In this document: piece after piece, positions 1 through 64,000 of the stretch
Numbering within the stretch: position 1 is the stretch's first letter
Layout: each line of letters begins with the position of its first letter
Origin: Pseudoalteromonas tunicata
Lineage (GTDB): Bacteria > Pseudomonadota > Gammaproteobacteria > Enterobacterales > Alteromonadaceae
Direction: 5' to 3'
DNA length: 64,000 nucleotides
NCBI RefSeq assembly: GCF_002310815.1
Contig: NZ_CP011033.1
Span: 558,001 to 622,000, forward strand
Made by a program: the position numbers and the translations under genes
Notes under the pieces: generated by a model
Told to the model about the DNA's origin: nothing
The model's input: the letters and a program-made list of their open reading frames with translations, nothing else
Databases searched by the model: none

Positions 1-309
1 AGTTCCTCGAGAGTTTCATCATCGACATCAGTGCTAAATGTATCGCTTGTTGGTTCTTCTTCATCGAACTCTGCGGCTTGGCTCGCGGTTAATTTTGCCA
101 GCTCAGATAGTTTACCGCTGCCTAATACTGTGATGCGTTTGGTCGATGCTTGTCGCTGTGTTTGGCTGCCAACCACATCAAAACCAAGGGTTGTAACTAG
201 ACGTGCCAGTTCGGCTAGCGATTCTTCGGCTTCATGCTCTTTTTGTTGAGGAGTGCGAATAGAAATAAGCAGCGCGCGATGCTGCAAAGCGTTTTGACTA
301 AAGGGCATA
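1..309 (-). CDS. HflX-like GTPase, N-terminal part (runs off left edge)
   Basis: Reading leftward from an ATG at 309 there is an open frame of 103 codons that continues past base 1. The product starts MPFSQNALQHRALLIS and has the N-terminal HflX-type pattern: helix, then ...LVTTLGFDVVGSQ..., then ...LGSGKLSELAKL... . In HflX this domain precedes the G domain of a ribosome-splitting GTPase; the G domain would lie outside the window. An upstream in-frame ATG at 324 exists, but 309 has a better Shine-Dalgarno (GAGG about 8 bases upstream). After residue 85 there is an acidic stretch (DEEEPTSD) unlike E. coli HflX, so this may be a paralogue rather than the Hfq-linked hflX. Only the first ~100 residues are visible. 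Confidence 0.65.
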
Positions 310-553
310 ATAGCAAACCTCATAGGTGCAAATGATGGCGTGATCCTAAGCTTTTTATTGGTACTTGCCTATGAAATTAACTGATTTTATATCATCTTTT
401 TGCATTGACTTTTAAAAATGTGGTTGCTAGAAATTGAGCGCTTTTAAGCGTTGATTTACAGATGTGGATCAGAAAGCTATATATTTGAAAATAAATAAAA
501 ATATTTTAGTTTCAGAAGTTAAAAATAAGAAGTTATAAAGAGGGAGTTGAAAT

Positions 554-585
554 ACGGGATAAAACCATTTTGGCGTTTATCCCGT
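554..585. terminator. Inverted repeat downstream of the FKBP gene
   Basis: Perfect 10-bp arms (ACGGGATAAA / TTTATCCCGT) around a 12-base loop, just 3' of the FKBP gene on the minus strand. The T tract is poor on both strands, so its function as a terminator is uncertain. Confidence 0.4.
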
Positions 586-596
586 TAATTATACGT

Positions 597-1085
597 TTAG
601 TTTATTGCTAATAATTCGACATCAAAAATCAGTAATGAAGCCGGTGGGATTTTGCCAACGCTGCGATTACCGTAGGCTAATTTGTGCGGGATGAAAAAGC
701 GCATTTTATCGCCTTCTTTCATCAGTTGTAGGCCTTCAGTCCAACCGGGGATCACTTGATTAAGCCCAAAGCTAATCGGCTCACCGCGCTTAACTGAACT
801 ATCAAATGTTGTGCCATCGATGAGGGTACCATGATAATGCACATTAACTGTGCTAGTCGCTGCAGGATGAGTTGTGCCATTGCCTTCGCTTAATAATAAA
901 TACTGTAAACCAGACGGTGTTTCCATCACGTTTTCAACTTGGCGGTTGGCGGCTAAAAAGGTTTGCTCGGCAGCAATGTTGTTTGCAGCTTGAGCTTTGG
1001 TTGCTTGTGCGTTTCGATAGAGGAAAACACATGTCACAGCGATGAGGATAAATAAAATGATATTAGTCATATTAGATTTAGGCAT
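597..1085 (-). CDS. FKBP-type peptidyl-prolyl cis-trans isomerase, membrane-anchored
   Basis: 162 residues. One N-terminal hydrophobic segment (about residues 7-24, NIILFILIAVTCVFLY) is followed by a short linker and a single FKBP domain (about 60-160) with the family blocks VHYHGTLIDGTTFDSS, QVIPGWTEGLQLMKEGDK and IPPASLLIFDVELL. It should catalyse prolyl isomerisation on the periplasmic face, tethered to the inner membrane. A second in-frame ATG at 1070 would give a protein starting MTNIIL, and neither start has a strong ribosome site. It lies 49 bases downstream of the old-yellow-enzyme gene on the same strand and may be the last gene of that operon. The FKBP assignment is secure; the substrate is unknown. 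Confidence 0.9.
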   Translation of the reverse strand: MPKSNMTNIILFILIAVTCVFLYRNAQATKAQAANNIAAEQTFLAANRQVENVMETPSGLQYLLLSEGNGTTHPAATSTVNVHYHGTLIDGTTFDSSVKRGEPISFGLNQVIPGWTEGLQLMKEGDKMRFFIPHKLAYGNRSVGKIPPASLLIFDVELLAIN

Positions 1086-1134
1086 AAATTAATTTGGCTC
1101 TAGTTTAAGGGAATTGATCAAAAACGTCATGTAG

Positions 1135-2223
1135 CTATTGCTGCTTAATTTCATTTGGTACACAACGTAAATATTGGTTTGGGATAGCAATTTTAGCACC
1201 AAGCTGTTTTGCGGCATGCCAAGGCCAATGCGGTTGGTAAATAATGGCTCGTGCAAGACCGATGGCATCAGCTTGCTGTGCATTGATGATATCTTCAGCT
1301 TGTTGCGGCTCGGTAATAAGGCCTACTGCAATCACAGGAATAGCTACTTTGGCTTTAATGGCTTGTGCAAAAGGCACTTGAAATCCCGGTGCTGCTGGAA
1401 TGTGCTGCGCAGGACTTAAGCCGCCTGTTGAGACATGGATAAAATCACAGCCCAGTTGAGCTAAGTTTACCGCTAGTTGCTCTGTTTGGACTAAATCCCA
1501 GCCACCATCAACCCAATCCGTGGCTGAAACCCGCACTCCTAAAGTGAATTTTTCACCCACAGCCGCTCGTATTGCTGTGAATATTTCAATTAAAAAACGG
1601 CAACGATTGGTAAAATTACCACCGTATTGATCGGTTCGGCTATTTGACAGTGGCGATAAAAATTGATGGATTAAATAGCCATGGGCAGCATGAAGTTCAA
1701 TGCCGTTTAATCCAAGAGCTTGGGAACGTTTGGCAGCCATAACAAATTGGTCGATTAGCAGAGTTATTTGCTGTTGCGTTAATTCTGTAGGTGTTTGAAA
1801 ATCTTCGTTATACGCCTGTGCTGAACATGATTCAACTTGCCAGCCGTGTAAGTCATCGGCAGCTCTTGCCCCTTGTTTTTGCCAAGGTGTATAGGCCGAT
1901 GCTTTGCGACCAGCATGAGCGAGTTGAATAAGGATGGGCATGTCGCTGTGAGCTCGGGCAATGCTCAGCGATTGGGCTAAAGCCTGCTGGCAATCATCAT
2001 CCCAAAGACCTAAATCTAGATGGCTAATGCGCCCTTGTGGGGACACCGCGGTTGCTTCTAAAATCAGTGCTCCAGCGCCAGAATGTAATAGCTGACTCCA
2101 GTGAGCAGTATGCCAGTGTGTTGCTTGACCATTATGGGCACTGTATTGGCACATAGGTGCAATAATTATCCGGTTACTTAGCTGACAAGCACCTAATTTA
2201 AGTGAAGAAAACAATAAACTCAT
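1135..2223 (-). CDS. NADH:flavin oxidoreductase, old yellow enzyme family (YqjM/NamA-like)
   Basis: 362 residues from the ATG at 2223 (AGG 9 bases upstream, then MSLLFSSLKLGACQLSNR). The frame stays open further upstream but that part overlaps the neighbouring gene and has no family similarity. The FMN-binding TIM barrel shows family blocks NRIIIAPMCQYSA near the start, the active-site HAAHGYLIHQF, SNSRTDQYGGN and GVRVSATD, and a C-terminal phosphate-binding region (IGLARAIIYQPHWPW). Enzymes of this class reduce activated C=C bonds of enones with NAD(P)H. It starts 29 bases after the GlpD-like gene and is probably co-transcribed with it. The physiological substrate cannot be read from sequence. 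Confidence 0.92.
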   Translation of the reverse strand: MSLLFSSLKLGACQLSNRIIIAPMCQYSAHNGQATHWHTAHWSQLLHSGAGALILEATAVSPQGRISHLDLGLWDDDCQQALAQSLSIARAHSDMPILIQLAHAGRKASAYTPWQKQGARAADDLHGWQVESCSAQAYNEDFQTPTELTQQQITLLIDQFVMAAKRSQALGLNGIELHAAHGYLIHQFLSPLSNSRTDQYGGNFTNRCRFLIEIFTAIRAAVGEKFTLGVRVSATDWVDGGWDLVQTEQLAVNLAQLGCDFIHVSTGGLSPAQHIPAAPGFQVPFAQAIKAKVAIPVIAVGLITEPQQAEDIINAQQADAIGLARAIIYQPHWPWHAAKQLGAKIAIPNQYLRCVPNEIKQQ

Positions 2224-2252
2224 GATGTAACCTGTGATCAATAAAAGAGAGT

Positions 2253-3434
2253 TTATTGTAATGGGAGGTCGTCTACATCTGCAATAGGCTGGCGTGGCCC
2301 TAGTTGCTCCATTAACCAATCGAGCGAACTTTTGGCAGTACTTCTAAAAGTTGTTAGTTTTCCACCATAGACATTAAGCAGGTTAGGGTGACCATCCGGG
2401 CTGTGAAATAAGGTATCACGTGGTTTTGCAAACGCATTGCCTGTTTGTTTTGGTAAGACGCGAACGCCACAAAATGTCGCACTAATTTTTGCTGTAAGTT
2501 GCTCTAGATTGCCATGAGCAGGAAAGTAGTGGTGATAAATACCGAGTAAATAATCTTGTTCTTGTTGGCTGGGAATGGGCTTTTGTTCAAGTGATGTGAT
2601 TTCAAGTTCTGTGGTGCCTAGTAAGGTTTTACCATACCAAGGAATAACAAAAACAACTCGATTATCGAAGCATGACTCAAGATAAACAATGCCATCTTGT
2701 GCCGGGATATCAAGTACTAAATGGCTGCCTTGCACCCATTCAATTGCTTCACTTTGCGCTGCAGGAGATACTTTTGCCAACACCTGATTGACCCAAGGGC
2801 CAGCTGCATTTATCACCATTTTGGCTTGTGTGGTATTGGCTTGATTATCTTTTAGGTAATGTACAAGGTAACCTTGATAATTCTTCTCAATTTTATTGCA
2901 TGATGCGCGTGAAGTGATGGCTGCGCCTAATTGTGAGGCGCTGCGAGCAACCGCTTGCGTGAGTAATGCATCGTCAGTTTGTGCATCCCAATATTGAAAT
3001 ACGGTTTTTAACCCATCGTGTTTAAGGCCTTTGAGGGTCTTAACTTGTTCATTGGTTAATGTTTTAAAACGACCTAAAGAGTCAAATCCACTTAAAAGTG
3101 CATAAAGTGATAAACCAATGCGAATTTGCCAACTTGGTCGCTGACTTGTTTGATAAATAGGAATATAAAAAGGAATTGGTTTGACTAAGGTTGGTGCGAG
3201 CGTCAGTAAGGCTCTGCGTTCATGCAGTGCCTTGTGGACTAAATGAAACTGCGCGGTTTCAAGATAACGCAAACCACCGTGGATCAGCTTACTTGAATTG
3301 GCGGAAGTTTGTTGGCCTATTACACCTTGTTCGAGTAGTTGTACCCGATATCCTTGAGCGCTTGCAAATTGTGCAATGCCAACGCCAGTGATGCCACCAC
3401 CAATAATTACAACATCCACTGCTAAATTTTTCAT
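2253..3434 (-). CDS. glpD: Glycerol-3-phosphate dehydrogenase-like FAD oxidoreductase (short GlpD)
   Basis: 393 residues from ATG 3434 (GGGG 5-8 bases upstream); an alternative ATG at 3455 adds seven residues. The Rossmann FAD motif is clear (VVIIGGGITGVGIA), as are the GlpD blocks SSKLIHGGLRYLE, NAAGPWVNQVL and NVYGGKLTTFRSTA near the C-terminus. Such enzymes oxidise sn-glycerol 3-phosphate to dihydroxyacetone phosphate and pass electrons to quinone. The E. coli protein is about 500 residues with a C-terminal helical domain; here the protein ends soon after the GGKLTTF block, so that domain is missing. It could therefore have another substrate. It is the first gene of a likely GlpD-OYE-FKBP operon. 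Confidence 0.8.
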   Translation of the reverse strand: MKNLAVDVVIIGGGITGVGIAQFASAQGYRVQLLEQGVIGQQTSANSSKLIHGGLRYLETAQFHLVHKALHERRALLTLAPTLVKPIPFYIPIYQTSQRPSWQIRIGLSLYALLSGFDSLGRFKTLTNEQVKTLKGLKHDGLKTVFQYWDAQTDDALLTQAVARSASQLGAAITSRASCNKIEKNYQGYLVHYLKDNQANTTQAKMVINAAGPWVNQVLAKVSPAAQSEAIEWVQGSHLVLDIPAQDGIVYLESCFDNRVVFVIPWYGKTLLGTTELEITSLEQKPIPSQQEQDYLLGIYHHYFPAHGNLEQLTAKISATFCGVRVLPKQTGNAFAKPRDTLFHSPDGHPNLLNVYGGKLTTFRSTAKSSLDWLMEQLGPRQPIADVDDLPLQ

Positions 3435-3595
3435 AGCAACCCCATTGATAATCATCAGACTAACATAGCATAAAAATAAACAGTTAACTCAGCAGCTTAA
3501 AATAATTTTATTTCGTTATGCTGCAAACCTAGATACGGTATGGCTAATGGATATTCGTTTTTAAATTAGTAGTTGGCGAAATAATCGCCGTATCA

Positions 3596-4048
3596 TTATT
3601 TCATTTGAGCCTGATGTAAGATTTTATCTAGATGGTTTGCGAAGTTTTGTCTATCGGCCTGACTGAGTGCGGCTGGGCCTCCCGTGTGAATGCCACTGGC
3701 GCGTAAGGTATCCATAAAGTCGCGCACATTTAGGCGAGATTTTATATTTTCTTTCGTAAACAATTCTCCACGATGACTCAGTGCTTGTCCCCCTTTTGTT
3801 ATGATTTCGTCCGCTAAAGGAATGTCGCTAGTAATGACTAAATCATTTGGATTACAGCGCCGTACGATTTCATTGTCTGCGACATCAAATCCTGCACTGA
3901 CCTGTAATGTTTTAATATAAAGAGAAGGGGGGACTTTTAAAGGTTGATTGGCAACAAATAGAGCGACTATTTTGGTCCGCTCAGCGGCGCGGTATAAAAT
4001 ATCTTTAATTACGATTGGACAGGCATCGGCATCAACCCAAATATTCAT
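3596..4048 (-). CDS. yaiI: YaiI/YqxD family protein (UPF0178, DUF188)
   Basis: 150 residues, the usual family length. The conserved N-terminus ([18 protein letters not shown]), the central [13 protein letters not shown] and the [10 protein letters not shown] segment identify the family. It has a PIN/NYN-like fold with conserved acidic residues (D6, D8 and the Asp pair in SDIPLAD), suggesting a metal-dependent nuclease fold, but no activity is established. It is a single gene; the space to the cold-shock gene holds the latter's promoter and leader. Confidence 0.92.
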
Positions 4049-4268
4049 CTTTTCACTTCACATTTAATCATTTTAGATAGAGAACAACATGATCGGATGC
4101 ATCAGGGTTTTTGTAAAGACTCAGGCCTTCAAAAAGTGTGGAATGCTGGTTGATTTGAGTAATTACTCAAAAGTCTTTTTACCTTTGAATAAAAAAACGT
4201 AAATTAATCAGTGGTAAAGCAACTAAAAAAAAGATAGTAAACAGGCTTGATTTAATTGAGGATACCCT

Positions 4269-4452
4269 TTGACTGTTGTTAAAACTTATATATAATGATC
4301 TTGTCTGAAAGTAAGTCTAGTATTTATGCACACCATTTTGATGTTTTATTTACAGTACCGATGTCCTGTTTTTAAAAAAGTAATGGCAGCACTTCCAGCC
4401 GAATTGTCTCAATTTTGAGACTTTATTATTTTTGATTTAATAGGATAGAATT
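4269..4452 (+). promoter_or_regulatory. Sigma-70 promoter and long 5' leader of the cold-shock gene
   Basis: A near-consensus promoter is visible: -35 TTGACT at 4269-4274, 16-base spacer, -10 TATAAT at 4291-4296. Transcription should start near 4303, leaving a leader of about 150 bases before the ATG at 4453. A leader of this length is typical of cspA-type genes, where it folds differently with temperature. The rest of 4049-4268 shows no gene. Confidence 0.7.
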
Positions 4453-4662
4453 ATGTCTACAACTACTACTGGTACAGTTAAATGGTTCAACGAGTCTAAA
4501 GGCTTTGGTTTCATCGAGCAAGAAAACGGTCCAGACGTTTTCGCACATTTCCGTGCTATCACTGGTACTGGTTTCAAAACACTTGTTGAAGGCCAAAAAG
4601 TACAGTTCAAAGTAACTCAAGGTCAAAAAGGTCCTCAAGCTGAGGAAATCGTAGTACTTTAA
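4453..4662 (+). CDS. Cold-shock protein, CspA family
   Basis: 69 residues forming one cold-shock domain. RNA-binding motifs RNP1 (KGFGFI, residues 16-21) and RNP2 (VFAHF, about 30-34) are both present. The protein begins with the usual [11 protein letters not shown] block. CspA-type proteins bind single-stranded RNA and melt secondary structure. Translation starts at ATG 4453 after TAGGATAGAATT. The strong promoter and the long leader upstream suggest post-transcriptional control as in other cspA genes. Codon use looks highly optimised, consistent with high expression. Which csp paralogue this is (A, D, E or G) cannot be settled from one gene. Confidence 0.97.
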
Positions 4663-4673
4663 TTAGTACTCGA

Positions 4674-4749
4674 CTAAACCAATTGGTTTAGACCTTCAGG
4701 CTTAGCGCTTGAACTAAAAAAGGCGATACTGAAAAGTATGGCCTTTTTT
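4674..4749 (+). terminator. Palindrome and rho-independent terminator after the csp gene
   Basis: Right after the stop codon there is a perfect 18-bp palindrome, CTAAACCAATTGGTTTAG (4674-4691). A classic terminator follows at 4716-4749: AAAAAGGC, an imperfect GATACT/AGTATG inner stem, then GCCTTTTTT. The first palindrome may stabilise the 3' end of the mRNA. Confidence 0.8.
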
Positions 4750-4772
4750 GTTTGTTTTAAATTAAGGTTTTT

Positions 4773-5186
4773 ATGTTAGTTATTTCCAATAATGTCACTA
4801 TCGCTGAGTGGGAACTTGAATTTAGTGCCATCAGAGCACAGGGCGCGGGTGGCCAAAATGTTAATAAAGTGTCTAGTGCGATTCACTTGCGATTCGATAT
4901 TACCAATTCAAGTTTACCTGCATTTTATAAAGAACGATTATTAGCGTATTCAGATAGCCGGATCACAAAAGAGGGCGTAGTGATCATTAAAGCTCAGCAA
5001 TATCGTGATCAAGCTCAAAATAAACAAGATGCACTGGAACGATTGGCTGAATTAATAAAACTTGCAACAAAAGTTGAAAAAGCGCGCAGGGAAACACGCC
5101 CAACACGCAGTTCTCAAAAAAAGCGGATGGATAAAAAAACACAAAAAAGTCAAACTAAATCTATGCGCGGCGCAGTGCGCTTTTAA
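4773..5186 (+). CDS. arfB: Alternative ribosome-rescue factor / peptidyl-tRNA hydrolase ArfB (YaeJ)
   Basis: 137 residues, the normal ArfB length. The catalytic GGQ motif is at residues 26-28 within [12 protein letters not shown], as in class I release factors. The C-terminal third is a lysine/arginine-rich tail ([11 protein letters not shown]...), which in ArfB enters the mRNA channel of stalled ribosomes. It hydrolyses peptidyl-tRNA on non-stop ribosomes. The start at ATG 4773 follows AAGG with normal spacing, about 25 bases after the csp terminator. It therefore probably has its own promoter or relies on read-through. Confidence 0.95.
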
Positions 5187-5312
5187 ATAAAGCTAAATGG
5201 AGGCAAAAATTAATAACTCTGTTACTCTTAGTTCATAAAAATTATAAACTTTTTGTAAATTTGTGCTGAATTTTACATTATTAGCAGCTAAGAAAATAAG
5301 AGTATCGCCCTT

Positions 5313-8096
5313 GTGCAATTAAACATCTTTATTCGTAGTCCCTTCTTTTTAAAAGCCATTTTATTAGGCCTGTTAGGTGGTGGAATTAATTTGGTTCCGC
5401 TCTATTTCTTGTCGATGACGGAATTCCTTTTTGGTCAAGCGTTTGCGCTGTATGCACTTATTTTTTATGGTCGTCGTTATGCATTGCTAACAAGTGCGAT
5501 TGCTGCAAGTTTTTTATGGATAAAATGGGGCCACGCTTGGCCTAGTATTGCATTTTTACTTGAAATTTTCTGGTTGGCACATTTCTGTCTACAACGAAAA
5601 CATCCCTTACTTGGCTGGGGAATTGTTTATTGGTGTTTGATTGGTTTACCCATTTTAGCTGTAATTGGCTTTTTTATCATGCAGTTACCTCAGTTGGCAT
5701 TAATGACTGCACTGGTCAAGTATTTACTCAATGCGCTGGTTTGCCTGGCTGTTGTTGATATTATTGGTTTTTATTCAAAGCAGTATTTTTCAAGCGGTGA
5801 AACTCAATTGCCGTTAATAAAATTATTGCGTTATAGCGTGAGTTTATTAGTTGGGCTTGCATCGCTCATTATTACTTTAATTTTAATTAATTATAATCAT
5901 CAAAATGTTGAAAATTATGTTCATGCTCAACTCAATGAAAAAGCAAATGATATCGCAATTGCCGTTGATCAGTATTTAAACGAGCATGGAAAAATTATTG
6001 CGGCACAAGCTGATGCTGTTAGTGTAGGGCTCAAACTAGACAGTGCCTTAAACATAATTTCCGAACGTTATCCTGCTTTTATTACAACGTTAGCGACAGA
6101 TGAAAAAGGTAATGTGGTTGCCGCTACTCCTACCGATTTATTAGATAAACTCCGAGATGGGCACGTATCAGTCGCTGATCGAGATTATTTTTTACAAAGC
6201 AAACAAAATACAGAAACTTATATTTCACCGACATTTGAAGGACGAGGGTTTGGCAATGATCCGATAGTGGCCGTTGCTCATGGTATTTTTAAAGACACTG
6301 AATTTAAAGGAATTATTGAAGGTTCTCTTAATTTAGAAGCTTTTTCAGCGTTTAGACCACAATTATTTGATCACAATGTTGAGTTATTAATTTTAGATGG
6401 TGCTCAAAAAGTTGTTTTTAGCTCAAAAAATTTGACCTATCAGGTACTTGAAAAGTTAACACCACAACAAATTACTGCATTTATTAATACTGAAACTACT
6501 CCCGCATTTATCGATAAAGCGCAAAACTCATATTTTAGTGGCATAAAAAAATCTTCACATTATCAATGGCATGTAGTGTTATTGCTCGATAGATCCCATA
6601 TTGATGTGCTTGCTGCCAAATCATGGTTAAAAGCAATGTCGATATTAATGTTGGTGACATTATTAGTTTTTATTTTTATCGCACGCTTAAGTCGTTGGTT
6701 AGTGGCACCCATTGAGTTATTGACTCAAAAAATGCAGGATTTTAAACCTGAAAATAATGCTAAGCAGTCAACGTTAATTGAAAGAAGCTGGTTTGAAGTT
6801 GATACCTTACATCAGCAATTTATTGAGTTAGCAAACAGTTTAAATGTTAACTTTCAAGCATTAGCTGCATCGAACCAAAAAAATGAAGAGTTAAATAATA
6901 AGCTCAGTGAGTTCAACCATGAACTTGCGATAGAGGTAGAGCGAAAAACATTTGAGCTAACACAAAGTGTACACATTGCAGAGCAGGCAAACAAAGCTAA
7001 ATCTATCTTTTTGGCCAATATGAGTCATGAAATCCGTACTCCTATGAATGGGATGATGGGGATGTTAAGTATTGTATTAAAACAGCCCTCACTTAACCCT
7101 GATGTAGTAGATAAACTGCAACTAATTCAAAGTAGTGCGCAAACCTTAATGCAAATTTTAAATGATATTTTAGATTTTTCTAAAATTGAAGCGGGGCAAC
7201 TGACGATTGAACAAGCTCCTGTTGATTTAAAAGCTGTATTTAAAGAATCGTGTGATATTTTTTTGATGTCCTCAATTAAACCAAATGTCGAATTCCGTCT
7301 CGAAGGCATAGAAAATCTGCCTGATCAGTTACTCTGTGATGCGCTAAGGTTACGTCAAATCATTGTTAATTTACTCACCAATGCAGGAAAGTTCACACCT
7401 TGTGGCCACATTAAAGTCTTGGTTAGTTATGATGAAGAGTACCTAAGATTTAGCGTTGCTGATACTGGAATTGGTATCGCAAAAGAGAAACAAGCCCTTC
7501 TTTTTAATGAGTTTAGTCAAGCGGATGTATCTACAACGCGAAAATATGGTGGCACAGGGTTAGGGCTTGCAATTTGTTCACGTTTGGTGACTTTATTGGA
7601 AGGCAATATTGAGTTACAAAGCGAAGAAGGAAAGGGAAGTTGCTTTACTGTTTCATTGCCTATGAAAGCCCCCGAAGAATTAAAAGAGCATGATGAACCT
7701 TTAAATAAGTCGCTTGATTTTACAGGTCATTCAATATTACTGGTTGAAGATAACCCGATTAATCAGCTTGTTGCGCAAACTATGTTACGTGCTTTTGGAT
7801 TTGATGTATCAGTTGCCGAAAATGGTCAGGTTGCACTTGATATGCAAGTTCAGCATCAATTTAAAATAATCCTAATGGACTGTCAGATGCCGATTATGGA
7901 TGGTTATACTGCAACTCAAACGATACGATTAGAGCCAGATGTTTATGGTAAGCCAATTATTATCGCATTAACCGCCAATGCGTTTATGGAAGATAAAGCA
8001 GCATGTTATGGCGCTGGTATGAATGATTTTATTAGTAAGCCGATTGATGAACAGTATTTAATGAAAGTACTCACAAAGTGGAGCGTGCAAGATTAA
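5313..8096 (+). CDS. Hybrid sensor histidine kinase with MASE1-like membrane region, CACHE-like sensor and receiver
   Basis: 927 residues from a GTG start (5313; AAGAG about 11 bases upstream). Order: several membrane helices (about 1-190, MASE1-like), a periplasmic CACHE-like region (about 195-435), a membrane helix (about 440-460), a coiled linker, HisKA with phospho-acceptor His572 (ANMSHEIRTPMNG), HATPase with N box (VNLLTNAGKF), G1 (DTGIGI) and G2 (GGTGLGLAI), then a receiver domain with Asp856 (LMDCQMPIMDG). It should autophosphorylate at the His and relay to its own receiver. No HPt domain and no partner regulator are adjacent, so output must go through a separate HPt protein. The signal is unknown; CACHE domains often bind small metabolites. 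Confidence 0.93.
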   Translation: MQLNIFIRSPFFLKAILLGLLGGGINLVPLYFLSMTEFLFGQAFALYALIFYGRRYALLTSAIAASFLWIKWGHAWPSIAFLLEIFWLAHFCLQRKHPLLGWGIVYWCLIGLPILAVIGFFIMQLPQLALMTALVKYLLNALVCLAVVDIIGFYSKQYFSSGETQLPLIKLLRYSVSLLVGLASLIITLILINYNHQNVENYVHAQLNEKANDIAIAVDQYLNEHGKIIAAQADAVSVGLKLDSALNIISERYPAFITTLATDEKGNVVAATPTDLLDKLRDGHVSVADRDYFLQSKQNTETYISPTFEGRGFGNDPIVAVAHGIFKDTEFKGIIEGSLNLEAFSAFRPQLFDHNVELLILDGAQKVVFSSKNLTYQVLEKLTPQQITAFINTETTPAFIDKAQNSYFSGIKKSSHYQWHVVLLLDRSHIDVLAAKSWLKAMSILMLVTLLVFIFIARLSRWLVAPIELLTQKMQDFKPENNAKQSTLIERSWFEVDTLHQQFIELANSLNVNFQALAASNQKNEELNNKLSEFNHELAIEVERKTFELTQSVHIAEQANKAKSIFLANMSHEIRTPMNGMMGMLSIVLKQPSLNPDVVDKLQLIQSSAQTLMQILNDILDFSKIEAGQLTIEQAPVDLKAVFKESCDIFLMSSIKPNVEFRLEGIENLPDQLLCDALRLRQIIVNLLTNAGKFTPCGHIKVLVSYDEEYLRFSVADTGIGIAKEKQALLFNEFSQADVSTTRKYGGTGLGLAICSRLVTLLEGNIELQSEEGKGSCFTVSLPMKAPEELKEHDEPLNKSLDFTGHSILLVEDNPINQLVAQTMLRAFGFDVSVAENGQVALDMQVQHQFKIILMDCQMPIMDGYTATQTIRLEPDVYGKPIIIALTANAFMEDKAACYGAGMNDFISKPIDEQYLMKVLTKWSVQD

Positions 8097-8105
8097 ATCA
8101 GCGCA

Positions 8106-8131
8106 ATAAAAAAGCCGCGTCCTGCGGCTTT
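8106..8131 (-). terminator. Terminator of the deoB-deoD operon
   Basis: Perfect stem AAAGCCGC (8111-8118) / GCGGCTTT (8124-8131) with a 5-base loop. Read on the minus strand it is followed by a run of T, so it mainly serves deoD; on the plus strand it may help stop the kinase transcript. Confidence 0.75.
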
Positions 8132-8165
8132 GGTTACAACTGTTAGAAGGTACAATAATAAATTA

Positions 8166-8867
8166 TCAAATTGATTCTAGGGCAATTTTAACCATTTCAT
8201 TGAATGTGTTTTGACGCTCTTCAGCTGGTGTTGCTTCACCCGTGATCACATGATCACTCACTGTAAATAGTGCCATAGCTTTAACGCCGTACTCAGCCGC
8301 TACGCCGTATAAACCGGCTGTTTCCATATCAACTGCCAATACGCCTAATTTATCTAAGTCAGCATAAAAAGTCGGGTCTGCTTGGTAGAATGTATCTGTG
8401 GTGAATACATTACCCACTTTTACATTGACGCCTAAGTTACGAGCTGCGTTAACGCCATTTTCGAGTAAACCAAAATCCGCAATCGCTGCAAAATCATAAC
8501 CACGAACACGGGCACGATTAACATTTGAGTCTGTGCTTGCGCCTTGAGCGAAAATAACGTCACGAATTTTTATTTCTGATCCAATACCGCCACAAGTGCC
8601 AATACGGATAAGATTTTTTACGTTGTAGCTACAAATTAGTTCGCGAGCATAAATAGACATTGATGGGATCCCCATACCAGATGCCATAATGCTGACAGGT
8701 TTACCTTTGTAAGTTCCTGTAAAGCCGAACATATTGCGCACGCCAGTGACTTGACGCGCATCGTCTAAAAAGTTCTCTGCAATATATTGAGCGCGAAGAG
8801 GATCGCCTGGCATTAGAACTGTTTCGGCAAAATCGCCTAAAGTTGCGTTGATGTGAGGAGTGCTCAT
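8166..8867 (-). CDS. deoD: Purine nucleoside phosphorylase DeoD
   Basis: 233 residues from ATG 8867 (AGGA upstream). Upstream in-frame codons overlap deoB and are not part of the family. Motifs: phosphate and ribose site [20 protein letters not shown], and the nucleoside-binding [11 protein letters not shown]; the catalytic Asp is in the VSDHVITGE segment. It is a cytoplasmic hexameric enzyme that cleaves purine (deoxy)nucleosides with phosphate to free base and (deoxy)ribose-1-phosphate. It begins 13 bases after the deoB stop, so the two are one operon, and DeoB handles its sugar phosphate product. Confidence 0.97.
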
Positions 8868-8880
8868 AAAAACTATCCTG

Positions 8881-10098
8881 TTAATTAGCTTTATTAAGTG
8901 ATTGAGCGAAACTTTCGCCGTATTCCATTGCAGGTAAATCAAACCACTTTGCAAGTGTTTGACCTATGTCTGCAAAACTATTTCGTTCTCCTAAATTGAT
9001 AGGAGTCATATTCGGTTGATAAGCAAGGACCGGAACATATTCACGAGTATGATCTGTGCCTGGCCATGTCGGATCGCAGCCATGATCAGCTGTGATTATC
9101 ATTACATCATCAGGGCGTAATAATGCTATCAGTTTTGGTAAATATGCGTCGAACTCGGCTAGAGCTTGGGCATAACCTACCGCATTACGACGGTGGCCAA
9201 ACTTTTCATCAAAATCAACTAAGTTGGTAAAAATGATGCTTTTTTCAGGTGCAGTACTCATGACTTCGGCTGTTTTGTCGAGTAAGTTATTTAGCCCTGA
9301 TGCTTTAAATTTTTGCGTGATCCCTTGATGGGCATAGATATCTGAAATTTTCCCTATGCTTATCACTTGACCATCTGCTTGGGCTAATTTATCAAGCACA
9401 GTTGGCGCGGGGGGAAGCACGGCGTAATCACGACGATTACCTGTGCGGGCAAATTCCGCGGCCGTTTCGCCTAAAAATGGGCGAGCAATGACGCGACCGA
9501 TATTCATATCATCGAGTAATTCACGGGCAACTTCACATATTTGATAGAGTTTTTCTAAGCCGAAGTGAGCTTCATGGGCTGCAATTTGAAATACTGAGTC
9601 AGTCGAGGTATAACAAATCGGTTTTCCGGTTTGAATGTGTTCCTCGCCAAGTTGCTCTAAAATTGTAGTGCCTGATGCATGGCAATTACCGAGTATGCCA
9701 GCAATACCAGTTCGTTTAACTAATTCATTAATAAATTCATCATCAAAACAAGGCACTGTCTGAGGGAAATATCCCCAGTCAAATAAAACAGGTACGCCCG
9801 CCATTTCCCAGTGTCCTGAGGGAGTATCTTTACCGGTTGATAATTCTTTGGCATAGCCATAAGCGGCAATAGGAGCAAAGCTTTGTGCTATTTGGCAGAT
9901 TGTACCACTTGCTTGTTGGCAAGCTTCGATTAAACCTAGTTTGGATAAATTAGGTAATGCTAATTTTTGACCTGTTTCACCATGATAGGCTGCAAGCAGA
10001 TGGGCCAACGTATTGGCTCCGGTATCACCAAAAGTATGGGCGTCAGGTGTCGCACCTATGCCTAAACTATCGGCCATTAAAATAATTGCTCTTGCCAT
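8881..10098 (-). CDS. deoB: Phosphopentomutase DeoB
   Basis: 405 residues, close to the E. coli length (407). The start is ATG 10098 preceded by GTGAGGAATCCA, giving GAGGA at good spacing; the GTG at 10110 is in frame but less likely. Alkaline-phosphatase-fold metal sites are visible: [14 protein letters not shown] at the N-terminus, [11 protein letters not shown] (phosphorylated residue region), and [11 protein letters not shown] and [11 protein letters not shown] near the C-terminus. It interconverts (deoxy)ribose-1-phosphate and 5-phosphate, feeding nucleoside sugars into central metabolism. It is the first gene of deoB-deoD and divergent from udk-nupC. Confidence 0.97.
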
Positions 10099-10284
10099 TG
10101 GATTCCTCACAATAGGTTAATTTTAGATTAACCTAGACCTCAAAAATTGCTTCTAGTATAGCTAAACTATGTTGCTTATCGATTGCAAGCAATATCAAGT
10201 TGGGCATACTTTTTAAAAAAATTGCTGAAACCGTCTGAAAGTCTCATCAGTCATTACACTTTATGATTTTGTTGATTTTGTCGT

Positions 10285-10302
10285 ACAGGACAATTGTCCT
10301 GT
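10285..10302. promoter_or_regulatory. 18-bp perfect palindrome between deoB and udk
   Basis: The sequence ACAGGACAATTGTCCTGT is its own reverse complement. It lies in the 319-base divergent region 10099-10417, about 115 bases before the udk start. Size and placement fit an operator for a dimeric regulator of nucleoside genes. It does not match a site I can name with confidence. The rest of the region is AT-rich without a gene. Confidence 0.5.
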
Positions 10303-10417
10303 TTGCTCTTTGGCAAAAACGATAAATTTGCGGCTTTGAAAGCGTCAATTGAGATTCTTTTTTTCTTTTTTGGTATTGTTAGGCTCTTTGAGTTTAATTC
10401 TTTAGGTGTGAATACTT

Positions 10418-11047
10418 GTGACCCGAACTATTATAGCCATTGCTGGTGCTTCAGCTTCAGGTAAGTCTTTGTTTAGCCAGACAATATATAGTGAATTGGT
10501 CAATGAGCTCGAACCAGGTGCAATTGCTATCATTGAAGAAGATGCATATTACCGCGACCAATCTCATTTGCCTTTTGCTCATCGTACGCAAACAAATTAC
10601 GATCATCCTGATGCGTTTGAGCATGAACTGATGCTGTCACATTTGAATCAATTACGTCAAGGCGAGTCGGTTGATGTACCAATTTATGATTATGCACAAC
10701 ATACGCGCAGTGATAAAACCAGAAAAGTACTGCCAGCAAAAATTTTAATTGTTGAAGGTATTTTATTACTGTGTGATAAAAAATTATGTGATGAATTTAA
10801 TATTAAAGTGTTTATTGATACACCACTTGATATTTGTCTAATGCGCAGAATGAAACGGGATATGGAAGAGCGTGGTCGTTCTTTGCAATCTGTGATTGAA
10901 CAATATACATCGACGGTAAGACCAATGTTTTATCAATTTATTGAGCCGTCAAAACATAACTCTGACCTTGTGGTCACCCGTGGTGGTAAAAATCGTGTCG
11001 CGATCGATATCATTAAAAGCAAAATAAAACAGCTATTACAACAATAA
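10418..11047 (+). CDS. udk: Uridine kinase
   Basis: 209 residues, close to E. coli Udk (213). Walker A is GASASGKS (residues 9-16) and the substrate block is [13 protein letters not shown], followed by [29 protein letters not shown] and [11 protein letters not shown]. It phosphorylates uridine and cytidine with GTP or ATP for pyrimidine salvage in the cytoplasm. The start is a GTG at 10418 with AGG about 13 bases upstream. It is the first gene of a likely operon with the nucleoside transporter (16 bases downstream), so uptake and phosphorylation are coupled. Confidence 0.96.
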
Positions 11048-11063
11048 TAATGGGAACAAATTG

Positions 11064-12287
11064 ATGACAACGATCATGAGTTTAGTCGGCATGGCATCAC
11101 TGCTTTTGGTGGCCTTTTTAGCGTCGACAAACCGCAAGGCGATTAGCCTAAGAACCGTAGGGATTGCATTTTTAATGCAATTTATAATTGGCGGATTTGT
11201 ATTATTTTCTGAAGCTGGAAAAAATACGCTAGTTTCGGTTTCCTCAGCCGTTTCTTCCGTGATTGGTTATGCCAATAATGGTATTTCATTTTTATTTGGT
11301 TCATTAGCGCAGCAAGACACCTTAGGGTTTATTTTTGCGATTCAAGTATTGCCTGTGATTGTGTTTTTCTCTGCGTTAGTCGCCGTGCTTTATCATATCG
11401 GTATCATGGATTGGATCATTAAGATTTTGGGTGGTGCGCTACAAAAGCTCCTTAAAACATCACGCACAGAGTCATTGTCGGCAACTGCGAATATTTTTGT
11501 TGGCCAAACTGAAGCGCCTTTAATTGTAAAACCATTTATTGCCACGATGACAAAATCAGAGCTTTTTGCGGTAATGGTTGGTGGTTTGGCGACAGTTGCA
11601 GGCTCGGTGATGGCCGGTTATGTGATTATTGGGGTTGAACTAAAGTATTTAATTGCAGCCAGCTTTATGGCAGCACCGGGTGGTTTCTTGATGGCCAAAA
11701 TGATGGTGCCAGAAACTGAAACACCAAAAGATACCTTGGCAGACATTGATAATACTGAAGACAAACCTGTTAATGTAATTGATGCTGCGGCATCGGGTGC
11801 GGCAAATGGTATGCAGTTAGCGCTCAATGTTGGTGCTATGTTATTAGCCTTTGTTGCTTTAATCGCATTACTGAACGGTTTATTAGGTGGCATTGGTGGT
11901 TGGTTTGATCACCCAACCCTGACATTGCAAGAAATTTTAGGTTATGTATTTGCACCAGTAGCATGGTTATTAGGTGTACCGTGGAATGAAGCAGTGATTG
12001 CTGGTAGTTTCATTGGACAAAAATTAGTGGTCAATGAGTTTGTTGCTTATTTAGACTTCATTAATTATCGCGATACGTTAAGCGCGCATACACAAGCAAT
12101 TATTACGTTTGCGCTGTGTGGTTTTGCTAACTTATCGTCGATTGCAATACTACTAGGCGGATTAGGTGGCATGGCACCTAGTCGTCGCAAGGATATCGCC
12201 CGCCTAGGGCTCAGAGCGGTCATGGCAGGTTCTATGGCCAATCTGATGAGTGCCGCCATCGCCGGCTTTTTCCTATCGCTAGGATAA
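11064..12287 (+). CDS. nupC: Concentrative nucleoside transporter, NupC/CNT family
   Basis: 407 residues from ATG 11064 (GGGA 8 bases upstream), preferred over the TTG one codon earlier. A polytopic inner-membrane protein of about 8-10 helices. CNT signature blocks are [13 protein letters not shown] and, near the end, [19 protein letters not shown], which in CNT structures line the nucleoside and cation sites. It should import nucleosides by proton or sodium symport. It sits between udk and a 2OG oxygenase gene and opposite deoB-deoD, consistent with nucleoside scavenging. Nucleoside preference cannot be told from sequence. Confidence 0.94.
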
Positions 12288-12311
12288 GGTCAGCTATGTT
12301 AAGGACATTTA

Positions 12312-13253
12312 ATGACAATTAGAACAATTCCAACATTAGATATTTCGCGTTTTAACTCAGATAAAGCGAACTTTGTTGCAGAACTAGGCAAAGGATACCG
12401 TGAGTTTGGTTTCTGTGGCATTGTTGGTCACGGTATTGATACCGAATTGGTTGCAAAGGCGTATGATGCAATTCGTACTTTTTTTGCTCTACCAACCGAT
12501 GTGAAGCAGCAATATAGTGCTGCTAATATCGGCGGTGCCCGTGGTTACACCGGTATGGGTGTTGAGAAAGCCAAAGATAATCCACATCCAGACTTAAAAG
12601 AGTTCTGGCATGTAGGGCGTGAACTTGCACCAGAACAGTTGGTTGAAGGTTTATTCCCAAATGTTTGGCCTACTGAAGTACCGCAATTTAAAGCTGATGT
12701 TTATCCGCTTTATCAGGCGCTTGATGATCTTGGTCGCCAAGTTTTGTCTGCACTGGCGTTATTTTTGGGGCAAGATGAACACTATTTTGACGATAAAATT
12801 GACCATGGTAATTCAATTTTGCGTCCGCTTCATTATCCTCCTATTTTACAGGGAGAAACACCGGCTGTTCGAGCGGGTGCACATGAAGATATTAATTTTA
12901 TAACACTGCTTGTCGGTTCTGAGGAGGCTGGTTTGGAAGTCCTCACTCGTGATGGTGAGTATATTCCTGTGACAACAATTCCAGGCACGATTGTTGTTAA
13001 TATCGGGGATATGCTGCAAAGGTTGACGAATAATGTGCTACCGTCAACAACCCATCGTGTGGTTAATCCACCGGGTGATGGCGCCAAACACAGCCGATTC
13101 TCAGTTCCGTTTTTCTTACACCCGAATCCAGAGTTTATGATTGAAACTTTGGCAACGTGTGTGACCGAAGATAACCCTAATCGTTATCCGGAGTCGATTT
13201 CGTCAAATGATTATTTGACTGAACGCTTAATTGAGATTGGTTTAATTAAGTGA
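12312..13253 (+). CDS. Isopenicillin N synthase-like 2-oxoglutarate/Fe(II) oxygenase
   Basis: 313 residues. N-terminal DIOX_N region (IPTLDISRF..., REFGFCGIVGHGI) and a C-terminal double-stranded beta-helix. The iron ligands are His191 and Asp193 (AHEDINFITLL) and His248 (TTHRVVNP); the cosubstrate Arg is R262 (SRFSVPFFLHP). It starts 24 bases after the transporter gene, probably in the same transcript, and ends before a strong terminator at 13321. Bacterial members oxidise diverse small molecules; despite the family name there is no beta-lactam cluster here. The link with nucleoside uptake suggests a modified-nucleoside or base substrate, which is only a guess. Confidence 0.88.
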   Translation: MTIRTIPTLDISRFNSDKANFVAELGKGYREFGFCGIVGHGIDTELVAKAYDAIRTFFALPTDVKQQYSAANIGGARGYTGMGVEKAKDNPHPDLKEFWHVGRELAPEQLVEGLFPNVWPTEVPQFKADVYPLYQALDDLGRQVLSALALFLGQDEHYFDDKIDHGNSILRPLHYPPILQGETPAVRAGAHEDINFITLLVGSEEAGLEVLTRDGEYIPVTTIPGTIVVNIGDMLQRLTNNVLPSTTHRVVNPPGDGAKHSRFSVPFFLHPNPEFMIETLATCVTEDNPNRYPESISSNDYLTERLIEIGLIK

Positions 13254-13320
13254 TCCCGAAAGGGAATGTCTAAGTCTTAAGGGGTTAAGACCGACACAAA
13301 ATTTGAACGATACTAGAGCA

Positions 13321-13343
13321 AAGGGCCGCAAGGCCCTTTTTTT
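13321..13343 (+). terminator. Terminator of the udk-nupC-oxygenase operon
   Basis: Stem AAAGGGCC / GGCCCTTT with a GCAA loop followed by a T run; 68 bases after the oxygenase stop codon. Confidence 0.88.
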
Positions 13344-13444
13344 GATCCTGCGTAACTTTAGTCGTAATTGGGTAGTTAGTCCTTGTTTGTTAGAGGCAGT
13401 ATAGGCATAGTTAAGCAGGTATTTAATTTGGTTATAATTAGTGA

Positions 13445-14248
13445 ATGAAAACTTCATTTATTCAGATGTTTAGAGTTATTTTTTGCTTTTTAATCACGTA
13501 TTTTTCAATCGGCAATGTCTTAGCAGCTTCAACTGAAAAAACAGAACTGATTATTGGCCTTGGTAATTTTGAACCACTTTTTTCTGAACCTGATAAAGCA
13601 TCTTTATTTAAAGATTTAATTGATGGTGTGTTCAGCTATTTGCCGCAGTACCAGCTAAGCTATCGCTATATGCTGTCAAATGGTCGGTTAGAACAGGCGC
13701 TTGCAGAAAAACAGCTCGATGGGGCTGCAAATATTTTTAGAAGTCCAACAGCAAGTACCTGCTTAACCAAACCTTTTTTTCGTTTTACCGATGTTGCTGT
13801 GAGTAAAAAAGATAAAGTAATATCGATGAAACAAGTATCACAACTGGCTAATTATTCTGTGGTCAGTTATCAAAATGCAACAACCTTGCTTGGTGATGAA
13901 TACCGCAATATTGTGAGCCATAATCAACGTTATCAAGAAGTTTCTCGACCAGAGCAACAAGCTTTATTGTTGTCACAAGGATTAGTGGATGTAAGTATTG
14001 GGGATAAATACATTTTTTTGTATAGCTTGAAGCAGCTAAGTAAAAAAGCAACTAGCGTAAACGAGTTCGATTTTCATTATATATTTCCTGCCGGATATAC
14101 GTCTATGGGGTTTAGTCGTCCATCTTTATGTGTCCAAGTCAATGATGCAATTGATCAATTTATCAGTAGTGGTGGTTATGAAGCTGTGTATCAAAAACAT
14201 TTAATAACTCTTGGCTATGACACTCAACCACTGATAGCCCCTCAGTAA
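13445..14248 (+). CDS. Periplasmic solute-binding protein, family 3-like (SBP_bac_3)
   Basis: 267 residues. An N-terminal signal peptide (about 1-28, hydrophobic FRVIFCFLITYFSIGNVLAA) is followed by a type-2 periplasmic binding fold: LIIGLGNFEPLFSEPD, the LDGAANIFRSPTAS lobe, YSVVSYQNATTLL and FIFPAG-like C-terminal segments. It resembles the amino-acid binding family as diverged stand-alone proteins common in marine gammaproteobacteria. No ABC transporter genes are adjacent, so it may be a sensor-like or orphan protein. The gene begins about 100 bases after the preceding terminator and is convergent with the coiled-coil gene. Ligand unknown. Confidence 0.75.
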   Translation: MKTSFIQMFRVIFCFLITYFSIGNVLAASTEKTELIIGLGNFEPLFSEPDKASLFKDLIDGVFSYLPQYQLSYRYMLSNGRLEQALAEKQLDGAANIFRSPTASTCLTKPFFRFTDVAVSKKDKVISMKQVSQLANYSVVSYQNATTLLGDEYRNIVSHNQRYQEVSRPEQQALLLSQGLVDVSIGDKYIFLYSLKQLSKKATSVNEFDFHYIFPAGYTSMGFSRPSLCVQVNDAIDQFISSGGYEAVYQKHLITLGYDTQPLIAPQ

Positions 14249-14253
14249 TGCGA

Positions 14254-14877
14254 TTAACTTGGTAAATTAGTACTGATTTTTTTCTTTTTATTAATCACGC
14301 CATCATAATACGTTCCCATCAGAAGTTTAAGCTCCTCCTGATAGCGCCTTAATTCAGATTTAAGTAACGTATTTTCTTGTTTATTAACATTAAAATCGTT
14401 TTGCATATGAAGGAATTCAGCGGTTTGTTTATTGAATAGCGTATTTATTTTTTGTAATTTTTCATCACTTAATTTGAGTGCATGATTCAATTGTTGATTA
14501 CGTTCATTTAAATCTCTGCAATGGTGATTGAGTACTTTTTGACTCATTTGTAGCTCTTCGACTTGTGCACTTAGTTCGTTAAATTCTTGCTCATTATGTT
14601 TTGGAACTTGATTTGCTGATAATTGTTCAGATTGACTTGCCAATACACTTTCGAGCTGTTGATTACTAAGTTGCCACTGTTTTTCAACGATCTCAATATG
14701 CGCCAGCTGCATTTTATTGCGCTTGTTAAGCTGAGCTATTTGATTATTTAATGCATTGATTTGGTTGTTTTTGTCATCAAGTAGGCGTTCAAATGCTTGC
14801 TCAATATTAAATTGCATTTGTTGATTGCTTTCCAATAAATCAGCTTCTAAAGAGTGTTCTTGAGTTTGAAGTTCCAT
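14254..14877 (-). CDS. Coiled-coil protein of unknown function
   Basis: 207 residues from ATG 14877 (a GTG three codons upstream is possible). No signal peptide or membrane helix. Almost the whole length is Gln/Asn/Leu/Glu-rich with heptad-like spacing (QINALNNQIAQLNKRNK..., LNERNQQLNHALKLSDE...), predicting a long coiled coil. The C-terminus is basic (NKKKKISTN). I do not recognise a family. It ends 5 bases from the binding-protein gene, tail to tail. Such proteins are often scaffolds or cell-division/chemotaxis accessories, but nothing here points to one role. Confidence 0.7.
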   Translation of the reverse strand: MELQTQEHSLEADLLESNQQMQFNIEQAFERLLDDKNNQINALNNQIAQLNKRNKMQLAHIEIVEKQWQLSNQQLESVLASQSEQLSANQVPKHNEQEFNELSAQVEELQMSQKVLNHHCRDLNERNQQLNHALKLSDEKLQKINTLFNKQTAEFLHMQNDFNVNKQENTLLKSELRRYQEELKLLMGTYYDGVINKKKKISTNLPS

Positions 14878-15257
14878 TTTAACCACACGTTTTTGAAATT
14901 GTGCGAAGACTTTAGGGTATTGGCTTGGGGAAAGTTTTGATATCGATCAGGATTTATTTCATTTTTAGGTATTTTTTATAAAAAAGATCACGTTTATGAT
15001 TTTTAAAGACTTGAACCGATTATTGAATATTTCGATTCGATATAACGATATTCGAATAAAATCTTACTTTTATTTTTCTTGATTATTACTACAAAACAGA
15101 TTTTTACTCTTTAACCTTATGATTATACTTGTGATTTTTATTTATCTGGAAGAGGTAAAATTGTTAATGACATGTTTGTTAAATATTTGTTTCATATTCC
15201 CTGTTGGTGTTACAGTTACGTTCCCTTTAAAGGGTAATTACATAACAGGAATATCTC
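14878..15257. other. Intergenic region upstream of the M4 protease
   Basis: 380 bases, very AT-rich, no gene seen. It holds a 12-bp perfect palindrome CCCTTTAAAGGG (15223-15234) 24 bases before the protease start, and an imperfect inverted repeat around 15033-15057 (ATTCGATAT / ATATTCGAAT). Either could be a control site for the protease gene. Confidence 0.4.
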
Positions 15258-17483
15258 ATGGTAAAAATAAATAAAATAACAACATTACTTTCTTTGATGC
15301 TTATGGGTCAAAGTTACGCTGCATTTGCCCAAGACATCACAATCACTGACAAAACAATCAATGAAAAAGGTGAAGTGACATTTTTAGCAGGTGAGCTCGG
15401 ATTGGTTAATGCAGGTAAAACAATTACAGCAGTAAAACAAGTCATTGCATCTGAAGCAAGTTATGCTGCAAATGGTAATGAAGACTTTTCAATTAAAAGA
15501 CAGTGGGTTGATGAGTTAGGAAAACTTCATACTCATTTAAATCAAACAATTAACGGCTTAAAAGTCTATGGTACAAGTTTGATTGCACACGCAACAGTAC
15601 CTACAGCTTCGTCAACGGCGTCAGTTGCTAACGCTGGTTCACAACTTTTTGCATTAAGTGGCACACTTGCTGTCGCAGCGGAGCAGTCAGTATTATCATT
15701 GCAAAGCATGAGTCAGGTGCAAAGTACTGCACGCATTAATCAATTAGTAGCTGAAATGGGGGAAGTAACATCAAGTGCTGAGCTCGTTTATGTCTACTTA
15801 CCACTGAGCAAAGAAACAAAACTTGCTTGGAAAATTGATGTTAAATATCAAGGGATAAACGGTTTTGAGCACGATAGTGTTTTCTTTGATTTTAGTACGT
15901 TAAGTGAGATTGCACGCCATGCTAAAGTGCATTCTGCTAAGCAATACAATACTTATACCCATAATAATCGTCCTTACAATGATAGCTCACAACGTCAGCT
16001 ATTATGTTCAACGTCGCAATCGTGTGCTGATGCTGCGGCGCAGCGTGCGCATACTGGGGCTTCGGTTGTATATGATTATTATAAGAATAAGCATAACCGT
16101 AACGGAATTAACAATAGTGACTTGGTGATGAACTCAAACGTTCATGTTGGGAGTAACTGGAATAATGCAGTTTGGTACAATAACCAAATGTTTTACGGTG
16201 AAGGAGACGGCAGCCAATTCACTGATTTCACATTATCATTCGACATTATTGGTCACGAGCTGACTCATGGTGTGACTGAATATACAGCAGGCTTAATTTA
16301 CCAAAATGCGTCAGGTGCATTAAATGAAGCCTGGTCTGATATTTTAGGTGTCTCAGCTGATGCCTATAAACGAGGTTCTTCACAACCAATTTGGAAGTTA
16401 GGCCAAGGCTCTTATACACCAGGTACGCCGGGCGATGGCTTACGTTATATGAATAATCCAACGCAAGATGGTTATTCAACAGATTATTATCCTGAGCGTA
16501 TTCCGTTTACAAATAATCCAACAGATCAAAATGATCGTGGTGGTGTTCATGGTAATTCAGGCATTGCAAATTTAGCTTATACATTGTTAGTTGATGGTGG
16601 AAAACACCCTCGTAATAAAACCACAGCAACAGTACCTGCAATTGGATTAGCAAAAGCTGAAAAGATTTTTTATCGTGCTTTAACAACGTATTTTACACAA
16701 TCTACCGACTTTGCTGCAGCAAGAACTGGCACAGCGCAAGCAGCGCAAGACTTATATGGCACAGCAGAAAAAACCGCGGTTGAAACGGCATGGTGCGCTG
16801 TTGGTGTCGGAAGTTGTCCAACAGGTGGTACAACTCCGCCACCAACCGGTACAACAGTATTAGTGAACGGTACGCCAAAAACTGGCTTATCAGCCGCAAC
16901 GAATGCAGAGCTTTTATTTACTTTTGAAGTTCCTGCTGGCGCAACCAACATTAAAGTTGCAACGTCTGGCGGAACCGGTGATTCAGATTTATATGTAAAA
17001 TTTGGCTCAGCAGCTAATGATGGCAGCTTCGATTGTCGTCCATATGAAAATGGTAATGCTGAAAGTTGTACATTAACCTCAACTGGTGGAACTTACTATG
17101 TTCGTTTAAAAGCTTATGCAGCGTTTTCTGGTGTAACATTAACAGGAAGTTATACTTCTGGTGGCACTGGCTCAGTACAACCTATTAGCGAAACGGTTAA
17201 TAATGTTAGCGTTGCTCAAGGTGCTTGGACACGTTACACCTATGATTTACCTGCAGGTTACGCCAATATGACCATAGCTATATCTGGTGGTACAGGTGAT
17301 GCAGACATGTATGTACGTTTTGGTGCGCAATCAACTACTAGTCAGTATGATTGTCGTCCATTTAAAAACGGTAATACAGAATCATGTAGCTTTTCAGCAC
17401 CAAAAGCAGGTACTTGGTATATTGATTTAAGTGGCTACGCAACAGCGTCAGGTGTAACGCTAACATTAAAAGCAAATCCATAA
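15258..17483 (+). CDS. Secreted M4 (vibriolysin/pseudolysin-type) metalloprotease with two PPC domains
   Basis: 741 residues. Signal peptide about 1-25 (ending AAFAQD), then an FTP/PepSY-type propeptide (about 26-205), then the thermolysin-like catalytic domain (about 215-520). Zinc ligands are His333 and His337 of HELTH and Glu357 of NEAWSD; the substrate-stabilising His is His431 in GGVHGNSGIANLAY. Two tandem C-terminal PPC beta-sandwich domains follow (about 535-635 and 645-740), each with GGTGD-D-YV and DCRP-NGN-ESC repeats. Such domains are usually removed after secretion or aid binding to insoluble protein. AGGA precedes the ATG. Export is probably by the type II system. It is an extracellular protein-degrading enzyme. 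Confidence 0.95.
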   Translation: MVKINKITTLLSLMLMGQSYAAFAQDITITDKTINEKGEVTFLAGELGLVNAGKTITAVKQVIASEASYAANGNEDFSIKRQWVDELGKLHTHLNQTINGLKVYGTSLIAHATVPTASSTASVANAGSQLFALSGTLAVAAEQSVLSLQSMSQVQSTARINQLVAEMGEVTSSAELVYVYLPLSKETKLAWKIDVKYQGINGFEHDSVFFDFSTLSEIARHAKVHSAKQYNTYTHNNRPYNDSSQRQLLCSTSQSCADAAAQRAHTGASVVYDYYKNKHNRNGINNSDLVMNSNVHVGSNWNNAVWYNNQMFYGEGDGSQFTDFTLSFDIIGHELTHGVTEYTAGLIYQNASGALNEAWSDILGVSADAYKRGSSQPIWKLGQGSYTPGTPGDGLRYMNNPTQDGYSTDYYPERIPFTNNPTDQNDRGGVHGNSGIANLAYTLLVDGGKHPRNKTTATVPAIGLAKAEKIFYRALTTYFTQSTDFAAARTGTAQAAQDLYGTAEKTAVETAWCAVGVGSCPTGGTTPPPTGTTVLVNGTPKTGLSAATNAELLFTFEVPAGATNIKVATSGGTGDSDLYVKFGSAANDGSFDCRPYENGNAESCTLTSTGGTYYVRLKAYAAFSGVTLTGSYTSGGTGSVQPISETVNNVSVAQGAWTRYTYDLPAGYANMTIAISGGTGDADMYVRFGAQSTTSQYDCRPFKNGNTESCSFSAPKAGTWYIDLSGYATASGVTLTLKANP

Positions 17484-17513
17484 GAGACCCTTTTAAGTTG
17501 TTACAATAATCAA

Positions 17514-17537
17514 GGATGGCCAAAGCCATCCTTTTTT
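17514..17537 (+). terminator. Terminator of the M4 protease gene
   Basis: Stem GGATGGC / GCCATCC with a CAAA loop and a long T run, about 30 bases after the stop codon. Confidence 0.9.
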
Positions 17538-17726
17538 TTATCAATGAAATAGGTAATTAAACAAAGTATTTAGTTAAACCCAATTCTGGATAAGCGATTT
17601 ACCAACATATTAGCTATAAGTTAAATATCTAAGTTATGCATCTCTAGCCATAGAGTTTTATTATCGGTATTCAGCTTAGCTAGGTTCGTCTATGATTAAT
17701 TTTAAGTAATTAAAATGGAGTGGATC

Positions 17727-18467
17727 ATGGCGAATTGGAAAACGGCAACAGTAAAAGAAATTGTTTGGTGGAATAAACGGCTATTTAGTTTAATTGTGCA
17801 AGCTCAGATTGAGCCTTTTAAAGCGGGGCAATTTACTAAATTGGCATTAGTAAATGAAGGGAATCGGATTGCGCGTGCTTATTCCTTTGTGAATCCTCCA
17901 AGTCATGCAGATTTAGAGTTTTATCTTATTAATGTCGAAGATGGGTTATTAAGCCCACCATTAGGTCAACTTAAAGCGGGAGATCAGTTACAAATTGCCA
18001 GTCAAGCCAGTGGTTTTTTTACTCTTGATGAAGTACCAGCAGCAGAGCAGCTGTGGTTACTTGCTACTGGTACTGCAATTGGTCCATTTTTATCGATTTT
18101 GCAAAATGAAGAGGTATGGGACAAGTTTAAAACAATTCATTTAGTGCATGGCGTACGTAAAAAAGAAGATTTAAGTTATCGAGATTTGATTAACCAGCTT
18201 ATGGAGCGTCATAGCCAATTAAAGTATGTAAGTTTACTCAGCCAAGAAAAAAACTTAGATGGCTTAAATGGCCGTATAACAACTGCTCTAGAGCAGAAAT
18301 CGCTAGAACAGTACTTTGCGGTTCAAGCAACACCCAATAATAGTCAATTTATGATTTGTGGCAACCCTGCCATGGTCAAAGAAAGTTGCCAAATCCTGCT
18401 AAACCAAGGTTTTAGGCGAAATAGGCGAAGTGAGCCTGGGCAAATAACGGTGGAACAATATTGGTAA
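17727..18467 (+). CDS. fpr: Ferredoxin/flavodoxin-NADP+ reductase
   Basis: 246 residues from ATG 17727, chosen because GGAG ends 6 bases upstream; ATG 17715 overlaps that site. The FAD-binding motif RAYSFVNPP and the NADP-binding domain motifs (LLATGTAIGPFLSIL, HGVRKKEDLSYRDL, FMICGNPAMVKESC) match bacterial Fpr. The C-terminus ends in a tryptophan-containing EQYW, reminiscent of the aromatic C-terminus typical of the family. It transfers electrons between NADPH and ferredoxin or flavodoxin in the cytoplasm. It is a single gene convergent with the EAL-domain gene 8 bases away. Confidence 0.93.
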   Translation: MANWKTATVKEIVWWNKRLFSLIVQAQIEPFKAGQFTKLALVNEGNRIARAYSFVNPPSHADLEFYLINVEDGLLSPPLGQLKAGDQLQIASQASGFFTLDEVPAAEQLWLLATGTAIGPFLSILQNEEVWDKFKTIHLVHGVRKKEDLSYRDLINQLMERHSQLKYVSLLSQEKNLDGLNGRITTALEQKSLEQYFAVQATPNNSQFMICGNPAMVKESCQILLNQGFRRNRRSEPGQITVEQYW

Positions 18468-18475
18468 GCGTTTGG

Positions 18476-19681
18476 TTAAGATAAAACATGGCTGACCCAG
18501 TTTTGATGCCATGTGATGAGTTCTTTGCACGGCTTTGGTCGGCAAATTAAATAGCCTTGTAAGAGTACTTCAAGTTTAAAATGTCTTTGTAAATATTCCA
18601 ATTCATTAAAGTTTTCAATGCCTTCAGCAACCAATGTGAAATGTTGCTCTATCGCTATTTGAGCTAGGGAATTGACCACAACTTGCGAAAAATTATCGAT
18701 ATGAATGTCTCGAATAAGACTTCGGTCTATTTTTATTTCGGTAAAGGGTAAGGTTCTAAGCTGGGTTAAATTGGTAAAGCCAGTGCCAAAATCATCTAAA
18801 GAGATTGAATAACCACGCATTCTTAAACGATTGAGGGTTTCAAGTTGTGCATTAGATTTAAGGGCATATTCTTCAGTTATTTCAAGAATGATATTTTTTG
18901 CCTCTATTGCATGTTGCTCCCTCAGTGCATCAATTTTTTCGGGAATTAAAAAGTCCGTTAATTGATTTGGCGAAATATTAATTGCCATTTTTAGATCGGG
19001 CCCAAAACTGTTACTTAAACTTTTGAAATCGGCCATCGCTTTATTAAACAGTTGAAACGAAAATGCATCGGTTAGATTGTATTTTTCGGCAGTAGGGATA
19101 AACATACTAGGCTGAATTACTTGATTAGTGTTATCTGAGCTGATCCGTGCTAATACCTCGACACTATAAACTTTATTATCTAAGTTGCTAATTTTTGGTT
19201 GGTAGTAAGGAAGTAAGCGGCCATTTTTTATAGCATTAATCAAATCAGATTCAGTCATTTGATTAATAATATTTTCTTTTTTTGTCACAAAATCGTTTAA
19301 TTTCACCAACAGCATTTTTAACTTATGTTGCTCAATAGGTTTTGGAATATTACCAATTAAATGGCAATTATTTTCTTTTGCCAATTCTGACGCTAAAGAA
19401 ATAACTTTTGGGTCCATTTCTGAAACAATAATAACACCACCATTAAACTGACTTTTCCCAAGGTGGCGAATGAACTCCATACCATCCATTTTTGGCATAT
19501 TAAGATCAGTAAAAACAGCTGCATAAAAATGAATATTAGATTGGATTTTTTTTAGCGCCGCTTCGGCATTGGTGAAGGTATCAATATATTTAAAACCAAG
19601 CTGGCTTAATTGTGCATGTAAAATAAGGAGTAATGCAGGAGAGTCATCGATAAGTACGATTGGTTTTTTTATAATTTCCAT
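18476..19681 (-). CDS. Response regulator with C-terminal EAL (c-di-GMP phosphodiesterase) domain
   Basis: 401 residues. Receiver domain 1-130 with phosphorylatable Asp in FTDLNMPKMDGMEF and the acidic pair at IDD (residues 12-13). EAL domain about 150-395: the signature is EVLAR instead of EALLR, but the metal and catalytic residues look present (Asn in NISPNQL, Glu in EITEE, Asp pair in LDDFGTGFTNL, Lys in IKIDRSLI, Glu in VAEGIEN). It probably degrades cyclic di-GMP under control of phosphorylation. No histidine kinase is adjacent. The orphan hybrid kinase at 5.3-8.1 kb is one possible partner, but that is speculation. Confidence 0.92.
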   Translation of the reverse strand: MEIIKKPIVLIDDSPALLLILHAQLSQLGFKYIDTFTNAEAALKKIQSNIHFYAAVFTDLNMPKMDGMEFIRHLGKSQFNGGVIIVSEMDPKVISLASELAKENNCHLIGNIPKPIEQHKLKMLLVKLNDFVTKKENIINQMTESDLINAIKNGRLLPYYQPKISNLDNKVYSVEVLARISSDNTNQVIQPSMFIPTAEKYNLTDAFSFQLFNKAMADFKSLSNSFGPDLKMAINISPNQLTDFLIPEKIDALREQHAIEAKNIILEITEEYALKSNAQLETLNRLRMRGYSISLDDFGTGFTNLTQLRTLPFTEIKIDRSLIRDIHIDNFSQVVVNSLAQIAIEQHFTLVAEGIENFNELEYLQRHFKLEVLLQGYLICRPKPCKELITWHQNWVSHVLS

Positions 19682-19861
19682 ATTGAAACCTTACAAAATT
19701 AAGTCCACTTTATAGAATTCTAGTATTGCAAAACTTTTTTGCTAACAGAATTTGAAGTTAAATTAATTTTTTAAGTACTTGAGAGCAATTTTTAACTTTT
19801 ATTTTGGATTCAAAAGGTCTACCTTATAAGCAACAATAAGAATGGATTAGGCGCTAGTAAT

Positions 19862-20098
19862 ATGTTATTTAATAAAAAAATGGTTGATGAATTAAATTTA
19901 ATTTTAACTTTTCCAGACAATAGCATGATGCAAGGAATTAAGGTGCATGCTGATGCAGAGCCTTGCGTAATTGAAGCAGCACAACGCCTTTTTGCAAAAG
20001 GCATTATTGATAAAGCCGATGGTGGTTATTTAACTGATTTAGGGTTAGATTTGGCTGAACATGCGCAAGTATTAAAATTAGCGCTCAGTGAAAAATAG
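19862..20098 (+). CDS. TIGR02647 family small protein
   Basis: 78 residues. The blocks ELNLILTF, QGIKVHADAEP, AAQRLFAKGIIDKADGGYLTDLG and AEHAQ match the small TIGR02647 family of gammaproteobacteria. It has no signal or membrane helix and looks like a compact helical protein with a winged-helix-like ending (DGGYLTDLG). Function unknown. It is a single-gene unit, convergent with the VF530 gene and sharing a terminator with it. Confidence 0.88.
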   Translation: MLFNKKMVDELNLILTFPDNSMMQGIKVHADAEPCVIEAAQRLFAKGIIDKADGGYLTDLGLDLAEHAQVLKLALSEK

Positions 20099-20113
20099 CA
20101 GTAATTAGCTAAA

Positions 20114-20146
20114 ATAAATGCTCAGCTTGTTGAGCATTTATTTTTT
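20114..20146. terminator. Shared terminator between convergent small genes
   Basis: 11-bp perfect stem ATAAATGCTCA / TGAGCATTTAT with a GCTTGT loop, then TTTTTT on the plus strand. The stop codon of the VF530 gene lies inside the right arm. Confidence 0.85.
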
Positions 20147-20386
20147 AAGCGTTGGCCAAACAAATGTTGATTGGCAGCGATCTAAATAAAGCTGTTCAAC
20201 AGCGGTCCGCGCCCAAGGTGTTTTGCGTAAAAATTTTAAGCTTGATTTAACGCTTGGATCATTGCGAAAACAATTAATGTTCACTTCTTTTGCCATTTCT
20301 GCCCAGCCAATTTGTTGCTCTAACGTAGAAACAATTTTTTCTAGGGTAATGCCGTGTAATGGGTTGTTTGCTTGTGTTTGACTCAT
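20138..20386 (-). CDS. VF530 family DNA-binding protein (DUF2132)
   Basis: 82 residues. The sequence [45 protein letters not shown] and the C-terminal LYL are the hallmarks of the VF530 family, known from a Vibrio fischeri structure and annotated as double-stranded DNA-binding. Normal family length is about 70-80 residues. It is cytoplasmic, with no signal peptide. The biological role is unknown. The gene is convergent with the TIGR02647 gene; its upstream region is shared with the divergent small secreted-protein gene at 20552. Confidence 0.9.
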
Positions 20387-20551
20387 GAATATGTGTTCTT
20401 CAGTAACTAAAGTTTAATTGTACCATCGCTCGGTTAATAAATGAATGAACAGCTAATAGCACTTTCATGCTGTTGCAATTTAAATGTACTTTTGTTGTCA
20501 CAGTTCACGCTTACTCTAAGGCTGATTTTAAACTTCGGGTTGAGTAAACAA

Positions 20552-20821
20552 ATGAAAATTGCATTTTTAAGCCTATCAGTACTGAGTTTTAATTTAGTTC
20601 ATGCTGCGCAAACGGACTCTTCTACTGTTTTAGCTCCTGTTGAACCAATATTTGTCACTGAGTTCAGATCTGACTTGCAAGTGAGTTTAGCTCAATTACA
20701 TTCATCGATTGCTGATGACCTCAAACGTTATGAATTTAAGGCCCCAACTTTTACCACTTTAGCAAAACCAGCAGACATTAATGAAAGTGAAAAAGCGCAG
20801 CTATTAGTTGCCAAAAATTAG
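20552..20821 (+). CDS. Small secreted protein of unknown function
   Basis: 89 residues from ATG 20552, chosen because it opens a good signal peptide (MKIAFLSLSVLSFNLVHA, cleavage near residue 18-19). The longer frame from 20441 has no family-like sequence. The mature part is about 70 residues and mostly helical (RSDLQVSLAQLHSSIADDLKRYEF), with no cysteine. No family recognised. The ribosome site is weak (GAG at 20542-20544). It stands alone before the GH31 gene with a 246-base gap. Confidence 0.6.
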   Translation: MKIAFLSLSVLSFNLVHAAQTDSSTVLAPVEPIFVTEFRSDLQVSLAQLHSSIADDLKRYEFKAPTFTTLAKPADINESEKAQLLVAKN

Positions 20822-21067
20822 CAGTAGCTAAAAACGAATCTGTTTTGTTTTAGCTAATCATCATTTAAAAATCTTCATTACTTGGGCTGAACACACAATG
20901 GTCTGATCTGTGAGTGTTTGGCCTCATTCTTTTGACTCTGACCCTGAGTCTGTGCACTATTAGTTCGTTCCAATTAAAGCTAACGTCTTATTTTTTATAG
21001 TCCAATATTGCTATAGGATCTGAAACGAATAAAAATTAATAATTACTCTGAGCTGGTTAGGTCATCT

Positions 21068-24000
21068 ATGAATCATTTTTTATTGCGAAAAAGCACCCTG
21101 ATGCTGGCGCTTTTACCCGCTGTGTATAGTGTTTGCGTTCAAGCAAAACCTTTGGGTCAAATCCATGCAATTACCCAACAAAAAAATCAATTTGATCTTC
21201 AAACCAAAGATAAAGAGCGAGTTCAAATCGATTTTTTGCGTGATGACATTGTTAGAATTTGGGCAGGACAAGAAAAGTTACTTCCTGTAAACAATAAAGC
21301 CGCTTCTATTGTAGTACAAAGTGACTTTGGTCAACTAGCTGTTAAACAATCAGATTTTTCTGATTATACCTTACTTTCCACGTCTAAAATGGCATTGAGA
21401 GTCTATCATCAGCCATTACGTTTTGAGTTATATCGTCCCGATAATAAAACGGCCATTTGGCAAGAAGTCAAACCAATCGAGTTAACCGAAAAATCAAGTT
21501 ACCAAACACTGACCACCCATAAGAATGAGTACTTTATGGGGGGCGGCCAGCAAAATGGTTCGATTCAGTTTAAAGGTGACATCCTTGATATTTCCTACTC
21601 AGGTGGTTGGGAAGAAGGCGACAGACCCAGTCCTGCGCCATTTTATATGAGCAGTGAAGGTTATGGGGTACTGCGCAATACGTGGAGCAATGGCCAATAT
21701 GATTTTCGCTCTGATGAATACCTAACTGCAGAGCATCAAGAAAATCGTTTTGATGCCTATTATTTTGTAGGTGACACTATTGCTGATGTACTGGATGCAT
21801 ACACTGATGTCTCAGGTAAAGCACCGCTTATTCCGCGTTGGGCGTTTGAATACGGTGACGCCGATTGTTATAACGATGGCGATAATGTGAAAAAGCCAGG
21901 CACAGTGCCCGATGGTTGGAGCGATGGCCCAACAGGCACCACACCTGACGTAATTGAGTCGGTAGCAAAAAAATACCGTGAATACGATATGCCAGGTGGT
22001 TGGATTTTACCTAATGATGGCTATGGCTGTGGTTACACTAACTTACCTGAAGTGGTCGCAGGCTTGAAAGCGCTTGGTTTTCGCACCGGCCTTTGGACAG
22101 AAGATGGAGTTGATAAAATTGCGTGGGAAGTCGGCGAAGCGGGTAGCCGTGCGCAAAAACTCGATGTTGCATGGACAGGTGAAGGCTATCAATTTGCACT
22201 CGATGCCAATCAAAGTGCGGCGCAGGGGATTTTAGATAATTCTGATTCACGGCCATTTTTGTGGACTGTGATGGGCTGGGCAGGTATTCAACGTTATGCG
22301 GTAACCTGGACGGGCGATCAATCGGGTAGCTGGGATTACATCCGCTGGCATGTCTCGACCTTAATTGGTTCGGGATTATCGGGGCAGGTTTATGCAACGG
22401 GCGATGTTGATGGTATTTTTGGCGGCAGCCCAGAAACCTATATGCGTGATTTACAATGGAAAGCCTTTACGCCGGTATTAATGGGGATGTCGGGTTGGTC
22501 AAAAGCGGCGCGTAAACATCCGTGGTGGTTTGACGAACCGTATCGCTCGATAAACCGCAAATACCTTAAGCTTAAAATGCGCTTAACCCCGTATATGTAC
22601 ACCTTAGCCCATCAGGCAGAACAAAGCGCAGCCCCGATTGTGCGCGGTTTGATGTGGGACCATCCTAATGATCCTCATGCGTTTAGCGAACAATATAAAA
22701 ATCAGTTTTTTTTGGGTGAAAACTTATTGGTTGCGCCAGTTTTTCGTTCGCAAGCCGGTAGCAATGGCTGGCGTGAAGATGTTTACTTACCGCAAGGGCA
22801 GTGGATTGACTATTGGGATGGCACGGTTACTGACGCCCCTAAAGAAGGGCTAGAAATGGATTACCCAGTCACGCTGGATAAACTGCCAATTTTAGTCAAA
22901 GCGGGGGCCATTTTGCCTATGTATCCAGAAGCTTTATATGATGGTCAAGTAGCAAAAGATACCTTAACACTCGACATCTACCCATTTGGTCAGTCATCGT
23001 TCGAAATTTATGAAGATGATGGTAATACCCGCCAGTATCAACAAGGGGCGTTTAGTAAACAGCTGATTAAGGTGGCTGCACCTCAAAATAAAGCGGGTGA
23101 TATCACGGTCAACATTGGCGCTGTTCAAGGGCAATACCAAGGCATGGAAACTGAGCGGGTCTATCAGTTACAACTGCATACCCGTGTCTTGCCAGACAAC
23201 GTTGAATTAGACGGCAAGCCCCTAACACAGGTTTCCACGCAAACGGCCTTTGAACAAGGTCAAAATGTCTGGTTTTACGATGCACAGACCCAATTTGGAG
23301 TGGTGCATGTTAAGACAAAAAAAGTGGCCGTTAATCAGCAGTATAACGTGACACTTCGAGTGAACGATGGGTTAACACTTGCTGCAACACCGGCTTATCC
23401 AGCGATGCCAGATTACGGCAACGCGATTTCGGCCGATAGCTTACTGATTTTAAATCGCCCATTAGAAGAGCCGGGTCACCCAATGGAAAATGCCTTTGAT
23501 AATAACCCTGATACTTGGTTTAGAACCATTCGCGATCAAAGCTTAAAAACAGGGCCTCATGAGTTTGTTTTGGCCTTGGGCGAGCGCCGTATGATTGAAG
23601 GTTTTGAAATTGCGCCGCGAAATGACAAACATTGGAAATACTCACAAGTGAAAGACTTTGAAGTGTATTTAAGTGATGTCAACGGCAAATGGGGCGAGCC
23701 TATTGCAACGGGTAGTTTAGCCCGTGTACAAGAAAGCCAAAAAGTTACCTTTGATGCCAAACCGGGCAGCTTATTACGTTTTAGAATCGTCAGCACCCAC
23801 GACCAAGGCACCTTTGTCACGGCCAATAAAGATAACAAACCAAGTGGTGAGGCATTTAACGCCTTTATTCCGATGCAAGTCACCCCGATTGCGATTGGTG
23901 AATTTAAACTGCTTGAACAACCGCTACCAAAACGTGAAAAACAACGGGTGTATTTATCTGCAGCTTCATGGGATACCGCAACAACCGAGAGTAAAAAAGG

Positions 24001-24391
24001 CGTGCAAAAAGACACGGCTTGGCATCCAAGTAAAACCAATTCAATGAAAATGAATGGCCTGGTTTTTAACAAAGGGCTTGGGGTCGATGGTGCAAGCCAA
24101 ATTGATTATACCCTGTCAGGCCACTGGCAAACCTTTAGAGCCGATGTTGGGATTGATGATAGCTGCGAAGCTGGTGCTAAAGTGAACTTTCAAGTCTATG
24201 CAGATAACACACTGCTATTTGATAGTGGTGAAATTACCCCGCCAGCAGTGGTCAAACCTGAACTTGATATTCGCGGCGTGAAACTGCTAAGCCTTCGAAC
24301 CTACAGCCAAGAGCCTAAAGAGCAGGTAACATGTGCCAACTGGGCTAATGCGCAGGTAATTGGTTTTAAAGGTGATAAAGTCGGGCAGTAA
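21068..24391 (+). CDS. Secreted glycoside hydrolase family 31 enzyme with F5/8-type C and NPCBM modules
   Basis: 1107 residues. Signal peptide about 1-26 (ends CVQAKP). N-terminal GH31 beta-sandwich, catalytic barrel about 240-560, DUF5110-like beta domain (IYPFGQSSFEIYEDDGNTR), a discoidin-like F5/8 type C module about 790-890 (PMENAFDNNPDTWFRT), and a C-terminal NPCBM module about 950-1100. Likely nucleophile Asp366 (KLDVAWTG) and acid/base Asp417 (TWTGDQSGSW). The nucleophile context differs from the WxDMNE of ordinary alpha-glucosidases, and the module set recalls GH31 alpha-N-acetylgalactosaminidase or alpha-galactosidase groups, so the sugar is uncertain. The gene is visibly richer in G+C than its neighbours, a hint of transfer. 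No transporter or regulator is adjacent. Confidence 0.9.
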   Translation: MNHFLLRKSTLMLALLPAVYSVCVQAKPLGQIHAITQQKNQFDLQTKDKERVQIDFLRDDIVRIWAGQEKLLPVNNKAASIVVQSDFGQLAVKQSDFSDYTLLSTSKMALRVYHQPLRFELYRPDNKTAIWQEVKPIELTEKSSYQTLTTHKNEYFMGGGQQNGSIQFKGDILDISYSGGWEEGDRPSPAPFYMSSEGYGVLRNTWSNGQYDFRSDEYLTAEHQENRFDAYYFVGDTIADVLDAYTDVSGKAPLIPRWAFEYGDADCYNDGDNVKKPGTVPDGWSDGPTGTTPDVIESVAKKYREYDMPGGWILPNDGYGCGYTNLPEVVAGLKALGFRTGLWTEDGVDKIAWEVGEAGSRAQKLDVAWTGEGYQFALDANQSAAQGILDNSDSRPFLWTVMGWAGIQRYAVTWTGDQSGSWDYIRWHVSTLIGSGLSGQVYATGDVDGIFGGSPETYMRDLQWKAFTPVLMGMSGWSKAARKHPWWFDEPYRSINRKYLKLKMRLTPYMYTLAHQAEQSAAPIVRGLMWDHPNDPHAFSEQYKNQFFLGENLLVAPVFRSQAGSNGWREDVYLPQGQWIDYWDGTVTDAPKEGLEMDYPVTLDKLPILVKAGAILPMYPEALYDGQVAKDTLTLDIYPFGQSSFEIYEDDGNTRQYQQGAFSKQLIKVAAPQNKAGDITVNIGAVQGQYQGMETERVYQLQLHTRVLPDNVELDGKPLTQVSTQTAFEQGQNVWFYDAQTQFGVVHVKTKKVAVNQQYNVTLRVNDGLTLAATPAYPAMPDYGNAISADSLLILNRPLEEPGHPMENAFDNNPDTWFRTIRDQSLKTGPHEFVLALGERRMIEGFEIAPRNDKHWKYSQVKDFEVYLSDVNGKWGEPIATGSLARVQESQKVTFDAKPGSLLRFRIVSTHDQGTFVTANKDNKPSGEAFNAFIPMQVTPIAIGEFKLLEQPLPKREKQRVYLSAASWDTATTESKKGVQKDTAWHPSKTNSMKMNGLVFNKGLGVDGASQIDYTLSGHWQTFRADVGIDDSCEAGAKVNFQVYADNTLLFDSGEITPPAVVKPELDIRGVKLLSLRTYSQEPKEQVTCANWANAQVIGFKGDKVGQ

Positions 24392-24410
24392 ATCAGCTGA
24401 TTGAATATAT

Positions 24411-24447
24411 AAAAAGCCCTTGTTCAACACTGAGCAAGGGCTTTTTT
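24411..24447 (+). terminator. Terminator of the GH31 gene
   Basis: Stem AAAAAGCCCTTG / CAAGGGCTTTTT with an 11-12 base loop and T run, 20 bases after the stop; it may also act on the convergent gene at 24506. Confidence 0.9.
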
Positions 24448-24505
24448 AGCTAAAACAGCGAACTAATCGTTTTGCACCATAACGGTTATTAAAGATGCGC
24501 AGTGT

Positions 24506-25492
24506 TTAGTACTCTGAATACCTGGGTTTAATAAAAGGCGCACAAATCGATACTATTTCAAGCTCTGTTAACACGGTATCACCAAAAGTTAGTTGCAGTT
24601 GGTCACCACATAACAATTGCCGTTGTTCTGGCGTAATCGCGATTTTCAGTGCAACAAGTTGCGGTTCAAAACAGTGAATAAGCTCAGCTTGATAAGTGTC
24701 TTTGTGCTGTGTTGCTTTAATTTTACCAAGCAGGGGCAGCACTCCTGGTGCATTAGCAAAGCGGACAATATGCATGAGTTGGCCATAGGGGATCTTTATT
24801 GCTTGATCATCAAATATTGAGGTCGGCTCAAGTAAACAAGATGGCGTATTTTTGCTTGGACCATTAAGTACTTCAGTAATATTCGCCGTGATAGGCTTCT
24901 CGTTTAACGTTAACGTTACAGCTAAACCGGTATTAAAATGGGCAGGAATGACCGCTTCATTGAGAATTTGAATCATAATTTCTCGTTCTGTTGGCACGCC
25001 ACTTTCGTTTTTATCAAACCAGCGAATAATCGCTTTTTCATCGCTAGCAATTAAAGCAATATAGCCAAACTCAAATAAAGGCTGGGTGATAGGCAGATCA
25101 AAACGCACGCGATAGCGTTTAGTCACGTTACTATCACGCCAAAGCTGATTGAAGTTCACTTGTTGAAAAGCGATGTCTGATTGATTAGCGTGTTTGGTAA
25201 GTGTAGGTAACAAGGCTAAAAATTGCTGCCGCTGCCATGTATTGATTGACCACAGCCTGATACATTGATTTATCACTATAAAGCTCATAACCAGTGCCGC
25301 TAACTGAGTTAAAAAAGGCAAACTTTGGCTTAATTCAATGAAAAAGCATGTGTAAACCAGCAGCAAAAATACACTGATATCAATTAACCAAAAACCACTG
25401 GGTTTTTGTAGATGTTTGCGCGTGATATTCAGCATTCGCTCACTATTAGCATGGCGCGCTATTTCGGGATAATGTTTAAGCGATAAAAACAT
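24506..25492 (-). CDS. Inner-membrane protein of unknown function
   Basis: 328 residues. A basic N-terminal stretch precedes two adjacent hydrophobic helices (about 34-52 and 58-78), forming a hairpin; the remaining 245 residues look cytoplasmic and beta-rich. The C-terminal half (PYGQLMHIVRFANAPGVLPLLGKI..., CGDQLQLTFGDTVLTELEIVS) has short beta strands that vaguely recall a PilZ- or OB-like barrel, but I see no PilZ RxxxR...DxSxxG motif. No family recognised. Single gene, convergent with GH31, divergent from the serine hydrolase. Confidence 0.7.
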   Translation of the reverse strand: MFLSLKHYPEIARHANSERMLNITRKHLQKPSGFWLIDISVFLLLVYTCFFIELSQSLPFLTQLAALVMSFIVINQCIRLWSINTWQRQQFLALLPTLTKHANQSDIAFQQVNFNQLWRDSNVTKRYRVRFDLPITQPLFEFGYIALIASDEKAIIRWFDKNESGVPTEREIMIQILNEAVIPAHFNTGLAVTLTLNEKPITANITEVLNGPSKNTPSCLLEPTSIFDDQAIKIPYGQLMHIVRFANAPGVLPLLGKIKATQHKDTYQAELIHCFEPQLVALKIAITPEQRQLLCGDQLQLTFGDTVLTELEIVSICAPFIKPRYSEY

Positions 25493-25948
25493 ACAACATC
25501 CTGTTATATAATGGTATTTCTATAATAACAGGGTAGTTTAAATAGCAAAAGTGTTTTTATTAAAGGTAAAAACGAGTGCTTACTAAGGGAGAAACGATAC
25601 TCAGCACTGTAGTCGCTTTCATTTAGTTAGATTAATCATCAGCACCAAAGGAAGATATACTGTAGTTATTGAGAGGCTAAATAACATGCTGGGGACTCGG
25701 TAAATTTAATCTACAGTTGATCGATTGTTTATCCATAAACAATGCTGGAGCATCCTTTTAAAGTTAAAACGAAAAAATAAACAAGACCAACAGGTTGCTC
25801 TTCAATTCACACGGCCCATCTCCACAACACTAACCTATTGCATTGGTTAAATATATTGATAAGATGCGCTTTTCTTTAGCAATAAAAATTATAAAAAAAG
25901 CGCATTCAATTATAGCTTGTGGTATGCGAAACAAGGATTAAAACACCT
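25493..25948. other. Intergenic region with a hairpin before the serine hydrolase
   Basis: 456 bases without a gene. A perfect 10-bp inverted repeat ATGCGCTTTT (25864-25873) / AAAAGCGCAT (25896-25905) lies about 44 bases before the start of the next gene. No T run follows, so it is more likely a leader structure than a terminator. Confidence 0.4.
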
Positions 25949-27418
25949 ATGTATAAAAAGATAACCTCGATAATTACTCTCCTTATTTTGCTGGCCTCAA
26001 TGGGATTGTTAACATCTATGTCATCTGTATTTGCCGATGAAATAGATGATTATCTCCTCGATTTGATGGATAAAAAGAACATCCCTGGCTTACAATTGGC
26101 GATTGTTAAAGATAATAAAATTGTAAAAACCGGTGCTTATGGCCTCTCAAATATACAAGATGGCGTCAGTGTAAAACCATATACGCCATTTCCGATATTT
26201 TCAATGACCAAAGCCTTTACCGGTGTCGCAATAATGCAACTCGCAGCACAAGGAAAATTAAGTCCTTCAGATAAAATATCAAAGCATTTAGACAACTTGC
26301 CAAAAGCGTGGCAGTCGTTAACAATTCGACAATTACTCAGCCACACCTCAGGCCTTCCAAAAATACTTAATGGCCATGGCGTCGATTTAATTGCCAACGG
26401 TCAACCAGAGCCAGCATGGCAAGAAGTGCAAACTCTTCCGATGCGTTATGAAACTAATACTCGTTTTGAATATAACCAAACGGGTTATATTTTACTGGGC
26501 AAAATTATCGACAAATTATCTGGACAGCCATTTGTTGACTTTATTCAGCAAAATCAGCTTAAGAAAGTAAACATGCCAATTACCCTAGCTGCGGGATTTG
26601 CTCATACTCAAGCGGTCGTTCCGCATCAAGCCCGTCCGTATTACTCAAACGGCAAAGGCATACTAGATACACTGCAAATCAACTTCGACCCCTTTTTTAG
26701 AACGGCGGCAGGGATGAGTGCAACTGCGACAGAGCTTGCACAATACGCCATTGCTCTTGAGCAGGAAAAACTGCTTGATAAGAAATACCTAAAAGAGCTT
26801 TGGACTCCTACTCGTTTAAATAATGGTAAAACCGCGGGGTTTAGTGAATTAGAAAACGGCTATGCACTTGGTTGGCAAACCATTTTACGAGAACAACATC
26901 CAGCGGTTAGTGCCAGTGGCGGGGATTCCAATTCTACGGTGATTTATCCTGAAGATAACTTAGCCATCATTGTATTAACCAATAAATTGGGTAGTTTACC
27001 GATTTTTTTTATTGATGAAATTGCTGGCTTTTACTTTCCAGAAATGAGGGCTGAAAACGGTTGGGGATTATCAAAAGACTTATTCAAGCTTTTCCAAGGA
27101 ATGAAAACACATGGCTTTGAGCAAGCAATTGCTCTTGCTGAAAAAATGAGATCAAACGCCCAATTTGAGGTGCAAGAAATTAACCTTTTGGGCTATCAAT
27201 ATGTCACTAATGGGAAACTCGACAAAGCCTTGGAAATTTTCAAATTAAATGTTTATTTATTCCCAGAAAACGCTAATGCCTATGATAGTTTAGGTGAAAC
27301 CTACGCATCACTAGGCAAAATAGGTGAAGCCATCAAAAACTATCAAAAAGTACTTGAACTGTTGCCAAATAATCAAAATGCAGTTAATCAGCTGAAGAAA
27401 TTAAAAACTTTATTATAG
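25949..27418 (+). CDS. Serine hydrolase (beta-lactamase/class C family) with C-terminal TPR
   Basis: 489 residues from ATG 25949 (AAGGA upstream). Signal peptide about 1-30 (ends SSVFADE). S12-type domain about 35-370: SxxK nucleophile Ser85-Lys88 (FSMTKAFTG), the second motif Tyr175 in EYNQTGYILLG, HTSGLPK, and a late SASGGDSNS block in place of KTG. The C-terminus about 430-489 has TPR-like repeats (LDKALEIFKLNVYLFPENANAYDSLGETYASLGK). Such proteins act as periplasmic esterases, D-aminopeptidases or peptidases; resistance to beta-lactams is not implied. It probably has its own promoter. The region after its stop contains the left copy of a long direct repeat. Confidence 0.9.
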   Translation: MYKKITSIITLLILLASMGLLTSMSSVFADEIDDYLLDLMDKKNIPGLQLAIVKDNKIVKTGAYGLSNIQDGVSVKPYTPFPIFSMTKAFTGVAIMQLAAQGKLSPSDKISKHLDNLPKAWQSLTIRQLLSHTSGLPKILNGHGVDLIANGQPEPAWQEVQTLPMRYETNTRFEYNQTGYILLGKIIDKLSGQPFVDFIQQNQLKKVNMPITLAAGFAHTQAVVPHQARPYYSNGKGILDTLQINFDPFFRTAAGMSATATELAQYAIALEQEKLLDKKYLKELWTPTRLNNGKTAGFSELENGYALGWQTILREQHPAVSASGGDSNSTVIYPEDNLAIIVLTNKLGSLPIFFIDEIAGFYFPEMRAENGWGLSKDLFKLFQGMKTHGFEQAIALAEKMRSNAQFEVQEINLLGYQYVTNGKLDKALEIFKLNVYLFPENANAYDSLGETYASLGKIGEAIKNYQKVLELLPNNQNAVNQLKKLKTLL

Positions 27419-27436
27419 ATAAAGGCCGAGAGAATC

Positions 27437-27790
27437 AGGGGTTGTTTTTCTCCTTTTGCTTTAAAAAGCAAAAATCTAGACCTGATCTTTATTCAGAAAG
27501 TAGCCCAAGTTTTCCGAAGCAGTTGTATTGACTAAAATATCAACCGTATTGGAGAAACTCATGGTGAAGTTATAGGGGGAATTGATTACCTTGGAATTTA
27601 AAAGCTAGATGAAGGTCATCTGATGGCCCTAAACTGTGATGATTTAACCACTATATAACGTAAAAAGGGCCTTTGGGCCCTTAGTTCATTTAACCATTCG
27701 AATTAATCAAGCAAGGTTAACTTAGTGACATTAAGTAAACCTGCATGGCTCATATAATTATTTTTAATGCCTTCAACACGCAATCGTTTA
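27437..27790 (+). repeat. Left copy of ~350-bp direct repeat flanking a two-gene cassette
   Basis: This segment matches 29777-30140 over its whole length, with small differences in the first part and near identity in the last ~130 bases. It ends abruptly at CAATCGTTTA, where the right copy continues into the OB-fold protein gene. The stretch 27419-28084 has no intact gene; 27791-28084 is unique AT-rich sequence upstream of the cassette's first gene. Confidence 0.9.
27703..27790 (-). pseudogene. Duplicated 3' end of the OB-fold (DUF6359) protein gene
   Basis: Read on the minus strand this codes the last 27 residues of the protein whose intact gene begins at 32226 (RLRVEGIKNNYMSHAGLL... to the stop), with the same stop codon. 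It has no start and is a fragment carried by the direct repeat. Its identity with the intact copy at 30052 points to a recent duplication. Confidence 0.88.
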
Positions 27791-28084
27791 TCCAAAAAAC
27801 CTAATTACTCCCATATTACCATGAAAAATCAATTGGATATTGCTAAGTGTTATAGAATCCGAACAGTTCCTATCAGTGTTTACAGACATATGTAAAATTG
27901 ATTAATGATGACGCACTTTATAAATAACACTTAAATTTTCTTATATAACAAACAGTTCATACTTTTTGCATTGAAAGTGCTTGCAGATATAGAAAACTAA
28001 ACTAGAGTTTTTGTACCTTTTATCGATCCGAAAAGGTTCAAAAAGGTGTTCAAATTAATTTTTCACTTATTTTAAGGAATTACA

Positions 28085-28792
28085 ATGAGTACTACAATTT
28101 GGAACGATGGACGTAGCATTGCACTAACAAAAGGTGATACTGCAACTTGTGAAGCACTCAAAGCAGGGCAGTTATATGCTATTTTTTTGTATAATGCATC
28201 GGGAGAGGATCAAGATATTCCGGTGAATGTTAACATTGGCAACGGCTTTCCACCTAAAACAGTGACAGTGCCTGGAACTACCGGAAATAAAGGTATTGCA
28301 GCATTAGCTTTGGTATCTGGCACTGATACTCAGACCGTATCTATCTCTATTTCTAATCAACAGTCTTCTGGTAAAGTTGATGCGTGGATCGGCAGTGTAG
28401 GGATGCCGACAAACACATCGGGTATTGAAAACATGCAATTACCCTTTAATGGTGAAACTCACTCATATGGTACGCGCGATAGGTATTATGCTGTACCTGA
28501 AAGTCGTTGGTATCAACTGAGCGTTAGAAGTCCTCAGACTCAGTTTATTTCAGTTCAGTTCACTGAAAATAAAGCAAAAGTATTTATTAACAACCCTGTC
28601 GGTGATCCTGCGAACGTAATTATTCCAACAGGTACAGTGGCGTTAGGTGCTAACTATGAGGTGATTAAGCCACAAGGTGTACCACAAGTCATAACTTATC
28701 AAGATCAAGGTAATGGCCAACAAAAAGTGTGGATGAACGCGGATAGTCAGCAAAACTCTTCTGATTCAACCATCGCGGCTCAGTATCTCTAA
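28085..28792 (+). CDS. Unknown protein, cassette paralogue 1 (no signal peptide)
   Basis: 235 residues starting MSTTIWNDGRSIALTKGD (AAGGAATTAC before the ATG). No signal peptide or membrane helix. The sequence is rich in beta-type, Thr/Ser/Asn/Gln residues and looks like two beta-sandwich lobes, about 1-110 and 125-235. It is a paralogue of the next gene: shared blocks are WNDGR-I-L--G-TA-C--L--GQ-Y, VPGTT-N-G-A-L-LVSG-DT-T-SI-I, MPTN, and WYQL-V---TQ. No family recognised. The two genes are 27 bases apart, probably one transcript, and lie between long direct repeats, suggesting insertion as a unit. The lack of a signal contrasts with its neighbour. Confidence 0.8.
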   Translation: MSTTIWNDGRSIALTKGDTATCEALKAGQLYAIFLYNASGEDQDIPVNVNIGNGFPPKTVTVPGTTGNKGIAALALVSGTDTQTVSISISNQQSSGKVDAWIGSVGMPTNTSGIENMQLPFNGETHSYGTRDRYYAVPESRWYQLSVRSPQTQFISVQFTENKAKVFINNPVGDPANVIIPTGTVALGANYEVIKPQGVPQVITYQDQGNGQQKVWMNADSQQNSSDSTIAAQYL

Positions 28793-28819
28793 ATAGTTAA
28801 GAGTTACGGTGACCTAAAA

Positions 28820-29752
28820 ATGGCGATAACAAGCCAGTTAGTACCGCTGGTCTCGTCATTGCCCAGAAGGCGTTTCTTACGTTCATCAGTAGGGATCGCT
28901 TGTCTGGGCGTATTACATCTAGTGTCGCCCTCATCGGCTCATGCCACTCCAGTTTCTGGTTCCTACATCAATTGGGATGATGGTAGGTTAATTCAATTGG
29001 AAGAAGGGCAAACAGCGATTTGTACATCACTGGTTTATGGGCAAATGTATTGCTTAGTCGTTTACAACGTATCTCAACACGACAGAAATATTGAACTGAA
29101 GGCAACTTGGAGCAATCAACAATCCCCAGCGACACTTATCGTTCCCGGTACAACGGCAAATGAAGGGAATGCTTCTTTGATTCTCGTATCTGGTAATGAT
29201 ACTTCAACCATTTCTATCGCTATCACTCAAGGCAATGGTGGCAAACTTGAATGTTGGTTGGTCAGCACCAGTATGCCAACAAATTTACAAGGGTTAAATA
29301 GTAAAGAACTAGCTGCAGATGGTGCTAATTACCAGATGCCTAAAGAGCTAATTTACCACTCGGTGATGAATAGTGGCTGGTACCAACTGACAGTCATTAA
29401 TAAACAAACTCAATCCGTTGTTATTCAGATGTCACAACAACAGTTGATCATTTTTGTGGTTAATCCCATTGCACAGCCAAATATCAACCTTTTGGCGCTT
29501 GGAACAGTGCAAGAAGGGAAGCAGTATTTACTGCAAATGCCAATATCGGGTGAACAACCTCAGCGCACAAACGCACTTATTCAGGGAAAAGGTGAGCAAC
29601 TGATTTGGTTTGGTACATCAAGTCAACAAGACTTGGAAAATACCATTATTTCATTACAGTCTTTGTATTTGCCAAACAGTGACGTTCCAGTTATTGTGCC
29701 TACGACGACACAAAATGGGCTTATTTGTCGACCGATAGAGCAATCACAATAG
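28820..29752 (+). CDS. Unknown protein, cassette paralogue 2, with Tat-like signal peptide
   Basis: 310 residues. The N-terminus carries a twin-arginine-like signal: PRRRFLRSS followed by a hydrophobic stretch (VGIACLGVLHLV) and an AHA-like cleavage site near residue 42, so export is expected after folding. The mature part starts near SYINWDDGRLIQLEEGQTA and aligns along its length with the preceding protein (WxDGR, GQ-Y---VYN-S, VPGTTANEGNA, MPTN, WYQLTV, IW...SQQ). No family recognised. It may be the exported partner of the cytoplasmic paralogue, or both may form one assembly. The gene ends 24 bases before the right direct repeat. Confidence 0.8.
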   Translation: MAITSQLVPLVSSLPRRRFLRSSVGIACLGVLHLVSPSSAHATPVSGSYINWDDGRLIQLEEGQTAICTSLVYGQMYCLVVYNVSQHDRNIELKATWSNQQSPATLIVPGTTANEGNASLILVSGNDTSTISIAITQGNGGKLECWLVSTSMPTNLQGLNSKELAADGANYQMPKELIYHSVMNSGWYQLTVINKQTQSVVIQMSQQQLIIFVVNPIAQPNINLLALGTVQEGKQYLLQMPISGEQPQRTNALIQGKGEQLIWFGTSSQQDLENTIISLQSLYLPNSDVPVIVPTTTQNGLICRPIEQSQ

Positions 29753-29776
29753 AAACATAGTGGATTCGAACATATT

Positions 29777-30140
29777 GGGGTTGTGACTTTCTTTTTGCCT
29801 TTTGCTTTAAAGCAAAAATCTAGACCCGATCGATATTTATTATGAAAGTAGCCCAAGTTTTTCGAAGCAGTTGTATTGACTAAAATATCAACCGTATTGG
29901 AGAAACTCATGGTGAAGTTATAGGGCGAATTGATTACCTTGGAAATTAAAATCTAAATGAAGGCCAGCTTATGGTTCTATAGCACGATGATTTAACCACT
30001 ATATAACGTAAAAAAGGGCCTGTTGGCCCTTAGTTCATTTAACCATTCGAATTAATCAAGCAAGGTTAACTTAGTGACATTAAGTAAACCTGCATGGCTC
30101 ATATAATTATTTTTAATGCCTTCAACACGCAATCGTTTAC
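29777..30140 (+). repeat. Right copy of ~350-bp direct repeat
   Basis: Matches 27437-27790. It spans the intergenic region 29753-30051 and the last ~89 bases of the OB-fold protein gene, so this copy holds the intact gene end and is likely the original. Confidence 0.9.
30010..30031 (-). terminator. Terminator of the OB-fold protein gene
   Basis: AAGGGCC / GGCCCTT stem with TGTT loop and, on the minus strand, a T run. A copy with a slightly different loop exists in the left repeat at about 27664-27681. Confidence 0.75.
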
Positions 30141-32226
30141 CTAATAAATTTGGGTTTAACTGTGGGCTAAATGCATCACGTTGTGATGATCCAAGCTTAA
30201 TATAAAGCGTAGCAGAACCATTATTGTCGTCGCCAAGCGCTAACGCATACTGACCATTGATAGCTGATGTAATAATACCTGCTACCACGACCGGTTGGCC
30301 ATTATTCAGTGCTAGAACATCACTAACAGACAAGTCACCACTTGGATTTGGCTGTGTTGTATCACTGCTTACCACTTCAATAGAATTGACTTGACGCACG
30401 CCCGGCGCACTCATGTAGTTGTCACGAACACCTTTAATTATTAACTGCGCATCTAAAATTGATGGGTTTAGCGCGGGGCTAAATTCATTACGTTGCGACA
30501 GCTCTAGTTTTACATTAATGGTAAAACTTGCATCGTTAATATCTTCAAGTACTAAGGCATAAATATCATTGAGCGCAGATTTAACGCGTCCAGTTAATTC
30601 AATCGTTTCACCTTGTGCAGTGGCTAAAGCTTGCGTTACAGACAGTGCCGTTGGCGCTATTTGAATATCACTCACATAACGAATACCCGGCGCACCCAAG
30701 TAGCTGTTACGTTTACCCGTTACAATGATGTTTTGATTTAAAATACTTGGATTTAATTGCGGGTTAAAGTTATTGCGTTGTGCGCTTTCTAGCTTCACAT
30801 ATATGTGGCTTGCAGGATTATTTAAATCAGTTAAATCAAGCCCATAAATGCCATTTACCGCAGCAGTTACTTTACCAATTACAACCAATGGAGTGCCTTG
30901 AGACGCGGCTAAAGCTTGCGTTACAGAAACAGTATTGCCAGGTGTAGGGTCCGGATCTGGGTTAGTTTGTCCATCGCCAAATGGAGCATTAAACGAGTTA
31001 TTTTTATAGGTGTCGGTATTCCATGAATTATAGCCACTCGCTGGGCTTCCCCAAGGTTGACCATTGTTAGGATCAGTAAATTCTTGAACAGCCATAGGTG
31101 TCGGTGTTGCGACACCGCTAATGCGGCCATTCGTGCCGTCAAAATACTGATAGCTTTCAGGAGTTGCTAGCCAGTTAATAATATTGACCGCAAGCACCGC
31201 TGCATTGCCTGAGTCAGTCCAACCAGGGTAAGTTTTTTTAGTGTTACCGTTATCTTGACGACGATATTTAGGTGTAGCATCTTCAATCGGCGATGAGTCA
31301 CCGATAAATGCAGCCTTACCAGCACCGGATTTTGCAATCGCCGCATAAGGGCCTTCAGCCGCACCACCAAAGTACAAACCTTGATCTTTTGCGTGATTCC
31401 ATTTTACCGGATTATCTGAGCTTGCAAAATAGACTAAGCCTTTTGCTTTTGTAGGATCAACTACTGCTAAGGTCGCGCCGGCAGCCATTAAAATTGGCTT
31501 TACACCTTGTGTGATGCCTTCGGTTTTATTGCTGGCAACAACACCACTTACGCCTTGTTTGTAATCAACAGCGTTAAAACGAAATCGAATCCCAAAGTTT
31601 TCAACAAGCCAACCTTCATTGGCATTTTTAGGATTACGCCAGTCACCGTAGGCTCCACCAATATTGTATTTGCTTAAGTCTGAACGGTTGTAGCCGTTAA
31701 ACACTTCAGTTGCATCCCAGGTGTTTAAATTACGGTCAGCATCATAATGATCAGCTATAAAGAAGATACCTTTACCGCTAGCAACAAACTGCTCAAGCGC
31801 TGCTTGCTCGCTTAGCGTAAATGGGCGATTTGTTTCAGCTAATACTAATACATCGGCTTCTTTAATCGCGTTATAGGTAATGATTGCTTCATTTTGAGTT
31901 GTGCCGTTAATGCGATCATCAAAAAAGCGGATACGACCATCGTTATTTAAGTCAACGCCACGATATTCTTTTACCGTATAACCTTGTTGCACCAAGGCAT
32001 CGGCAAAATCAGAAAATGCACCATCAATTACCCAATCTGCATTGCCTTCCACACCACCGTGCGATACATCAAAGTAAACTGTTTTACCATTATTATTACT
32101 AACAGCGGGTTGTTTTACTGGTGCAACATTATCCCAACTATATGGCTCAGCGGCAAACGCTGAACCACTGGCAATGCTTGCACCTAAAAGCAAGGCGATC
32201 GCGCTATTTCTATAGATAAATTTCAT
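30052..32226 (-). CDS. Secreted protein with GldG/DUF4350-like domain and three C-terminal OB-fold (DUF6359-type) repeats
   Basis: 724 residues. Signal peptide about 1-25 (ends GSAFAAE). Residues about 45-360 form a Rossmann/GATase-like region (KTVYFDVSHGGVEG, VLVLAETNRPFTLSEQAALEQFV, GIFFIADHYDADRN, AAFIGDSSPIED). After a Pro/Asp linker (about 425-435) there are three tandem repeats of about 95 residues, each with SV(T/S)(Q/D)(A/V)LA...G, LKL-QR--F(N/S)P-LNP-(I/L)L and a (Y/N)-(L/M)-(A/H)PG-R/L ending. Such repeats occur in secreted nucleases of the YhcR/ExeM type, where they may bind nucleic acid. No nuclease active site is evident. It is next to a CpdB-like gene on the same strand. Confidence 0.8.
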   Translation of the reverse strand: MKFIYRNSAIALLLGASIASGSAFAAEPYSWDNVAPVKQPAVSNNNGKTVYFDVSHGGVEGNADWVIDGAFSDFADALVQQGYTVKEYRGVDLNNDGRIRFFDDRINGTTQNEAIITYNAIKEADVLVLAETNRPFTLSEQAALEQFVASGKGIFFIADHYDADRNLNTWDATEVFNGYNRSDLSKYNIGGAYGDWRNPKNANEGWLVENFGIRFRFNAVDYKQGVSGVVASNKTEGITQGVKPILMAAGATLAVVDPTKAKGLVYFASSDNPVKWNHAKDQGLYFGGAAEGPYAAIAKSGAGKAAFIGDSSPIEDATPKYRRQDNGNTKKTYPGWTDSGNAAVLAVNIINWLATPESYQYFDGTNGRISGVATPTPMAVQEFTDPNNGQPWGSPASGYNSWNTDTYKNNSFNAPFGDGQTNPDPDPTPGNTVSVTQALAASQGTPLVVIGKVTAAVNGIYGLDLTDLNNPASHIYVKLESAQRNNFNPQLNPSILNQNIIVTGKRNSYLGAPGIRYVSDIQIAPTALSVTQALATAQGETIELTGRVKSALNDIYALVLEDINDASFTINVKLELSQRNEFSPALNPSILDAQLIIKGVRDNYMSAPGVRQVNSIEVVSSDTTQPNPSGDLSVSDVLALNNGQPVVVAGIITSAINGQYALALGDDNNGSATLYIKLGSSQRDAFSPQLNPNLLGKRLRVEGIKNNYMSHAGLLNVTKLTLLD

Positions 32227-32344
32227 TTTTTAGTTCCCTTCATTGTGTTGAAATCCCTATCACTTTGCGTGGCAAAGACTACAGCTAGGGTTAATATTAA
32301 ACAGCCCCAAAATGGGGCTGCTTTTATATGCTCATAAGCACAAG

Positions 32345-34384
32345 TTACTGCGGTTGAGTTAAATCAAGCTGATATATTGCAAAGCCAGCTTCATTTATTT
32401 TAGAGGTAGGTAAAATGTGGCTAAACTGCTCACTGTAGGCTTTTGCATCATCTGTATTTGCACTGGTAAAGTGAATTTGTACATTAGCAACGGGTGCAAA
32501 TGACCAGTTCATATCAGCTGCAGGATTTAAGCCTTGGCCGTTGTTTTTGCTACTTTGGTATGTAATGTAATCAGCTACGACCTGACGGTTTTCATCTGGC
32601 GAATCAACGACAATCTTATCTGCAGTAATTGCTGGGAAGTTACCGCCACCAGACGCCCGATAATTATTCGTTGCTACCAAAAATTGCTGTTCAGCACTGA
32701 CAGCTTGTCCTTGATACTTTAGTGCCACGATACGTTGGCCATCAGAGACTTTCTCTCCTTTGGCGTTGTATCTTGCAGGTTGAGTCACATCTACTTGATA
32801 TGTCACACCATCAAGTACGTCAAAATTGTAAGAAGGGAAATCGGGATTAATCAGCATTTGAACGTCAGTATTGTTGGTATCAATTTGCATAAATTGACCG
32901 GCAGACATTTCAAGCCACTCTTTAACTTGTGAACCGTTAAGTTTCAATACTTTCAATACATTAGGGTAAATATATAGATCAGCTACATTACGATACGCAA
33001 TATCACCGATAGCAATAGATGTGTAGTCATCTGCACCACCGCGGCCGGCTCTAAATGGGGCACCTGCCGAAAGAATGGGTAATCCATCAAGTTCAGTACC
33101 CTTAACAATTTTTTGCGTGTACCACGTTTGTGCATCAGTGACTATTTGAATTGATGGGTCATCATTAACTAAGGCAAAATAGCTGTTTACTGGGCTGGTG
33201 ATTTTAGCAAATGGTGCATTGACCCAGTCACGTGTTTCTTGGTGGGCTTGTATCACAGCAGATTCAACCTGTGCATCGTTTTCTACTGTAGCGGTTGTCA
33301 CGCGATTTTCATCTGTTGTGTAAATTGGCTGTAATGATGATTGGCTATCGCTGACCTGCCAGCTGCCGGCTTTATATTCAAGCGTTAAGTCAATCACACC
33401 TAAATGGTTACCCCAAAAACCAGGCATAACAGCTGCTACGCCATTAATGGTGCCTTTTTCTACATTTACACCGTGCTCAGTGAATCCTTCAAAGCTTGCA
33501 CTTGGGAAATTTGCATGTGAATGTCCAAACATGATGGCATCAATACCCTCAACCTCAGACAAGTAGTAGCTGGCATTTTCAGCCATTGGTTTTTTAGCAC
33601 TAACTTCTAAACCAGAATGCGGAATAGCGACGATTAAGTCAGCCCCTTCTTTTTTCATTTTTGGGACGTATAGATTGGCCATCTCAACAATATCTTTGGC
33701 AATAGCTTTACCTTCAAGATTTGCTTTATCCCACTGCATAATTTGTGGTGGCACAAACCCTATAAAACCAACTTTAATGGTATGCACTTTACCGTTTGTA
33801 TCTTTAAATTCTTTTTCTTGGATCACATAAGGAGCAAACAAAGGCTCATCATTGCTGGCATCAGCATCACCATCATATTTGAATACATTAGCCGAAATAT
33901 ATGGAAAGTTAGCATCATCAATTGCTTCATTTAAAAACTCTAAACCAAAGTTAAACTCATGGTTACCAATGTTAGCAACATCATAATTAAGCGTATTCAT
34001 TGCCGCATAAACAGGGTGCACTTCACCATCAGCTAAGTTTTTTACCTTAGCCATATAATCACCAAGCGGACTACCTTGAATTAAGTCACCGTTATCAACC
34101 AATAGTGAGTTAGCAGCTTCATCACGTGCTTGACGAATTAATGCGGCCGTTTTTACTAAACCCACTTTATCATCTTGTTTGTCAGCAAAGTAATTGAAGT
34201 TCAACAAGTTAGCGTGTAAGTCAGTTGTTTCTAACAAACGAACGGCTATTTTTGTTCCTTCAGTCACGCCTTGCTCTTTTGGCACCTCAACTTGTTTAGC
34301 TGGTTTTTTGTCTGAATCTGAACAGCCAGCAAATAATGCGCTTGAGCCACACAATATTGCCAAAGGTAATAACTTTATTTTCAT
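32345..34384 (-). CDS. cpdB: 2',3'-cyclic-nucleotide 2'-phosphodiesterase/3'-nucleotidase (CpdB-like) lipoprotein
   Basis: 679 residues. A lipoprotein signal with lipobox ending at Cys21 (LFAGC). Metallophosphoesterase domain about 45-330 with metal motifs ETTDLHANLLNF, VDNGDLIQGSP, NIGNHEFNFGLEFL, AIPHSGLE and FGHSHANFP. The C-terminal 5'-nucleotidase domain (about 390-640) has the base-stacking region GAPFRAGRGG and ATNNYRASGGG. It dephosphorylates 2',3'-cyclic and 3'-nucleotides outside the cytoplasm to nucleosides. E. coli CpdB is soluble periplasmic; this one is lipid-anchored. AAGGATT precedes the ATG. It lies upstream of the OB-fold gene (118-base gap), possibly in one transcript. Confidence 0.93.
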   Translation of the reverse strand: MKIKLLPLAILCGSSALFAGCSDSDKKPAKQVEVPKEQGVTEGTKIAVRLLETTDLHANLLNFNYFADKQDDKVGLVKTAALIRQARDEAANSLLVDNGDLIQGSPLGDYMAKVKNLADGEVHPVYAAMNTLNYDVANIGNHEFNFGLEFLNEAIDDANFPYISANVFKYDGDADASNDEPLFAPYVIQEKEFKDTNGKVHTIKVGFIGFVPPQIMQWDKANLEGKAIAKDIVEMANLYVPKMKKEGADLIVAIPHSGLEVSAKKPMAENASYYLSEVEGIDAIMFGHSHANFPSASFEGFTEHGVNVEKGTINGVAAVMPGFWGNHLGVIDLTLEYKAGSWQVSDSQSSLQPIYTTDENRVTTATVENDAQVESAVIQAHQETRDWVNAPFAKITSPVNSYFALVNDDPSIQIVTDAQTWYTQKIVKGTELDGLPILSAGAPFRAGRGGADDYTSIAIGDIAYRNVADLYIYPNVLKVLKLNGSQVKEWLEMSAGQFMQIDTNNTDVQMLINPDFPSYNFDVLDGVTYQVDVTQPARYNAKGEKVSDGQRIVALKYQGQAVSAEQQFLVATNNYRASGGGNFPAITADKIVVDSPDENRQVVADYITYQSSKNNGQGLNPAADMNWSFAPVANVQIHFTSANTDDAKAYSEQFSHILPTSKINEAGFAIYQLDLTQPQ

Positions 34385-35015
34385 AATCCTTGCTCTTTGT
34401 TTTATTTAAAATAGAGCGACTACTATAGAGGTCAAAAAAGACAATTAGGCTAATTATTGATGGCAAATTGATGCCAGAATTATGACTTTTTAGGTACTTG
34501 TTATTTGTTTAATTACGCACAATCTATATTCAGACTTCATCGTAGATTTATTTTGGTTCATTAACGCGCTAGACAGACAAAGATATTTTAAAAACCAATC
34601 GTACTAAAAAGGCCAATAAAATTAGTTAGTTGGTTTTCTTAATCTTGATTTAGCTCTAATGCCAATTCAGTTTTAGCCAGTGTTTACACTCCTTTTTATC
34701 AATTACCAAAGCTGTGATTGCGTTTTTAGCTAGCCCAATTTTTATAGCTTAGATATTGGCATTCTCAGTATTAAAACATCAGCGGCTAACGAGCTTATTG
34801 ACTGCAAATTTTATAGCAGTGGGTTGCGAAACTTTCATGTGAGGTACTGCTCTTTATTTAAAGTTTAAGTGTGCCAACGTACCGATATTAACAAATGCGT
34901 TTATTAAAATACGTAATAACGTAGCGGCAATTTCGTCGTTTACTAGGCACGACTTTTGTCATTAGCACTTCGCTAATGAATCGTTTTGCTGTGATCTTCT
35001 CTGAGGAAGGAACTT
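34385..35015. other. Long intergenic region between cpdB-like and BON genes
   Basis: 631 bases with no supported gene. Divergent promoters for both neighbours must lie here. A small hairpin CATTAGC / GCTAATG (34960-34978, 5-base loop) sits about 40 bases before the BON gene start, in its likely leader. No other structure seen. Confidence 0.4.
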
Positions 35016-35879
35016 ATGAGTATTAAATCAAGAAAATTAATAATGGTGAGTATTATTGGTGCATTATATTTTCCAACAACACAACTCAGCGCTGCTGAGT
35101 TAACCCCAGTTGCAAACATGAACAGTGTGAGACAGGAAATGCAAATTTGGACTACGTATCAAATTAGCCCTTTTCTTAGAGGAAGTGATATTTCGGTCTT
35201 TGTTAAAGATGGCAAAGTAACACTCAAAGGCACGGTAACAGAAGATGTAAATAAGGAATTAGCTAAAGCCATTGCAGCTGGTGTTAAGGGCGTGAATTCT
35301 GTTGATAACCAAATTGAAGTAGACAAAAATTATAAGAATGCAAAACCTTCTCAAGAGCGAAGTTATGCTGCGATTGTTGACGATGCTGGTATTACTACGG
35401 CGATAAAATCTAAATTGCTATGGAGTAAATTCTCTGATGTTGTAACGATAAATGTGGATACCTATCAGGGAAAAGTAACTCTTAGTGGCGATGTATCAAA
35501 CCAAGCAAGTATCAATTCCATGACAGCTATGGCTAAAAATACCCAGGGTGTTTTATCTGTAGATAGCCGGCTGATGATTGCCGATGCGCCAATGGATAAA
35601 GAGACAAATAAATATAAAGAAGATGAAGAAAAAGAAGATGAAAATGAAGAAAAAGAAGGCACCTTGTTAGCTGACAGCTGGATAACTACTAAGGTTAAAT
35701 CAACCTACATGTATTCGTCTAATGTTGATAGTGACGATATATCTGTCAGTACACTTGATGGCGTTGTTTTACTTGAAGGCAAAGTCAAAAGTGGTTCAGA
35801 GCGAGCTTTGGCCATTGAGTTGGCAAAAAATATTCGTGGTGTAAAAAGTGTCACATCGAGCAAACTATTGCTTTTGTAG
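35016..35879 (+). CDS. Periplasmic protein with three BON domains (OsmY-like)
   Basis: 287 residues. Signal peptide about 1-26 (ends LSAAEL). Three BON domains at about 35-105, 115-185 and 215-285, each with the pattern DI(S/N)V...G-V-L-G-V...A-A--V-GV-SVDN. Between the second and third there is a highly acidic/lysine linker (KYKEDEEKEDENEEKEG). BON proteins such as OsmY bind envelope components and act in osmotic or outer-membrane stress. The start follows GGAAGGAACTT. It heads a same-strand cluster with a small membrane peptide, a DUF4398 lipoprotein and an OmpA lipoprotein, but has its own terminator. Confidence 0.9.
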   Translation: MSIKSRKLIMVSIIGALYFPTTQLSAAELTPVANMNSVRQEMQIWTTYQISPFLRGSDISVFVKDGKVTLKGTVTEDVNKELAKAIAAGVKGVNSVDNQIEVDKNYKNAKPSQERSYAAIVDDAGITTAIKSKLLWSKFSDVVTINVDTYQGKVTLSGDVSNQASINSMTAMAKNTQGVLSVDSRLMIADAPMDKETNKYKEDEEKEDENEEKEGTLLADSWITTKVKSTYMYSSNVDSDDISVSTLDGVVLLEGKVKSGSERALAIELAKNIRGVKSVTSSKLLLL

Positions 35880-35927
35880 CTAAGTGAACGCACCCAGCTT
35901 TAATGTTTCCAACAATAGCAACTACGC

Positions 35928-35965
35928 AAAGCCGCTACCCGTTAATACTAGGATGCGGCTTTTTT
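35928..35965 (+). terminator. Terminator of the BON-domain gene
   Basis: AAAGCCGC ... GCGGCTTTTTT with a 19-base loop, 49 bases after the stop codon. Confidence 0.8.
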
Positions 35966-36078
35966 ACCAAATAATTAGCACAAATTTATTTTTCTGCCAA
36001 TGCTCGCAAGCGCACATACAAGCACCTACTTTGCACCCAATATAGTTTACATTACTCATGTCTAATCTGGAGATTATC

Positions 36079-36225
36079 ATGCTTGAGACAATTGCCATTG
36101 TACTCATTATTTTGTGGCTCTTAGGCTTAATTACGTCTTATTCAATGGGTGGATTTATTCATATCCTAATGGTCATCGCCATCGTTGTAATTCTAGTGCG
36201 AGTTATTAGAGGGAAGCGGCTTTAA
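36079..36225 (+). CDS. lmo0937-family small membrane protein
   Basis: 48 residues: MLETIAIVLIILWLLGLIT, SYSMGGFIHIL, then a second helix and a basic end (RVIRGKRL). Two membrane helices joined by a Gly-rich turn are typical of the lmo0937/DUF5670 family of tiny envelope proteins, often induced by stress and found near BON, CsbD or OmpA genes. GGAG lies 6-7 bases before the ATG. It is 35 bases upstream of the DUF4398 lipoprotein gene, probably in the same transcript. Function unknown. Confidence 0.85.
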   Translation: MLETIAIVLIILWLLGLITSYSMGGFIHILMVIAIVVILVRVIRGKRL

Positions 36226-36260
36226 CTTATTTTGTCATGGTATCTAACAAGGAATTTTCT

Positions 36261-36677
36261 ATGAAATTATCAATAAATAAGGCCATCAATGATGGCCGAG
36301 TTAAGTCAATTCGACTTATCGCCACTATAGGCTGCGGGTTACTGCTCACTGTAGGATGCGCAAGCAACCAGAGAGTTTCTACCGAATCTTTATTAGCTGC
36401 GGAGCAAGCAATTGACAATGCAGAACGAGCAAGAGTGAGCCAATATGCAGCCGCAGAGCTTATGCAGGCGAGAGAGATTCTTGGCCTTGCCAAAGTGGCG
36501 CTTACCAAAAAAGATTTGATAAACGCTAACCGTTTAGCGCAGCAATCACAAGTCACGGCTCAACTGGCATTTGCTCATGCTGAACTTATCAAAGCTGAGC
36601 AAATTAATACTGAAATAAAGCAGAGCATTGAACAATTGAAACAAGAAATGCAACGTAATCGAGATGCTAACTTATGA
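36261..36677 (+). CDS. DUF4398 domain lipoprotein
   Basis: 138 residues from ATG 36261 (AAGGAATTTTCT upstream). Lipobox ending LLLTVGC at about residue 33, then a helical DUF4398 region (LLAAEQAIDNAERARVSQYAAAELMQAREILGLAKVAL, ... LAFAHAELIKAEQI). DUF4398 proteins are outer-membrane-associated helical lipoproteins commonly paired with an OmpA-type partner. Here the stop codon overlaps the start of the OmpA gene (ATGA at 36674-36677), so the two are translationally coupled. Exact function unknown; a role in envelope stability is likely. Confidence 0.88.
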   Translation: MKLSINKAINDGRVKSIRLIATIGCGLLLTVGCASNQRVSTESLLAAEQAIDNAERARVSQYAAAELMQAREILGLAKVALTKKDLINANRLAQQSQVTAQLAFAHAELIKAEQINTEIKQSIEQLKQEMQRNRDANL

Positions 36678-37545
36678 AAATATATACTCACATAAAACCG
36701 TTATTGATTGCCTCAAGCGGCCTGTTAATCATTTCGTGTACAACTATGCCGCCAAAATACACCGGGCAGATCCCGTTCGAGCGCGACTCAATTCACTGGA
36801 AGGTAACCAAAATCTTGCCAACATGGCTCCGATGGCTGTCAGAGATGCACGTACCGCGGTATTTAATGCAGAACAACCAAGCAAGGATCCTGAACTTGCC
36901 GATCACTTAGTATTCATTGCTGAACGTAAAGTTGATATTGCACAAGCAGAGTCACAACGACGGTATTTAGAACAACAGCGCAGTGAATTTATCGCTGAGC
37001 GTGACAATATGCAATTAGAGGCGCGTATCAAAGAGTCTGAATTAGCTAAATTATCAGCAACTCAAGCGAAAGACGAAGCCGCTCAAGCGCAGCAAAATCT
37101 ATATTATGCAAAACAAGAAACCGCAGGTGCCAAACAGAAAGTTAAGGATATACAACATCAACTTGACCAACTCGATGCGCGTAATTCCGCACGCGGGTCG
37201 GTGATCACCCTTGGTGATGTATTATTTGATTTTAACAAGTCTGATATTAAGCCTGCCGCGATTTCACATCTGGCAAAACTTGCGACATTTTTAAATACCA
37301 ACATCGACCGTAATATCACAATTGAAGGACATACCGATAATATCGGCAGTAAAAAATTCAATTTATTATTATCTCAGCGCCGAGCTGATTCTATAAAGGA
37401 CTACCTCATTGGCCAAGGCGTTGCGCGTGGGCGCATACAAACCTCAGGAAAAGGGATATCACTTCCCGTAATTGATAATACGACCGCCGACCACAGGGAA
37501 CAAAATAGGCGGGTAGAAGTGATTATTAGCGAGCCTGTGACTTAA
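36674..37545 (+). pseudogene. OmpA-family lipoprotein with DUF4398 region, interrupted by a 1-base frameshift
   Basis: The natural start is ATG 36674, overlapping the previous stop and encoding a lipoprotein signal (MKIYTHIKPLLIASSGLLIISC). The frame shifts at the GGG of 36764-36766: inserting one G would join TTMPPKYTG to ADPVRARLNSLEGNQ and give a continuous lipoprotein of about 290 residues. Downstream the frame is intact: DUF4398-like helices, a coiled region, then an OmpA C-terminal peptidoglycan-binding domain (ITLGDVLFDFNKSDIK, IEGHTDNIGSKKFNLLLSQRRADS, NRRVEVII). An alternative ATG at 36664 keeps the later frame open but lacks any signal. It could be a real mutation, a phase-variable tract or a sequencing error. 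Confidence 0.75.
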
Positions 37546-37642
37546 AGCGGCTTAATTGATCTTTAAATGATTCGTTAAAACTTTGAGCACCGACGCGAGT
37601 GGCCTGTTGAGCGGTTTAAGCTTCTATTTATACCCAACGAAT

Positions 37643-38620
37643 GAAGTATTTGACATCGATATTGCCGCGTATGCAGTGATGTCGAATCAGCAAAATGCCG
37701 GGAGCATTTTACAACAGCGAAGCTGGTCGACAGATGTAAGGCAGGAGCCTGAAATATTACCACTTGGTGCTGAGAGTGGATAGAAGTTGGGCATTAAATT
37801 GGTCAAAAGAGGAGGTGATTGAGCGCTGGTATCAGTTGTATAACCGCACAGTTTTGGTTGACCGCTACAGAAAAGGTGAGCAGCTTGATAAAGCATACAT
37901 GTATAGCGTCGATAAAACAGTGGAAGTGTGGCGAAATCGACTTTACGACATCAGTTGGTACATGCGCAATCTAAATGAATTTATAGCTAGAGAAGCGAAT
38001 AAAGAAGATAACTGCACAGGCCGATTTTATTCGCTGCCATCCATGGCGCTCACCCTTCGGGCTGCCTAGGGGCATTAAAATTCATTCCAGATGAATTTTT
38101 GGGAGGGCGATCCCTTTTAAATTAAGAGTAATCGCAAGCGCTATTAGACGAGCAAGCAGTACTCAGTAGCATGATGTACGTTGATTTAAACCCCCATCAG
38201 AGCCAAAATGGCTACAAACCTGCATAACAGCGACTTTACATCGATTCAAAAACGTATTGGGTATTATAAAAAACAGTCTACGTTAGAAAACACCGAACAA
38301 GTTACTCAGCAACCCAAGCAACTTAGGGCGTTTGGCAGTAATGCAAACAACCAAACCATTCCCTTTAAGTTACTGGGTTCTTTTCTACTGACAGCTAGAA
38401 CTCGCTGATTGGAGCGGGCGTCACATTGACCCAAAAAAGCGTGGTGCTATCAGCAAAACCCAACCCAAGATATTAGTTGAGCTAGGGATTGAAACTGCGG
38501 TCTGGCTTGAAACTTTACAAAACTTCAGGCGGCAATATAGCAATTTCGCAGGCCAACAAAATACGCTTAGACAATGCGCCCATCAACATCAACAAAGTTG
38601 GTATCGCGGGGTCGGTTAAC
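37643..38620 (+). pseudogene. Y1 (IS200-like/RAYT-type) transposase remnant, copy 1
   Basis: Pieces of one transposase appear in order but in different frames. FDIDIAAYAVMSN is followed by a 67-base insertion (37688-37754), then YHLVLRVDRSW...VIERWYQLYN...ISWYMRNLNEFIAREANKEDNCTGRF. After an inserted ~95-base hairpin-bearing stretch (about 38030-38125) come [36 protein letters not shown] and, after another shift, QLELADWSGRHIDPKKRGAISK...SWYRGVG. The normal protein has HUH-type His residues just after AYAVMSN; here that site is broken. At least four disruptions make it non-functional. Two more copies of its 3' part lie at 40250 and 42300. Confidence 0.85.
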
Positions 38621-38841
38621 TCGCAGTTTTAACCTTCATACAAGCAAACTAGGTATCCGCCTAATTTTGTAATGCCTGAAAATCGGACAATTCTTATAGC
38701 TCAAGCCAATTTATGCGCATCATCAGTTTTGATGGTGAAAATTCCCTAAATCAATTACTTCCACACTGAAGCCATTTAGCACATCAGTACATTTGATGGC
38801 GATTTTCAAGTTGCTATTTGATGCAAGTTATTTAAAATCAA
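37993..38841 (+). repeat. Long direct repeat, copy 1 (transposase 3' half plus tail)
   Basis: 849 bases that match 42413-43259 nearly base for base, covering the 3' half of the dead transposase, its inner hairpin insertion (AAAATTCAT / ATGAATTTT at 38077-38099) and about 220 bases of non-coding tail ending TTATTTAAAATCAA. A 392-base part (38229-38620) is also present at 40250-40641. Confidence 0.92.
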
Positions 38842-38879
38842 AGATATATTTTTGTCTGTCTTATATTTTGTTTTAGAAC

Positions 38880-39171
38880 GAGTATAGACACTCATTATTA
38901 CCTGACATCAGTCACAGATAACGCGCTAATTAGTAAAGCGATTAGGCACCATTGGTTGATATAAAACCAACAACACTGGATATTGGATGTCGTGTTTAAA
39001 GATGATGCATCTCAAATTTACGATCCGTTAAGTGCACAACATATGGCGTTATTTCGTCGAGTGGTTAGAAACATGGTAAAACAGCATACGAAAAGTAATA
39101 GTTCAATAAGAAGTAAGTGCGTAAGAGCTTGTTATGACGATGCTTTTAGAGAGGAATTGTTGTTCGGTTAA
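38880..39171 (+). pseudogene. ISAs1-type DDE transposase, C-terminal remnant
   Basis: The frame reads THYYLTSVTDNALISKAIRHHWLI, then a stop (TAA at 38962-38964), then NQQHWILDVVFKDDASQ... to FREELLFG and a natural stop. The HW-IEN--HW-LDVVF-DDA pattern is the C-terminal Glu region of ISAs1/IS4-like DDE transposases. One G to T change (GAA to TAA) in HWLIEN would explain the stop. The N-terminal three quarters are absent. It lies between two copies of the tail sequence (38835 and 39222), so it is debris in the island. Confidence 0.7.
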
Positions 39172-39292
39172 CATCGTTAATAAAGTGTGCTCGCGCCCTG
39201 TCTTTGAAATAGATATTGTATTGTTTATTAATACAAATTATTTTAAATCAACGAGATATCTATGAGTGGCATATATTGGCTTTTTCAGAAAG

Positions 39293-39399
39293 CCACATGA
39301 ACAGATGTTAACGAACAAAAAGAATAAACGATTTATTTTGTATTTTTTACAAGATAAAAACCGCTCATGCTTGCAAAGTGGGTCGTGTCCATATATGTC
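39293..39399 (+). repeat. 107-bp repeat, copy A
   Basis: Starts CCACATGAACAG and ends CCATATATGTC. Matches 42164-42270 (inverted) and 44681-44787 (direct) at the same length with few differences. A copy of the transposase tail (ATTTTAAATCAACGAGATAT, 39239-39258) stands just before it, so it is probably the outer end of the transposase-bearing element. Confidence 0.88.
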
Positions 39400-39500
39400 A
39401 GATATTTCTATTCTAGAGATTGGATAAACGTGATTTAATCTTTAATGAAATTGGTACAAGACAGCAATATGTTATCTGTGCTCCATCTTAATTTCGCTAC
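39400..39500 (+). other. Possible 3' end of a lost gene before a terminator
   Basis: A short frame (about 39418-39492) ending KRDLIFNEIGTRQQYVICAPS then TAA, followed closely by a strong terminator. It has no convincing start and may be the remnant tip of a larger gene (for example an old toxin tip) cut by the repeat. Weak evidence. Confidence 0.25.
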
Positions 39501-39526
39501 AAAAAACTCGCTTCGGCGAGTTTTTT
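39501..39526 (+). terminator. Strong rho-independent terminator
   Basis: AAAAAACTCGC / GCGAGTTTTTT with a TTCG tetraloop, a textbook bidirectional terminator with no intact gene directly upstream, which supports the idea of a lost gene. Confidence 0.9.
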
Positions 39527-39625
39527 GTTCATTATTTACTTCACTTTACTTTACTTTATGCAATACACTTATTTTAAGCTATTTAAATGGATTAAATAGT
39601 GTTGCGTTTTTTAAAAGGAACCTTT

Positions 39626-40429
39626 ATGAAGTATTTCATTCTACTCACTATCATTTCAAATATATTTATATCAACTTACACACAAGCTTCTCAACCAACA
39701 ACTGCAATTTATTGTGATTACTGTAGTGCCCAAGGTAAGGAAGTTAATGCCTTAAGTTCAGCATTTATGAATGGTCAAAAAATTTGGGTAATAGACCAGC
39801 AAGGTACTGATTTTATTATCGAAGAGTACCGTGCTGTTCAGCAATCCTCTGGCGATATTAGTCAAGTAGATGACTTTTATGTTGAATTGATTTCTACGCA
39901 CCATAAAAGTTCAGCGCTATCTAAAGCAGTCAGTAATGCCATTATTGCCATGCGTAATGCGATGATTAGCATAGACGAAAGCATATCCCATATACAATTA
40001 CCAGCAGATGATGAGTTTCAAAGTGCTTTTCAAATTGCCAGTTTTCATAAACAGTTTTCTGGTCAAATGAGTGATAGGATTATGAATGATTCTCATATCA
40101 AACAACAATTTGATATTATTGATGCGCAAATGCAGCAATTGCAAGCCAACTTATCTATATCATTACCATTTATTGGTACCTCCTTAAACTTATCAAGTCA
40201 AATAAGGGTTATGTTCAATGATGGCACATCGGCAGAAATGACCGTAGATAGCGACTTTACGTCGATTCAAAAACGTATTGGGTATTATAAAAAACAGTCT
40301 ACGTTAGAAAACACCGAACAAGTTACTCAGCAACCCAAGCAACTTATGGCGTTTGGCAGTAATGCAAACAACCAAACCATTCCCTTTAAGTTACTGGGTT
40401 CTTTTCTACTCACAGCTAGAACTCGCTGA
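39626..40429 (+). CDS. Secreted unknown protein fused to a transposase-derived tail
   Basis: 267 residues from ATG 39626 (AAAAGGAACC upstream). Signal peptide about 1-22 (ends YTQAS), then TTAIYCDYCSAQG with a CxxC pair, and a mostly helical part to about residue 208 (...SSQIRVMFNDGTSAEMTVD). At 40250 the sequence becomes identical to the dead transposase repeat: the last ~60 residues ([16 protein letters not shown]... to the stop) are transposase sequence in frame. The natural C-terminus has therefore been replaced or cut off. No family recognised. Whether the chimera is stable or functional is unknown. Confidence 0.65.
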   Translation: MKYFILLTIISNIFISTYTQASQPTTAIYCDYCSAQGKEVNALSSAFMNGQKIWVIDQQGTDFIIEEYRAVQQSSGDISQVDDFYVELISTHHKSSALSKAVSNAIIAMRNAMISIDESISHIQLPADDEFQSAFQIASFHKQFSGQMSDRIMNDSHIKQQFDIIDAQMQQLQANLSISLPFIGTSLNLSSQIRVMFNDGTSAEMTVDSDFTSIQKRIGYYKKQSTLENTEQVTQQPKQLMAFGSNANNQTIPFKLLGSFLLTARTR

Positions 40430-40866
40430 TTGGAGCGGGCGTCACATTGACCCAAAAAAGCGTGGTGCTATCAGCAAAACCCAACCCAAGATATTAGTTG
40501 AGCTAGGGATTGAAACTGCGGTCTGGCTTGAAACTTTACAAAACTTCAGGCGGCAATATAGCAATTTCGCAGGCCAACAAAATACGCTTAGACAATGCGC
40601 CCATCAACATCAACAAAGTTGGTATCGCGGGGTCGGTTAACTATCACATTTACCTGTTTTTGCGGGTAAACAAGGCACAGCCTAGTTTTATCATGCCCAA
40701 AAATCCGATATTTCATGCCAATTTATGCTCACCAGTGGTTTTGATGTAAAAAGCCGCAATATAAATTTCTCTCAAGCAGCCTTTATTTAAATCCATTACT
40801 CCCTTTGATATCGATTTTGTGTTTTTTTAATACAAACTATTTAAAATCAACAAGATATTTATGAAT
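40250..40866 (+). repeat. Transposase 3' remnant and tail, copy 2
   Basis: 40250-40641 is nearly identical to 38229-38620 and 42648-43038, including the same frameshift between the GSFLLTARTR end and the LADWSGRHIDPKKRG segment. From 40642 on it diverges but stays recognisably related to the tails of the other copies, ending AACTATTTAAAATCAACAAGATATTTATG. The gap 40641-40977 holds only this tail and a terminator. Confidence 0.88.
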
Positions 40867-40890
40867 GTCGGATATTTTTTGCAAACAAAG

Positions 40891-40915
40891 AAACCCCTGT
40901 GCAAGGCAGGGGTTT
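40891..40915. terminator. Bidirectional terminator
   Basis: AAACCCCTG / CAGGGGTTT with a 7-base loop, downstream of the minus-strand secreted-protein gene that ends at 40978. Confidence 0.75.
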
Positions 40916-40977
40916 TGCGGATAGCTCTATATTTAACTTATAGCAGCTATGAAATAATGCTGATAGTCAGACGCTTA

Positions 40978-41835
40978 CTAGAAATTTCTTAGTTTTGTAA
41001 TTACGCCTTCTATCTCCGAAAATTTATCAGCATAGTATCGCCTTTCGGCTAGTTCCTTGTCAATTTCCCACTCTTCCATATCTTGGGCAATCCAAGGGTT
41101 GTTGGTGTGCCCAAGAGTAACCGCGGCTTGTATGTTGCCGTGCGGGTCGACTAATTGGCACGCTTCTTCATAATATTGGTCATAAGGAGAGGTAATCATG
41201 TCGCAATTTTCTCTCAGCGGTAAATCAGCTTGTTTCTTTGCCGTTAATAGTGACTCAAGACGATTAGCAAGTAGGTTAGCTCTGGCGCGCACGGCGTTTT
41301 GAGTGATAAATCCCTGCAGGTGTCGTTCAACATAGATAGACAGGTTTAACGATGCCGCCAAAGCAAGCGTGTCGGCCATGTAATAATATTTATCGTTAAA
41401 TTGGCTATTCAGCGCATGATGAGTAATGAGGCCGTCTGAGTCAGTTAATAAACTCCCCAGGACTGCAATATCAGGGGTTCCATTTGCTGCGGTATCGTTG
41501 AAATACTGCATACTCAATTGGATAGACTCTAGCTCTGCAAAGTATTCAAATTCGGCGGTATCCACCAGTTCAATGCGAACTCTGTCCTGAATTGCTTGTA
41601 AACTTTCCTGGCTGAGATTGACATAACTTGGGGCTGAAGAGCCAAAAATAGCATCAATAAGAAGAGAGGATAATTGCCCTCCCGCAAAACTGATAAATTT
41701 GTCCTTTGCTTTGTCTAATATCTGCTCACCAAACGAAGCTGCATCATTTTCTTCGCCAGCAAATGCACTTCCAGAACTAAAGCTTAACGTTAATCCGAAG
41801 CAAATCGCAATAGGTAGTTTTTTAAATAGCATCAT
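40978..41835 (-). CDS. Secreted protein of unknown function
   Basis: 285 residues from ATG 41835 (AAGGA upstream; ATG 41832 is equally possible). Signal peptide about 1-27 (ends GSAFAGE). A short helix-rich start with a small hydrophobic patch (KFISFAGGQLSSLLIDAIFG) is followed by a long helical region (ALNSQFNDKYYYMADTLALAASLNLSIYVERHLQGFITQ) and a charged C-terminus (IDKELAERRYYADKFSEIEGV). Two cysteines (CDMI, ACQL) could form a disulfide. No family recognised. It sits alone in the repeat-rich island, so it may be cargo. The intact signal, RBS and terminator argue that it is a real gene. Confidence 0.75.
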   Translation of the reverse strand: MMLFKKLPIAICFGLTLSFSSGSAFAGEENDAASFGEQILDKAKDKFISFAGGQLSSLLIDAIFGSSAPSYVNLSQESLQAIQDRVRIELVDTAEFEYFAELESIQLSMQYFNDTAANGTPDIAVLGSLLTDSDGLITHHALNSQFNDKYYYMADTLALAASLNLSIYVERHLQGFITQNAVRARANLLANRLESLLTAKKQADLPLRENCDMITSPYDQYYEEACQLVDPHGNIQAAVTLGHTNNPWIAQDMEEWEIDKELAERRYYADKFSEIEGVITKLRNF

Positions 41836-42163
41836 TTTTTCCTTAAAGTTTAATACAAGTGTTTATCCTGAGAATATTCATATCTGAACTATTTATGGGT
41901 ACAAATGTAACCTACCTGACTTTTTATGTAAACGATCATTGGTTTTTCATAATAAAAATTTAACATTTAGTAGACGGGGATTAGAAGTGACGCATAACTA
42001 ATATAACTTTCGATATACCTACGGCCATTCAGGCATTGTGCAAACTAAGCAGCTACTTCTGAAACTGGACCATTTTGAAAAAGTGCTGAAGATAAAGCCG
42101 TCGGTTCAAGCCTGGCTGTAATAAAATGTCATGGTGTTGCAACATCAGTGGAACAGAATACTA
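41836..42163. other. Degenerate sequence upstream of the inverted repeat
   Basis: No intact gene. A short frame at about 42023-42121 (GHSGIVQTKQLLLKLDHF... to TAA) may be the tail of a lost gene but has no start and no recognised family. Confidence 0.3.
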
Positions 42164-42270
42164 GACAAATATGGACACGGCCCACTTTGCAAGTTTGAGC
42201 GGTTTTTATCTTGTAAAAAATACAAAAAAAATCGTTTATTCTTTTTGTTTGTTAACATCTGTTCATGTGG
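42164..42270 (-). repeat. 107-bp repeat, copy B (inverted)
   Basis: Reverse complement of 39293-39399, same length. It forms an inverted pair with copies A and C, flanking the copy-2 segment on one side and the copy-3 plus IS segment on the other. Confidence 0.88.
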
Positions 42271-42299
42271 TTTTCTAATTAATTGAAAGACATATAAGA

Positions 42300-43038
42300 C
42301 ATATATGTACAACGTTGATAAAACGGTCGAAGTGTGGCGTAATCGACTTTACGACATCAGTTGGTACATGCGACTTTCGTTTTAAAATAAGTAAACGAGT
42401 TTATTGCCAGAAAAGCGAATAAAGAAGATAACTGCACAGGCCGATTTTATTCGCTGCCATCCAAGGCGCTCACCCTTCGGGCTGCCTAGGGGCATTAAAA
42501 TTCATTCCTGATGAATTTTTGGGAGGGCGATCCCTTTTAAATTAAGAGTAATCGCAAGCGCTATTAGACGAGCAAGCTGTACTCAGTTGCATGATGTACG
42601 TCGATTTAAACCCCATTAGAGCCAAATTGGCTACAAACCTGCATGACAGCGACTTTACATCGATTCAAAAACGTATTGAGTATTATAAAAACAGTCCACG
42701 TTAGAAAAAACCGAACAAGTTACTCAGCAACCCAAGCAACTTATGGCGTTTGGCAGTAATGCAAACAACCAAACCATTCCCTTTAAGTTACTGGGTTCTT
42801 TTCTACTCACAGCTAGAACTCGCCGATTGGAGCGGGGGTCACATTGACCCAAAAAAGCGTGGTGCTATCAGCAAAACCCAACCCAAGATATTAGTTGAGC
42901 TAGGGATTGAAACTGCAGTCTGGCTTGAAACTTTACAAAACTTCAGGCGGCAATATAGCAATTTCACAGGCCAGCAAAATACGCTTAGACAATGCGTCCA
43001 TCAACATCAACAAAGTTGGTATCGCGGGGTCGGTTAAC
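42300..43038 (+). pseudogene. Y1 (RAYT-type) transposase remnant, copy 3
   Basis: It begins inside the gene (VDKTVEVWRNRLYDISWYM), then has a scrambled stretch, EDNCTGRF and the same hairpin insertion as copy 1. After [10 protein letters not shown], the [30 protein letters not shown] part is better preserved than in copy 1. A base is missing in an A run near 42690 and the frameshift before LADWSG is shared with the other copies. No N-terminal catalytic part. Non-functional. Confidence 0.85.
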
Positions 43039-43259
43039 TCGCAGTTTTAACCTTCATACAAGCAAACTAGGCATCCGCTTAATTTTGTAATGCCTGAAAA
43101 TCGGACAATTCTTATAGCTCAAGCCAATTTATGCGCATCATCAGTTTTGATGGTGAAAATTCCCTAAATCAATTACTTCCACACTGAAGCCATTTAGCAC
43201 ATCAGTACATTTGATGGCGATTTTCAAGTTGCTATTTGATGCAAGTTATTTAAAATCAA
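42413..43259 (+). repeat. Long direct repeat, copy 3
   Basis: 847 bases matching 37993-38841. The IS110-type element follows within about 20 bases of its end. Confidence 0.92.
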
Positions 43260-43352
43260 TGAGATATTTATGGCTGATGAGATGGACACTCCCAAAACGG
43301 CGTCTATGCGCCAAACTGGAAGTGAAACTCAGTTATTCTAGGAGCATCCATC

Positions 43353-44372
43353 ATGAAGTGTAGAACTATTGGCATTGATTTAGCAAAATCTGTTTTCCAA
43401 GCGTGTGGAGTGAATCAACATCTAAAACCTGTTTTTAATCAACGATTAGCTAGGCGTGATTTTTATGCTTTTATGGCAGAGCAACCGCCCACGCAAGTGG
43501 TGATGGAAGCCTGTTATTCATCCCATTATTGGGGTCGAGAATTAACCCAATTAGGGCATACTGTCTGCCTAATCCCCGCTCAACATGTTACGCCCTTTGT
43601 TCGAGGGAATAAAAATGACCGCAATGATGCTCTAGCCATTGTTGAAGCAAGTCAACGACCTAACATTCGATTTGTGCCGATAAAAAGTGAAGCGCAACAA
43701 GAAGTCATGGCATTACATCGTATTCGTGAACGGTTAATCAAAAACAAAACGGCCTTAACAAACCAAGCACATGGTTTATTGAGTGACTTTGGGATTATTT
43801 TTAGCCAAGGAGAGCGCTGCTTTTCTGTCATGGCCCATATCGTCGCGGCAAGCTCACACGTGAGCGAAAATATAAAATCTCTTGTTGCCATGTTGCATGA
43901 AGAGTTTTTAGGGCTTAAAGCCAAGTTAAAAGTAATCGAAGCCAAATTAAAACAAAACTTAACCCAGTTTCCACAAGCAGAAATACTGCTTAGTGTGCCA
44001 GGAGTTGGTTACATCATCGCTTCCGCGTTAATTGCCTGCATTGATAAAGGGCAAGCATTTAAAAGCGCAAAAGATTTTGCTGTTTGGTTGGGAATAACAC
44101 CGCGCCAATATGCATCAGGTTCACATAGTTATATGGGCAAAATATCAAAGCGAGGCCATCGTTATTTACGCAAGCAACTCATTCATGGCGCCAGAGCCGT
44201 CCTTAATCGCTATAAAAATGAAAACGATGCGCTCAAGGTGTGGGGTGAATCGGTCGCACATCGACGTGGTTTTAATAAAGCGGTGGTTGCAATTGCTCAT
44301 AAACTTGCGCGAATTGTTTGGCACTTGTTGCAAAAAGATGTGATGTACCAACCTCAACATATAAAGGCCTAA
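43353..44372 (+). CDS. IS110-family transposase (DEDD recombinase)
   Basis: 339 residues, intact. N-terminal DEDD RuvC-like domain: Asp9 in GIDLAKSVF, Glu in VVMEACYSSHYW, and the Asp pair in NKNDRNDALAI. C-terminal Transposase_20 domain: LLSVPGVGYIIASALIACI, FAVWLGITPRQYASG and RGHRYLRKQLIHGARA, which includes the serine region used for strand cleavage. These enzymes insert with target choice guided by an element-encoded RNA. RBS AGGAGC precedes the ATG. The frame is undamaged, so the element may be active. A short left end and long right end resemble the IS1111 group. Confidence 0.95.
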   Translation: MKCRTIGIDLAKSVFQACGVNQHLKPVFNQRLARRDFYAFMAEQPPTQVVMEACYSSHYWGRELTQLGHTVCLIPAQHVTPFVRGNKNDRNDALAIVEASQRPNIRFVPIKSEAQQEVMALHRIRERLIKNKTALTNQAHGLLSDFGIIFSQGERCFSVMAHIVAASSHVSENIKSLVAMLHEEFLGLKAKLKVIEAKLKQNLTQFPQAEILLSVPGVGYIIASALIACIDKGQAFKSAKDFAVWLGITPRQYASGSHSYMGKISKRGHRYLRKQLIHGARAVLNRYKNENDALKVWGESVAHRRGFNKAVVAIAHKLARIVWHLLQKDVMYQPQHIKA

Positions 44373-44374
44373 CA

Positions 44375-44640
44375 TGAAGATTTCACACCATAACGTTATT
44401 TGTAAATGGTTACTAATTAAGCCATTACCTAAATAGCAACGGGTTGTTCACACCACTGTTAGCTAACACATGTTGATGAGTAAACGGTTTTCCCGCTTGA
44501 AAATAACCTGGGTGAGACAAGGGTTTAAAATCCGTGTGGGTGTTTAGGTATTTCAAGTACGGAATTCATCAGAGGCCGGCGGGAGTCAACTCCCGCCACT
44601 CTTCTCCTCAGAATCAGAGGAAAGAACAGAGCCTGTATAT
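44375..44640 (+). ncRNA. Putative bridge/seek RNA region at the right end of the IS110-type element
   Basis: Non-coding and structured: a perfect 9-bp hairpin GGCGGGAGT / ACTCCCGCC (44578-44597) followed by a TCCTC / GAGGA hairpin (about 44604-44620). In IS1111-group elements the guide RNA is encoded downstream of the transposase gene, which fits this position and size. RNA ends and guide loops cannot be set by eye. Confidence 0.45.
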
Positions 44641-44680
44641 ATGTCAGTGCTGATATTTTTAATATCTATTTATCAGAAAA

Positions 44681-44787
44681 CCATATGAACATATGTTAAC
44701 AAACAAAAAGAACACACTATTTATTTTGTATTTTTTACAAGATAAAAACAGCTCATGCTTGCAAAGTCGGTCGTGTCCATATATGTC
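44681..44787 (+). repeat. 107-bp repeat, copy C
   Basis: Same orientation as copy A and same length. Its end (GTGTCCATATATGTC) abuts the first Rhs-like codons, so the repeat marks the point where the Rhs gene lost its 5' part. Confidence 0.88.
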
Positions 44788-46366
44788 TTTTTTCTTTCTC
44801 TACAAAGAAGATTGCAGTGAAGTGGCCGGTAAAGTCACGATTGATAAAACGACGTATTTAGGTAATTACGAAAAAAATGAACACATCACGGATGATAAAA
44901 CCGTGATAGAGCATAAATACTATATCGGCGATATTATTGTTACGCAGCGCAGTGATAACACCACCGATACATTCTACCTGCATAAAGATCATCAAGGCTC
45001 AGTGATTGCGACCACGACCACTAATCAGCAAGATCAAGCCGAGGTGGTATCACAAGCTATGTATGATCCGTTTGGCAAACGTACTTCAGTGTATCTGGCT
45101 GCTAAGTTTGATGTATTTACCTACAGTCAGCCCACAGATAGAGGTTATACGGGGCATAAAATGCTCAGCGCCTTGGATATTATCCATATGAACGGTCGGA
45201 TCTACGATCCAACCTTGGGTCGATTCCTACAAGCTGATCCGTTTATTCAGGCTCCGGGTAATAGTCAGAGCTATAACCGATATTCGTATGTATTGAATAA
45301 TCCGTTGAGTTATACAGATCCAAGTGGGTATTTCTTAAAAAAACTATGGCAAACAACAACCGGGACTGTGCTTAGAGCAATTGCAAAAGTTCCAATATTA
45401 AACTCAATTATAACAGTCGGATTGAATTTTATTCCGGGGTGCCAAGGTTGGTGTTCAGCAGTTTATACAGCAGCTAGTACATATGCTGTAACAGGAAATC
45501 TTACAGGGGCATTAAAAGCAGGTGCAATAAGTTATCTGAGTGCGCAAGCTCTTCAAGGTGTCGGTGGTAGCGAGTATTGGGGAGACGCTGGAAGTATTCA
45601 AAACGTTGCCGCAAATGCAATGATTGGTGGTATTTCGACGGAATTACAAGGAGGTAAATTTGGACACGGTTTCTTCAGTGCAGGTATAAATGCGGCGTTT
45701 AAGCCTTCGATAAACAATATTGGTGGTGAAAATAGTGCTAACTCAGCTGTTGCTCGAGGGGATACTGCAGCGCTCAATTTATATAAGGTACACAGGGCTA
45801 TTGCTGCTGGTGCTATAGGAGGAACTGCTTCAGTAGTTTCGGGTGGCAAATTTGCAAACGGAGCTGTAACTGGTGCGTTTACACAGATGTTTAATAATGA
45901 GACAAACAATCATCGAAAAGCCACTCATAAATATATAGAGATTTTAATTGATAGGGGGGACTCAGCTAGTAAGCAACAAGCTATCAATTTAACTGTAACC
46001 CACTTTGGTATAGACTTGGGGCACAAAGGAAAATTCAATTATCCGACATATGACCCTACGTTAGATTCTGATGGGCAAATAAATAATGGAATATTAATAG
46101 GGGATGGAGCATTTAGAAGTGTCGGATTTTTAGCTTCGACGATTTATCATGAAATGCAGCATATAAGAATGGGTAGCGTCACTGGGGATGAGTTTCAAGG
46201 CGAAACATTAAGTAATATGGAAGTTCGTGCCTATGATGCAGAATTACAAAACTCTAACCGATTTGGGTTATCGGGAAGTGAGCTTTTGGATATTAGAGGG
46301 AGACGAAGTGCCCACTGTATGTCTATTTCATCTGCGACTCGTGGGGAGTTTGGAATATCATGTTAA
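44788..46366 (+). pseudogene. 5'-truncated Rhs/YD-repeat gene with putative zinc-metallopeptidase toxin tip
   Basis: The frame is open from 44693, but its first ~32 codons are repeat sequence, so the true 5' part is lost. From about 44810 it encodes an Rhs core end (TFYLHKDHQGSVIATTT, YDPFGKRT, GYTGHKMLSALDIIHMNGRIYDPTLGRFLQADP, YVLNNPLSYTDPSGYF). A Gly/Ala-rich pre-toxin region follows (about 46360 minus 1000 to 460 bases), then a C-terminal tip of about 150 residues with HEMQH (His486 and His490 counted from 44693) and a later NMEVRAYDAELQN that could supply the third ligand. This suggests a zincin-like toxin. It may be a displaced Rhs tip kept for recombination. The C-terminal frame is intact. 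Confidence 0.75.
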
Positions 46367-46812
46367 CTAAAATACAAATTTTATTATTTCTAATTGTACA
46401 GTTTTTGTTTACGTGTAAAGCCAGTGAGCTAGAAGTGTTATTATTTGAAACGAATAGCGATATTAAGGTCCTATTGTCAAACAGCTCTTTGGACAATGTT
46501 TTGATAGAAAGTAAACTGATTTTCTGGGACTGCTCATTCGTAGGTAATTTATGTATTGAGGCGAAAACACTATCCGGAGATAACATGCCAGTGCATTATA
46601 GTCCAAAGCGATTCGATGTATCTTTTGGAGATCGTTTTGAATTAAGGCCTAGCAAAATTACAGGGGTTTCACTTTCAAAAGATAAGCTATCAATGATGCT
46701 TAAACTTAAAAAAGATAGCTCTGTGTATATTACAGTGCATTACCACAATAAGTCTTTAGACAAGGTTTTTAGTTCGAAGCCAACAAAAGTCGATATAGAA
46801 AGAAGGAATTAA
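46360..46812 (+). CDS. Candidate immunity protein for the Rhs tip, secreted
   Basis: 150 residues. The ATG at 46360 overlaps the Rhs stop codon, the usual arrangement of a toxin tip and its immunity gene. The N-terminus is a signal peptide or lipoprotein-like segment (IQILLFLIVQFLFTCKAS, Cys19). The rest is beta-rich (KVLLSNSSLDNVLIESKLIFWDCSF, SFGDRFELRPSKITGVSLS) with two further cysteines. No family recognised; function is inferred only from position. Export would imply that protection is needed in the periplasm. Base composition is AT-rich like the toxin tip. Confidence 0.65.
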   Translation: MLTKIQILLFLIVQFLFTCKASELEVLLFETNSDIKVLLSNSSLDNVLIESKLIFWDCSFVGNLCIEAKTLSGDNMPVHYSPKRFDVSFGDRFELRPSKITGVSLSKDKLSMMLKLKKDSSVYITVHYHNKSLDKVFSSKPTKVDIERRN

Positions 46813-47143
46813 TGATAAAGACAGAAATGATGGACACCCACTCCAATTTGCATGTTGGGGTGGTTTGTCTAAGCTTTAGTTTCTTCAAAATCATGTTCAA
46901 AAAATCATCACCATCAACAAGGTCATTTTCGTCTAGATTTTGAAAACGGTTTTTGACTAACGCAAGTTTTTCAATCTCATCGATATCGGAATCGAGGTGA
47001 TCTTCGCATCGAAAGATAATTTTCTTGCGAATAGCGTTTGGTCTATCTGGTGATGGTGCAATTATCTCAGTTCTAATATCGACATGCTTTTTGCAGCAGG
47101 CCGAGCATTCGGCATTGTGAAAATCAATTTTGCTTGTCGGCAT
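46769..47143 (-). CDS. Small unknown protein with Cys/His-rich N-terminus
   Basis: 124 residues from ATG 47143 (ATG 47155 adds four). MPTSKIDFHNAECSACCKKHVDI holds a C-x2-CC-x2-H cluster that might bind zinc, and a later FRCEDHLD. The middle is charged and helical. The last ~25 residues (EWVSIISVFIINSFFLYRL) are hydrophobic and overlap the end of the immunity gene on the other strand, so the original C-terminus may have been lost. No family recognised. It probably follows the tiny gene at 47198 in one transcript. Confidence 0.5.
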   Translation of the reverse strand: MPTSKIDFHNAECSACCKKHVDIRTEIIAPSPDRPNAIRKKIIFRCEDHLDSDIDEIEKLALVKNRFQNLDENDLVDGDDFLNMILKKLKLRQTTPTCKLEWVSIISVFIINSFFLYRLLLASN

Positions 47144-47197
47144 TATTTGCTCCAACTTAGTAGTGGTTGAACGATGAAAATCTGCTTGGTGCCAAAG

Positions 47198-47368
47198 CTA
47201 ATGGGCTAAAAGAGGCGATAAGCTGTTTAATGTTTTAATTTGCTCAGGGCTAAATCCGTTGCGTAAGAGTTCAAAATCATCCAAGTCGATAATGGCCCGT
47301 TTGCCGCTACCCTTCAAATCATAATGAGAGTTGCTTGCTGTTATTACCTGCTGAACCTGAATATCCAT
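47198..47368 (-). CDS. Tiny unknown protein
   Basis: 56 residues, MDIQVQQVITASNSHYDLKG and onward: IIDLDDFELLRNGFSPEQIK, ending LSPLLAH. It is acidic, soluble, with a probable helix-loop-helix end. Ribosome site weak. It is 55 bases upstream of the Cys/His-rich gene on the same strand. No family recognised; kept because codons read smoothly and the pair looks like an operon. Confidence 0.4.
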   Translation of the reverse strand: MDIQVQQVITASNSHYDLKGSGKRAIIDLDDFELLRNGFSPEQIKTLNSLSPLLAH

Positions 47369-47589
47369 AAATACGGTCGTATTGATTTTGTACTATTTAT
47401 CCAAAATATCCCGTTTTTTAAAGTAGTGGGCTATGTCTGCTTAGCTTTTAAAATAGCCTGCTAAGTAACTGTTTACACGATTAAAGTTCGTTGGCATGAT
47501 TGGGACGGGTTAAAAAATCAACATGGTCTGTTTAAGCATCCAATTTTGGGATATGTGAAGCTGTTAGCTTTTATGGAGGATACAAGTAA

Positions 47590-47895
47590 TTGGCAACTTT
47601 ATTTTTAATTTCGGCACTGATCTTAATTGTATTTAGTGCACCTGCCTATGTATGTTATACATCAAATAAAATAAGTAACACGTCTGCGTTTTGGCAATTA
47701 TATTTTTTAGATTCGCAGCCTAGGTTATTGCTCACTTTAATAACATTCCCAATCATTGGTGTTTTAAGTGTTATTGATCTCATTCGGTGCACCTTTGGGA
47801 AATCGGTGTTCACTCAATCAATGGTTATATCTGCATGTTTCACTTTATGTTGGTCGGCATTATTAATTTCAGGTTTGTTGGTCATTTCAGGTTAA
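47590..47895 (+). CDS. Small membrane protein
   Basis: 101 residues with three hydrophobic segments (about 2-22, 47-65 and 76-99). The start is a TTG at 47590, chosen because GGAGG lies 10 bases upstream and no ATG is available. A Cys/Thr-containing loop (YVCYTSNKISNTSAFWQLYFLDSQ) separates the first two helices. No family recognised. It is convergent with maiA and shares a terminator with it. The upstream 47369-47589 holds no gene. Confidence 0.6.
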   Translation: MATLFLISALILIVFSAPAYVCYTSNKISNTSAFWQLYFLDSQPRLLLTLITFPIIGVLSVIDLIRCTFGKSVFTQSMVISACFTLCWSALLISGLLVISG

Positions 47896-47948
47896 CTGAC
47901 AATTCAGCAAGAGTGGTCTCCGATTCCCTTTTGTCCCTTTAGATACGC

Positions 47949-47973
47949 AAAACGCCTCATATGAGGCGTTTTT
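47949..47973. terminator. Bidirectional terminator between the small membrane gene and maiA
   Basis: Perfect palindrome AAAACGCCTCAT / ATGAGGCGTTTT followed by T on both strands. Confidence 0.9.
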
Positions 47974-47996
47974 AGTTGGGTTTTAAACCTTTAACT

Positions 47997-48626
47997 TTAA
48001 GCTGCGTCGATTTGGTTTTCTGGTGCGGCGTCAATAAAAGCTTGTATGGTATTACAATGCTGATAAATCGCTTCAATTTTTGGAAATTGACTCATATCGA
48101 CCTTAAAGCGATGGGCATTGAATACTTGGGGTACTAAGCATAAATCCGCAAGCGTTGGCGCATCGCCAAAACAAAATGGCCCATTGCCAAGCATGGTTTC
48201 AATTTTTGCAAAGCCCACTTCAATCCAATGACGATACCAGGTATTTTTAGTGTCGTCGTCTGCGCCAAGTTCACTGCTTAAATACTTTAGTATTCGTAGG
48301 TTGTCTATCGGGTGGATATCACATGCAATGGCATAACACAGGTTACGCACTTGTGCTTTTTGCCACGGATCGGCAGGAAGTAGTACCGGAGTATTAGGCT
48401 GTGTTTCTTCTAGCCATTCTAAAATAGCCAAAGATTGTGCCAGTACACCTTGTTCGGTTTCAAGGGCTGGCAATAATCCTTGTGGGTTTTTACCCACGTA
48501 ATCGTCACCTTGTTGCTCTGATTTTAATAAATTAACCGGTATTAACTCGTGTTCAATATTTTTTAAATTTAACGCAATACGCACACGATAGGCGGCAGAT
48601 GAGCGAAAATAGCTGTAAAGTTTCAT
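47997..48626 (-). CDS. maiA: Maleylacetoacetate isomerase (zeta-class GST)
   Basis: 209 residues. N-terminal thioredoxin-like domain beginning KLYSYFRSSAAYRVRIALNLK, in which the SSAAYRVR stretch is the zeta-class glutathione site, followed by ETEQGVLAQSLAILEWLEE. The C-terminal helical domain has CDIHPIDNLRILKYL and FCFGDAPTLADLCLVPQVFNA. It isomerises maleylacetoacetate to fumarylacetoacetate in tyrosine/phenylalanine degradation, using glutathione. It starts 10 bases after hmgA, so the two form an operon. The last pathway enzyme, fumarylacetoacetase, is not in the window. Confidence 0.96.
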   Translation of the reverse strand: MKLYSYFRSSAAYRVRIALNLKNIEHELIPVNLLKSEQQGDDYVGKNPQGLLPALETEQGVLAQSLAILEWLEETQPNTPVLLPADPWQKAQVRNLCYAIACDIHPIDNLRILKYLSSELGADDDTKNTWYRHWIEVGFAKIETMLGNGPFCFGDAPTLADLCLVPQVFNAHRFKVDMSQFPKIEAIYQHCNTIQAFIDAAPENQIDAA

Positions 48627-48636
48627 GTATTAATCC

Positions 48637-49932
48637 TTATGCTTTACCGGTGAATTTTTTTTCAATTTTTTGCCAGCACTTAGTGTAATCTTTTTGTAAG
48701 TGATCGCCTTCTAATGCGAACTTAGTTGGCGAAATAACATAACGTGATTCAAACATAAAGGCCATGGTGTTTTCGTAGCGTTGTGGTTTAAGCTCAGCAT
48801 TTGATGCTTTTTCAAATACTTCAGCTTCTGGGCCATGTGGAGACATACAATTGTGTAAACTCATGCCACCTGGTACAAAACCATGCTCTTTTGCATCATA
48901 GACACCTTCAATTAAGCCCATGAATTCACTCATGATGTTTCTATGGTAATACGGTGGTCTGAAGGTATGCTCGGCTACCATCCAACGTGGTGGGAAAACC
49001 ACAAAATCAATGTTTGCCACACCGGGAGTGCCTGATGGTGAGGTGAGCACGGTGAAAATAGACGGATCGGGGTGATCAAAGCTTACCGTATTCATGGTAC
49101 AAAAACGGCTCAGATCATATTTATACGGTGCGCTGTTGCCCGTCCATGCGACTACATCAAGAGGCGAATGACCAATATCGCAACGGAATAAGTTGCCGTT
49201 AAATTTAGCAACTAGCTCAAAGTTACCTTCAAGGTCCTCAAATGCAGCCACAGGGTATTGGAAATCACGGTCGTTTGCATAACCGTTAGCACCTACGGGA
49301 CCACGCTCAGCCAAAATATACGGATGACCATAGTTTTCACAAATATAGCCACGGGCGCTCTCATCAAGCAGCTCGACGTTGAACTTGATCCCGCGTGGGA
49401 TCACAGCAATTTCACCTGGTTTAATTGCCAGCTTGCCACACTCAGTGTGAAGCACTAAAGCCCCTTGCTGAGGAACAAACAGTAATTCGCCATCGGCATT
49501 GTAAAAATAACGCCCTTGCATTGATTGGTTGGCAACATAGACATGAATACCAATACCTGCTTGGCCCTCTGCGCTGCCATTGGCGGCCATGGTTTTTAAG
49601 CCATCAATAAAGTCAGTTGGCTTGGCTGGAATTTCAACCGGGCTCCAGCGAAACATGGTTGGTGGCGCAATGGCTTCGGTAATGGGCGCAGTGCGAATTA
49701 AGCCATTATCCATTGCTTGGTAATCACCTTGAATAACAGAAGGGCGAATGCGGTAAAACCAATTACGACGATTTTCAGCGCGCGGTGCAGTAAATGCGGT
49801 AACGTTGAACTGTTCAGCATATAAATCGTATTTTACTTTTTGTGGGCTGAACTGGCCAATGGGCAGTGCGCCCGGTAAGGCTTCGGTTTCGAATTCGTTA
49901 CCAAATCCGGTCATGTAATTGAGTTCGGTCAT
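48637..49932 (-). CDS. hmgA: Homogentisate 1,2-dioxygenase
   Basis: 431 residues, the usual bacterial length, starting at ATG 49932 ([21 protein letters not shown]). Upstream in-frame codons run into the operator region and are not conserved. Family blocks: [21 protein letters not shown], the C-terminal iron site [19 protein letters not shown] and SEFMGLIEG, and the [16 protein letters not shown] segment carrying ligand His residues. It opens the homogentisate ring with oxygen to give maleylacetoacetate. First gene of hmgA-maiA, divergent from a MarR-type regulator, with an operator-like repeat 40 bases upstream. Confidence 0.97.
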
Positions 49933-49971
49933 CGTTTTATTCTTCTGTTTTAAGTGAGGATGAAATAAATA

Positions 49972-49989
49972 TACTCTCACGTGAGACTA
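49972..49989. promoter_or_regulatory. Candidate MarR-type operator 1 (hmgA side)
   Basis: TACTCT-N6-AGACTA; the core TCTCACGTGAGA (49975-49986) is a perfect palindrome. It lies 40 bases before the hmgA start and matches the half-sites of the second repeat at 50067, with one base different. Confidence 0.7.
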
Positions 49990-50066
49990 TATTCAAGGTG
50001 AAGATAACAAATACAATTAGTTTTAGGCGCAAATTTGGCCATTAAAAATCAGTGAGTCAAAAATAT

Positions 50067-50084
50067 TACTCTTTAATGAGAGTA
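50067..50084. promoter_or_regulatory. Candidate MarR-type operator 2 (regulator side)
   Basis: TACTCT-N6-AGAGTA, a perfect inverted repeat with a 6-base spacer, 62 bases before the regulator start codon. Same half-sites as the repeat at 49972, so both promoters of the divergent pair are probably controlled by one dimeric protein. Confidence 0.72.
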
Positions 50085-50145
50085 TTTAATTTATTGTTGA
50101 GCAGTGTTATCTTGCCTTATAAATCAATTATCTTACTGAGTAATT

Positions 50146-50610
50146 ATGACTCTTAATGCCATTCAATCACTGCACTTGCAGCATTTTTTGCCTTATCGTT
50201 TGAGTCAACTCACTGCTCATGTCAGTGAAACCTTTGCCAAGGTCTATCAAGACGAATATCAATTGAGTATTCCTGAATGGCGTATTTTGGTGAATTTAGC
50301 CGAAAAAAAATCAAGCAATGCAAAAGAACTAGGTGAGTGTGCCGTGATGGATAAGTCGACGGTGTCACGCACTATAAAGTTATTACAACAAAAAAATTAT
50401 GTCGAAAAAATTACCGACGAAAATGATAAACGTGCCAGCTTACTAACACTAAGTAGGCAGGGAAACGCGCTTTATCAGGAGTTGGTACCTAAAGCACTTG
50501 CTTGGGAGGCTCAATTGTTAGCCGTGTTATCGGCGCCTGAATATCGCGATTTAATGAGTAGTATCGATAAATTAGAGCAACAGCTATTACGTTTAAAAGA
50601 CGGGATTTAA
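50146..50610 (+). CDS. MarR-family transcriptional regulator (likely controls hmgA-maiA)
   Basis: 154 residues, the family's normal size. Winged helix-turn-helix at about 45-115: LSIPEWRILVNLAEKKSSNAKELGECAVMDKSTVSRTIKLLQQKNYVEK, then the wing DENDKRASLLTLSRQG with the conserved D-RA block. Flanking helices for dimerisation at both ends. It is divergent from hmgA across 213 bases that hold two copies of a TACTCT-N6-AGA(G/C)TA repeat, the expected operators. Such HmgR-type repressors usually respond to homogentisate or a related aromatic acid; the ligand here is inferred. Confidence 0.92.
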   Translation: MTLNAIQSLHLQHFLPYRLSQLTAHVSETFAKVYQDEYQLSIPEWRILVNLAEKKSSNAKELGECAVMDKSTVSRTIKLLQQKNYVEKITDENDKRASLLTLSRQGNALYQELVPKALAWEAQLLAVLSAPEYRDLMSSIDKLEQQLLRLKDGI

Positions 50611-50624
50611 ACAGAGTTACAGCA

Positions 50625-50656
50625 ATAAAAAAAGACCTAAGCAAGCTTAGGTCTTT
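50625..50656. terminator. Bidirectional terminator between the marR-type gene and the TonB receptor
   Basis: 12-bp perfect stem AAAGACCTAAGC / GCTTAGGTCTTT with a 2-base loop; a strong T run follows on the minus strand. Confidence 0.9.
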
Positions 50657-50679
50657 GGTATTTAAATTGCGTATTTAAA

Positions 50680-53600
50680 TTAGAAACGGTAGTTCACACC
50701 AAGGCGCATTTCCCATAAAGAGGCATCGCGTTGGACAGATAAGTTAGCATTTCTGGCATTAAACGTATTATATTCGTATTTACCTTCAGCATTAACTTTT
50801 GCCTTCACCATACGGTTACCAACAAAGCCACCTTTTTCCATTGTGCCCCAATCACTGTTAAGTAAGTTTGTTAAGTTATTAATAACAAAGAATACTTCGC
50901 CTTTATGACCATCCATAAAACCTGGGATTTGTTGCGATACACGTAAATCAACTTTAGTGAACCAATCAGCGTTGTTACTATTACGACCTGCAATAGCGCC
51001 ACGTGTTAAGCCTTCAGATTCAATGAATTGATCAAATAGCGCTTTATCAAAACCAGTTTCTTTACCGGTAACTGGGTCTTTTGAGTATGGCGTGTAAACA
51101 ACATTCGGATCGTCTACTAATGGAATGTACACTAATTGACGAGAGCGATTTGAATTGGCATCACCAAACTGGCTATCAGCGCCATCAAACGTGAAGCTGT
51201 ATGGCTGACCTTGGCTGGCTTGACCAAATAGGTTAATGCGAGTGGTATAACCTTCAATTAACTCGACTTTATAGCCTAGTTGAAGGGTAAAGCGATGTGG
51301 CACTTCATAATCAGAAGTAGCAACACCAGGGTTACCAGGATTTGTGGTTGCTAAGTTACCGTAGTTAGAGCTAGCCGTTGAGCTAGTCATAGGATTTACA
51401 TCTTTTGAGTCGGTAAAAGCATAAGACACAGTAAAATTAATACCGCTATCATATTCTTTGCTCAATGCAGCTGAAAGGATAGTTGATTCGCCATCATCAC
51501 CTGATACGTTATCAAGTAATAATTCACCACTACGGCCTTCAATTGATTCATAAATTGGGCGACCATCAAACGCATTTTTACCAGAATCACGTAGTGCGAT
51601 ATCCGTTAGAATTGCTGAGTTACGTTTTTGTGTATGAAGTAAATCAACAGATACGGTGTAATCGTCTTCAAGTACATATGTTGCACCTACAGCATATTTC
51701 CACTCTGATGGAATTTCGAAGTCTGGTGCAATTGCGTTAACAGTACCATCACCTTGACCGATAGGTGTATTCTGGATGTCGTCGTACATGAACTGTGGAA
51801 TTTCATAACCTGGTTTACCACCATTAGTCATTGGTATATCAAACAAGTTGATGTTCCCAGCATAACGACCAATTTGTGTAATACCGTCATTCGAGTAAGC
51901 ATTTGATACCCAAACATTTGGGTTACCACCAGAATAGAGACCAACACCCGCACGTACTTCTAAGTCTTCTGATGCAGACCAGTTAAAACCAACGCGTGGT
52001 TGTAATAAGTCAATACCATCCATGTTCTTTTGATTGCTGAAGTTATAACGATCTTCAAACTGTTTGTTGTAGTTTGGTTTGTCATCGCTGGTGTATTTGT
52101 CATAGCGTAAACCAAATGACAAGGTTGCATCGATATTATCGAAGCTGTATTCATCTTGGATATAAAAAGTGTGCTGTGCATAAGCGAATGAGGCTGCAAC
52201 GTCATCAGGGTTATTAGTGCCAGCGGCATTATTATAATAAACATCACCAGCTAAACCAGCTGCATAATCATCAACAGAATCAAATACAAACTCACCTTGT
52301 GAATGTTGCATAAATAAGTTGAATACGTCTAGCTCTTCAAACTCATAACCTGCTGTTAGGGTGTGTTGATCTAAGTAATAAGTACCAGCTACTTTAAATG
52401 TAGTTGTGTCATAGTTTAAATCGTTTGATTGACGTGAGTCATCAGGACCAATATAAACACGTCCACCATCAGTAGTATCGATTCTGAACTCACCAAAACC
52501 ACTTGCAGCATCAAGAGATTCAACACGTGCATCAAGTTTTGATTTACCAATACGGATTTCAGTTGAGAAGTTTGAGTTCCAGTCTGAATATAACGAACCG
52601 ACAATTGAGGTAAATTCAGCGCCTTGCTCGAAGAAGTGACTGTCTAGAGAGACGTAATCACTACCAGTATCTGACTGAGACAAGTTATAACCATCATTCC
52701 AGTTGTATACCAAGCTTGCGCGATGGTCTGAGTTGATATTCCAATCTAGTTTTACTAGTATTTTTTCATCACCAACAGGCATGCTTCCAGGCATAGAGCC
52801 TGCATCGTAGCCATAAGTATCGCGAGTGATATTAATAATACGATCTAAGTCAGCTTGAGACACACTACCGGTGCTTAAACCATCATACTGAAGCTGTTTA
52901 ATACCATCTAATTTTTCATAAGAAGTGAATAAGAATAAAGTATCTTGGATTAAAGGAAGACCTACATTGAAGCCATATCGTTTTTCAGTGTAATTACCGT
53001 TATCAACATCTTCGTCTTTGATTTCGTCGCCTTTTAACGAGTCACTCGTGAAGTCATAGAAGAATCCACCATGTACTTCATTTGTACCAGACTTTGTTAC
53101 AGCGTTAATATTACACGAGGTAAAACCACCGTATTGAACATCAAATGGTGCAAGTTCAACAGCAACTTGTTCGATTGCATCAAACGAGAATGGAGCACGA
53201 ATTGTTGGGTAACCATTTGAACTTAAACCGAAGTTATCGTTCATACGTACGCCATCAAGGGTCAAGCTGTTGTAACGAGGATTGCCACCACCACATTGAA
53301 TAGCACCTCGGCTATCATCAACATAAACACGAGGGTCAGCACGTACAATATCTTTTAAATCACGGTTGATTGCTGGTGCAGATTCAAGATCTGATAATGT
53401 AAATGTTGAAGCAGGGCCTGTACCACCAGACATAGTACTGATTGCACTACCAGTAACTACGATTTGCTCCATATTTGTCTTAGCATTTAAAGCAACATTA
53501 ACTGGGTAATCATTACCAAGGCTTAGGTAAATATTTTCAACTAAAGTGTCTTCGAAAGTATCTGAATCAACGATTACTTGGTATGGACCACCAACACGTA

Positions 53601-53826
53601 AACCTTTTACACTGAAGTAACCAGCGTCATTGACTTCAACAATTTTAGTTGAACCTGATGGTACGTGAATAATAGTGATTTTAGTACCAGCGGCAGGATT
53701 GCCGTTTGGTCCCATAATCTGACCTTTAACAGCTGAAGACGTTTCGTTCGCCATTGCTGCACCACTGACACCTAAACAAGCGGCAACAGCTAGTGTTAGC
53801 GCCTTTTTGCGTAGTTGAGTTTTCAT
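50680..53826 (-). CDS. Oar-type TonB-dependent outer-membrane receptor
   Basis: 1048 residues. Signal peptide about 1-26 (ends AAMANE). An N-terminal carboxypeptidase-regulatory-like domain (about 33-115, VKGQIMGPNGNPAAGTKI) is followed by a plug domain (about 120-240, with EQIVVTGSAIS and SLTLDGVRMNDNFG) and a large beta-barrel ending LWEMRLGVNYRF, with the terminal Phe needed for outer-membrane insertion. The plug has Cys residues (QCGGGNPRY, FTSCNIN) as in Oar proteins. Ligands of Oar receptors are mostly unknown; some take up or release peptides or proteins. The S1/P1 nuclease gene is 46 bases upstream on the same strand, so a link with nucleic-acid products is possible. Confidence 0.93.
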   Translation of the reverse strand: MKTQLRKKALTLAVAACLGVSGAAMANETSSAVKGQIMGPNGNPAAGTKITIIHVPSGSTKIVEVNDAGYFSVKGLRVGGPYQVIVDSDTFEDTLVENIYLSLGNDYPVNVALNAKTNMEQIVVTGSAISTMSGGTGPASTFTLSDLESAPAINRDLKDIVRADPRVYVDDSRGAIQCGGGNPRYNSLTLDGVRMNDNFGLSSNGYPTIRAPFSFDAIEQVAVELAPFDVQYGGFTSCNINAVTKSGTNEVHGGFFYDFTSDSLKGDEIKDEDVDNGNYTEKRYGFNVGLPLIQDTLFLFTSYEKLDGIKQLQYDGLSTGSVSQADLDRIINITRDTYGYDAGSMPGSMPVGDEKILVKLDWNINSDHRASLVYNWNDGYNLSQSDTGSDYVSLDSHFFEQGAEFTSIVGSLYSDWNSNFSTEIRIGKSKLDARVESLDAASGFGEFRIDTTDGGRVYIGPDDSRQSNDLNYDTTTFKVAGTYYLDQHTLTAGYEFEELDVFNLFMQHSQGEFVFDSVDDYAAGLAGDVYYNNAAGTNNPDDVAASFAYAQHTFYIQDEYSFDNIDATLSFGLRYDKYTSDDKPNYNKQFEDRYNFSNQKNMDGIDLLQPRVGFNWSASEDLEVRAGVGLYSGGNPNVWVSNAYSNDGITQIGRYAGNINLFDIPMTNGGKPGYEIPQFMYDDIQNTPIGQGDGTVNAIAPDFEIPSEWKYAVGATYVLEDDYTVSVDLLHTQKRNSAILTDIALRDSGKNAFDGRPIYESIEGRSGELLLDNVSGDDGESTILSAALSKEYDSGINFTVSYAFTDSKDVNPMTSSTASSNYGNLATTNPGNPGVATSDYEVPHRFTLQLGYKVELIEGYTTRINLFGQASQGQPYSFTFDGADSQFGDANSNRSRQLVYIPLVDDPNVVYTPYSKDPVTGKETGFDKALFDQFIESEGLTRGAIAGRNSNNADWFTKVDLRVSQQIPGFMDGHKGEVFFVINNLTNLLNSDWGTMEKGGFVGNRMVKAKVNAEGKYEYNTFNARNANLSVQRDASLWEMRLGVNYRF

Positions 53827-53872
53827 CTAGTTAGTTTCCCGTGTAACTATAGTTTTAAAAGTTAGCTTTATA

Positions 53873-54745
53873 TTAATTATTAACTTCATTGGTTTGGCTT
53901 AGCTTTAATGCTTGCACCAAAGGTATTGCAGACGGGTCAAATATTGCATTTAACAAGCCTGCTAATCTAATTCCGCCTTGTAATAAGCGGGTATTCATCG
54001 TGTTTTTCTGTTCATATACATAACTGTATGAAAAGTTACCATCGTCTACTTCGTATAACTTTTTAGCGATATGAAATGATTCAAGTACCCAATCTTTTGG
54101 CTCACTGGCTAAATATTGACTGATCAACTCTTTATTGGTTGTATCAATAAAATAAGCGTATTCACTAAAAGAAAGGTTTTCACCTTCTAATAAATCTTTG
54201 TCCCAAAGTGAGTGTAAGTTGGTATCTTTATTAAAATACTTCACTTTAACATCGTTACCACCTCGGTCATCTTTACGACCAACATGCATTGGCTGGTGAA
54301 TGTCACCGACTACGTGCGTTAAAAAACGAAAGTAGAAACGTTTTTTATCTAATGATGTCTGCTCGCTTTGTAATACCGCAATACTTTTTAAAATTGCAGA
54401 ATATGCATCAGTCACTTCACCTTTTGTCGCCGTTATACGGTAACGATTTGGTTTAAAGTCTTCGGCTTCATTGATATTAATATAATGCCAAATCACTGAT
54501 TCTTTTTTCCAAAACTTACTTGGATCTGAACGCATTTCATCAGCCCAAGTTGTCACTTCTGGCAATTTGTCACCTTCGAGCAAATGTGCAATTGCCATTT
54601 TAGTTTTGTCGGTTAAATGGTTTTCTGCTATCTGACCTACAACACGATGACCGTTTTGAGCCCATGCATGAGATTTATTTATAATACTGAAGGTTAAAAA
54701 TGTCGAAATTATGACAATCGATTTTATTTTTGCGCTGATATTCAT
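53873..54745 (-). CDS. Secreted S1/P1-family nuclease
   Basis: 290 residues from ATG 54745, which opens a signal peptide (MNISAKIKSIVIISTFLTFS) ending KSHA; upstream codons to 54820 are not signal-like. Cleavage would leave Trp as the first mature residue (WAQNGHRVVG), which chelates the zinc cluster through its amino group in this family. Further ligands: His in GHRVV, Asp in WADEMRSD, His in VIWHYIN, and THVVGDIHQPMHVG with DRGGND. It cleaves single-stranded DNA/RNA to 5'-mononucleotides. It precedes the Oar-type receptor gene and is probably co-transcribed. It fits nucleic acid scavenging with the CpdB- and UshA-like enzymes. Confidence 0.95.
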   Translation of the reverse strand: MNISAKIKSIVIISTFLTFSIINKSHAWAQNGHRVVGQIAENHLTDKTKMAIAHLLEGDKLPEVTTWADEMRSDPSKFWKKESVIWHYININEAEDFKPNRYRITATKGEVTDAYSAILKSIAVLQSEQTSLDKKRFYFRFLTHVVGDIHQPMHVGRKDDRGGNDVKVKYFNKDTNLHSLWDKDLLEGENLSFSEYAYFIDTTNKELISQYLASEPKDWVLESFHIAKKLYEVDDGNFSYSYVYEQKNTMNTRLLQGGIRLAGLLNAIFDPSAIPLVQALKLSQTNEVNN

Positions 54746-54939
54746 GCTGATTTGTTCAATATTTGAAGTTATCCGATGTGTTAAATTGTCCTTATTTGAA
54801 ACCAAATAGAAAGGACTCAATGATATTCATAATTACTTGTTAATATATCTTAAAAAACAATGATTTATTTGTTACTAGTAAAATTACCTATTGATATAAG
54901 TAAGAATAATTGTTCAAATAAGCTTAAGTTAGTCAGAAG

Positions 54940-55845
54940 TTGGTAAAGCGAGTGCGCCTTTATAACGTTTTAACCTCAAAAATTACAATTGTTACATTTT
55001 TGTTTCTAAGTCTTATTGTAATTTATTTTATCGCTAAATTACAAAAACACCCCGAAACGACAGATCTTCCATTAATTGTTGATGTCTCGGTGCAGTGTGG
55101 TTTTGCAAGTCAATCTCGATTGGATCAGTTAGTTGTTTATGTGCCCTCTGAAGAGCTTGCTAAGCAAGTATCGCTGAAGTTGTGCAACGACGAGGTGGTT
55201 GGCCGGCAGTTTGGCGGTGTTGAAGTTTTTTGGGGTTATAAACTCAGTGATTCAATTGAGTTTTTAGGCAAAGGATTTGCCGATTTAATCTTGGCAAAAG
55301 AGAACATTGTTGAAGCCTTTATGGCAGAATCTACTTATAACTACCAAGCGGTGTTGGGCTACCCAAGCTACACAGCCTTTTTTATCTCACTAAAAGAAAA
55401 ACCCCGCTTAGATAAAGCGTATTTTTTAGATAAAACCTTGGGATTAATAGAGTATCCCACAAGTCGCTCAGGTCATATTCTGCCAAAGGCTCAGCTGAAA
55501 AAGCTTGATTTAAATACCGATAGTTTAAATATTCGGTATGCTAATTCTCACGCTGACTTACGTGATCTGTTAGCGAAAGGTGAAGTAGATATTATTTCTT
55601 CCTACTGGAAAGAGGATGATGTGAAGCGGTTTTCGCATAATTATATTACGCCAATAAGTGACAATATAAGCGGCAGTAAGTGGTATTTAAAAATGAATTT
55701 AGAAAATACAGATCTGTACTGTGCTGTACAAGCAAGTTTAGTGAGTTTAGCGCAAGAACAAATGTCGACTTATTTCCATCAAGCTGAAAAATATCAACAC
55801 TGTGGTGAGAATGGCTTAATCATGGAGCTTAAAGATGAGCAATAA
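54940..55845 (+). CDS. Membrane-anchored periplasmic binding-fold protein (orphan sensor-like)
   Basis: 301 residues; the start is uncertain (TTG 54940 or GTG 54952, no clear RBS). One N-terminal helix (about 14-31, VTFLFLSLIVIYFIAK) anchors a periplasmic domain with a type-2 binding-protein/PhnD-like pattern: LDQLVVYVPSE, FADLILAKENIVEAFM, LGLIEYPTSRSGHILPKAQL, and RYANSHADLRDLLAKGEVDIISSYW. No ABC transporter is nearby. Its end overlaps the start of the next gene by 11 bases, so the two are tightly coupled. I read the pair as a possible ligand-sensing module. No family named. Confidence 0.65.
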   Translation: MVKRVRLYNVLTSKITIVTFLFLSLIVIYFIAKLQKHPETTDLPLIVDVSVQCGFASQSRLDQLVVYVPSEELAKQVSLKLCNDEVVGRQFGGVEVFWGYKLSDSIEFLGKGFADLILAKENIVEAFMAESTYNYQAVLGYPSYTAFFISLKEKPRLDKAYFLDKTLGLIEYPTSRSGHILPKAQLKKLDLNTDSLNIRYANSHADLRDLLAKGEVDIISSYWKEDDVKRFSHNYITPISDNISGSKWYLKMNLENTDLYCAVQASLVSLAQEQMSTYFHQAEKYQHCGENGLIMELKDEQ

Positions 55846-56773
55846 ACTAAAAATAGCCTGTGCTTTATTATTGTTTTTATTGCCACTACAGCTGTGTTTT
55901 TCGTTAACCACTTATTTTCAGCATCAAACGCTGGTTGAGCAATCGGTTGCAAGTGTTCAAACTCGTATTGCGTTAGATTTGCCACGGTTATCATTACCTA
56001 ATGATAAACTCCATATTGTGGGTAATCCCTTTGCGGTGACAGCCTATTTAGACAAGATCAATCAGCAGCTATTGCTCCAAGAGTTACCGGTGCAAGTTGT
56101 GTCTTTACAGGCGATTTCAGCTAAAAAGTCTAATGTAAGTCGTGCTGACAGTAAACGTTACCAACTACTTACTCCCGATAATCAAGTTGAGATTAAGTTA
56201 ATCGAGCAACCTTTACCCTTTATTGCGTTATTGTCTGTTTGGCCTTTGCTGCTGAGCATTGTGGGTGTTTATTTAAGTAAAGACCACATCAAGTCATGGC
56301 GTAATCCAGAACCCGCAGAGCCTGAAGTATTAATTGAGCAAGAGCCACTTAAAATATTAATTAATTTGCAGAATAAAATGGTGATTAATAGTGTAACGCA
56401 ACATGAAGTGCCACTTGCTAATAAGCCGTTATGTTTTTACATTGCCCTGATGGAGTTTTGTCAAAATAATAAAGATATTACGCTTAATCAAAATAAAGAC
56501 GTGCCTGAAGAATTGGTTGAATTAGCCAATAAGTATTTTTACCGCCTTATTGATTTAGGGCACATCGTACGTAAACGGCCAAACTTTACCAATAGTCTTG
56601 AAAAAACATTAAGCGAAATTCGTGCAGCACTTGACGAAGTATTTGCTGAGCATCCTGAAGAGAAAGAGATTTACTATCCACCAAAGGCACATGGTGAGGG
56701 TTCTCGCTCGAAGTTGCATCATTACGGTTTAAATAAAATAGATAAAATTCATTTCGAAGTGATTGGTAAGTAA
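55835..56773 (+). CDS. Inner-membrane protein with large cytoplasmic C-terminus, partner of the preceding gene
   Basis: 312 residues. Helix 1 at about 6-26 (LKIACALLLFLLPLQLCFSL), a periplasmic stretch of ~100 residues, helix 2 at about 128-148 (LPFIALLSVWPLLLSIVGVYL), then about 160 cytoplasmic residues (LKILINLQNKMVINSVTQHEVPLANKPLCFYIALMEFCQ..., LIDLGHIVRKRPNFTNSLEKTLSEIR) that look helical and may form a winged-helix-like or signalling domain. No kinase, GGDEF or receiver motif. The 11-base overlap with the previous gene points to a two-protein complex passing a periplasmic signal inward. Not recognised as a known family. Confidence 0.65.
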   Translation: MSNKLKIACALLLFLLPLQLCFSLTTYFQHQTLVEQSVASVQTRIALDLPRLSLPNDKLHIVGNPFAVTAYLDKINQQLLLQELPVQVVSLQAISAKKSNVSRADSKRYQLLTPDNQVEIKLIEQPLPFIALLSVWPLLLSIVGVYLSKDHIKSWRNPEPAEPEVLIEQEPLKILINLQNKMVINSVTQHEVPLANKPLCFYIALMEFCQNNKDITLNQNKDVPEELVELANKYFYRLIDLGHIVRKRPNFTNSLEKTLSEIRAALDEVFAEHPEEKEIYYPPKAHGEGSRSKLHHYGLNKIDKIHFEVIGK

Positions 56774-57111
56774 GCTATTTTTTGTCATTTAACGCTTTTT
56801 TTAGTTATTTAAGTAAACAAAGTAGTGCATTGAACTGCGCAAGCTACAGGGTTTACTTTTTACTCGCTAACCTCAATACCGGATAATAAGCTTATCGTAG
56901 GTTAGAGATGAAAAGCTTAGCTATTTACTTTTAACTCACTGTATTGGTAAATCTTTGCTCTAGAACTGAGGTCAGTTGCTGGATTAACCCATATTTATGG
57001 CGATGAAAAAGGCGCTTGGCAGTAAAAACTACTCAGCGCCTGTTTTTATATTTAACTTTAATCCTATTTTAGAGATTAACTCGCATCTTGAATTAAAGAT
57101 CAATATTAATG
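56774..57111. other. Intergenic region between convergent genes
   Basis: 338 bases; no gene seen. Contains the terminator at 57010-57046; otherwise AT-rich with no clear structure. Confidence 0.4.
57010..57046. terminator. Terminator between the envelope gene pair and the UshA-like gene
   Basis: AGGCGCT / AGCGCCT stem with a longer loop containing an inner AGTA/TACT pairing, then TGTTTTT. Confidence 0.7.
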
Positions 57112-58776
57112 TTATTTGATAATAGTGATTTCTGAATTTGGATTAAAATCCGCTGCATTGATATTGTTATGTTTTAAGAAAAATTCTTTTAACACTTCAG
57201 CATCGGTTGCATCCGTTGCCACAAAACCAGGGTGATTTTTCAGTGTCGGATAGCCATCACCGCCAGCAGCATTGTAGCTGTTGATACTAAAGCGATAGGT
57301 TTTTTCTTTATCTATTGGTTTACCTTGAATTTTTATATTCTGTGCTAGGCCGTTTTCTAACGTTAATTCTACACCATAAAATTGGCAATATGCGCCAGAA
57401 TCAGGCGGGAAGCTGGCAACCGTAGATAGGTAACCAACAAGTTCTTCGCCTTTCATATCAACGTAGCTAATACGATTTTTAAATGGGTGCACAGACAGAA
57501 TATCTTTATAGCTTACTTCGCCACCTTCAATTGAGCTGCGAATTCCGCCGCCACTGATAATACCAAAGTCACCTTGAACGCGTTCCATTTGGGCAGAAGC
57601 AATTAAACGACCAAGGTTAGTTTGTTCAAAACGAGCAAATTGACGATCACCTTCTAAACGACCGTTTAACGTTGCGATTGAAACTGATAATTTGGCATCA
57701 CCTTTAGCTTGAAAAGGCTGTAAAAAAGCAAGCATTGATGGATCGGGTGTTATTTTAGCTTGGGCTAATTGACTGGTCTTTTTACCTGAGGTATCAATTT
57801 CAACTCGCTGCATATTGACAGGGATAAGCTCATAGCTGACTAAACGTAGCTGCTGGTTTTGATATTCAAATTCAGCTTTACCAACATATTTTCCCCATTC
57901 ATGGGCTTGTACAATCCAAGTACCATTTTGTTGGTCGGGTTTACATGCATCACCGGGCAAAAAGTCTGTATCTGCAACATTTACTGCATTCATACATACA
58001 GGCTCTTGTGAGTGTCCACCAACAATAATATCGAGTAAGCCTGGTTTTAAACTGCGGGCCAAGGTCACATCACCCGGTGCATTAATACCAAAATTAGCAT
58101 CAACATAATGCCCCATGTGTGTAACAGCGATAGTGATATCGGGCTGCTCTGTGGCTTCTAGTTCAGTGATAAGGTTATTAGTGACATCAACAGGTTCAGC
58201 AAATTTGAGATGACCTATGTATTCGGGATTACCAATTTTTGCAGTATCTGTGGTTGTTAAGCCAACAACCGCTATTTTCAATCCTTTTTTATTAAATATT
58301 TTATAAGGCTGAAAGACTGTTTTACCGGTTTTTGCATCAAGAATATTGGCCGATAAAAATGGAAAGTTAGCCCAACTTTGTTGTTTTTCTAATATATTTA
58401 ATGGGTTATCAAATTCATGGTTACCAAGCGCCATGGCATCATAACCAAGTAATGACATTCCCTTAAAATCAGGTTCTGCAAATTGCATATCAGACTCTGG
58501 TACGCCAGTATTAATATCACCACCTGATAATAATAAAACCGTACTATTTTTAGCCTCAGCTTGCGCTCTTAAGCGATCGATTAAGGTTTTGCGGGCCGCC
58601 ATGCCATATTCACCTTTTTCATTTTGCCAAAAGCGACCATGATTGTCGTTAGTATGAAGTAAAGTGAAATGCTGCACTTCAGAGGATGAAGTGTGACTAT
58701 TGCTCGAGATTAAAGAGCAGCCGCCGAGGGTGCTTATTCCAAACAGGGTTATTAAAGCTAAGCGTGAAAGATGCAT
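57112..58776 (-). CDS. ushA: 5'-nucleotidase / UDP-sugar hydrolase (UshA-like) lipoprotein
   Basis: 554 residues from ATG 58776 (AAAGG upstream). Lipobox STLGGC at about residue 20. Metallophosphoesterase domain: LLHTNDNHGRFW, LLSGGDINTGVPESD, ALGNHEFDNPLNIL, VTHMGHYVDAN and IIVGGHSQEPVC. The C-terminal 5'-nucleotidase domain has ISGGGIRSSIEGG and NSYNAAGGDGYP. It hydrolyses 5'-nucleotides and UDP-sugars outside the cytoplasm to nucleosides and phosphate. E. coli UshA is soluble; this is lipid-anchored, like the CpdB-like protein at 32.3 kb. It is a single gene. Confidence 0.94.
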   Translation of the reverse strand: MHLSRLALITLFGISTLGGCSLISSNSHTSSSEVQHFTLLHTNDNHGRFWQNEKGEYGMAARKTLIDRLRAQAEAKNSTVLLLSGGDINTGVPESDMQFAEPDFKGMSLLGYDAMALGNHEFDNPLNILEKQQSWANFPFLSANILDAKTGKTVFQPYKIFNKKGLKIAVVGLTTTDTAKIGNPEYIGHLKFAEPVDVTNNLITELEATEQPDITIAVTHMGHYVDANFGINAPGDVTLARSLKPGLLDIIVGGHSQEPVCMNAVNVADTDFLPGDACKPDQQNGTWIVQAHEWGKYVGKAEFEYQNQQLRLVSYELIPVNMQRVEIDTSGKKTSQLAQAKITPDPSMLAFLQPFQAKGDAKLSVSIATLNGRLEGDRQFARFEQTNLGRLIASAQMERVQGDFGIISGGGIRSSIEGGEVSYKDILSVHPFKNRISYVDMKGEELVGYLSTVASFPPDSGAYCQFYGVELTLENGLAQNIKIQGKPIDKEKTYRFSINSYNAAGGDGYPTLKNHPGFVATDATDAEVLKEFFLKHNNINAADFNPNSEITIIK

Positions 58777-58935
58777 GTGTAAAACCTTTGGATGTAAATA
58801 TTGATTAATGCAGCAAGGTTTGCTTATCAATCAAAACAAGTCGTTACAGGATCATACTGCACAATGTAGGTAAAACAGATGACAAACCACAAAATTAGCT
58901 TTACTCAAAGAAAGTAAATTTACTTAACCTGCGAT

Positions 58936-59109
58936 TTATCTTGTCAACGCGGCTTGTCGTCTGCGATCAAGTTCTTGCTGCGCCAGTGAGGCATGCTGGT
59001 GTTTGTTCATTACCATCCAATTTAAAAATGAGACAGGAAGCTTGCGGTAAGGTTGGCCTTTATGTAAGCCAAAATCACAGATTGCGATTGGTGTAGTTAA
59101 ATAATGCAT
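58936..59109 (-). CDS. DUF3820 small protein (QSregVF_b-like)
   Basis: 57 residues: MHYLTTPIAICDFGLHKGQPYRKLPVSFLNWMV, then a basic helical end (LAQQELDRRRQAALTR). The block FG-HKGQPYRKLPVSFLNW matches DUF3820, a tiny family named after a Pseudomonas quorum-regulated protein and also found at nuclease ends. No signal peptide. Ribosome site moderate (AGAG). It lies in the 550-base space between the UshA-like and cyclophilin genes; the remaining bases on both sides hold promoters only. Function unknown. Confidence 0.75.
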   Translation of the reverse strand: MHYLTTPIAICDFGLHKGQPYRKLPVSFLNWMVMNKHQHASLAQQELDRRRQAALTR

Positions 59110-59326
59110 GAAAGACTCTATTTTTATTATTGTTAAAAAATAGTAATGAATATTAACTTGGAATTAAAGGTGTATATTTTTTAATGTTAAGTTGTGATGT
59201 AAAAGTGACTTTACAAAGGAGGAAGGTGTACAAAAAAGATTGTTACTTAGTGTAATCTTGCTAGTCACATGAATTTCAAGTCGTTATGCTGCGTCCATAG
59301 AAATAAAAACAACAAGGAAATTAACC

Positions 59327-60103
59327 ATGCATAACCGCAATAAACATTTATTAGCGATGTCTTTTTTAGCGGCAGGACTTCTATCAAGCGCTGCCAACGC
59401 AACAATTGTTGAGCTACAAACGAATCAGGGTAATATCAAAATAAATTTATTTGACCAAACAACCCCAGCAACTGTGGCGAACTTTTTAAGTTATGTAAAT
59501 AAAGACGCTTTTGACGAAACGGTTTTTCACCGTGCAGTAAAAGGATTTGTATTACAAGGTGGCGGCTTTATTTATGATGGAAAACTGCGGTTATCGCCAG
59601 TTGCAACCGATGCTGCAGTGATCAACGAGCCAAAGCATTCTAATGTTAAAGGCACTATAGCGATGGCAAAATTAGAAAATAATCCGAATAGTGCTACTAA
59701 TCAATGGTTTATTAACTTAACAAATAATAATAATGCTTCAAACCCTCTGAATCTAGATGTGCAAAATGGTGGTTATACGGTATTCGGTCAAGTGGTTGAA
59801 GGGGATATGGCGGTCGTCGAAGGCATAATGAATTTAACAATTTGTAAAGAAGCGCCACTGATTAACTATACCGCAGCCCAATGTACTGCAAATACGGTTA
59901 TTGCTGGCGAAAACTTTGTAAAAATAATGAACGTGAATATTTTAGATACTGATCCGGCAAGTGCCACCAATGCGGGTATTGTTCCCGTTGAAAACACCTT
60001 AATTAAAGCGGCTCCTGCGGATAAATCAGATTCAAGCTCAGGGAGTTTATCTGCACTATTATTAGGCTTAATTGGCTTTGTGGGTATGCGCCGATTAAAA
60101 TAA
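59327..60103 (+). CDS. Secreted cyclophilin-type peptidyl-prolyl isomerase with C-terminal sorting-like tail
   Basis: 258 residues. Signal peptide about 1-25 (ends SAANAT). Cyclophilin domain about 27-205 (LQTNQGNIKINLF, VFHRAVKGFVLQGGGF, NQWFINLTNN, YTVFGQVVEGDMAVVE). It has a Ser-rich linker (DKSDSSSGS), one C-terminal hydrophobic helix (LSALLLGLIGFVG) and a basic end (MRRLK). That tripartite tail is the layout of GlyGly-CTERM-type sorting signals processed by rhombosortase in type II secreting marine bacteria. It may thus be delivered to the cell surface. ACAAGGAAATT precedes the ATG. It should help fold exported proteins. Confidence 0.92.
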   Translation: MHNRNKHLLAMSFLAAGLLSSAANATIVELQTNQGNIKINLFDQTTPATVANFLSYVNKDAFDETVFHRAVKGFVLQGGGFIYDGKLRLSPVATDAAVINEPKHSNVKGTIAMAKLENNPNSATNQWFINLTNNNNASNPLNLDVQNGGYTVFGQVVEGDMAVVEGIMNLTICKEAPLINYTAAQCTANTVIAGENFVKIMNVNILDTDPASATNAGIVPVENTLIKAAPADKSDSSSGSLSALLLGLIGFVGMRRLK

Positions 60104-60113
60104 AATGAATGAA

Positions 60114-60136
60114 AACAGAGCGCTATGCGCTCTGTT
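60114..60136. terminator. Bidirectional terminator-like hairpin
   Basis: Perfect 10-bp stem AACAGAGCGC / GCGCTCTGTT with a TAT loop, between the convergent cyclophilin and MAPEG genes; T runs short on both sides. Confidence 0.75.
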
Positions 60137-60153
60137 ATATCTGTTAATGCATA

Positions 60154-60576
60154 TTATAAAACAAATAGTTGAACAAGCATTCCAAGCCACCAGATTAATA
60201 AAATCGCCGCTCCTAAAACAAAGCTTTTATAACGTTTAAATACATCATTACTGCCTAAATGTATGACGCTATGGATAACTCTGCTTAGTACAAATAGCCC
60301 TGCGCAAGCAACTGAAAACCAACCCGTTAAATTCAATTGTAAAGACATTAATACCGCAACATAAAAAAGCACAGGCAACTCAAATTGAGTTAAAAAATTA
60401 CGGCCCGCTGCAATCACATGTTCAGGTGCGTTGTCTAATGCCATGGTTTTAAAGGCGGCCATCTCAATTTGTTTATTTTTAGCTGCTGCAAAACGGCGCT
60501 TTCCCATAATGTACATCACTGAGAATGTCAGTAATACTTGAATAAATACCGTAAGAAATAACCATTTCCCCATCAT
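60154..60576 (-). CDS. MAPEG-family membrane protein
   Basis: 140 residues from ATG 60576 (GAGAG upstream); the longer frame to 60609 is not conserved. Four hydrophobic helices: WLFLTVFIQVLLTFSVMYIM, a pair around PVLFYVAVLMSLQL and FSVACAGLFVLSRVIHSVIHLG, and a last FVLGAAILLIWWLGMLVQ. The motif AGRNFLTQFELPVLFYV and the SRVIHS segment are the usual MAPEG marks. Eukaryotic relatives are glutathione-dependent membrane enzymes; bacterial roles are mostly unknown. Single gene, convergent with the cyclophilin gene. Confidence 0.9.
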   Translation of the reverse strand: MMGKWLFLTVFIQVLLTFSVMYIMGKRRFAAAKNKQIEMAAFKTMALDNAPEHVIAAGRNFLTQFELPVLFYVAVLMSLQLNLTGWFSVACAGLFVLSRVIHSVIHLGSNDVFKRYKSFVLGAAILLIWWLGMLVQLFVL

Positions 60577-60964
60577 TTTCTCTCTTATTTTTATTGGTTG
60601 ATTGAACAAAGTAAGTGTTATGTTAATGCTTTTCTAGTTAAATAGCCTGAGTTTTGGATAAGATATTTATTTATAAATTGTGTTAGAAGTAAAAACCTAC
60701 GTTATTCACCTCTCGCCAAAGATTTTTAAGGGTAACAAGGCGAATGGGTCAATAACGAGCTATTACACGTTCATAAAACGCTGTTAACGTTTAAAAGAGC
60801 TGCATGAGATAGGTTTATCATCCTGTTCTTGGGCTAATTAGCTTGATGTTTAAGCGTTTTTCACAATCTGTTACAAAGCGATGTAATTATCGATAGGCAA
60901 ACAAGCAAAGCTTTTTTATGATTTGTTAACATCCATTCAATAATAAATCTATTTGGACACTGAC
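60577..60964. other. Intergenic region upstream of the M16 peptidase
   Basis: 388 bases without a gene. It holds the divergent promoters for the MAPEG and M16 genes; no clear hairpin or repeat seen. Confidence 0.4.
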
Positions 60965-63835
60965 ATGAAAAAAGTATTGGCGTTTAGCGCCATCGCATTA
61001 GCAGTTTTAGCGGGTTGTACAGCGACACCTTCATCAACCTCATCGGCATCGCTGGTACCTGACTCATTAGTGGTAAGCCCAAACGATAAACGTGCTTATA
61101 AAACGCTAAAACTCAATAACGAAATTGAAGTAGTACTTGTTTCAGACCCTTCGGTTGAAAAATCAGCAGCCGCACTCAGTGTAGGTGTGGGTTTATTACA
61201 CGATCCAATGACTCAACAAGGCATGGCGCATTATTTAGAACATATGCTTTTTTTAGGTACGGAGCGTTATCCAGACACTAAAGAATACTCTGAGTTTATG
61301 ACCAAAAACGGCGGCGCACATAATGCTTATACTTGGCTAGACATCACTAACTATATGTTTAAAGTTAATAATGATGCTTACGATAATGCATTAGACCGTT
61401 TTGCCGATTTCTTTAAAGCACCAAAACTGTACCCTGAATATACTGATAAAGAAAAAAATGCCGTTAATGCCGAATGGTCAATGCGTCGTGAAATGGACTT
61501 TTTTGGTCAGTTCAAACTGAGCCGCAATTTAATGGGTGAACACCCAGCAAACCGTTTTTTGATTGGTAACTTAGAAACCTTAGGTGATAAAGAAAATAGT
61601 AACTTACATAAAGAAACGGTTGATTTTTATAATAAATACTATTCATCAAACATTATGAAAGTAGCGATGATCTCAAACTTGCCCCTTAGCGAAATGGAAG
61701 TTTTAGCAACTAAACATTTTTCAAGTATTAAAAATAAAAATATTGCAAAGCCTGAAGTAACACAATCACTCGATTTAACTAAAGTTGCTGGTAAAAAGGT
61801 TTATTACAAACCAAATGAAGATGTAAAACAACTCAAGCTTGATTTTACCATTAAAAATAACATCACCGATTATGCCGTTAAACCTAATAGCTTTATTTCA
61901 TACTTATTAAGCTCTGAAATGCCAGGCACGCCAGCACAAATTTTACGTGATAAAGGCTGGGTATCTCAACTCACGTCAAGCGCTTCGCCTGATATGTATG
62001 GCAATTATGGTAGTTTATCGATTGACGCTGAGCTTACCGATTTAGGTATGCAACATCGTGATGAAATTGTAGCCATCATTATGCAGTATATTGATTTAAT
62101 TAAAAAAGAAGGTGTGAACGATAAATATTTTAATGAAATTCGTACCTCATTAAATAATCAATTCCAATTCTTAGAAAAGGGTGATGAGTTTGGTTATGTA
62201 TCAAACCTAGCCGACAGCATGCAAAAATATCCACTTAATAATGTTATTAATGCTGGTTTTTATTATGCAAAATTCGATAAAAATTCGGTTAATGCCGTAC
62301 TTGAGCAACTGACTCCTGCTGCTTTAAAAGTGTGGTATATCAGCCAACAAGAGCAAACTGATAGTAAATTACATTTCTATGATGGCGAATATCGTTTAGC
62401 AGACTTTACAGCGCAAGAAATTGCGGCTTGGCAACAGCCCACCCAAGTTGCATTAACTTTACCTGCGGTTAATCGCTTATTACCAGAAAATTTTGCGATT
62501 AAAACAAATGCTGATACGGCCACTGAGCCGAAATTAGTGCTTGATGAAGCGGGAATTAAAATTTGGCAAGTCGCGAGTACAAACTTTGGCCACCAACCTA
62601 AAGGCCTGTTAAAAGTTTATATTAACAGTGAGTTAGCAGAACGAGATGCTAAAGCTCAAGTATTATATTCGGTATGGGCCGATTTATATAACTTACAACA
62701 AAGTGCGTTAAGTACTGAGGCAAGTATTGCAGGCATGAATTTAGGTGTCGCTGCTGCTAATGGCTTAACCTTCACCTTAAATGGTTTTACCGATAAACAA
62801 GCCTTGTTATTAGAGCAAGGTCTAAAAACGCTTCAAGTTGCTGTGGATGAGCAAGGATTTGCTCAAGCGATCGACCGTTTTAGCCGTGATATAGCAAATG
62901 AAGGTAAACAATTCCCTTACTATCAAGCCTTTGGTGAATTTAGCAAGGTTATTTCTAACGGTAGTTATTCAAATGATGCACTGTTAAATGCGGCAAAATC
63001 GTTAACTGCTGCTGATTTGAACGCATTTATGGCTCAAACGCTGCAACAAAATCAAATCCGTAGTTTTGTTTTTGGTAATTATGATCAAAACGATATCAAT
63101 CATATCGCGGCGCAGCTAAAAGCAATTATGCCAAGCGATCATAAAACGACCGCTTATAGTCGTGATAAAACATGGTTACCAAAAGCGGGTGAAGTCTACG
63201 TGATGAAAAAAGACATTGATGTTGCCGATGTCGCGATTGTTGATGTGGTTGTACACCCAGAGCCAGGTTATAAACAAAAAGCCCGCGCCAGTATTTTACA
63301 AAACCATTTCCGTACCGTGGCATTTGATAAATTGCGTACCGAAGAGCAGCTAGCGTATGCGGTAGGTGGTTTTGCTCGTCCAGTTGATGAGTTTGCGAGC
63401 TTAGGTTTGTTTATTCAAACACCAGTAAAAGGGCCAAAAGAAATGCAAGCACGTTTTGATGCATTCAAAAAAGAATACGTCAGCGAGCTTAACAAAGTCA
63501 CGGAAGAGACATTCCAACAGTTAAAAAATTCGACCTTGGTCGGCTTAAAAGAGCAACCAAAAAACCTAAGTGATGAATTATCGCCATTGTTAGGTGATTG
63601 GTATCGCGAAAATTTTGCCTTTGATAGCCGTGCAAAACTGATAGCAGAAGTTGAAAAAGTAACGCTTGCTGATATCAAGACGTTTTATGCCCAAACTATG
63701 GGGAATACAAACGCTGCCCGTATTAATATTCAATTGCGTGGTACTAAGTTTAAAGACACTGACTTTGCAGCAATAGCTGGTGAAATTAACATCAAAGATT
63801 TGGCGGATGCCAAAAGTAAAATGCAATACCAATAA
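60965..63835 (+). CDS. M16 insulysin/protease III-like metallopeptidase, lipoprotein
   Basis: 956 residues from ATG 60965, which opens a lipoprotein signal (MKKVLAFSAIALAVLAGC, Cys18); the frame four codons longer is not needed. The inverted zinc motif HYLEH is at residues 89-93 with Glu170 in AVNAEWSM as third ligand, 77 residues after His93, the normal pitrilysin spacing. N-terminal M16 domain, then central and C-terminal inactive M16 domains including RTEEQLAYAVGGFARP. It cleaves peptides of moderate size. E. coli protease III is soluble periplasmic; here it is probably anchored by lipid. No RecBCD genes are adjacent, unlike ptrA in E. coli. Confidence 0.94.
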   Translation: MKKVLAFSAIALAVLAGCTATPSSTSSASLVPDSLVVSPNDKRAYKTLKLNNEIEVVLVSDPSVEKSAAALSVGVGLLHDPMTQQGMAHYLEHMLFLGTERYPDTKEYSEFMTKNGGAHNAYTWLDITNYMFKVNNDAYDNALDRFADFFKAPKLYPEYTDKEKNAVNAEWSMRREMDFFGQFKLSRNLMGEHPANRFLIGNLETLGDKENSNLHKETVDFYNKYYSSNIMKVAMISNLPLSEMEVLATKHFSSIKNKNIAKPEVTQSLDLTKVAGKKVYYKPNEDVKQLKLDFTIKNNITDYAVKPNSFISYLLSSEMPGTPAQILRDKGWVSQLTSSASPDMYGNYGSLSIDAELTDLGMQHRDEIVAIIMQYIDLIKKEGVNDKYFNEIRTSLNNQFQFLEKGDEFGYVSNLADSMQKYPLNNVINAGFYYAKFDKNSVNAVLEQLTPAALKVWYISQQEQTDSKLHFYDGEYRLADFTAQEIAAWQQPTQVALTLPAVNRLLPENFAIKTNADTATEPKLVLDEAGIKIWQVASTNFGHQPKGLLKVYINSELAERDAKAQVLYSVWADLYNLQQSALSTEASIAGMNLGVAAANGLTFTLNGFTDKQALLLEQGLKTLQVAVDEQGFAQAIDRFSRDIANEGKQFPYYQAFGEFSKVISNGSYSNDALLNAAKSLTAADLNAFMAQTLQQNQIRSFVFGNYDQNDINHIAAQLKAIMPSDHKTTAYSRDKTWLPKAGEVYVMKKDIDVADVAIVDVVVHPEPGYKQKARASILQNHFRTVAFDKLRTEEQLAYAVGGFARPVDEFASLGLFIQTPVKGPKEMQARFDAFKKEYVSELNKVTEETFQQLKNSTLVGLKEQPKNLSDELSPLLGDWYRENFAFDSRAKLIAEVEKVTLADIKTFYAQTMGNTNAARINIQLRGTKFKDTDFAAIAGEINIKDLADAKSKMQYQ

Positions 63836-63860
63836 TCGGTTAGCATTGTTTTAATCTCGA

Positions 63861-63890
63861 TACAGGCAGCCAATTTAGCTGCCTGTATTT
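63861..63890 (+). terminator. Terminator of the M16 peptidase gene
   Basis: 10-bp perfect stem TACAGGCAGC / GCTGCCTGTA with a 7-base loop and a TTTTATTT tail. The remaining bases to 64000 show no gene. Confidence 0.88.
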
Positions 63891-64000
63891 TATTTAAATT
63901 TCAGTTATGTTAAATAAGCTCAATACTTGAAGATAATCTATCTTAGGCAGCTATTTTCAACGCTAACGGTGTTGGATTAGCGTGCAAGAGATCAGCTATT

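What the first reader, a model, noticed from the sequence alone, without database searches (positions are those of the whole stretch)
44788..46812. Displaced Rhs tip with putative zincin (HEMQH) toxin and overlapping periplasmic immunity candidate
The Rhs core end and a C-terminal domain with HEMQH and a downstream Glu-containing NMEVRAYDAELQ segment are intact, while the 5' part is replaced by a 107-bp repeat. The next gene overlaps its stop codon and encodes an exported small protein. An exported immunity protein implies that the toxin acts in the periplasm or envelope, for example on a peptide or peptidoglycan bond.
Basis: partly seen in the sequence, partly recalled or inferred. Interest (0 to 1): 0.75.

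Follow-up and report, generated by a model that had tools for sequence, protein, structure and literature searches.

The report
Stranded protease toxin with its antidote
A marine bacterium carries the cut-off tip of a large bacterial weapon protein: a small probable zinc protease that seems built to work outside the cytoplasm, next to an exported partner whose predicted shape resembles the built-in safety piece of another zinc protease.

The parts
43256..44788 (+). IS110-family insertion sequence (transposase 43353-44372 plus a long non-coding right end); ends taken from the part common to three copies
   Evidence: PF02371/PF01548; two more full copies at about 97% identity, C1:2255367.. and C2:353354..
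44693..46366 (+). open frame of 557 aa; about the first 32 codons read through the IS end, the rest is Rhs; no ribosome-binding site or export signal seen at its start (by eye)
   Evidence: sequence; alignment with long Rhs proteins
45062..45328 (+). Rhs repeat-associated core (residues 124-212)
   Evidence: TIGR03696 E 2.1e-18
45329..45898 (+). Gly/Ala-rich linker (pretoxin region) shared with other Pseudoalteromonas Rhs proteins
   Evidence: the core-plus-linker query matches 73 of 108 genus genomes, own included
45899..46363 (+). C-terminal toxin domain, 155 aa, predicted gluzincin-type metallopeptidase
46148..46162 (+). HEMQH (domain residues 84-88)
   Evidence: E85 and H88 invariant, H84 in 90% or more of 11 rows
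46220..46234 (+). E108-xxx-Y112, proposed third metal ligand (Glu) and invariant Tyr
   Evidence: distance 20 from second His
46316..46363 (+). C-terminal Cys pair (domain residues 140 and 155)
   Evidence: Cys pair near the C-terminus in 5 of 9 toxin loci, in two spacings
46360..46812 (+). exported immunity candidate, 150 aa, overlaps the toxin stop by 7 nt; Ig-like beta sandwich in the model
46360..46422 (+). signal peptide of the immunity candidate, probable cleavage after A21 (CKA-SE)
   Evidence: simple rule; sequence
46531..46554 (+). C58-(6)-C65 pair of the immunity candidate
   Evidence: C65 in 6 of 6 rows, C58 in 5 of 6
46838..46863 (+). terminator-like hairpin after the immunity gene
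   Evidence: 2 found in the stretch, 1.5 expected by chance, so weak

Best explanation
The locus is an orphan toxin/immunity cassette from a long SpvB/TcdB-type Rhs polymorphic toxin. The tip is a small gluzincin-type zinc peptidase (ligands H84, H88, E108; general base E85) that acts after export, on a peptide bond in the periplasm or cell envelope. The overlapping gene makes an exported, probably disulfide-bonded Ig-like protein that binds the tip and blocks its active-site cleft in the way a metalloprotease propeptide does. An IS110-family element ends where the Rhs sequence begins, and the delivery part is gone, so the tip is probably silent here while the immunity gene may still protect against relatives that carry the toxin. 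Shown: anatomy, conservation, family, no parent rhs found genome-wide, IS identity, exported-looking neighbours in relatives, model-level fold matches. Inferred: zinc, proteolysis, site of action, binding, mode of inhibition, present silence.
Confidence: 0.55

Rival explanations
1. The pair is a dead relic: an IS110-truncated Rhs 3' end whose toxin is not translated or not functional, with no present role for either gene. (This overlaps with the best explanation, which also takes the tip to be silent; the odds are not exclusive.)
For: No start or export signal seen at the ORF start (by eye); promoter-like sites fewer than expected (2 against 8.6); the P. ulvae pair is broken in both genes; no parent rhs found in the genome.
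Against: Both frames are intact over more than 500 and 150 codons with the catalytic residues and the overlap preserved. Orphan Rhs tips in Salmonella can be reactivated by recombination with a main rhs gene (PMC3967940, abstract and passages), though no main gene was found here.
Confidence: 0.5
2. The toxin acts in the cytoplasm or on eukaryotic cells, and the neighbour is exported only because this Rhs class passes through the producer's own periplasm.
For: 16 of 19 neighbours of Rhs tips of this class look exported whatever the tip. Tc-like architecture (SpvB, TcdB_midN) in the full-length relative. Sub-threshold match of 3 of 11 members to Peptidase_M91, the NleD/HopH1 effector family.
Against: Self-protection during export already requires activity in the periplasm. 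Cys pairs in the immunity family and in 5 of 9 toxins suggest an oxidising place of work. A signal-less immunity would be expected against a cytoplasmic target.
Confidence: 0.2
3. The 46360 gene is not the cognate immunity gene but an unrelated exported protein.
For: No binding or protection data. Neighbours of distant relatives (L010, L019/L021, L024) are not detectably homologous (L010 by hhalign probability 5.5%), and the L009 one only borderline (E 0.036).
Against: Homologues of this protein lie directly after homologues of this toxin in G103 (45% identity), G047 and G309 (E 7.6e-9 and 1e-5 with signal peptides removed), and apparently on the 1635-base metagenome contig. Overlap of 7 nt in window and L008. 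A homologue of the L009 neighbour in G128 has no such toxin within its 3.4-kb locus, as an orphan immunity gene would.
Confidence: 0.1
4. The tip is a zincin-fold enzyme that is not a peptidase, for example an iron/alpha-ketoglutarate oxygenase like the HEXXH enzymes of peptide natural-product pathways.
Against: The match is weak. Alpha-ketoglutarate is not expected in the periplasm (general knowledge). Such enzymes have a fold reminiscent of zincin proteases, and one of them (PflC) also hydrolyses peptides (PMC12636437, passages), so the match also fits a peptidase.
Confidence: 0.08

Closest known systems
Tpe-Tpi metallopeptidase effector-immunity pairs (VgrG2b C-ter / PA0261; Tpe1/Tpi1)
   Same: HExxH plus Glu zinc site, toxic in the periplasm, exported immunity with Cys whose neutralising effect needs disulfide formation (PMC6899460, passages)
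   Different: delivered by T6SS; frequently annotated DUF4157, which our domain and 11 family members do not match in Pfam; here an Rhs tip of the SpvB/TcdB class
Tox-MPTase1-5 and Tox-HopH1 (Peptidase_M91) zincin toxins of polymorphic toxin systems
   Same: small HExxH domains at the C-terminus of RHS proteins (PMC3482391, passages)
   Different: no member reaches a family cut-off: M91 best E 0.0035 in 3 of 11, Tox-MPTase5 best 0.0055 in 2 of 11. That paper's table gives no immunity protein for Tox-MPTase1-5. UniRef labels P0004 'Tox-MPTase4 domain-contai..', which the Pfam scan here does not reproduce
Propeptide of the aspzincin protease AsaP1 (2x3a/b/c) and BsuPI/IPI (3isy)
   Different: the AsaP1 propeptide acts in cis (reference title seen, paper not read; that it is an M35 enzyme is recalled); IPI acts on subtilisins; no sequence similarity to PF12690 detected
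Orphan rhs-CT/immunity modules (Salmonella LT2)
   Same: gene fragment with toxin plus immunity, lacking start and export signals (PMC3967940, abstract and passages)
   Different: no main rhs gene found in this genome; the truncation point is an IS110 end

Membership tests
Rhs polymorphic toxin (tip) | RHS repeat-associated core upstream of a variable C-terminal domain | tested here: met
   TIGR03696 E 2.1e-18; core-plus-linker matches 73 of 108 genus genomes but the tip only 5 of 108
Rhs polymorphic toxin (full length) | RHS repeats and N-terminal delivery module | tested here: not met
   no PF05593 match in the genome at E 0.001; Rhs sequence starts at the IS end
Gluzincin metallopeptidases | HExxH plus downstream Glu ligand at about 20 residues | tested here: met
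   the family definition and the thermolysin spacing are recalled
Gluzincin metallopeptidases | zincin fold | tested here: inconclusive
Gluzincin metallopeptidases | metal binding and peptide hydrolysis | not testable with these tools
   no bench data
Tox-MPTase1-5 (Pfam) | score above the family cut-off | tested here: not met
   window domain: no family at E 10; 2 of 11 members weakly match Tox-MPTase5, best E 0.0055
Peptidase_M91 (NleD/HopH1) | score above the family cut-off | tested here: not met
   3 of 11 members, best E 0.0035; P0003, P0005, P0006 at 14.5-15.5 bits against 25
Tpe-Tpi (VgrG2b C-ter type, DUF4157) | sequence match to DUF4157 | tested here: not met
   no such match for the window domain or the 11 members
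Tpe-Tpi (VgrG2b C-ter type, DUF4157) | VgrG2b C-ter fold | tested here: inconclusive
   not among the 50 rows shown
BsuPI (PF12690) | score above the family cut-off | tested here: not met
   0 families at E 10 for the window protein; PF12690 in none of 9 proteins scanned
AsaP1-propeptide/BsuPI Ig-like fold | fold | tested here: met
IS110-family element | DEDD transposase and Transposase_20 domains; multicopy unit | tested here: met

The most novel reading that the evidence does not exclude
A bacterial immunity protein that is in effect a detached metalloprotease propeptide: an exported Ig-like domain of the AsaP1-propeptide/BsuPI kind that works in trans to plug the active site of a gluzincin Rhs toxin. 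If so, protease propeptides and some toxin immunity proteins share one inhibitory fold, and a zymogen-style lock is used as the antidote of an interbacterial weapon.
Probability: 0.3. Interest if true: 0.75.

Novelty: new variant of a known kind. Interest (0 to 1): 0.5.

Why it matters
The 2012 catalogue of polymorphic toxins gives no immunity protein for its Tox-MPTase1-5 peptidase toxins (table passage). This locus offers a compact peptidase/antidote pair with a recurrent neighbour and a structural hint of how the antidote works. In the library searched, 'BsuPI' as a whole word occurs in one paper, on the IPI structure, and none of the 12 papers listed of 350 in a combined BsuPI/immunity/inhibitor search mentions it; other wordings (IPI, propeptide with immunity protein) were not searched. 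The idea can be tested with one complex prediction and one co-purification. The locus also shows a Rhs cassette surviving, in frame, without a parent rhs found in the genome, cut at an IS110 end.

Tried and rejected
Tried without result: tip against viral contigs and genome contigs as a single sequence, plasmids and phages by tblastn, the BFVD viral structures (no match at E 0.001), Rfam over 36-50 kb (nothing at gathering score). The profile scan of genome contigs gave 3 loci: the known P. piscicida one plus L026 and L027, Bacteroidales proteins matched by chance and dropped. L023 (G666, E 7.7e-5) matches only around its HExxH and was not counted as a member.

Considered and rejected: the repeat as an integron attC or a MITE (it is the end of a full IS110 element); L078 and L079 as relatives of the immunity protein (with the signal peptide removed they fall to E 0.09 and 0.015 among 929 ORFs, no better than the unrelated L080 and L081). 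Flanking synteny: 7 relatives fetched share with the window the right flank (maiA/hmgA by eye) and nothing nearer, apart from short stretches of the upstream repeats in L060, so no empty site was found. VgrG2b and other zincins absent from the fold lists are not evidence against them.

Limits: no signal-peptide predictor, complex prediction or model coordinates were available. Signal peptides were judged by a hydropathy rule with start codons chosen by eye; L019 and L020 are near-identical loci. The control uses a looser rule (several starts tried, threshold 1.9): of 29 loci 7 had no recognised core ORF and 3 no neighbour, leaving 19; L030 and L031 look identical there. The query already held the neighbours of L007, L008, L009 and L018, so their recovery proves nothing; one search is the fair test.

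Full report
What is there. The 557-aa ORF 44693-46366 carries the end of an Rhs core (TIGR03696, E 2.1e-18, residues 124-212), a Gly/Ala-rich linker and a 155-aa tip with HEMQH and NMEVRAYDAELQ. The next ORF, 46360-46812, starts inside the toxin's last codons (overlap of 7 nt) and begins with a signal peptide by a simple rule. All of this matches the finding.

The repeat is an insertion-sequence end. The 119-nt repeat at 44669-44787 is part of a unit, about 43256-44788, with two other full copies in the genome, at C1:2255367 and C2:353354, each about 97% identical over more than 1,530 nt. The unit holds an IS110-family transposase (43353-44372; PF02371 E 1e-23, PF01548 E 2.5e-18). Lone ends lie at 39281-39399 and 42157-42276. 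Against long Rhs proteins of the genus, recognisable Rhs similarity starts within about 30 nt of the IS end. About the first 32 codons of the ORF are therefore IS sequence; the same frame is open at the end of another IS copy. I see no ribosome-binding site there.

No parent found. The genome has two contigs (4.96 Mb, completeness 100). It has no RHS repeat match at E 0.001 (17 candidates scored) and no other Rhs core (1 match, this one). It does have T6SS sheath genes (two VipB matches), but the class of this Rhs is different. The long relative in G047 (L012; the same contig is named Pseudoalteromonas piscicida) is 2,447 aa, begins with what looks like a signal peptide and has SpvB, FG-GAP, TcdB_midN and RHS domains. 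The Rhs core-plus-linker of the window matches 73 of 108 genus genomes, many in frames of 2,300-4,900 aa.

The tip family. The tip is rare: 5 of 108 genus genomes, 6 of 395 family genomes, 2 of 369 class genomes and 2 of 398 phylum genomes, the window's genome counted in each; the samples overlap. Distinct genomes: the window's own plus G007, G047, G092, G103, G132, G309, G360, G399 and G942; G666 was left out as motif-only. Protein databases list two relatives for the single sequence and ten for a profile, of which P0003 and P0004 belong to genomes already counted. E85, H88, E108 and Y112 are invariant in 11 rows and H84 nearly so; in 16 rows H88, E108 and Y112 remain invariant. The distance from the second His to the Glu is 19-21 in the 9 loci measured and 20 in the window, the spacing I recall for thermolysin. 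Four of 16 rows carry an extra residue (HExEVH), and in one of these, P0002, the first His is Leu.

The neighbour. In 9 of 9 loci with an intact gene after the tip (window included), that gene begins with a signal peptide by a simple rule; the tenth, P. ulvae, is broken by stops in both genes. As a control I took 29 loci of the Rhs class: 22 had a recognised core ORF, 19 a neighbour, and 16 of these also begin with a hydrophobic segment by a looser rule (one of the 16, L039, is a family member). Export thus marks the whole class and cannot by itself tell what this tip does. The Cys pair of the immunity family and the C-terminal Cys pair in 5 of 9 toxins fit an oxidising compartment. The VgrG2b/PA0261 metallopeptidase pair also has an exported immunity protein that depends on disulfide formation (PMC6899460, passages).

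Are the neighbours one family? With signal peptides removed, a profile of the window protein, P0015 and the P. ulvae piece finds the neighbours of L008 (E 7.6e-9) and L018 (E 1e-5) among 929 ORFs plus the test set; P0016 (0.012) and the L009 neighbour (0.036) are borderline, and those of L010, L019, L021 and L024 are not found. So toxin relatives pair with at least one shared and several seemingly unrelated exported proteins.

Reading. An envelope-acting zinc peptidase tip of a SpvB/TcdB-type Rhs toxin, with an exported Ig-like inhibitor, cut off at an IS110 element and left without delivery parts. Salmonella orphan tips are known to lack start and export signals and to be revived by recombination with a main rhs gene (PMC3967940, abstract and passages); here no main gene was found, so present use as a weapon is unlikely and retention of immunity is the more likely benefit, if any.

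Noticed in passing
P0001, P0002, P0010, L009:1471-1956: A subfamily of the tip has HExEVH, one residue longer than HExxH, and one member has Leu in place of the first His; P0010 looks like a stand-alone exported protein. The spacing recalls dipeptidyl peptidase III (recalled, not tested).
   Followed up: partly
L078:2-1480 and 1480-1887: A different Rhs tip contains HEALHNAGLDH, which looks like a metzincin motif (recalled), followed with a 4-nt overlap by an exported-looking small protein: another metalloprotease-type tip with exported partner.
   Followed up: partly
L082:1-543: Second zincin-like tip (HESYH, then EIEAH) in the same genome (G309) as L018, followed by a gene with a hydrophobic N-terminus and near a degraded immunity copy.
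   Followed up: no
L014 (G092:C1:690000-704000): Several displaced Rhs core-plus-tip cassettes in a row, interleaved with small genes (by eye).
   Followed up: partly
window 37888-43152: Repeats of about 300, 223 and 87 nt (families D1-D3) in two or three copies, partly overlapping the 3' end of the gene at 39599-40429; three ORFs there match no Pfam family over its cut-off.
   Followed up: partly
window 15258-17483: M4-type secreted metallopeptidase gene (HELTH and thermolysin-like sequence by eye).
   Followed up: no
L079:1495-1833 and 2311-3174: Small exported-looking protein upstream of a thermolysin-family (FTP, Peptidase_M4) gene; its match to the immunity profile is at chance level without the signal peptide.
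   Followed up: yes
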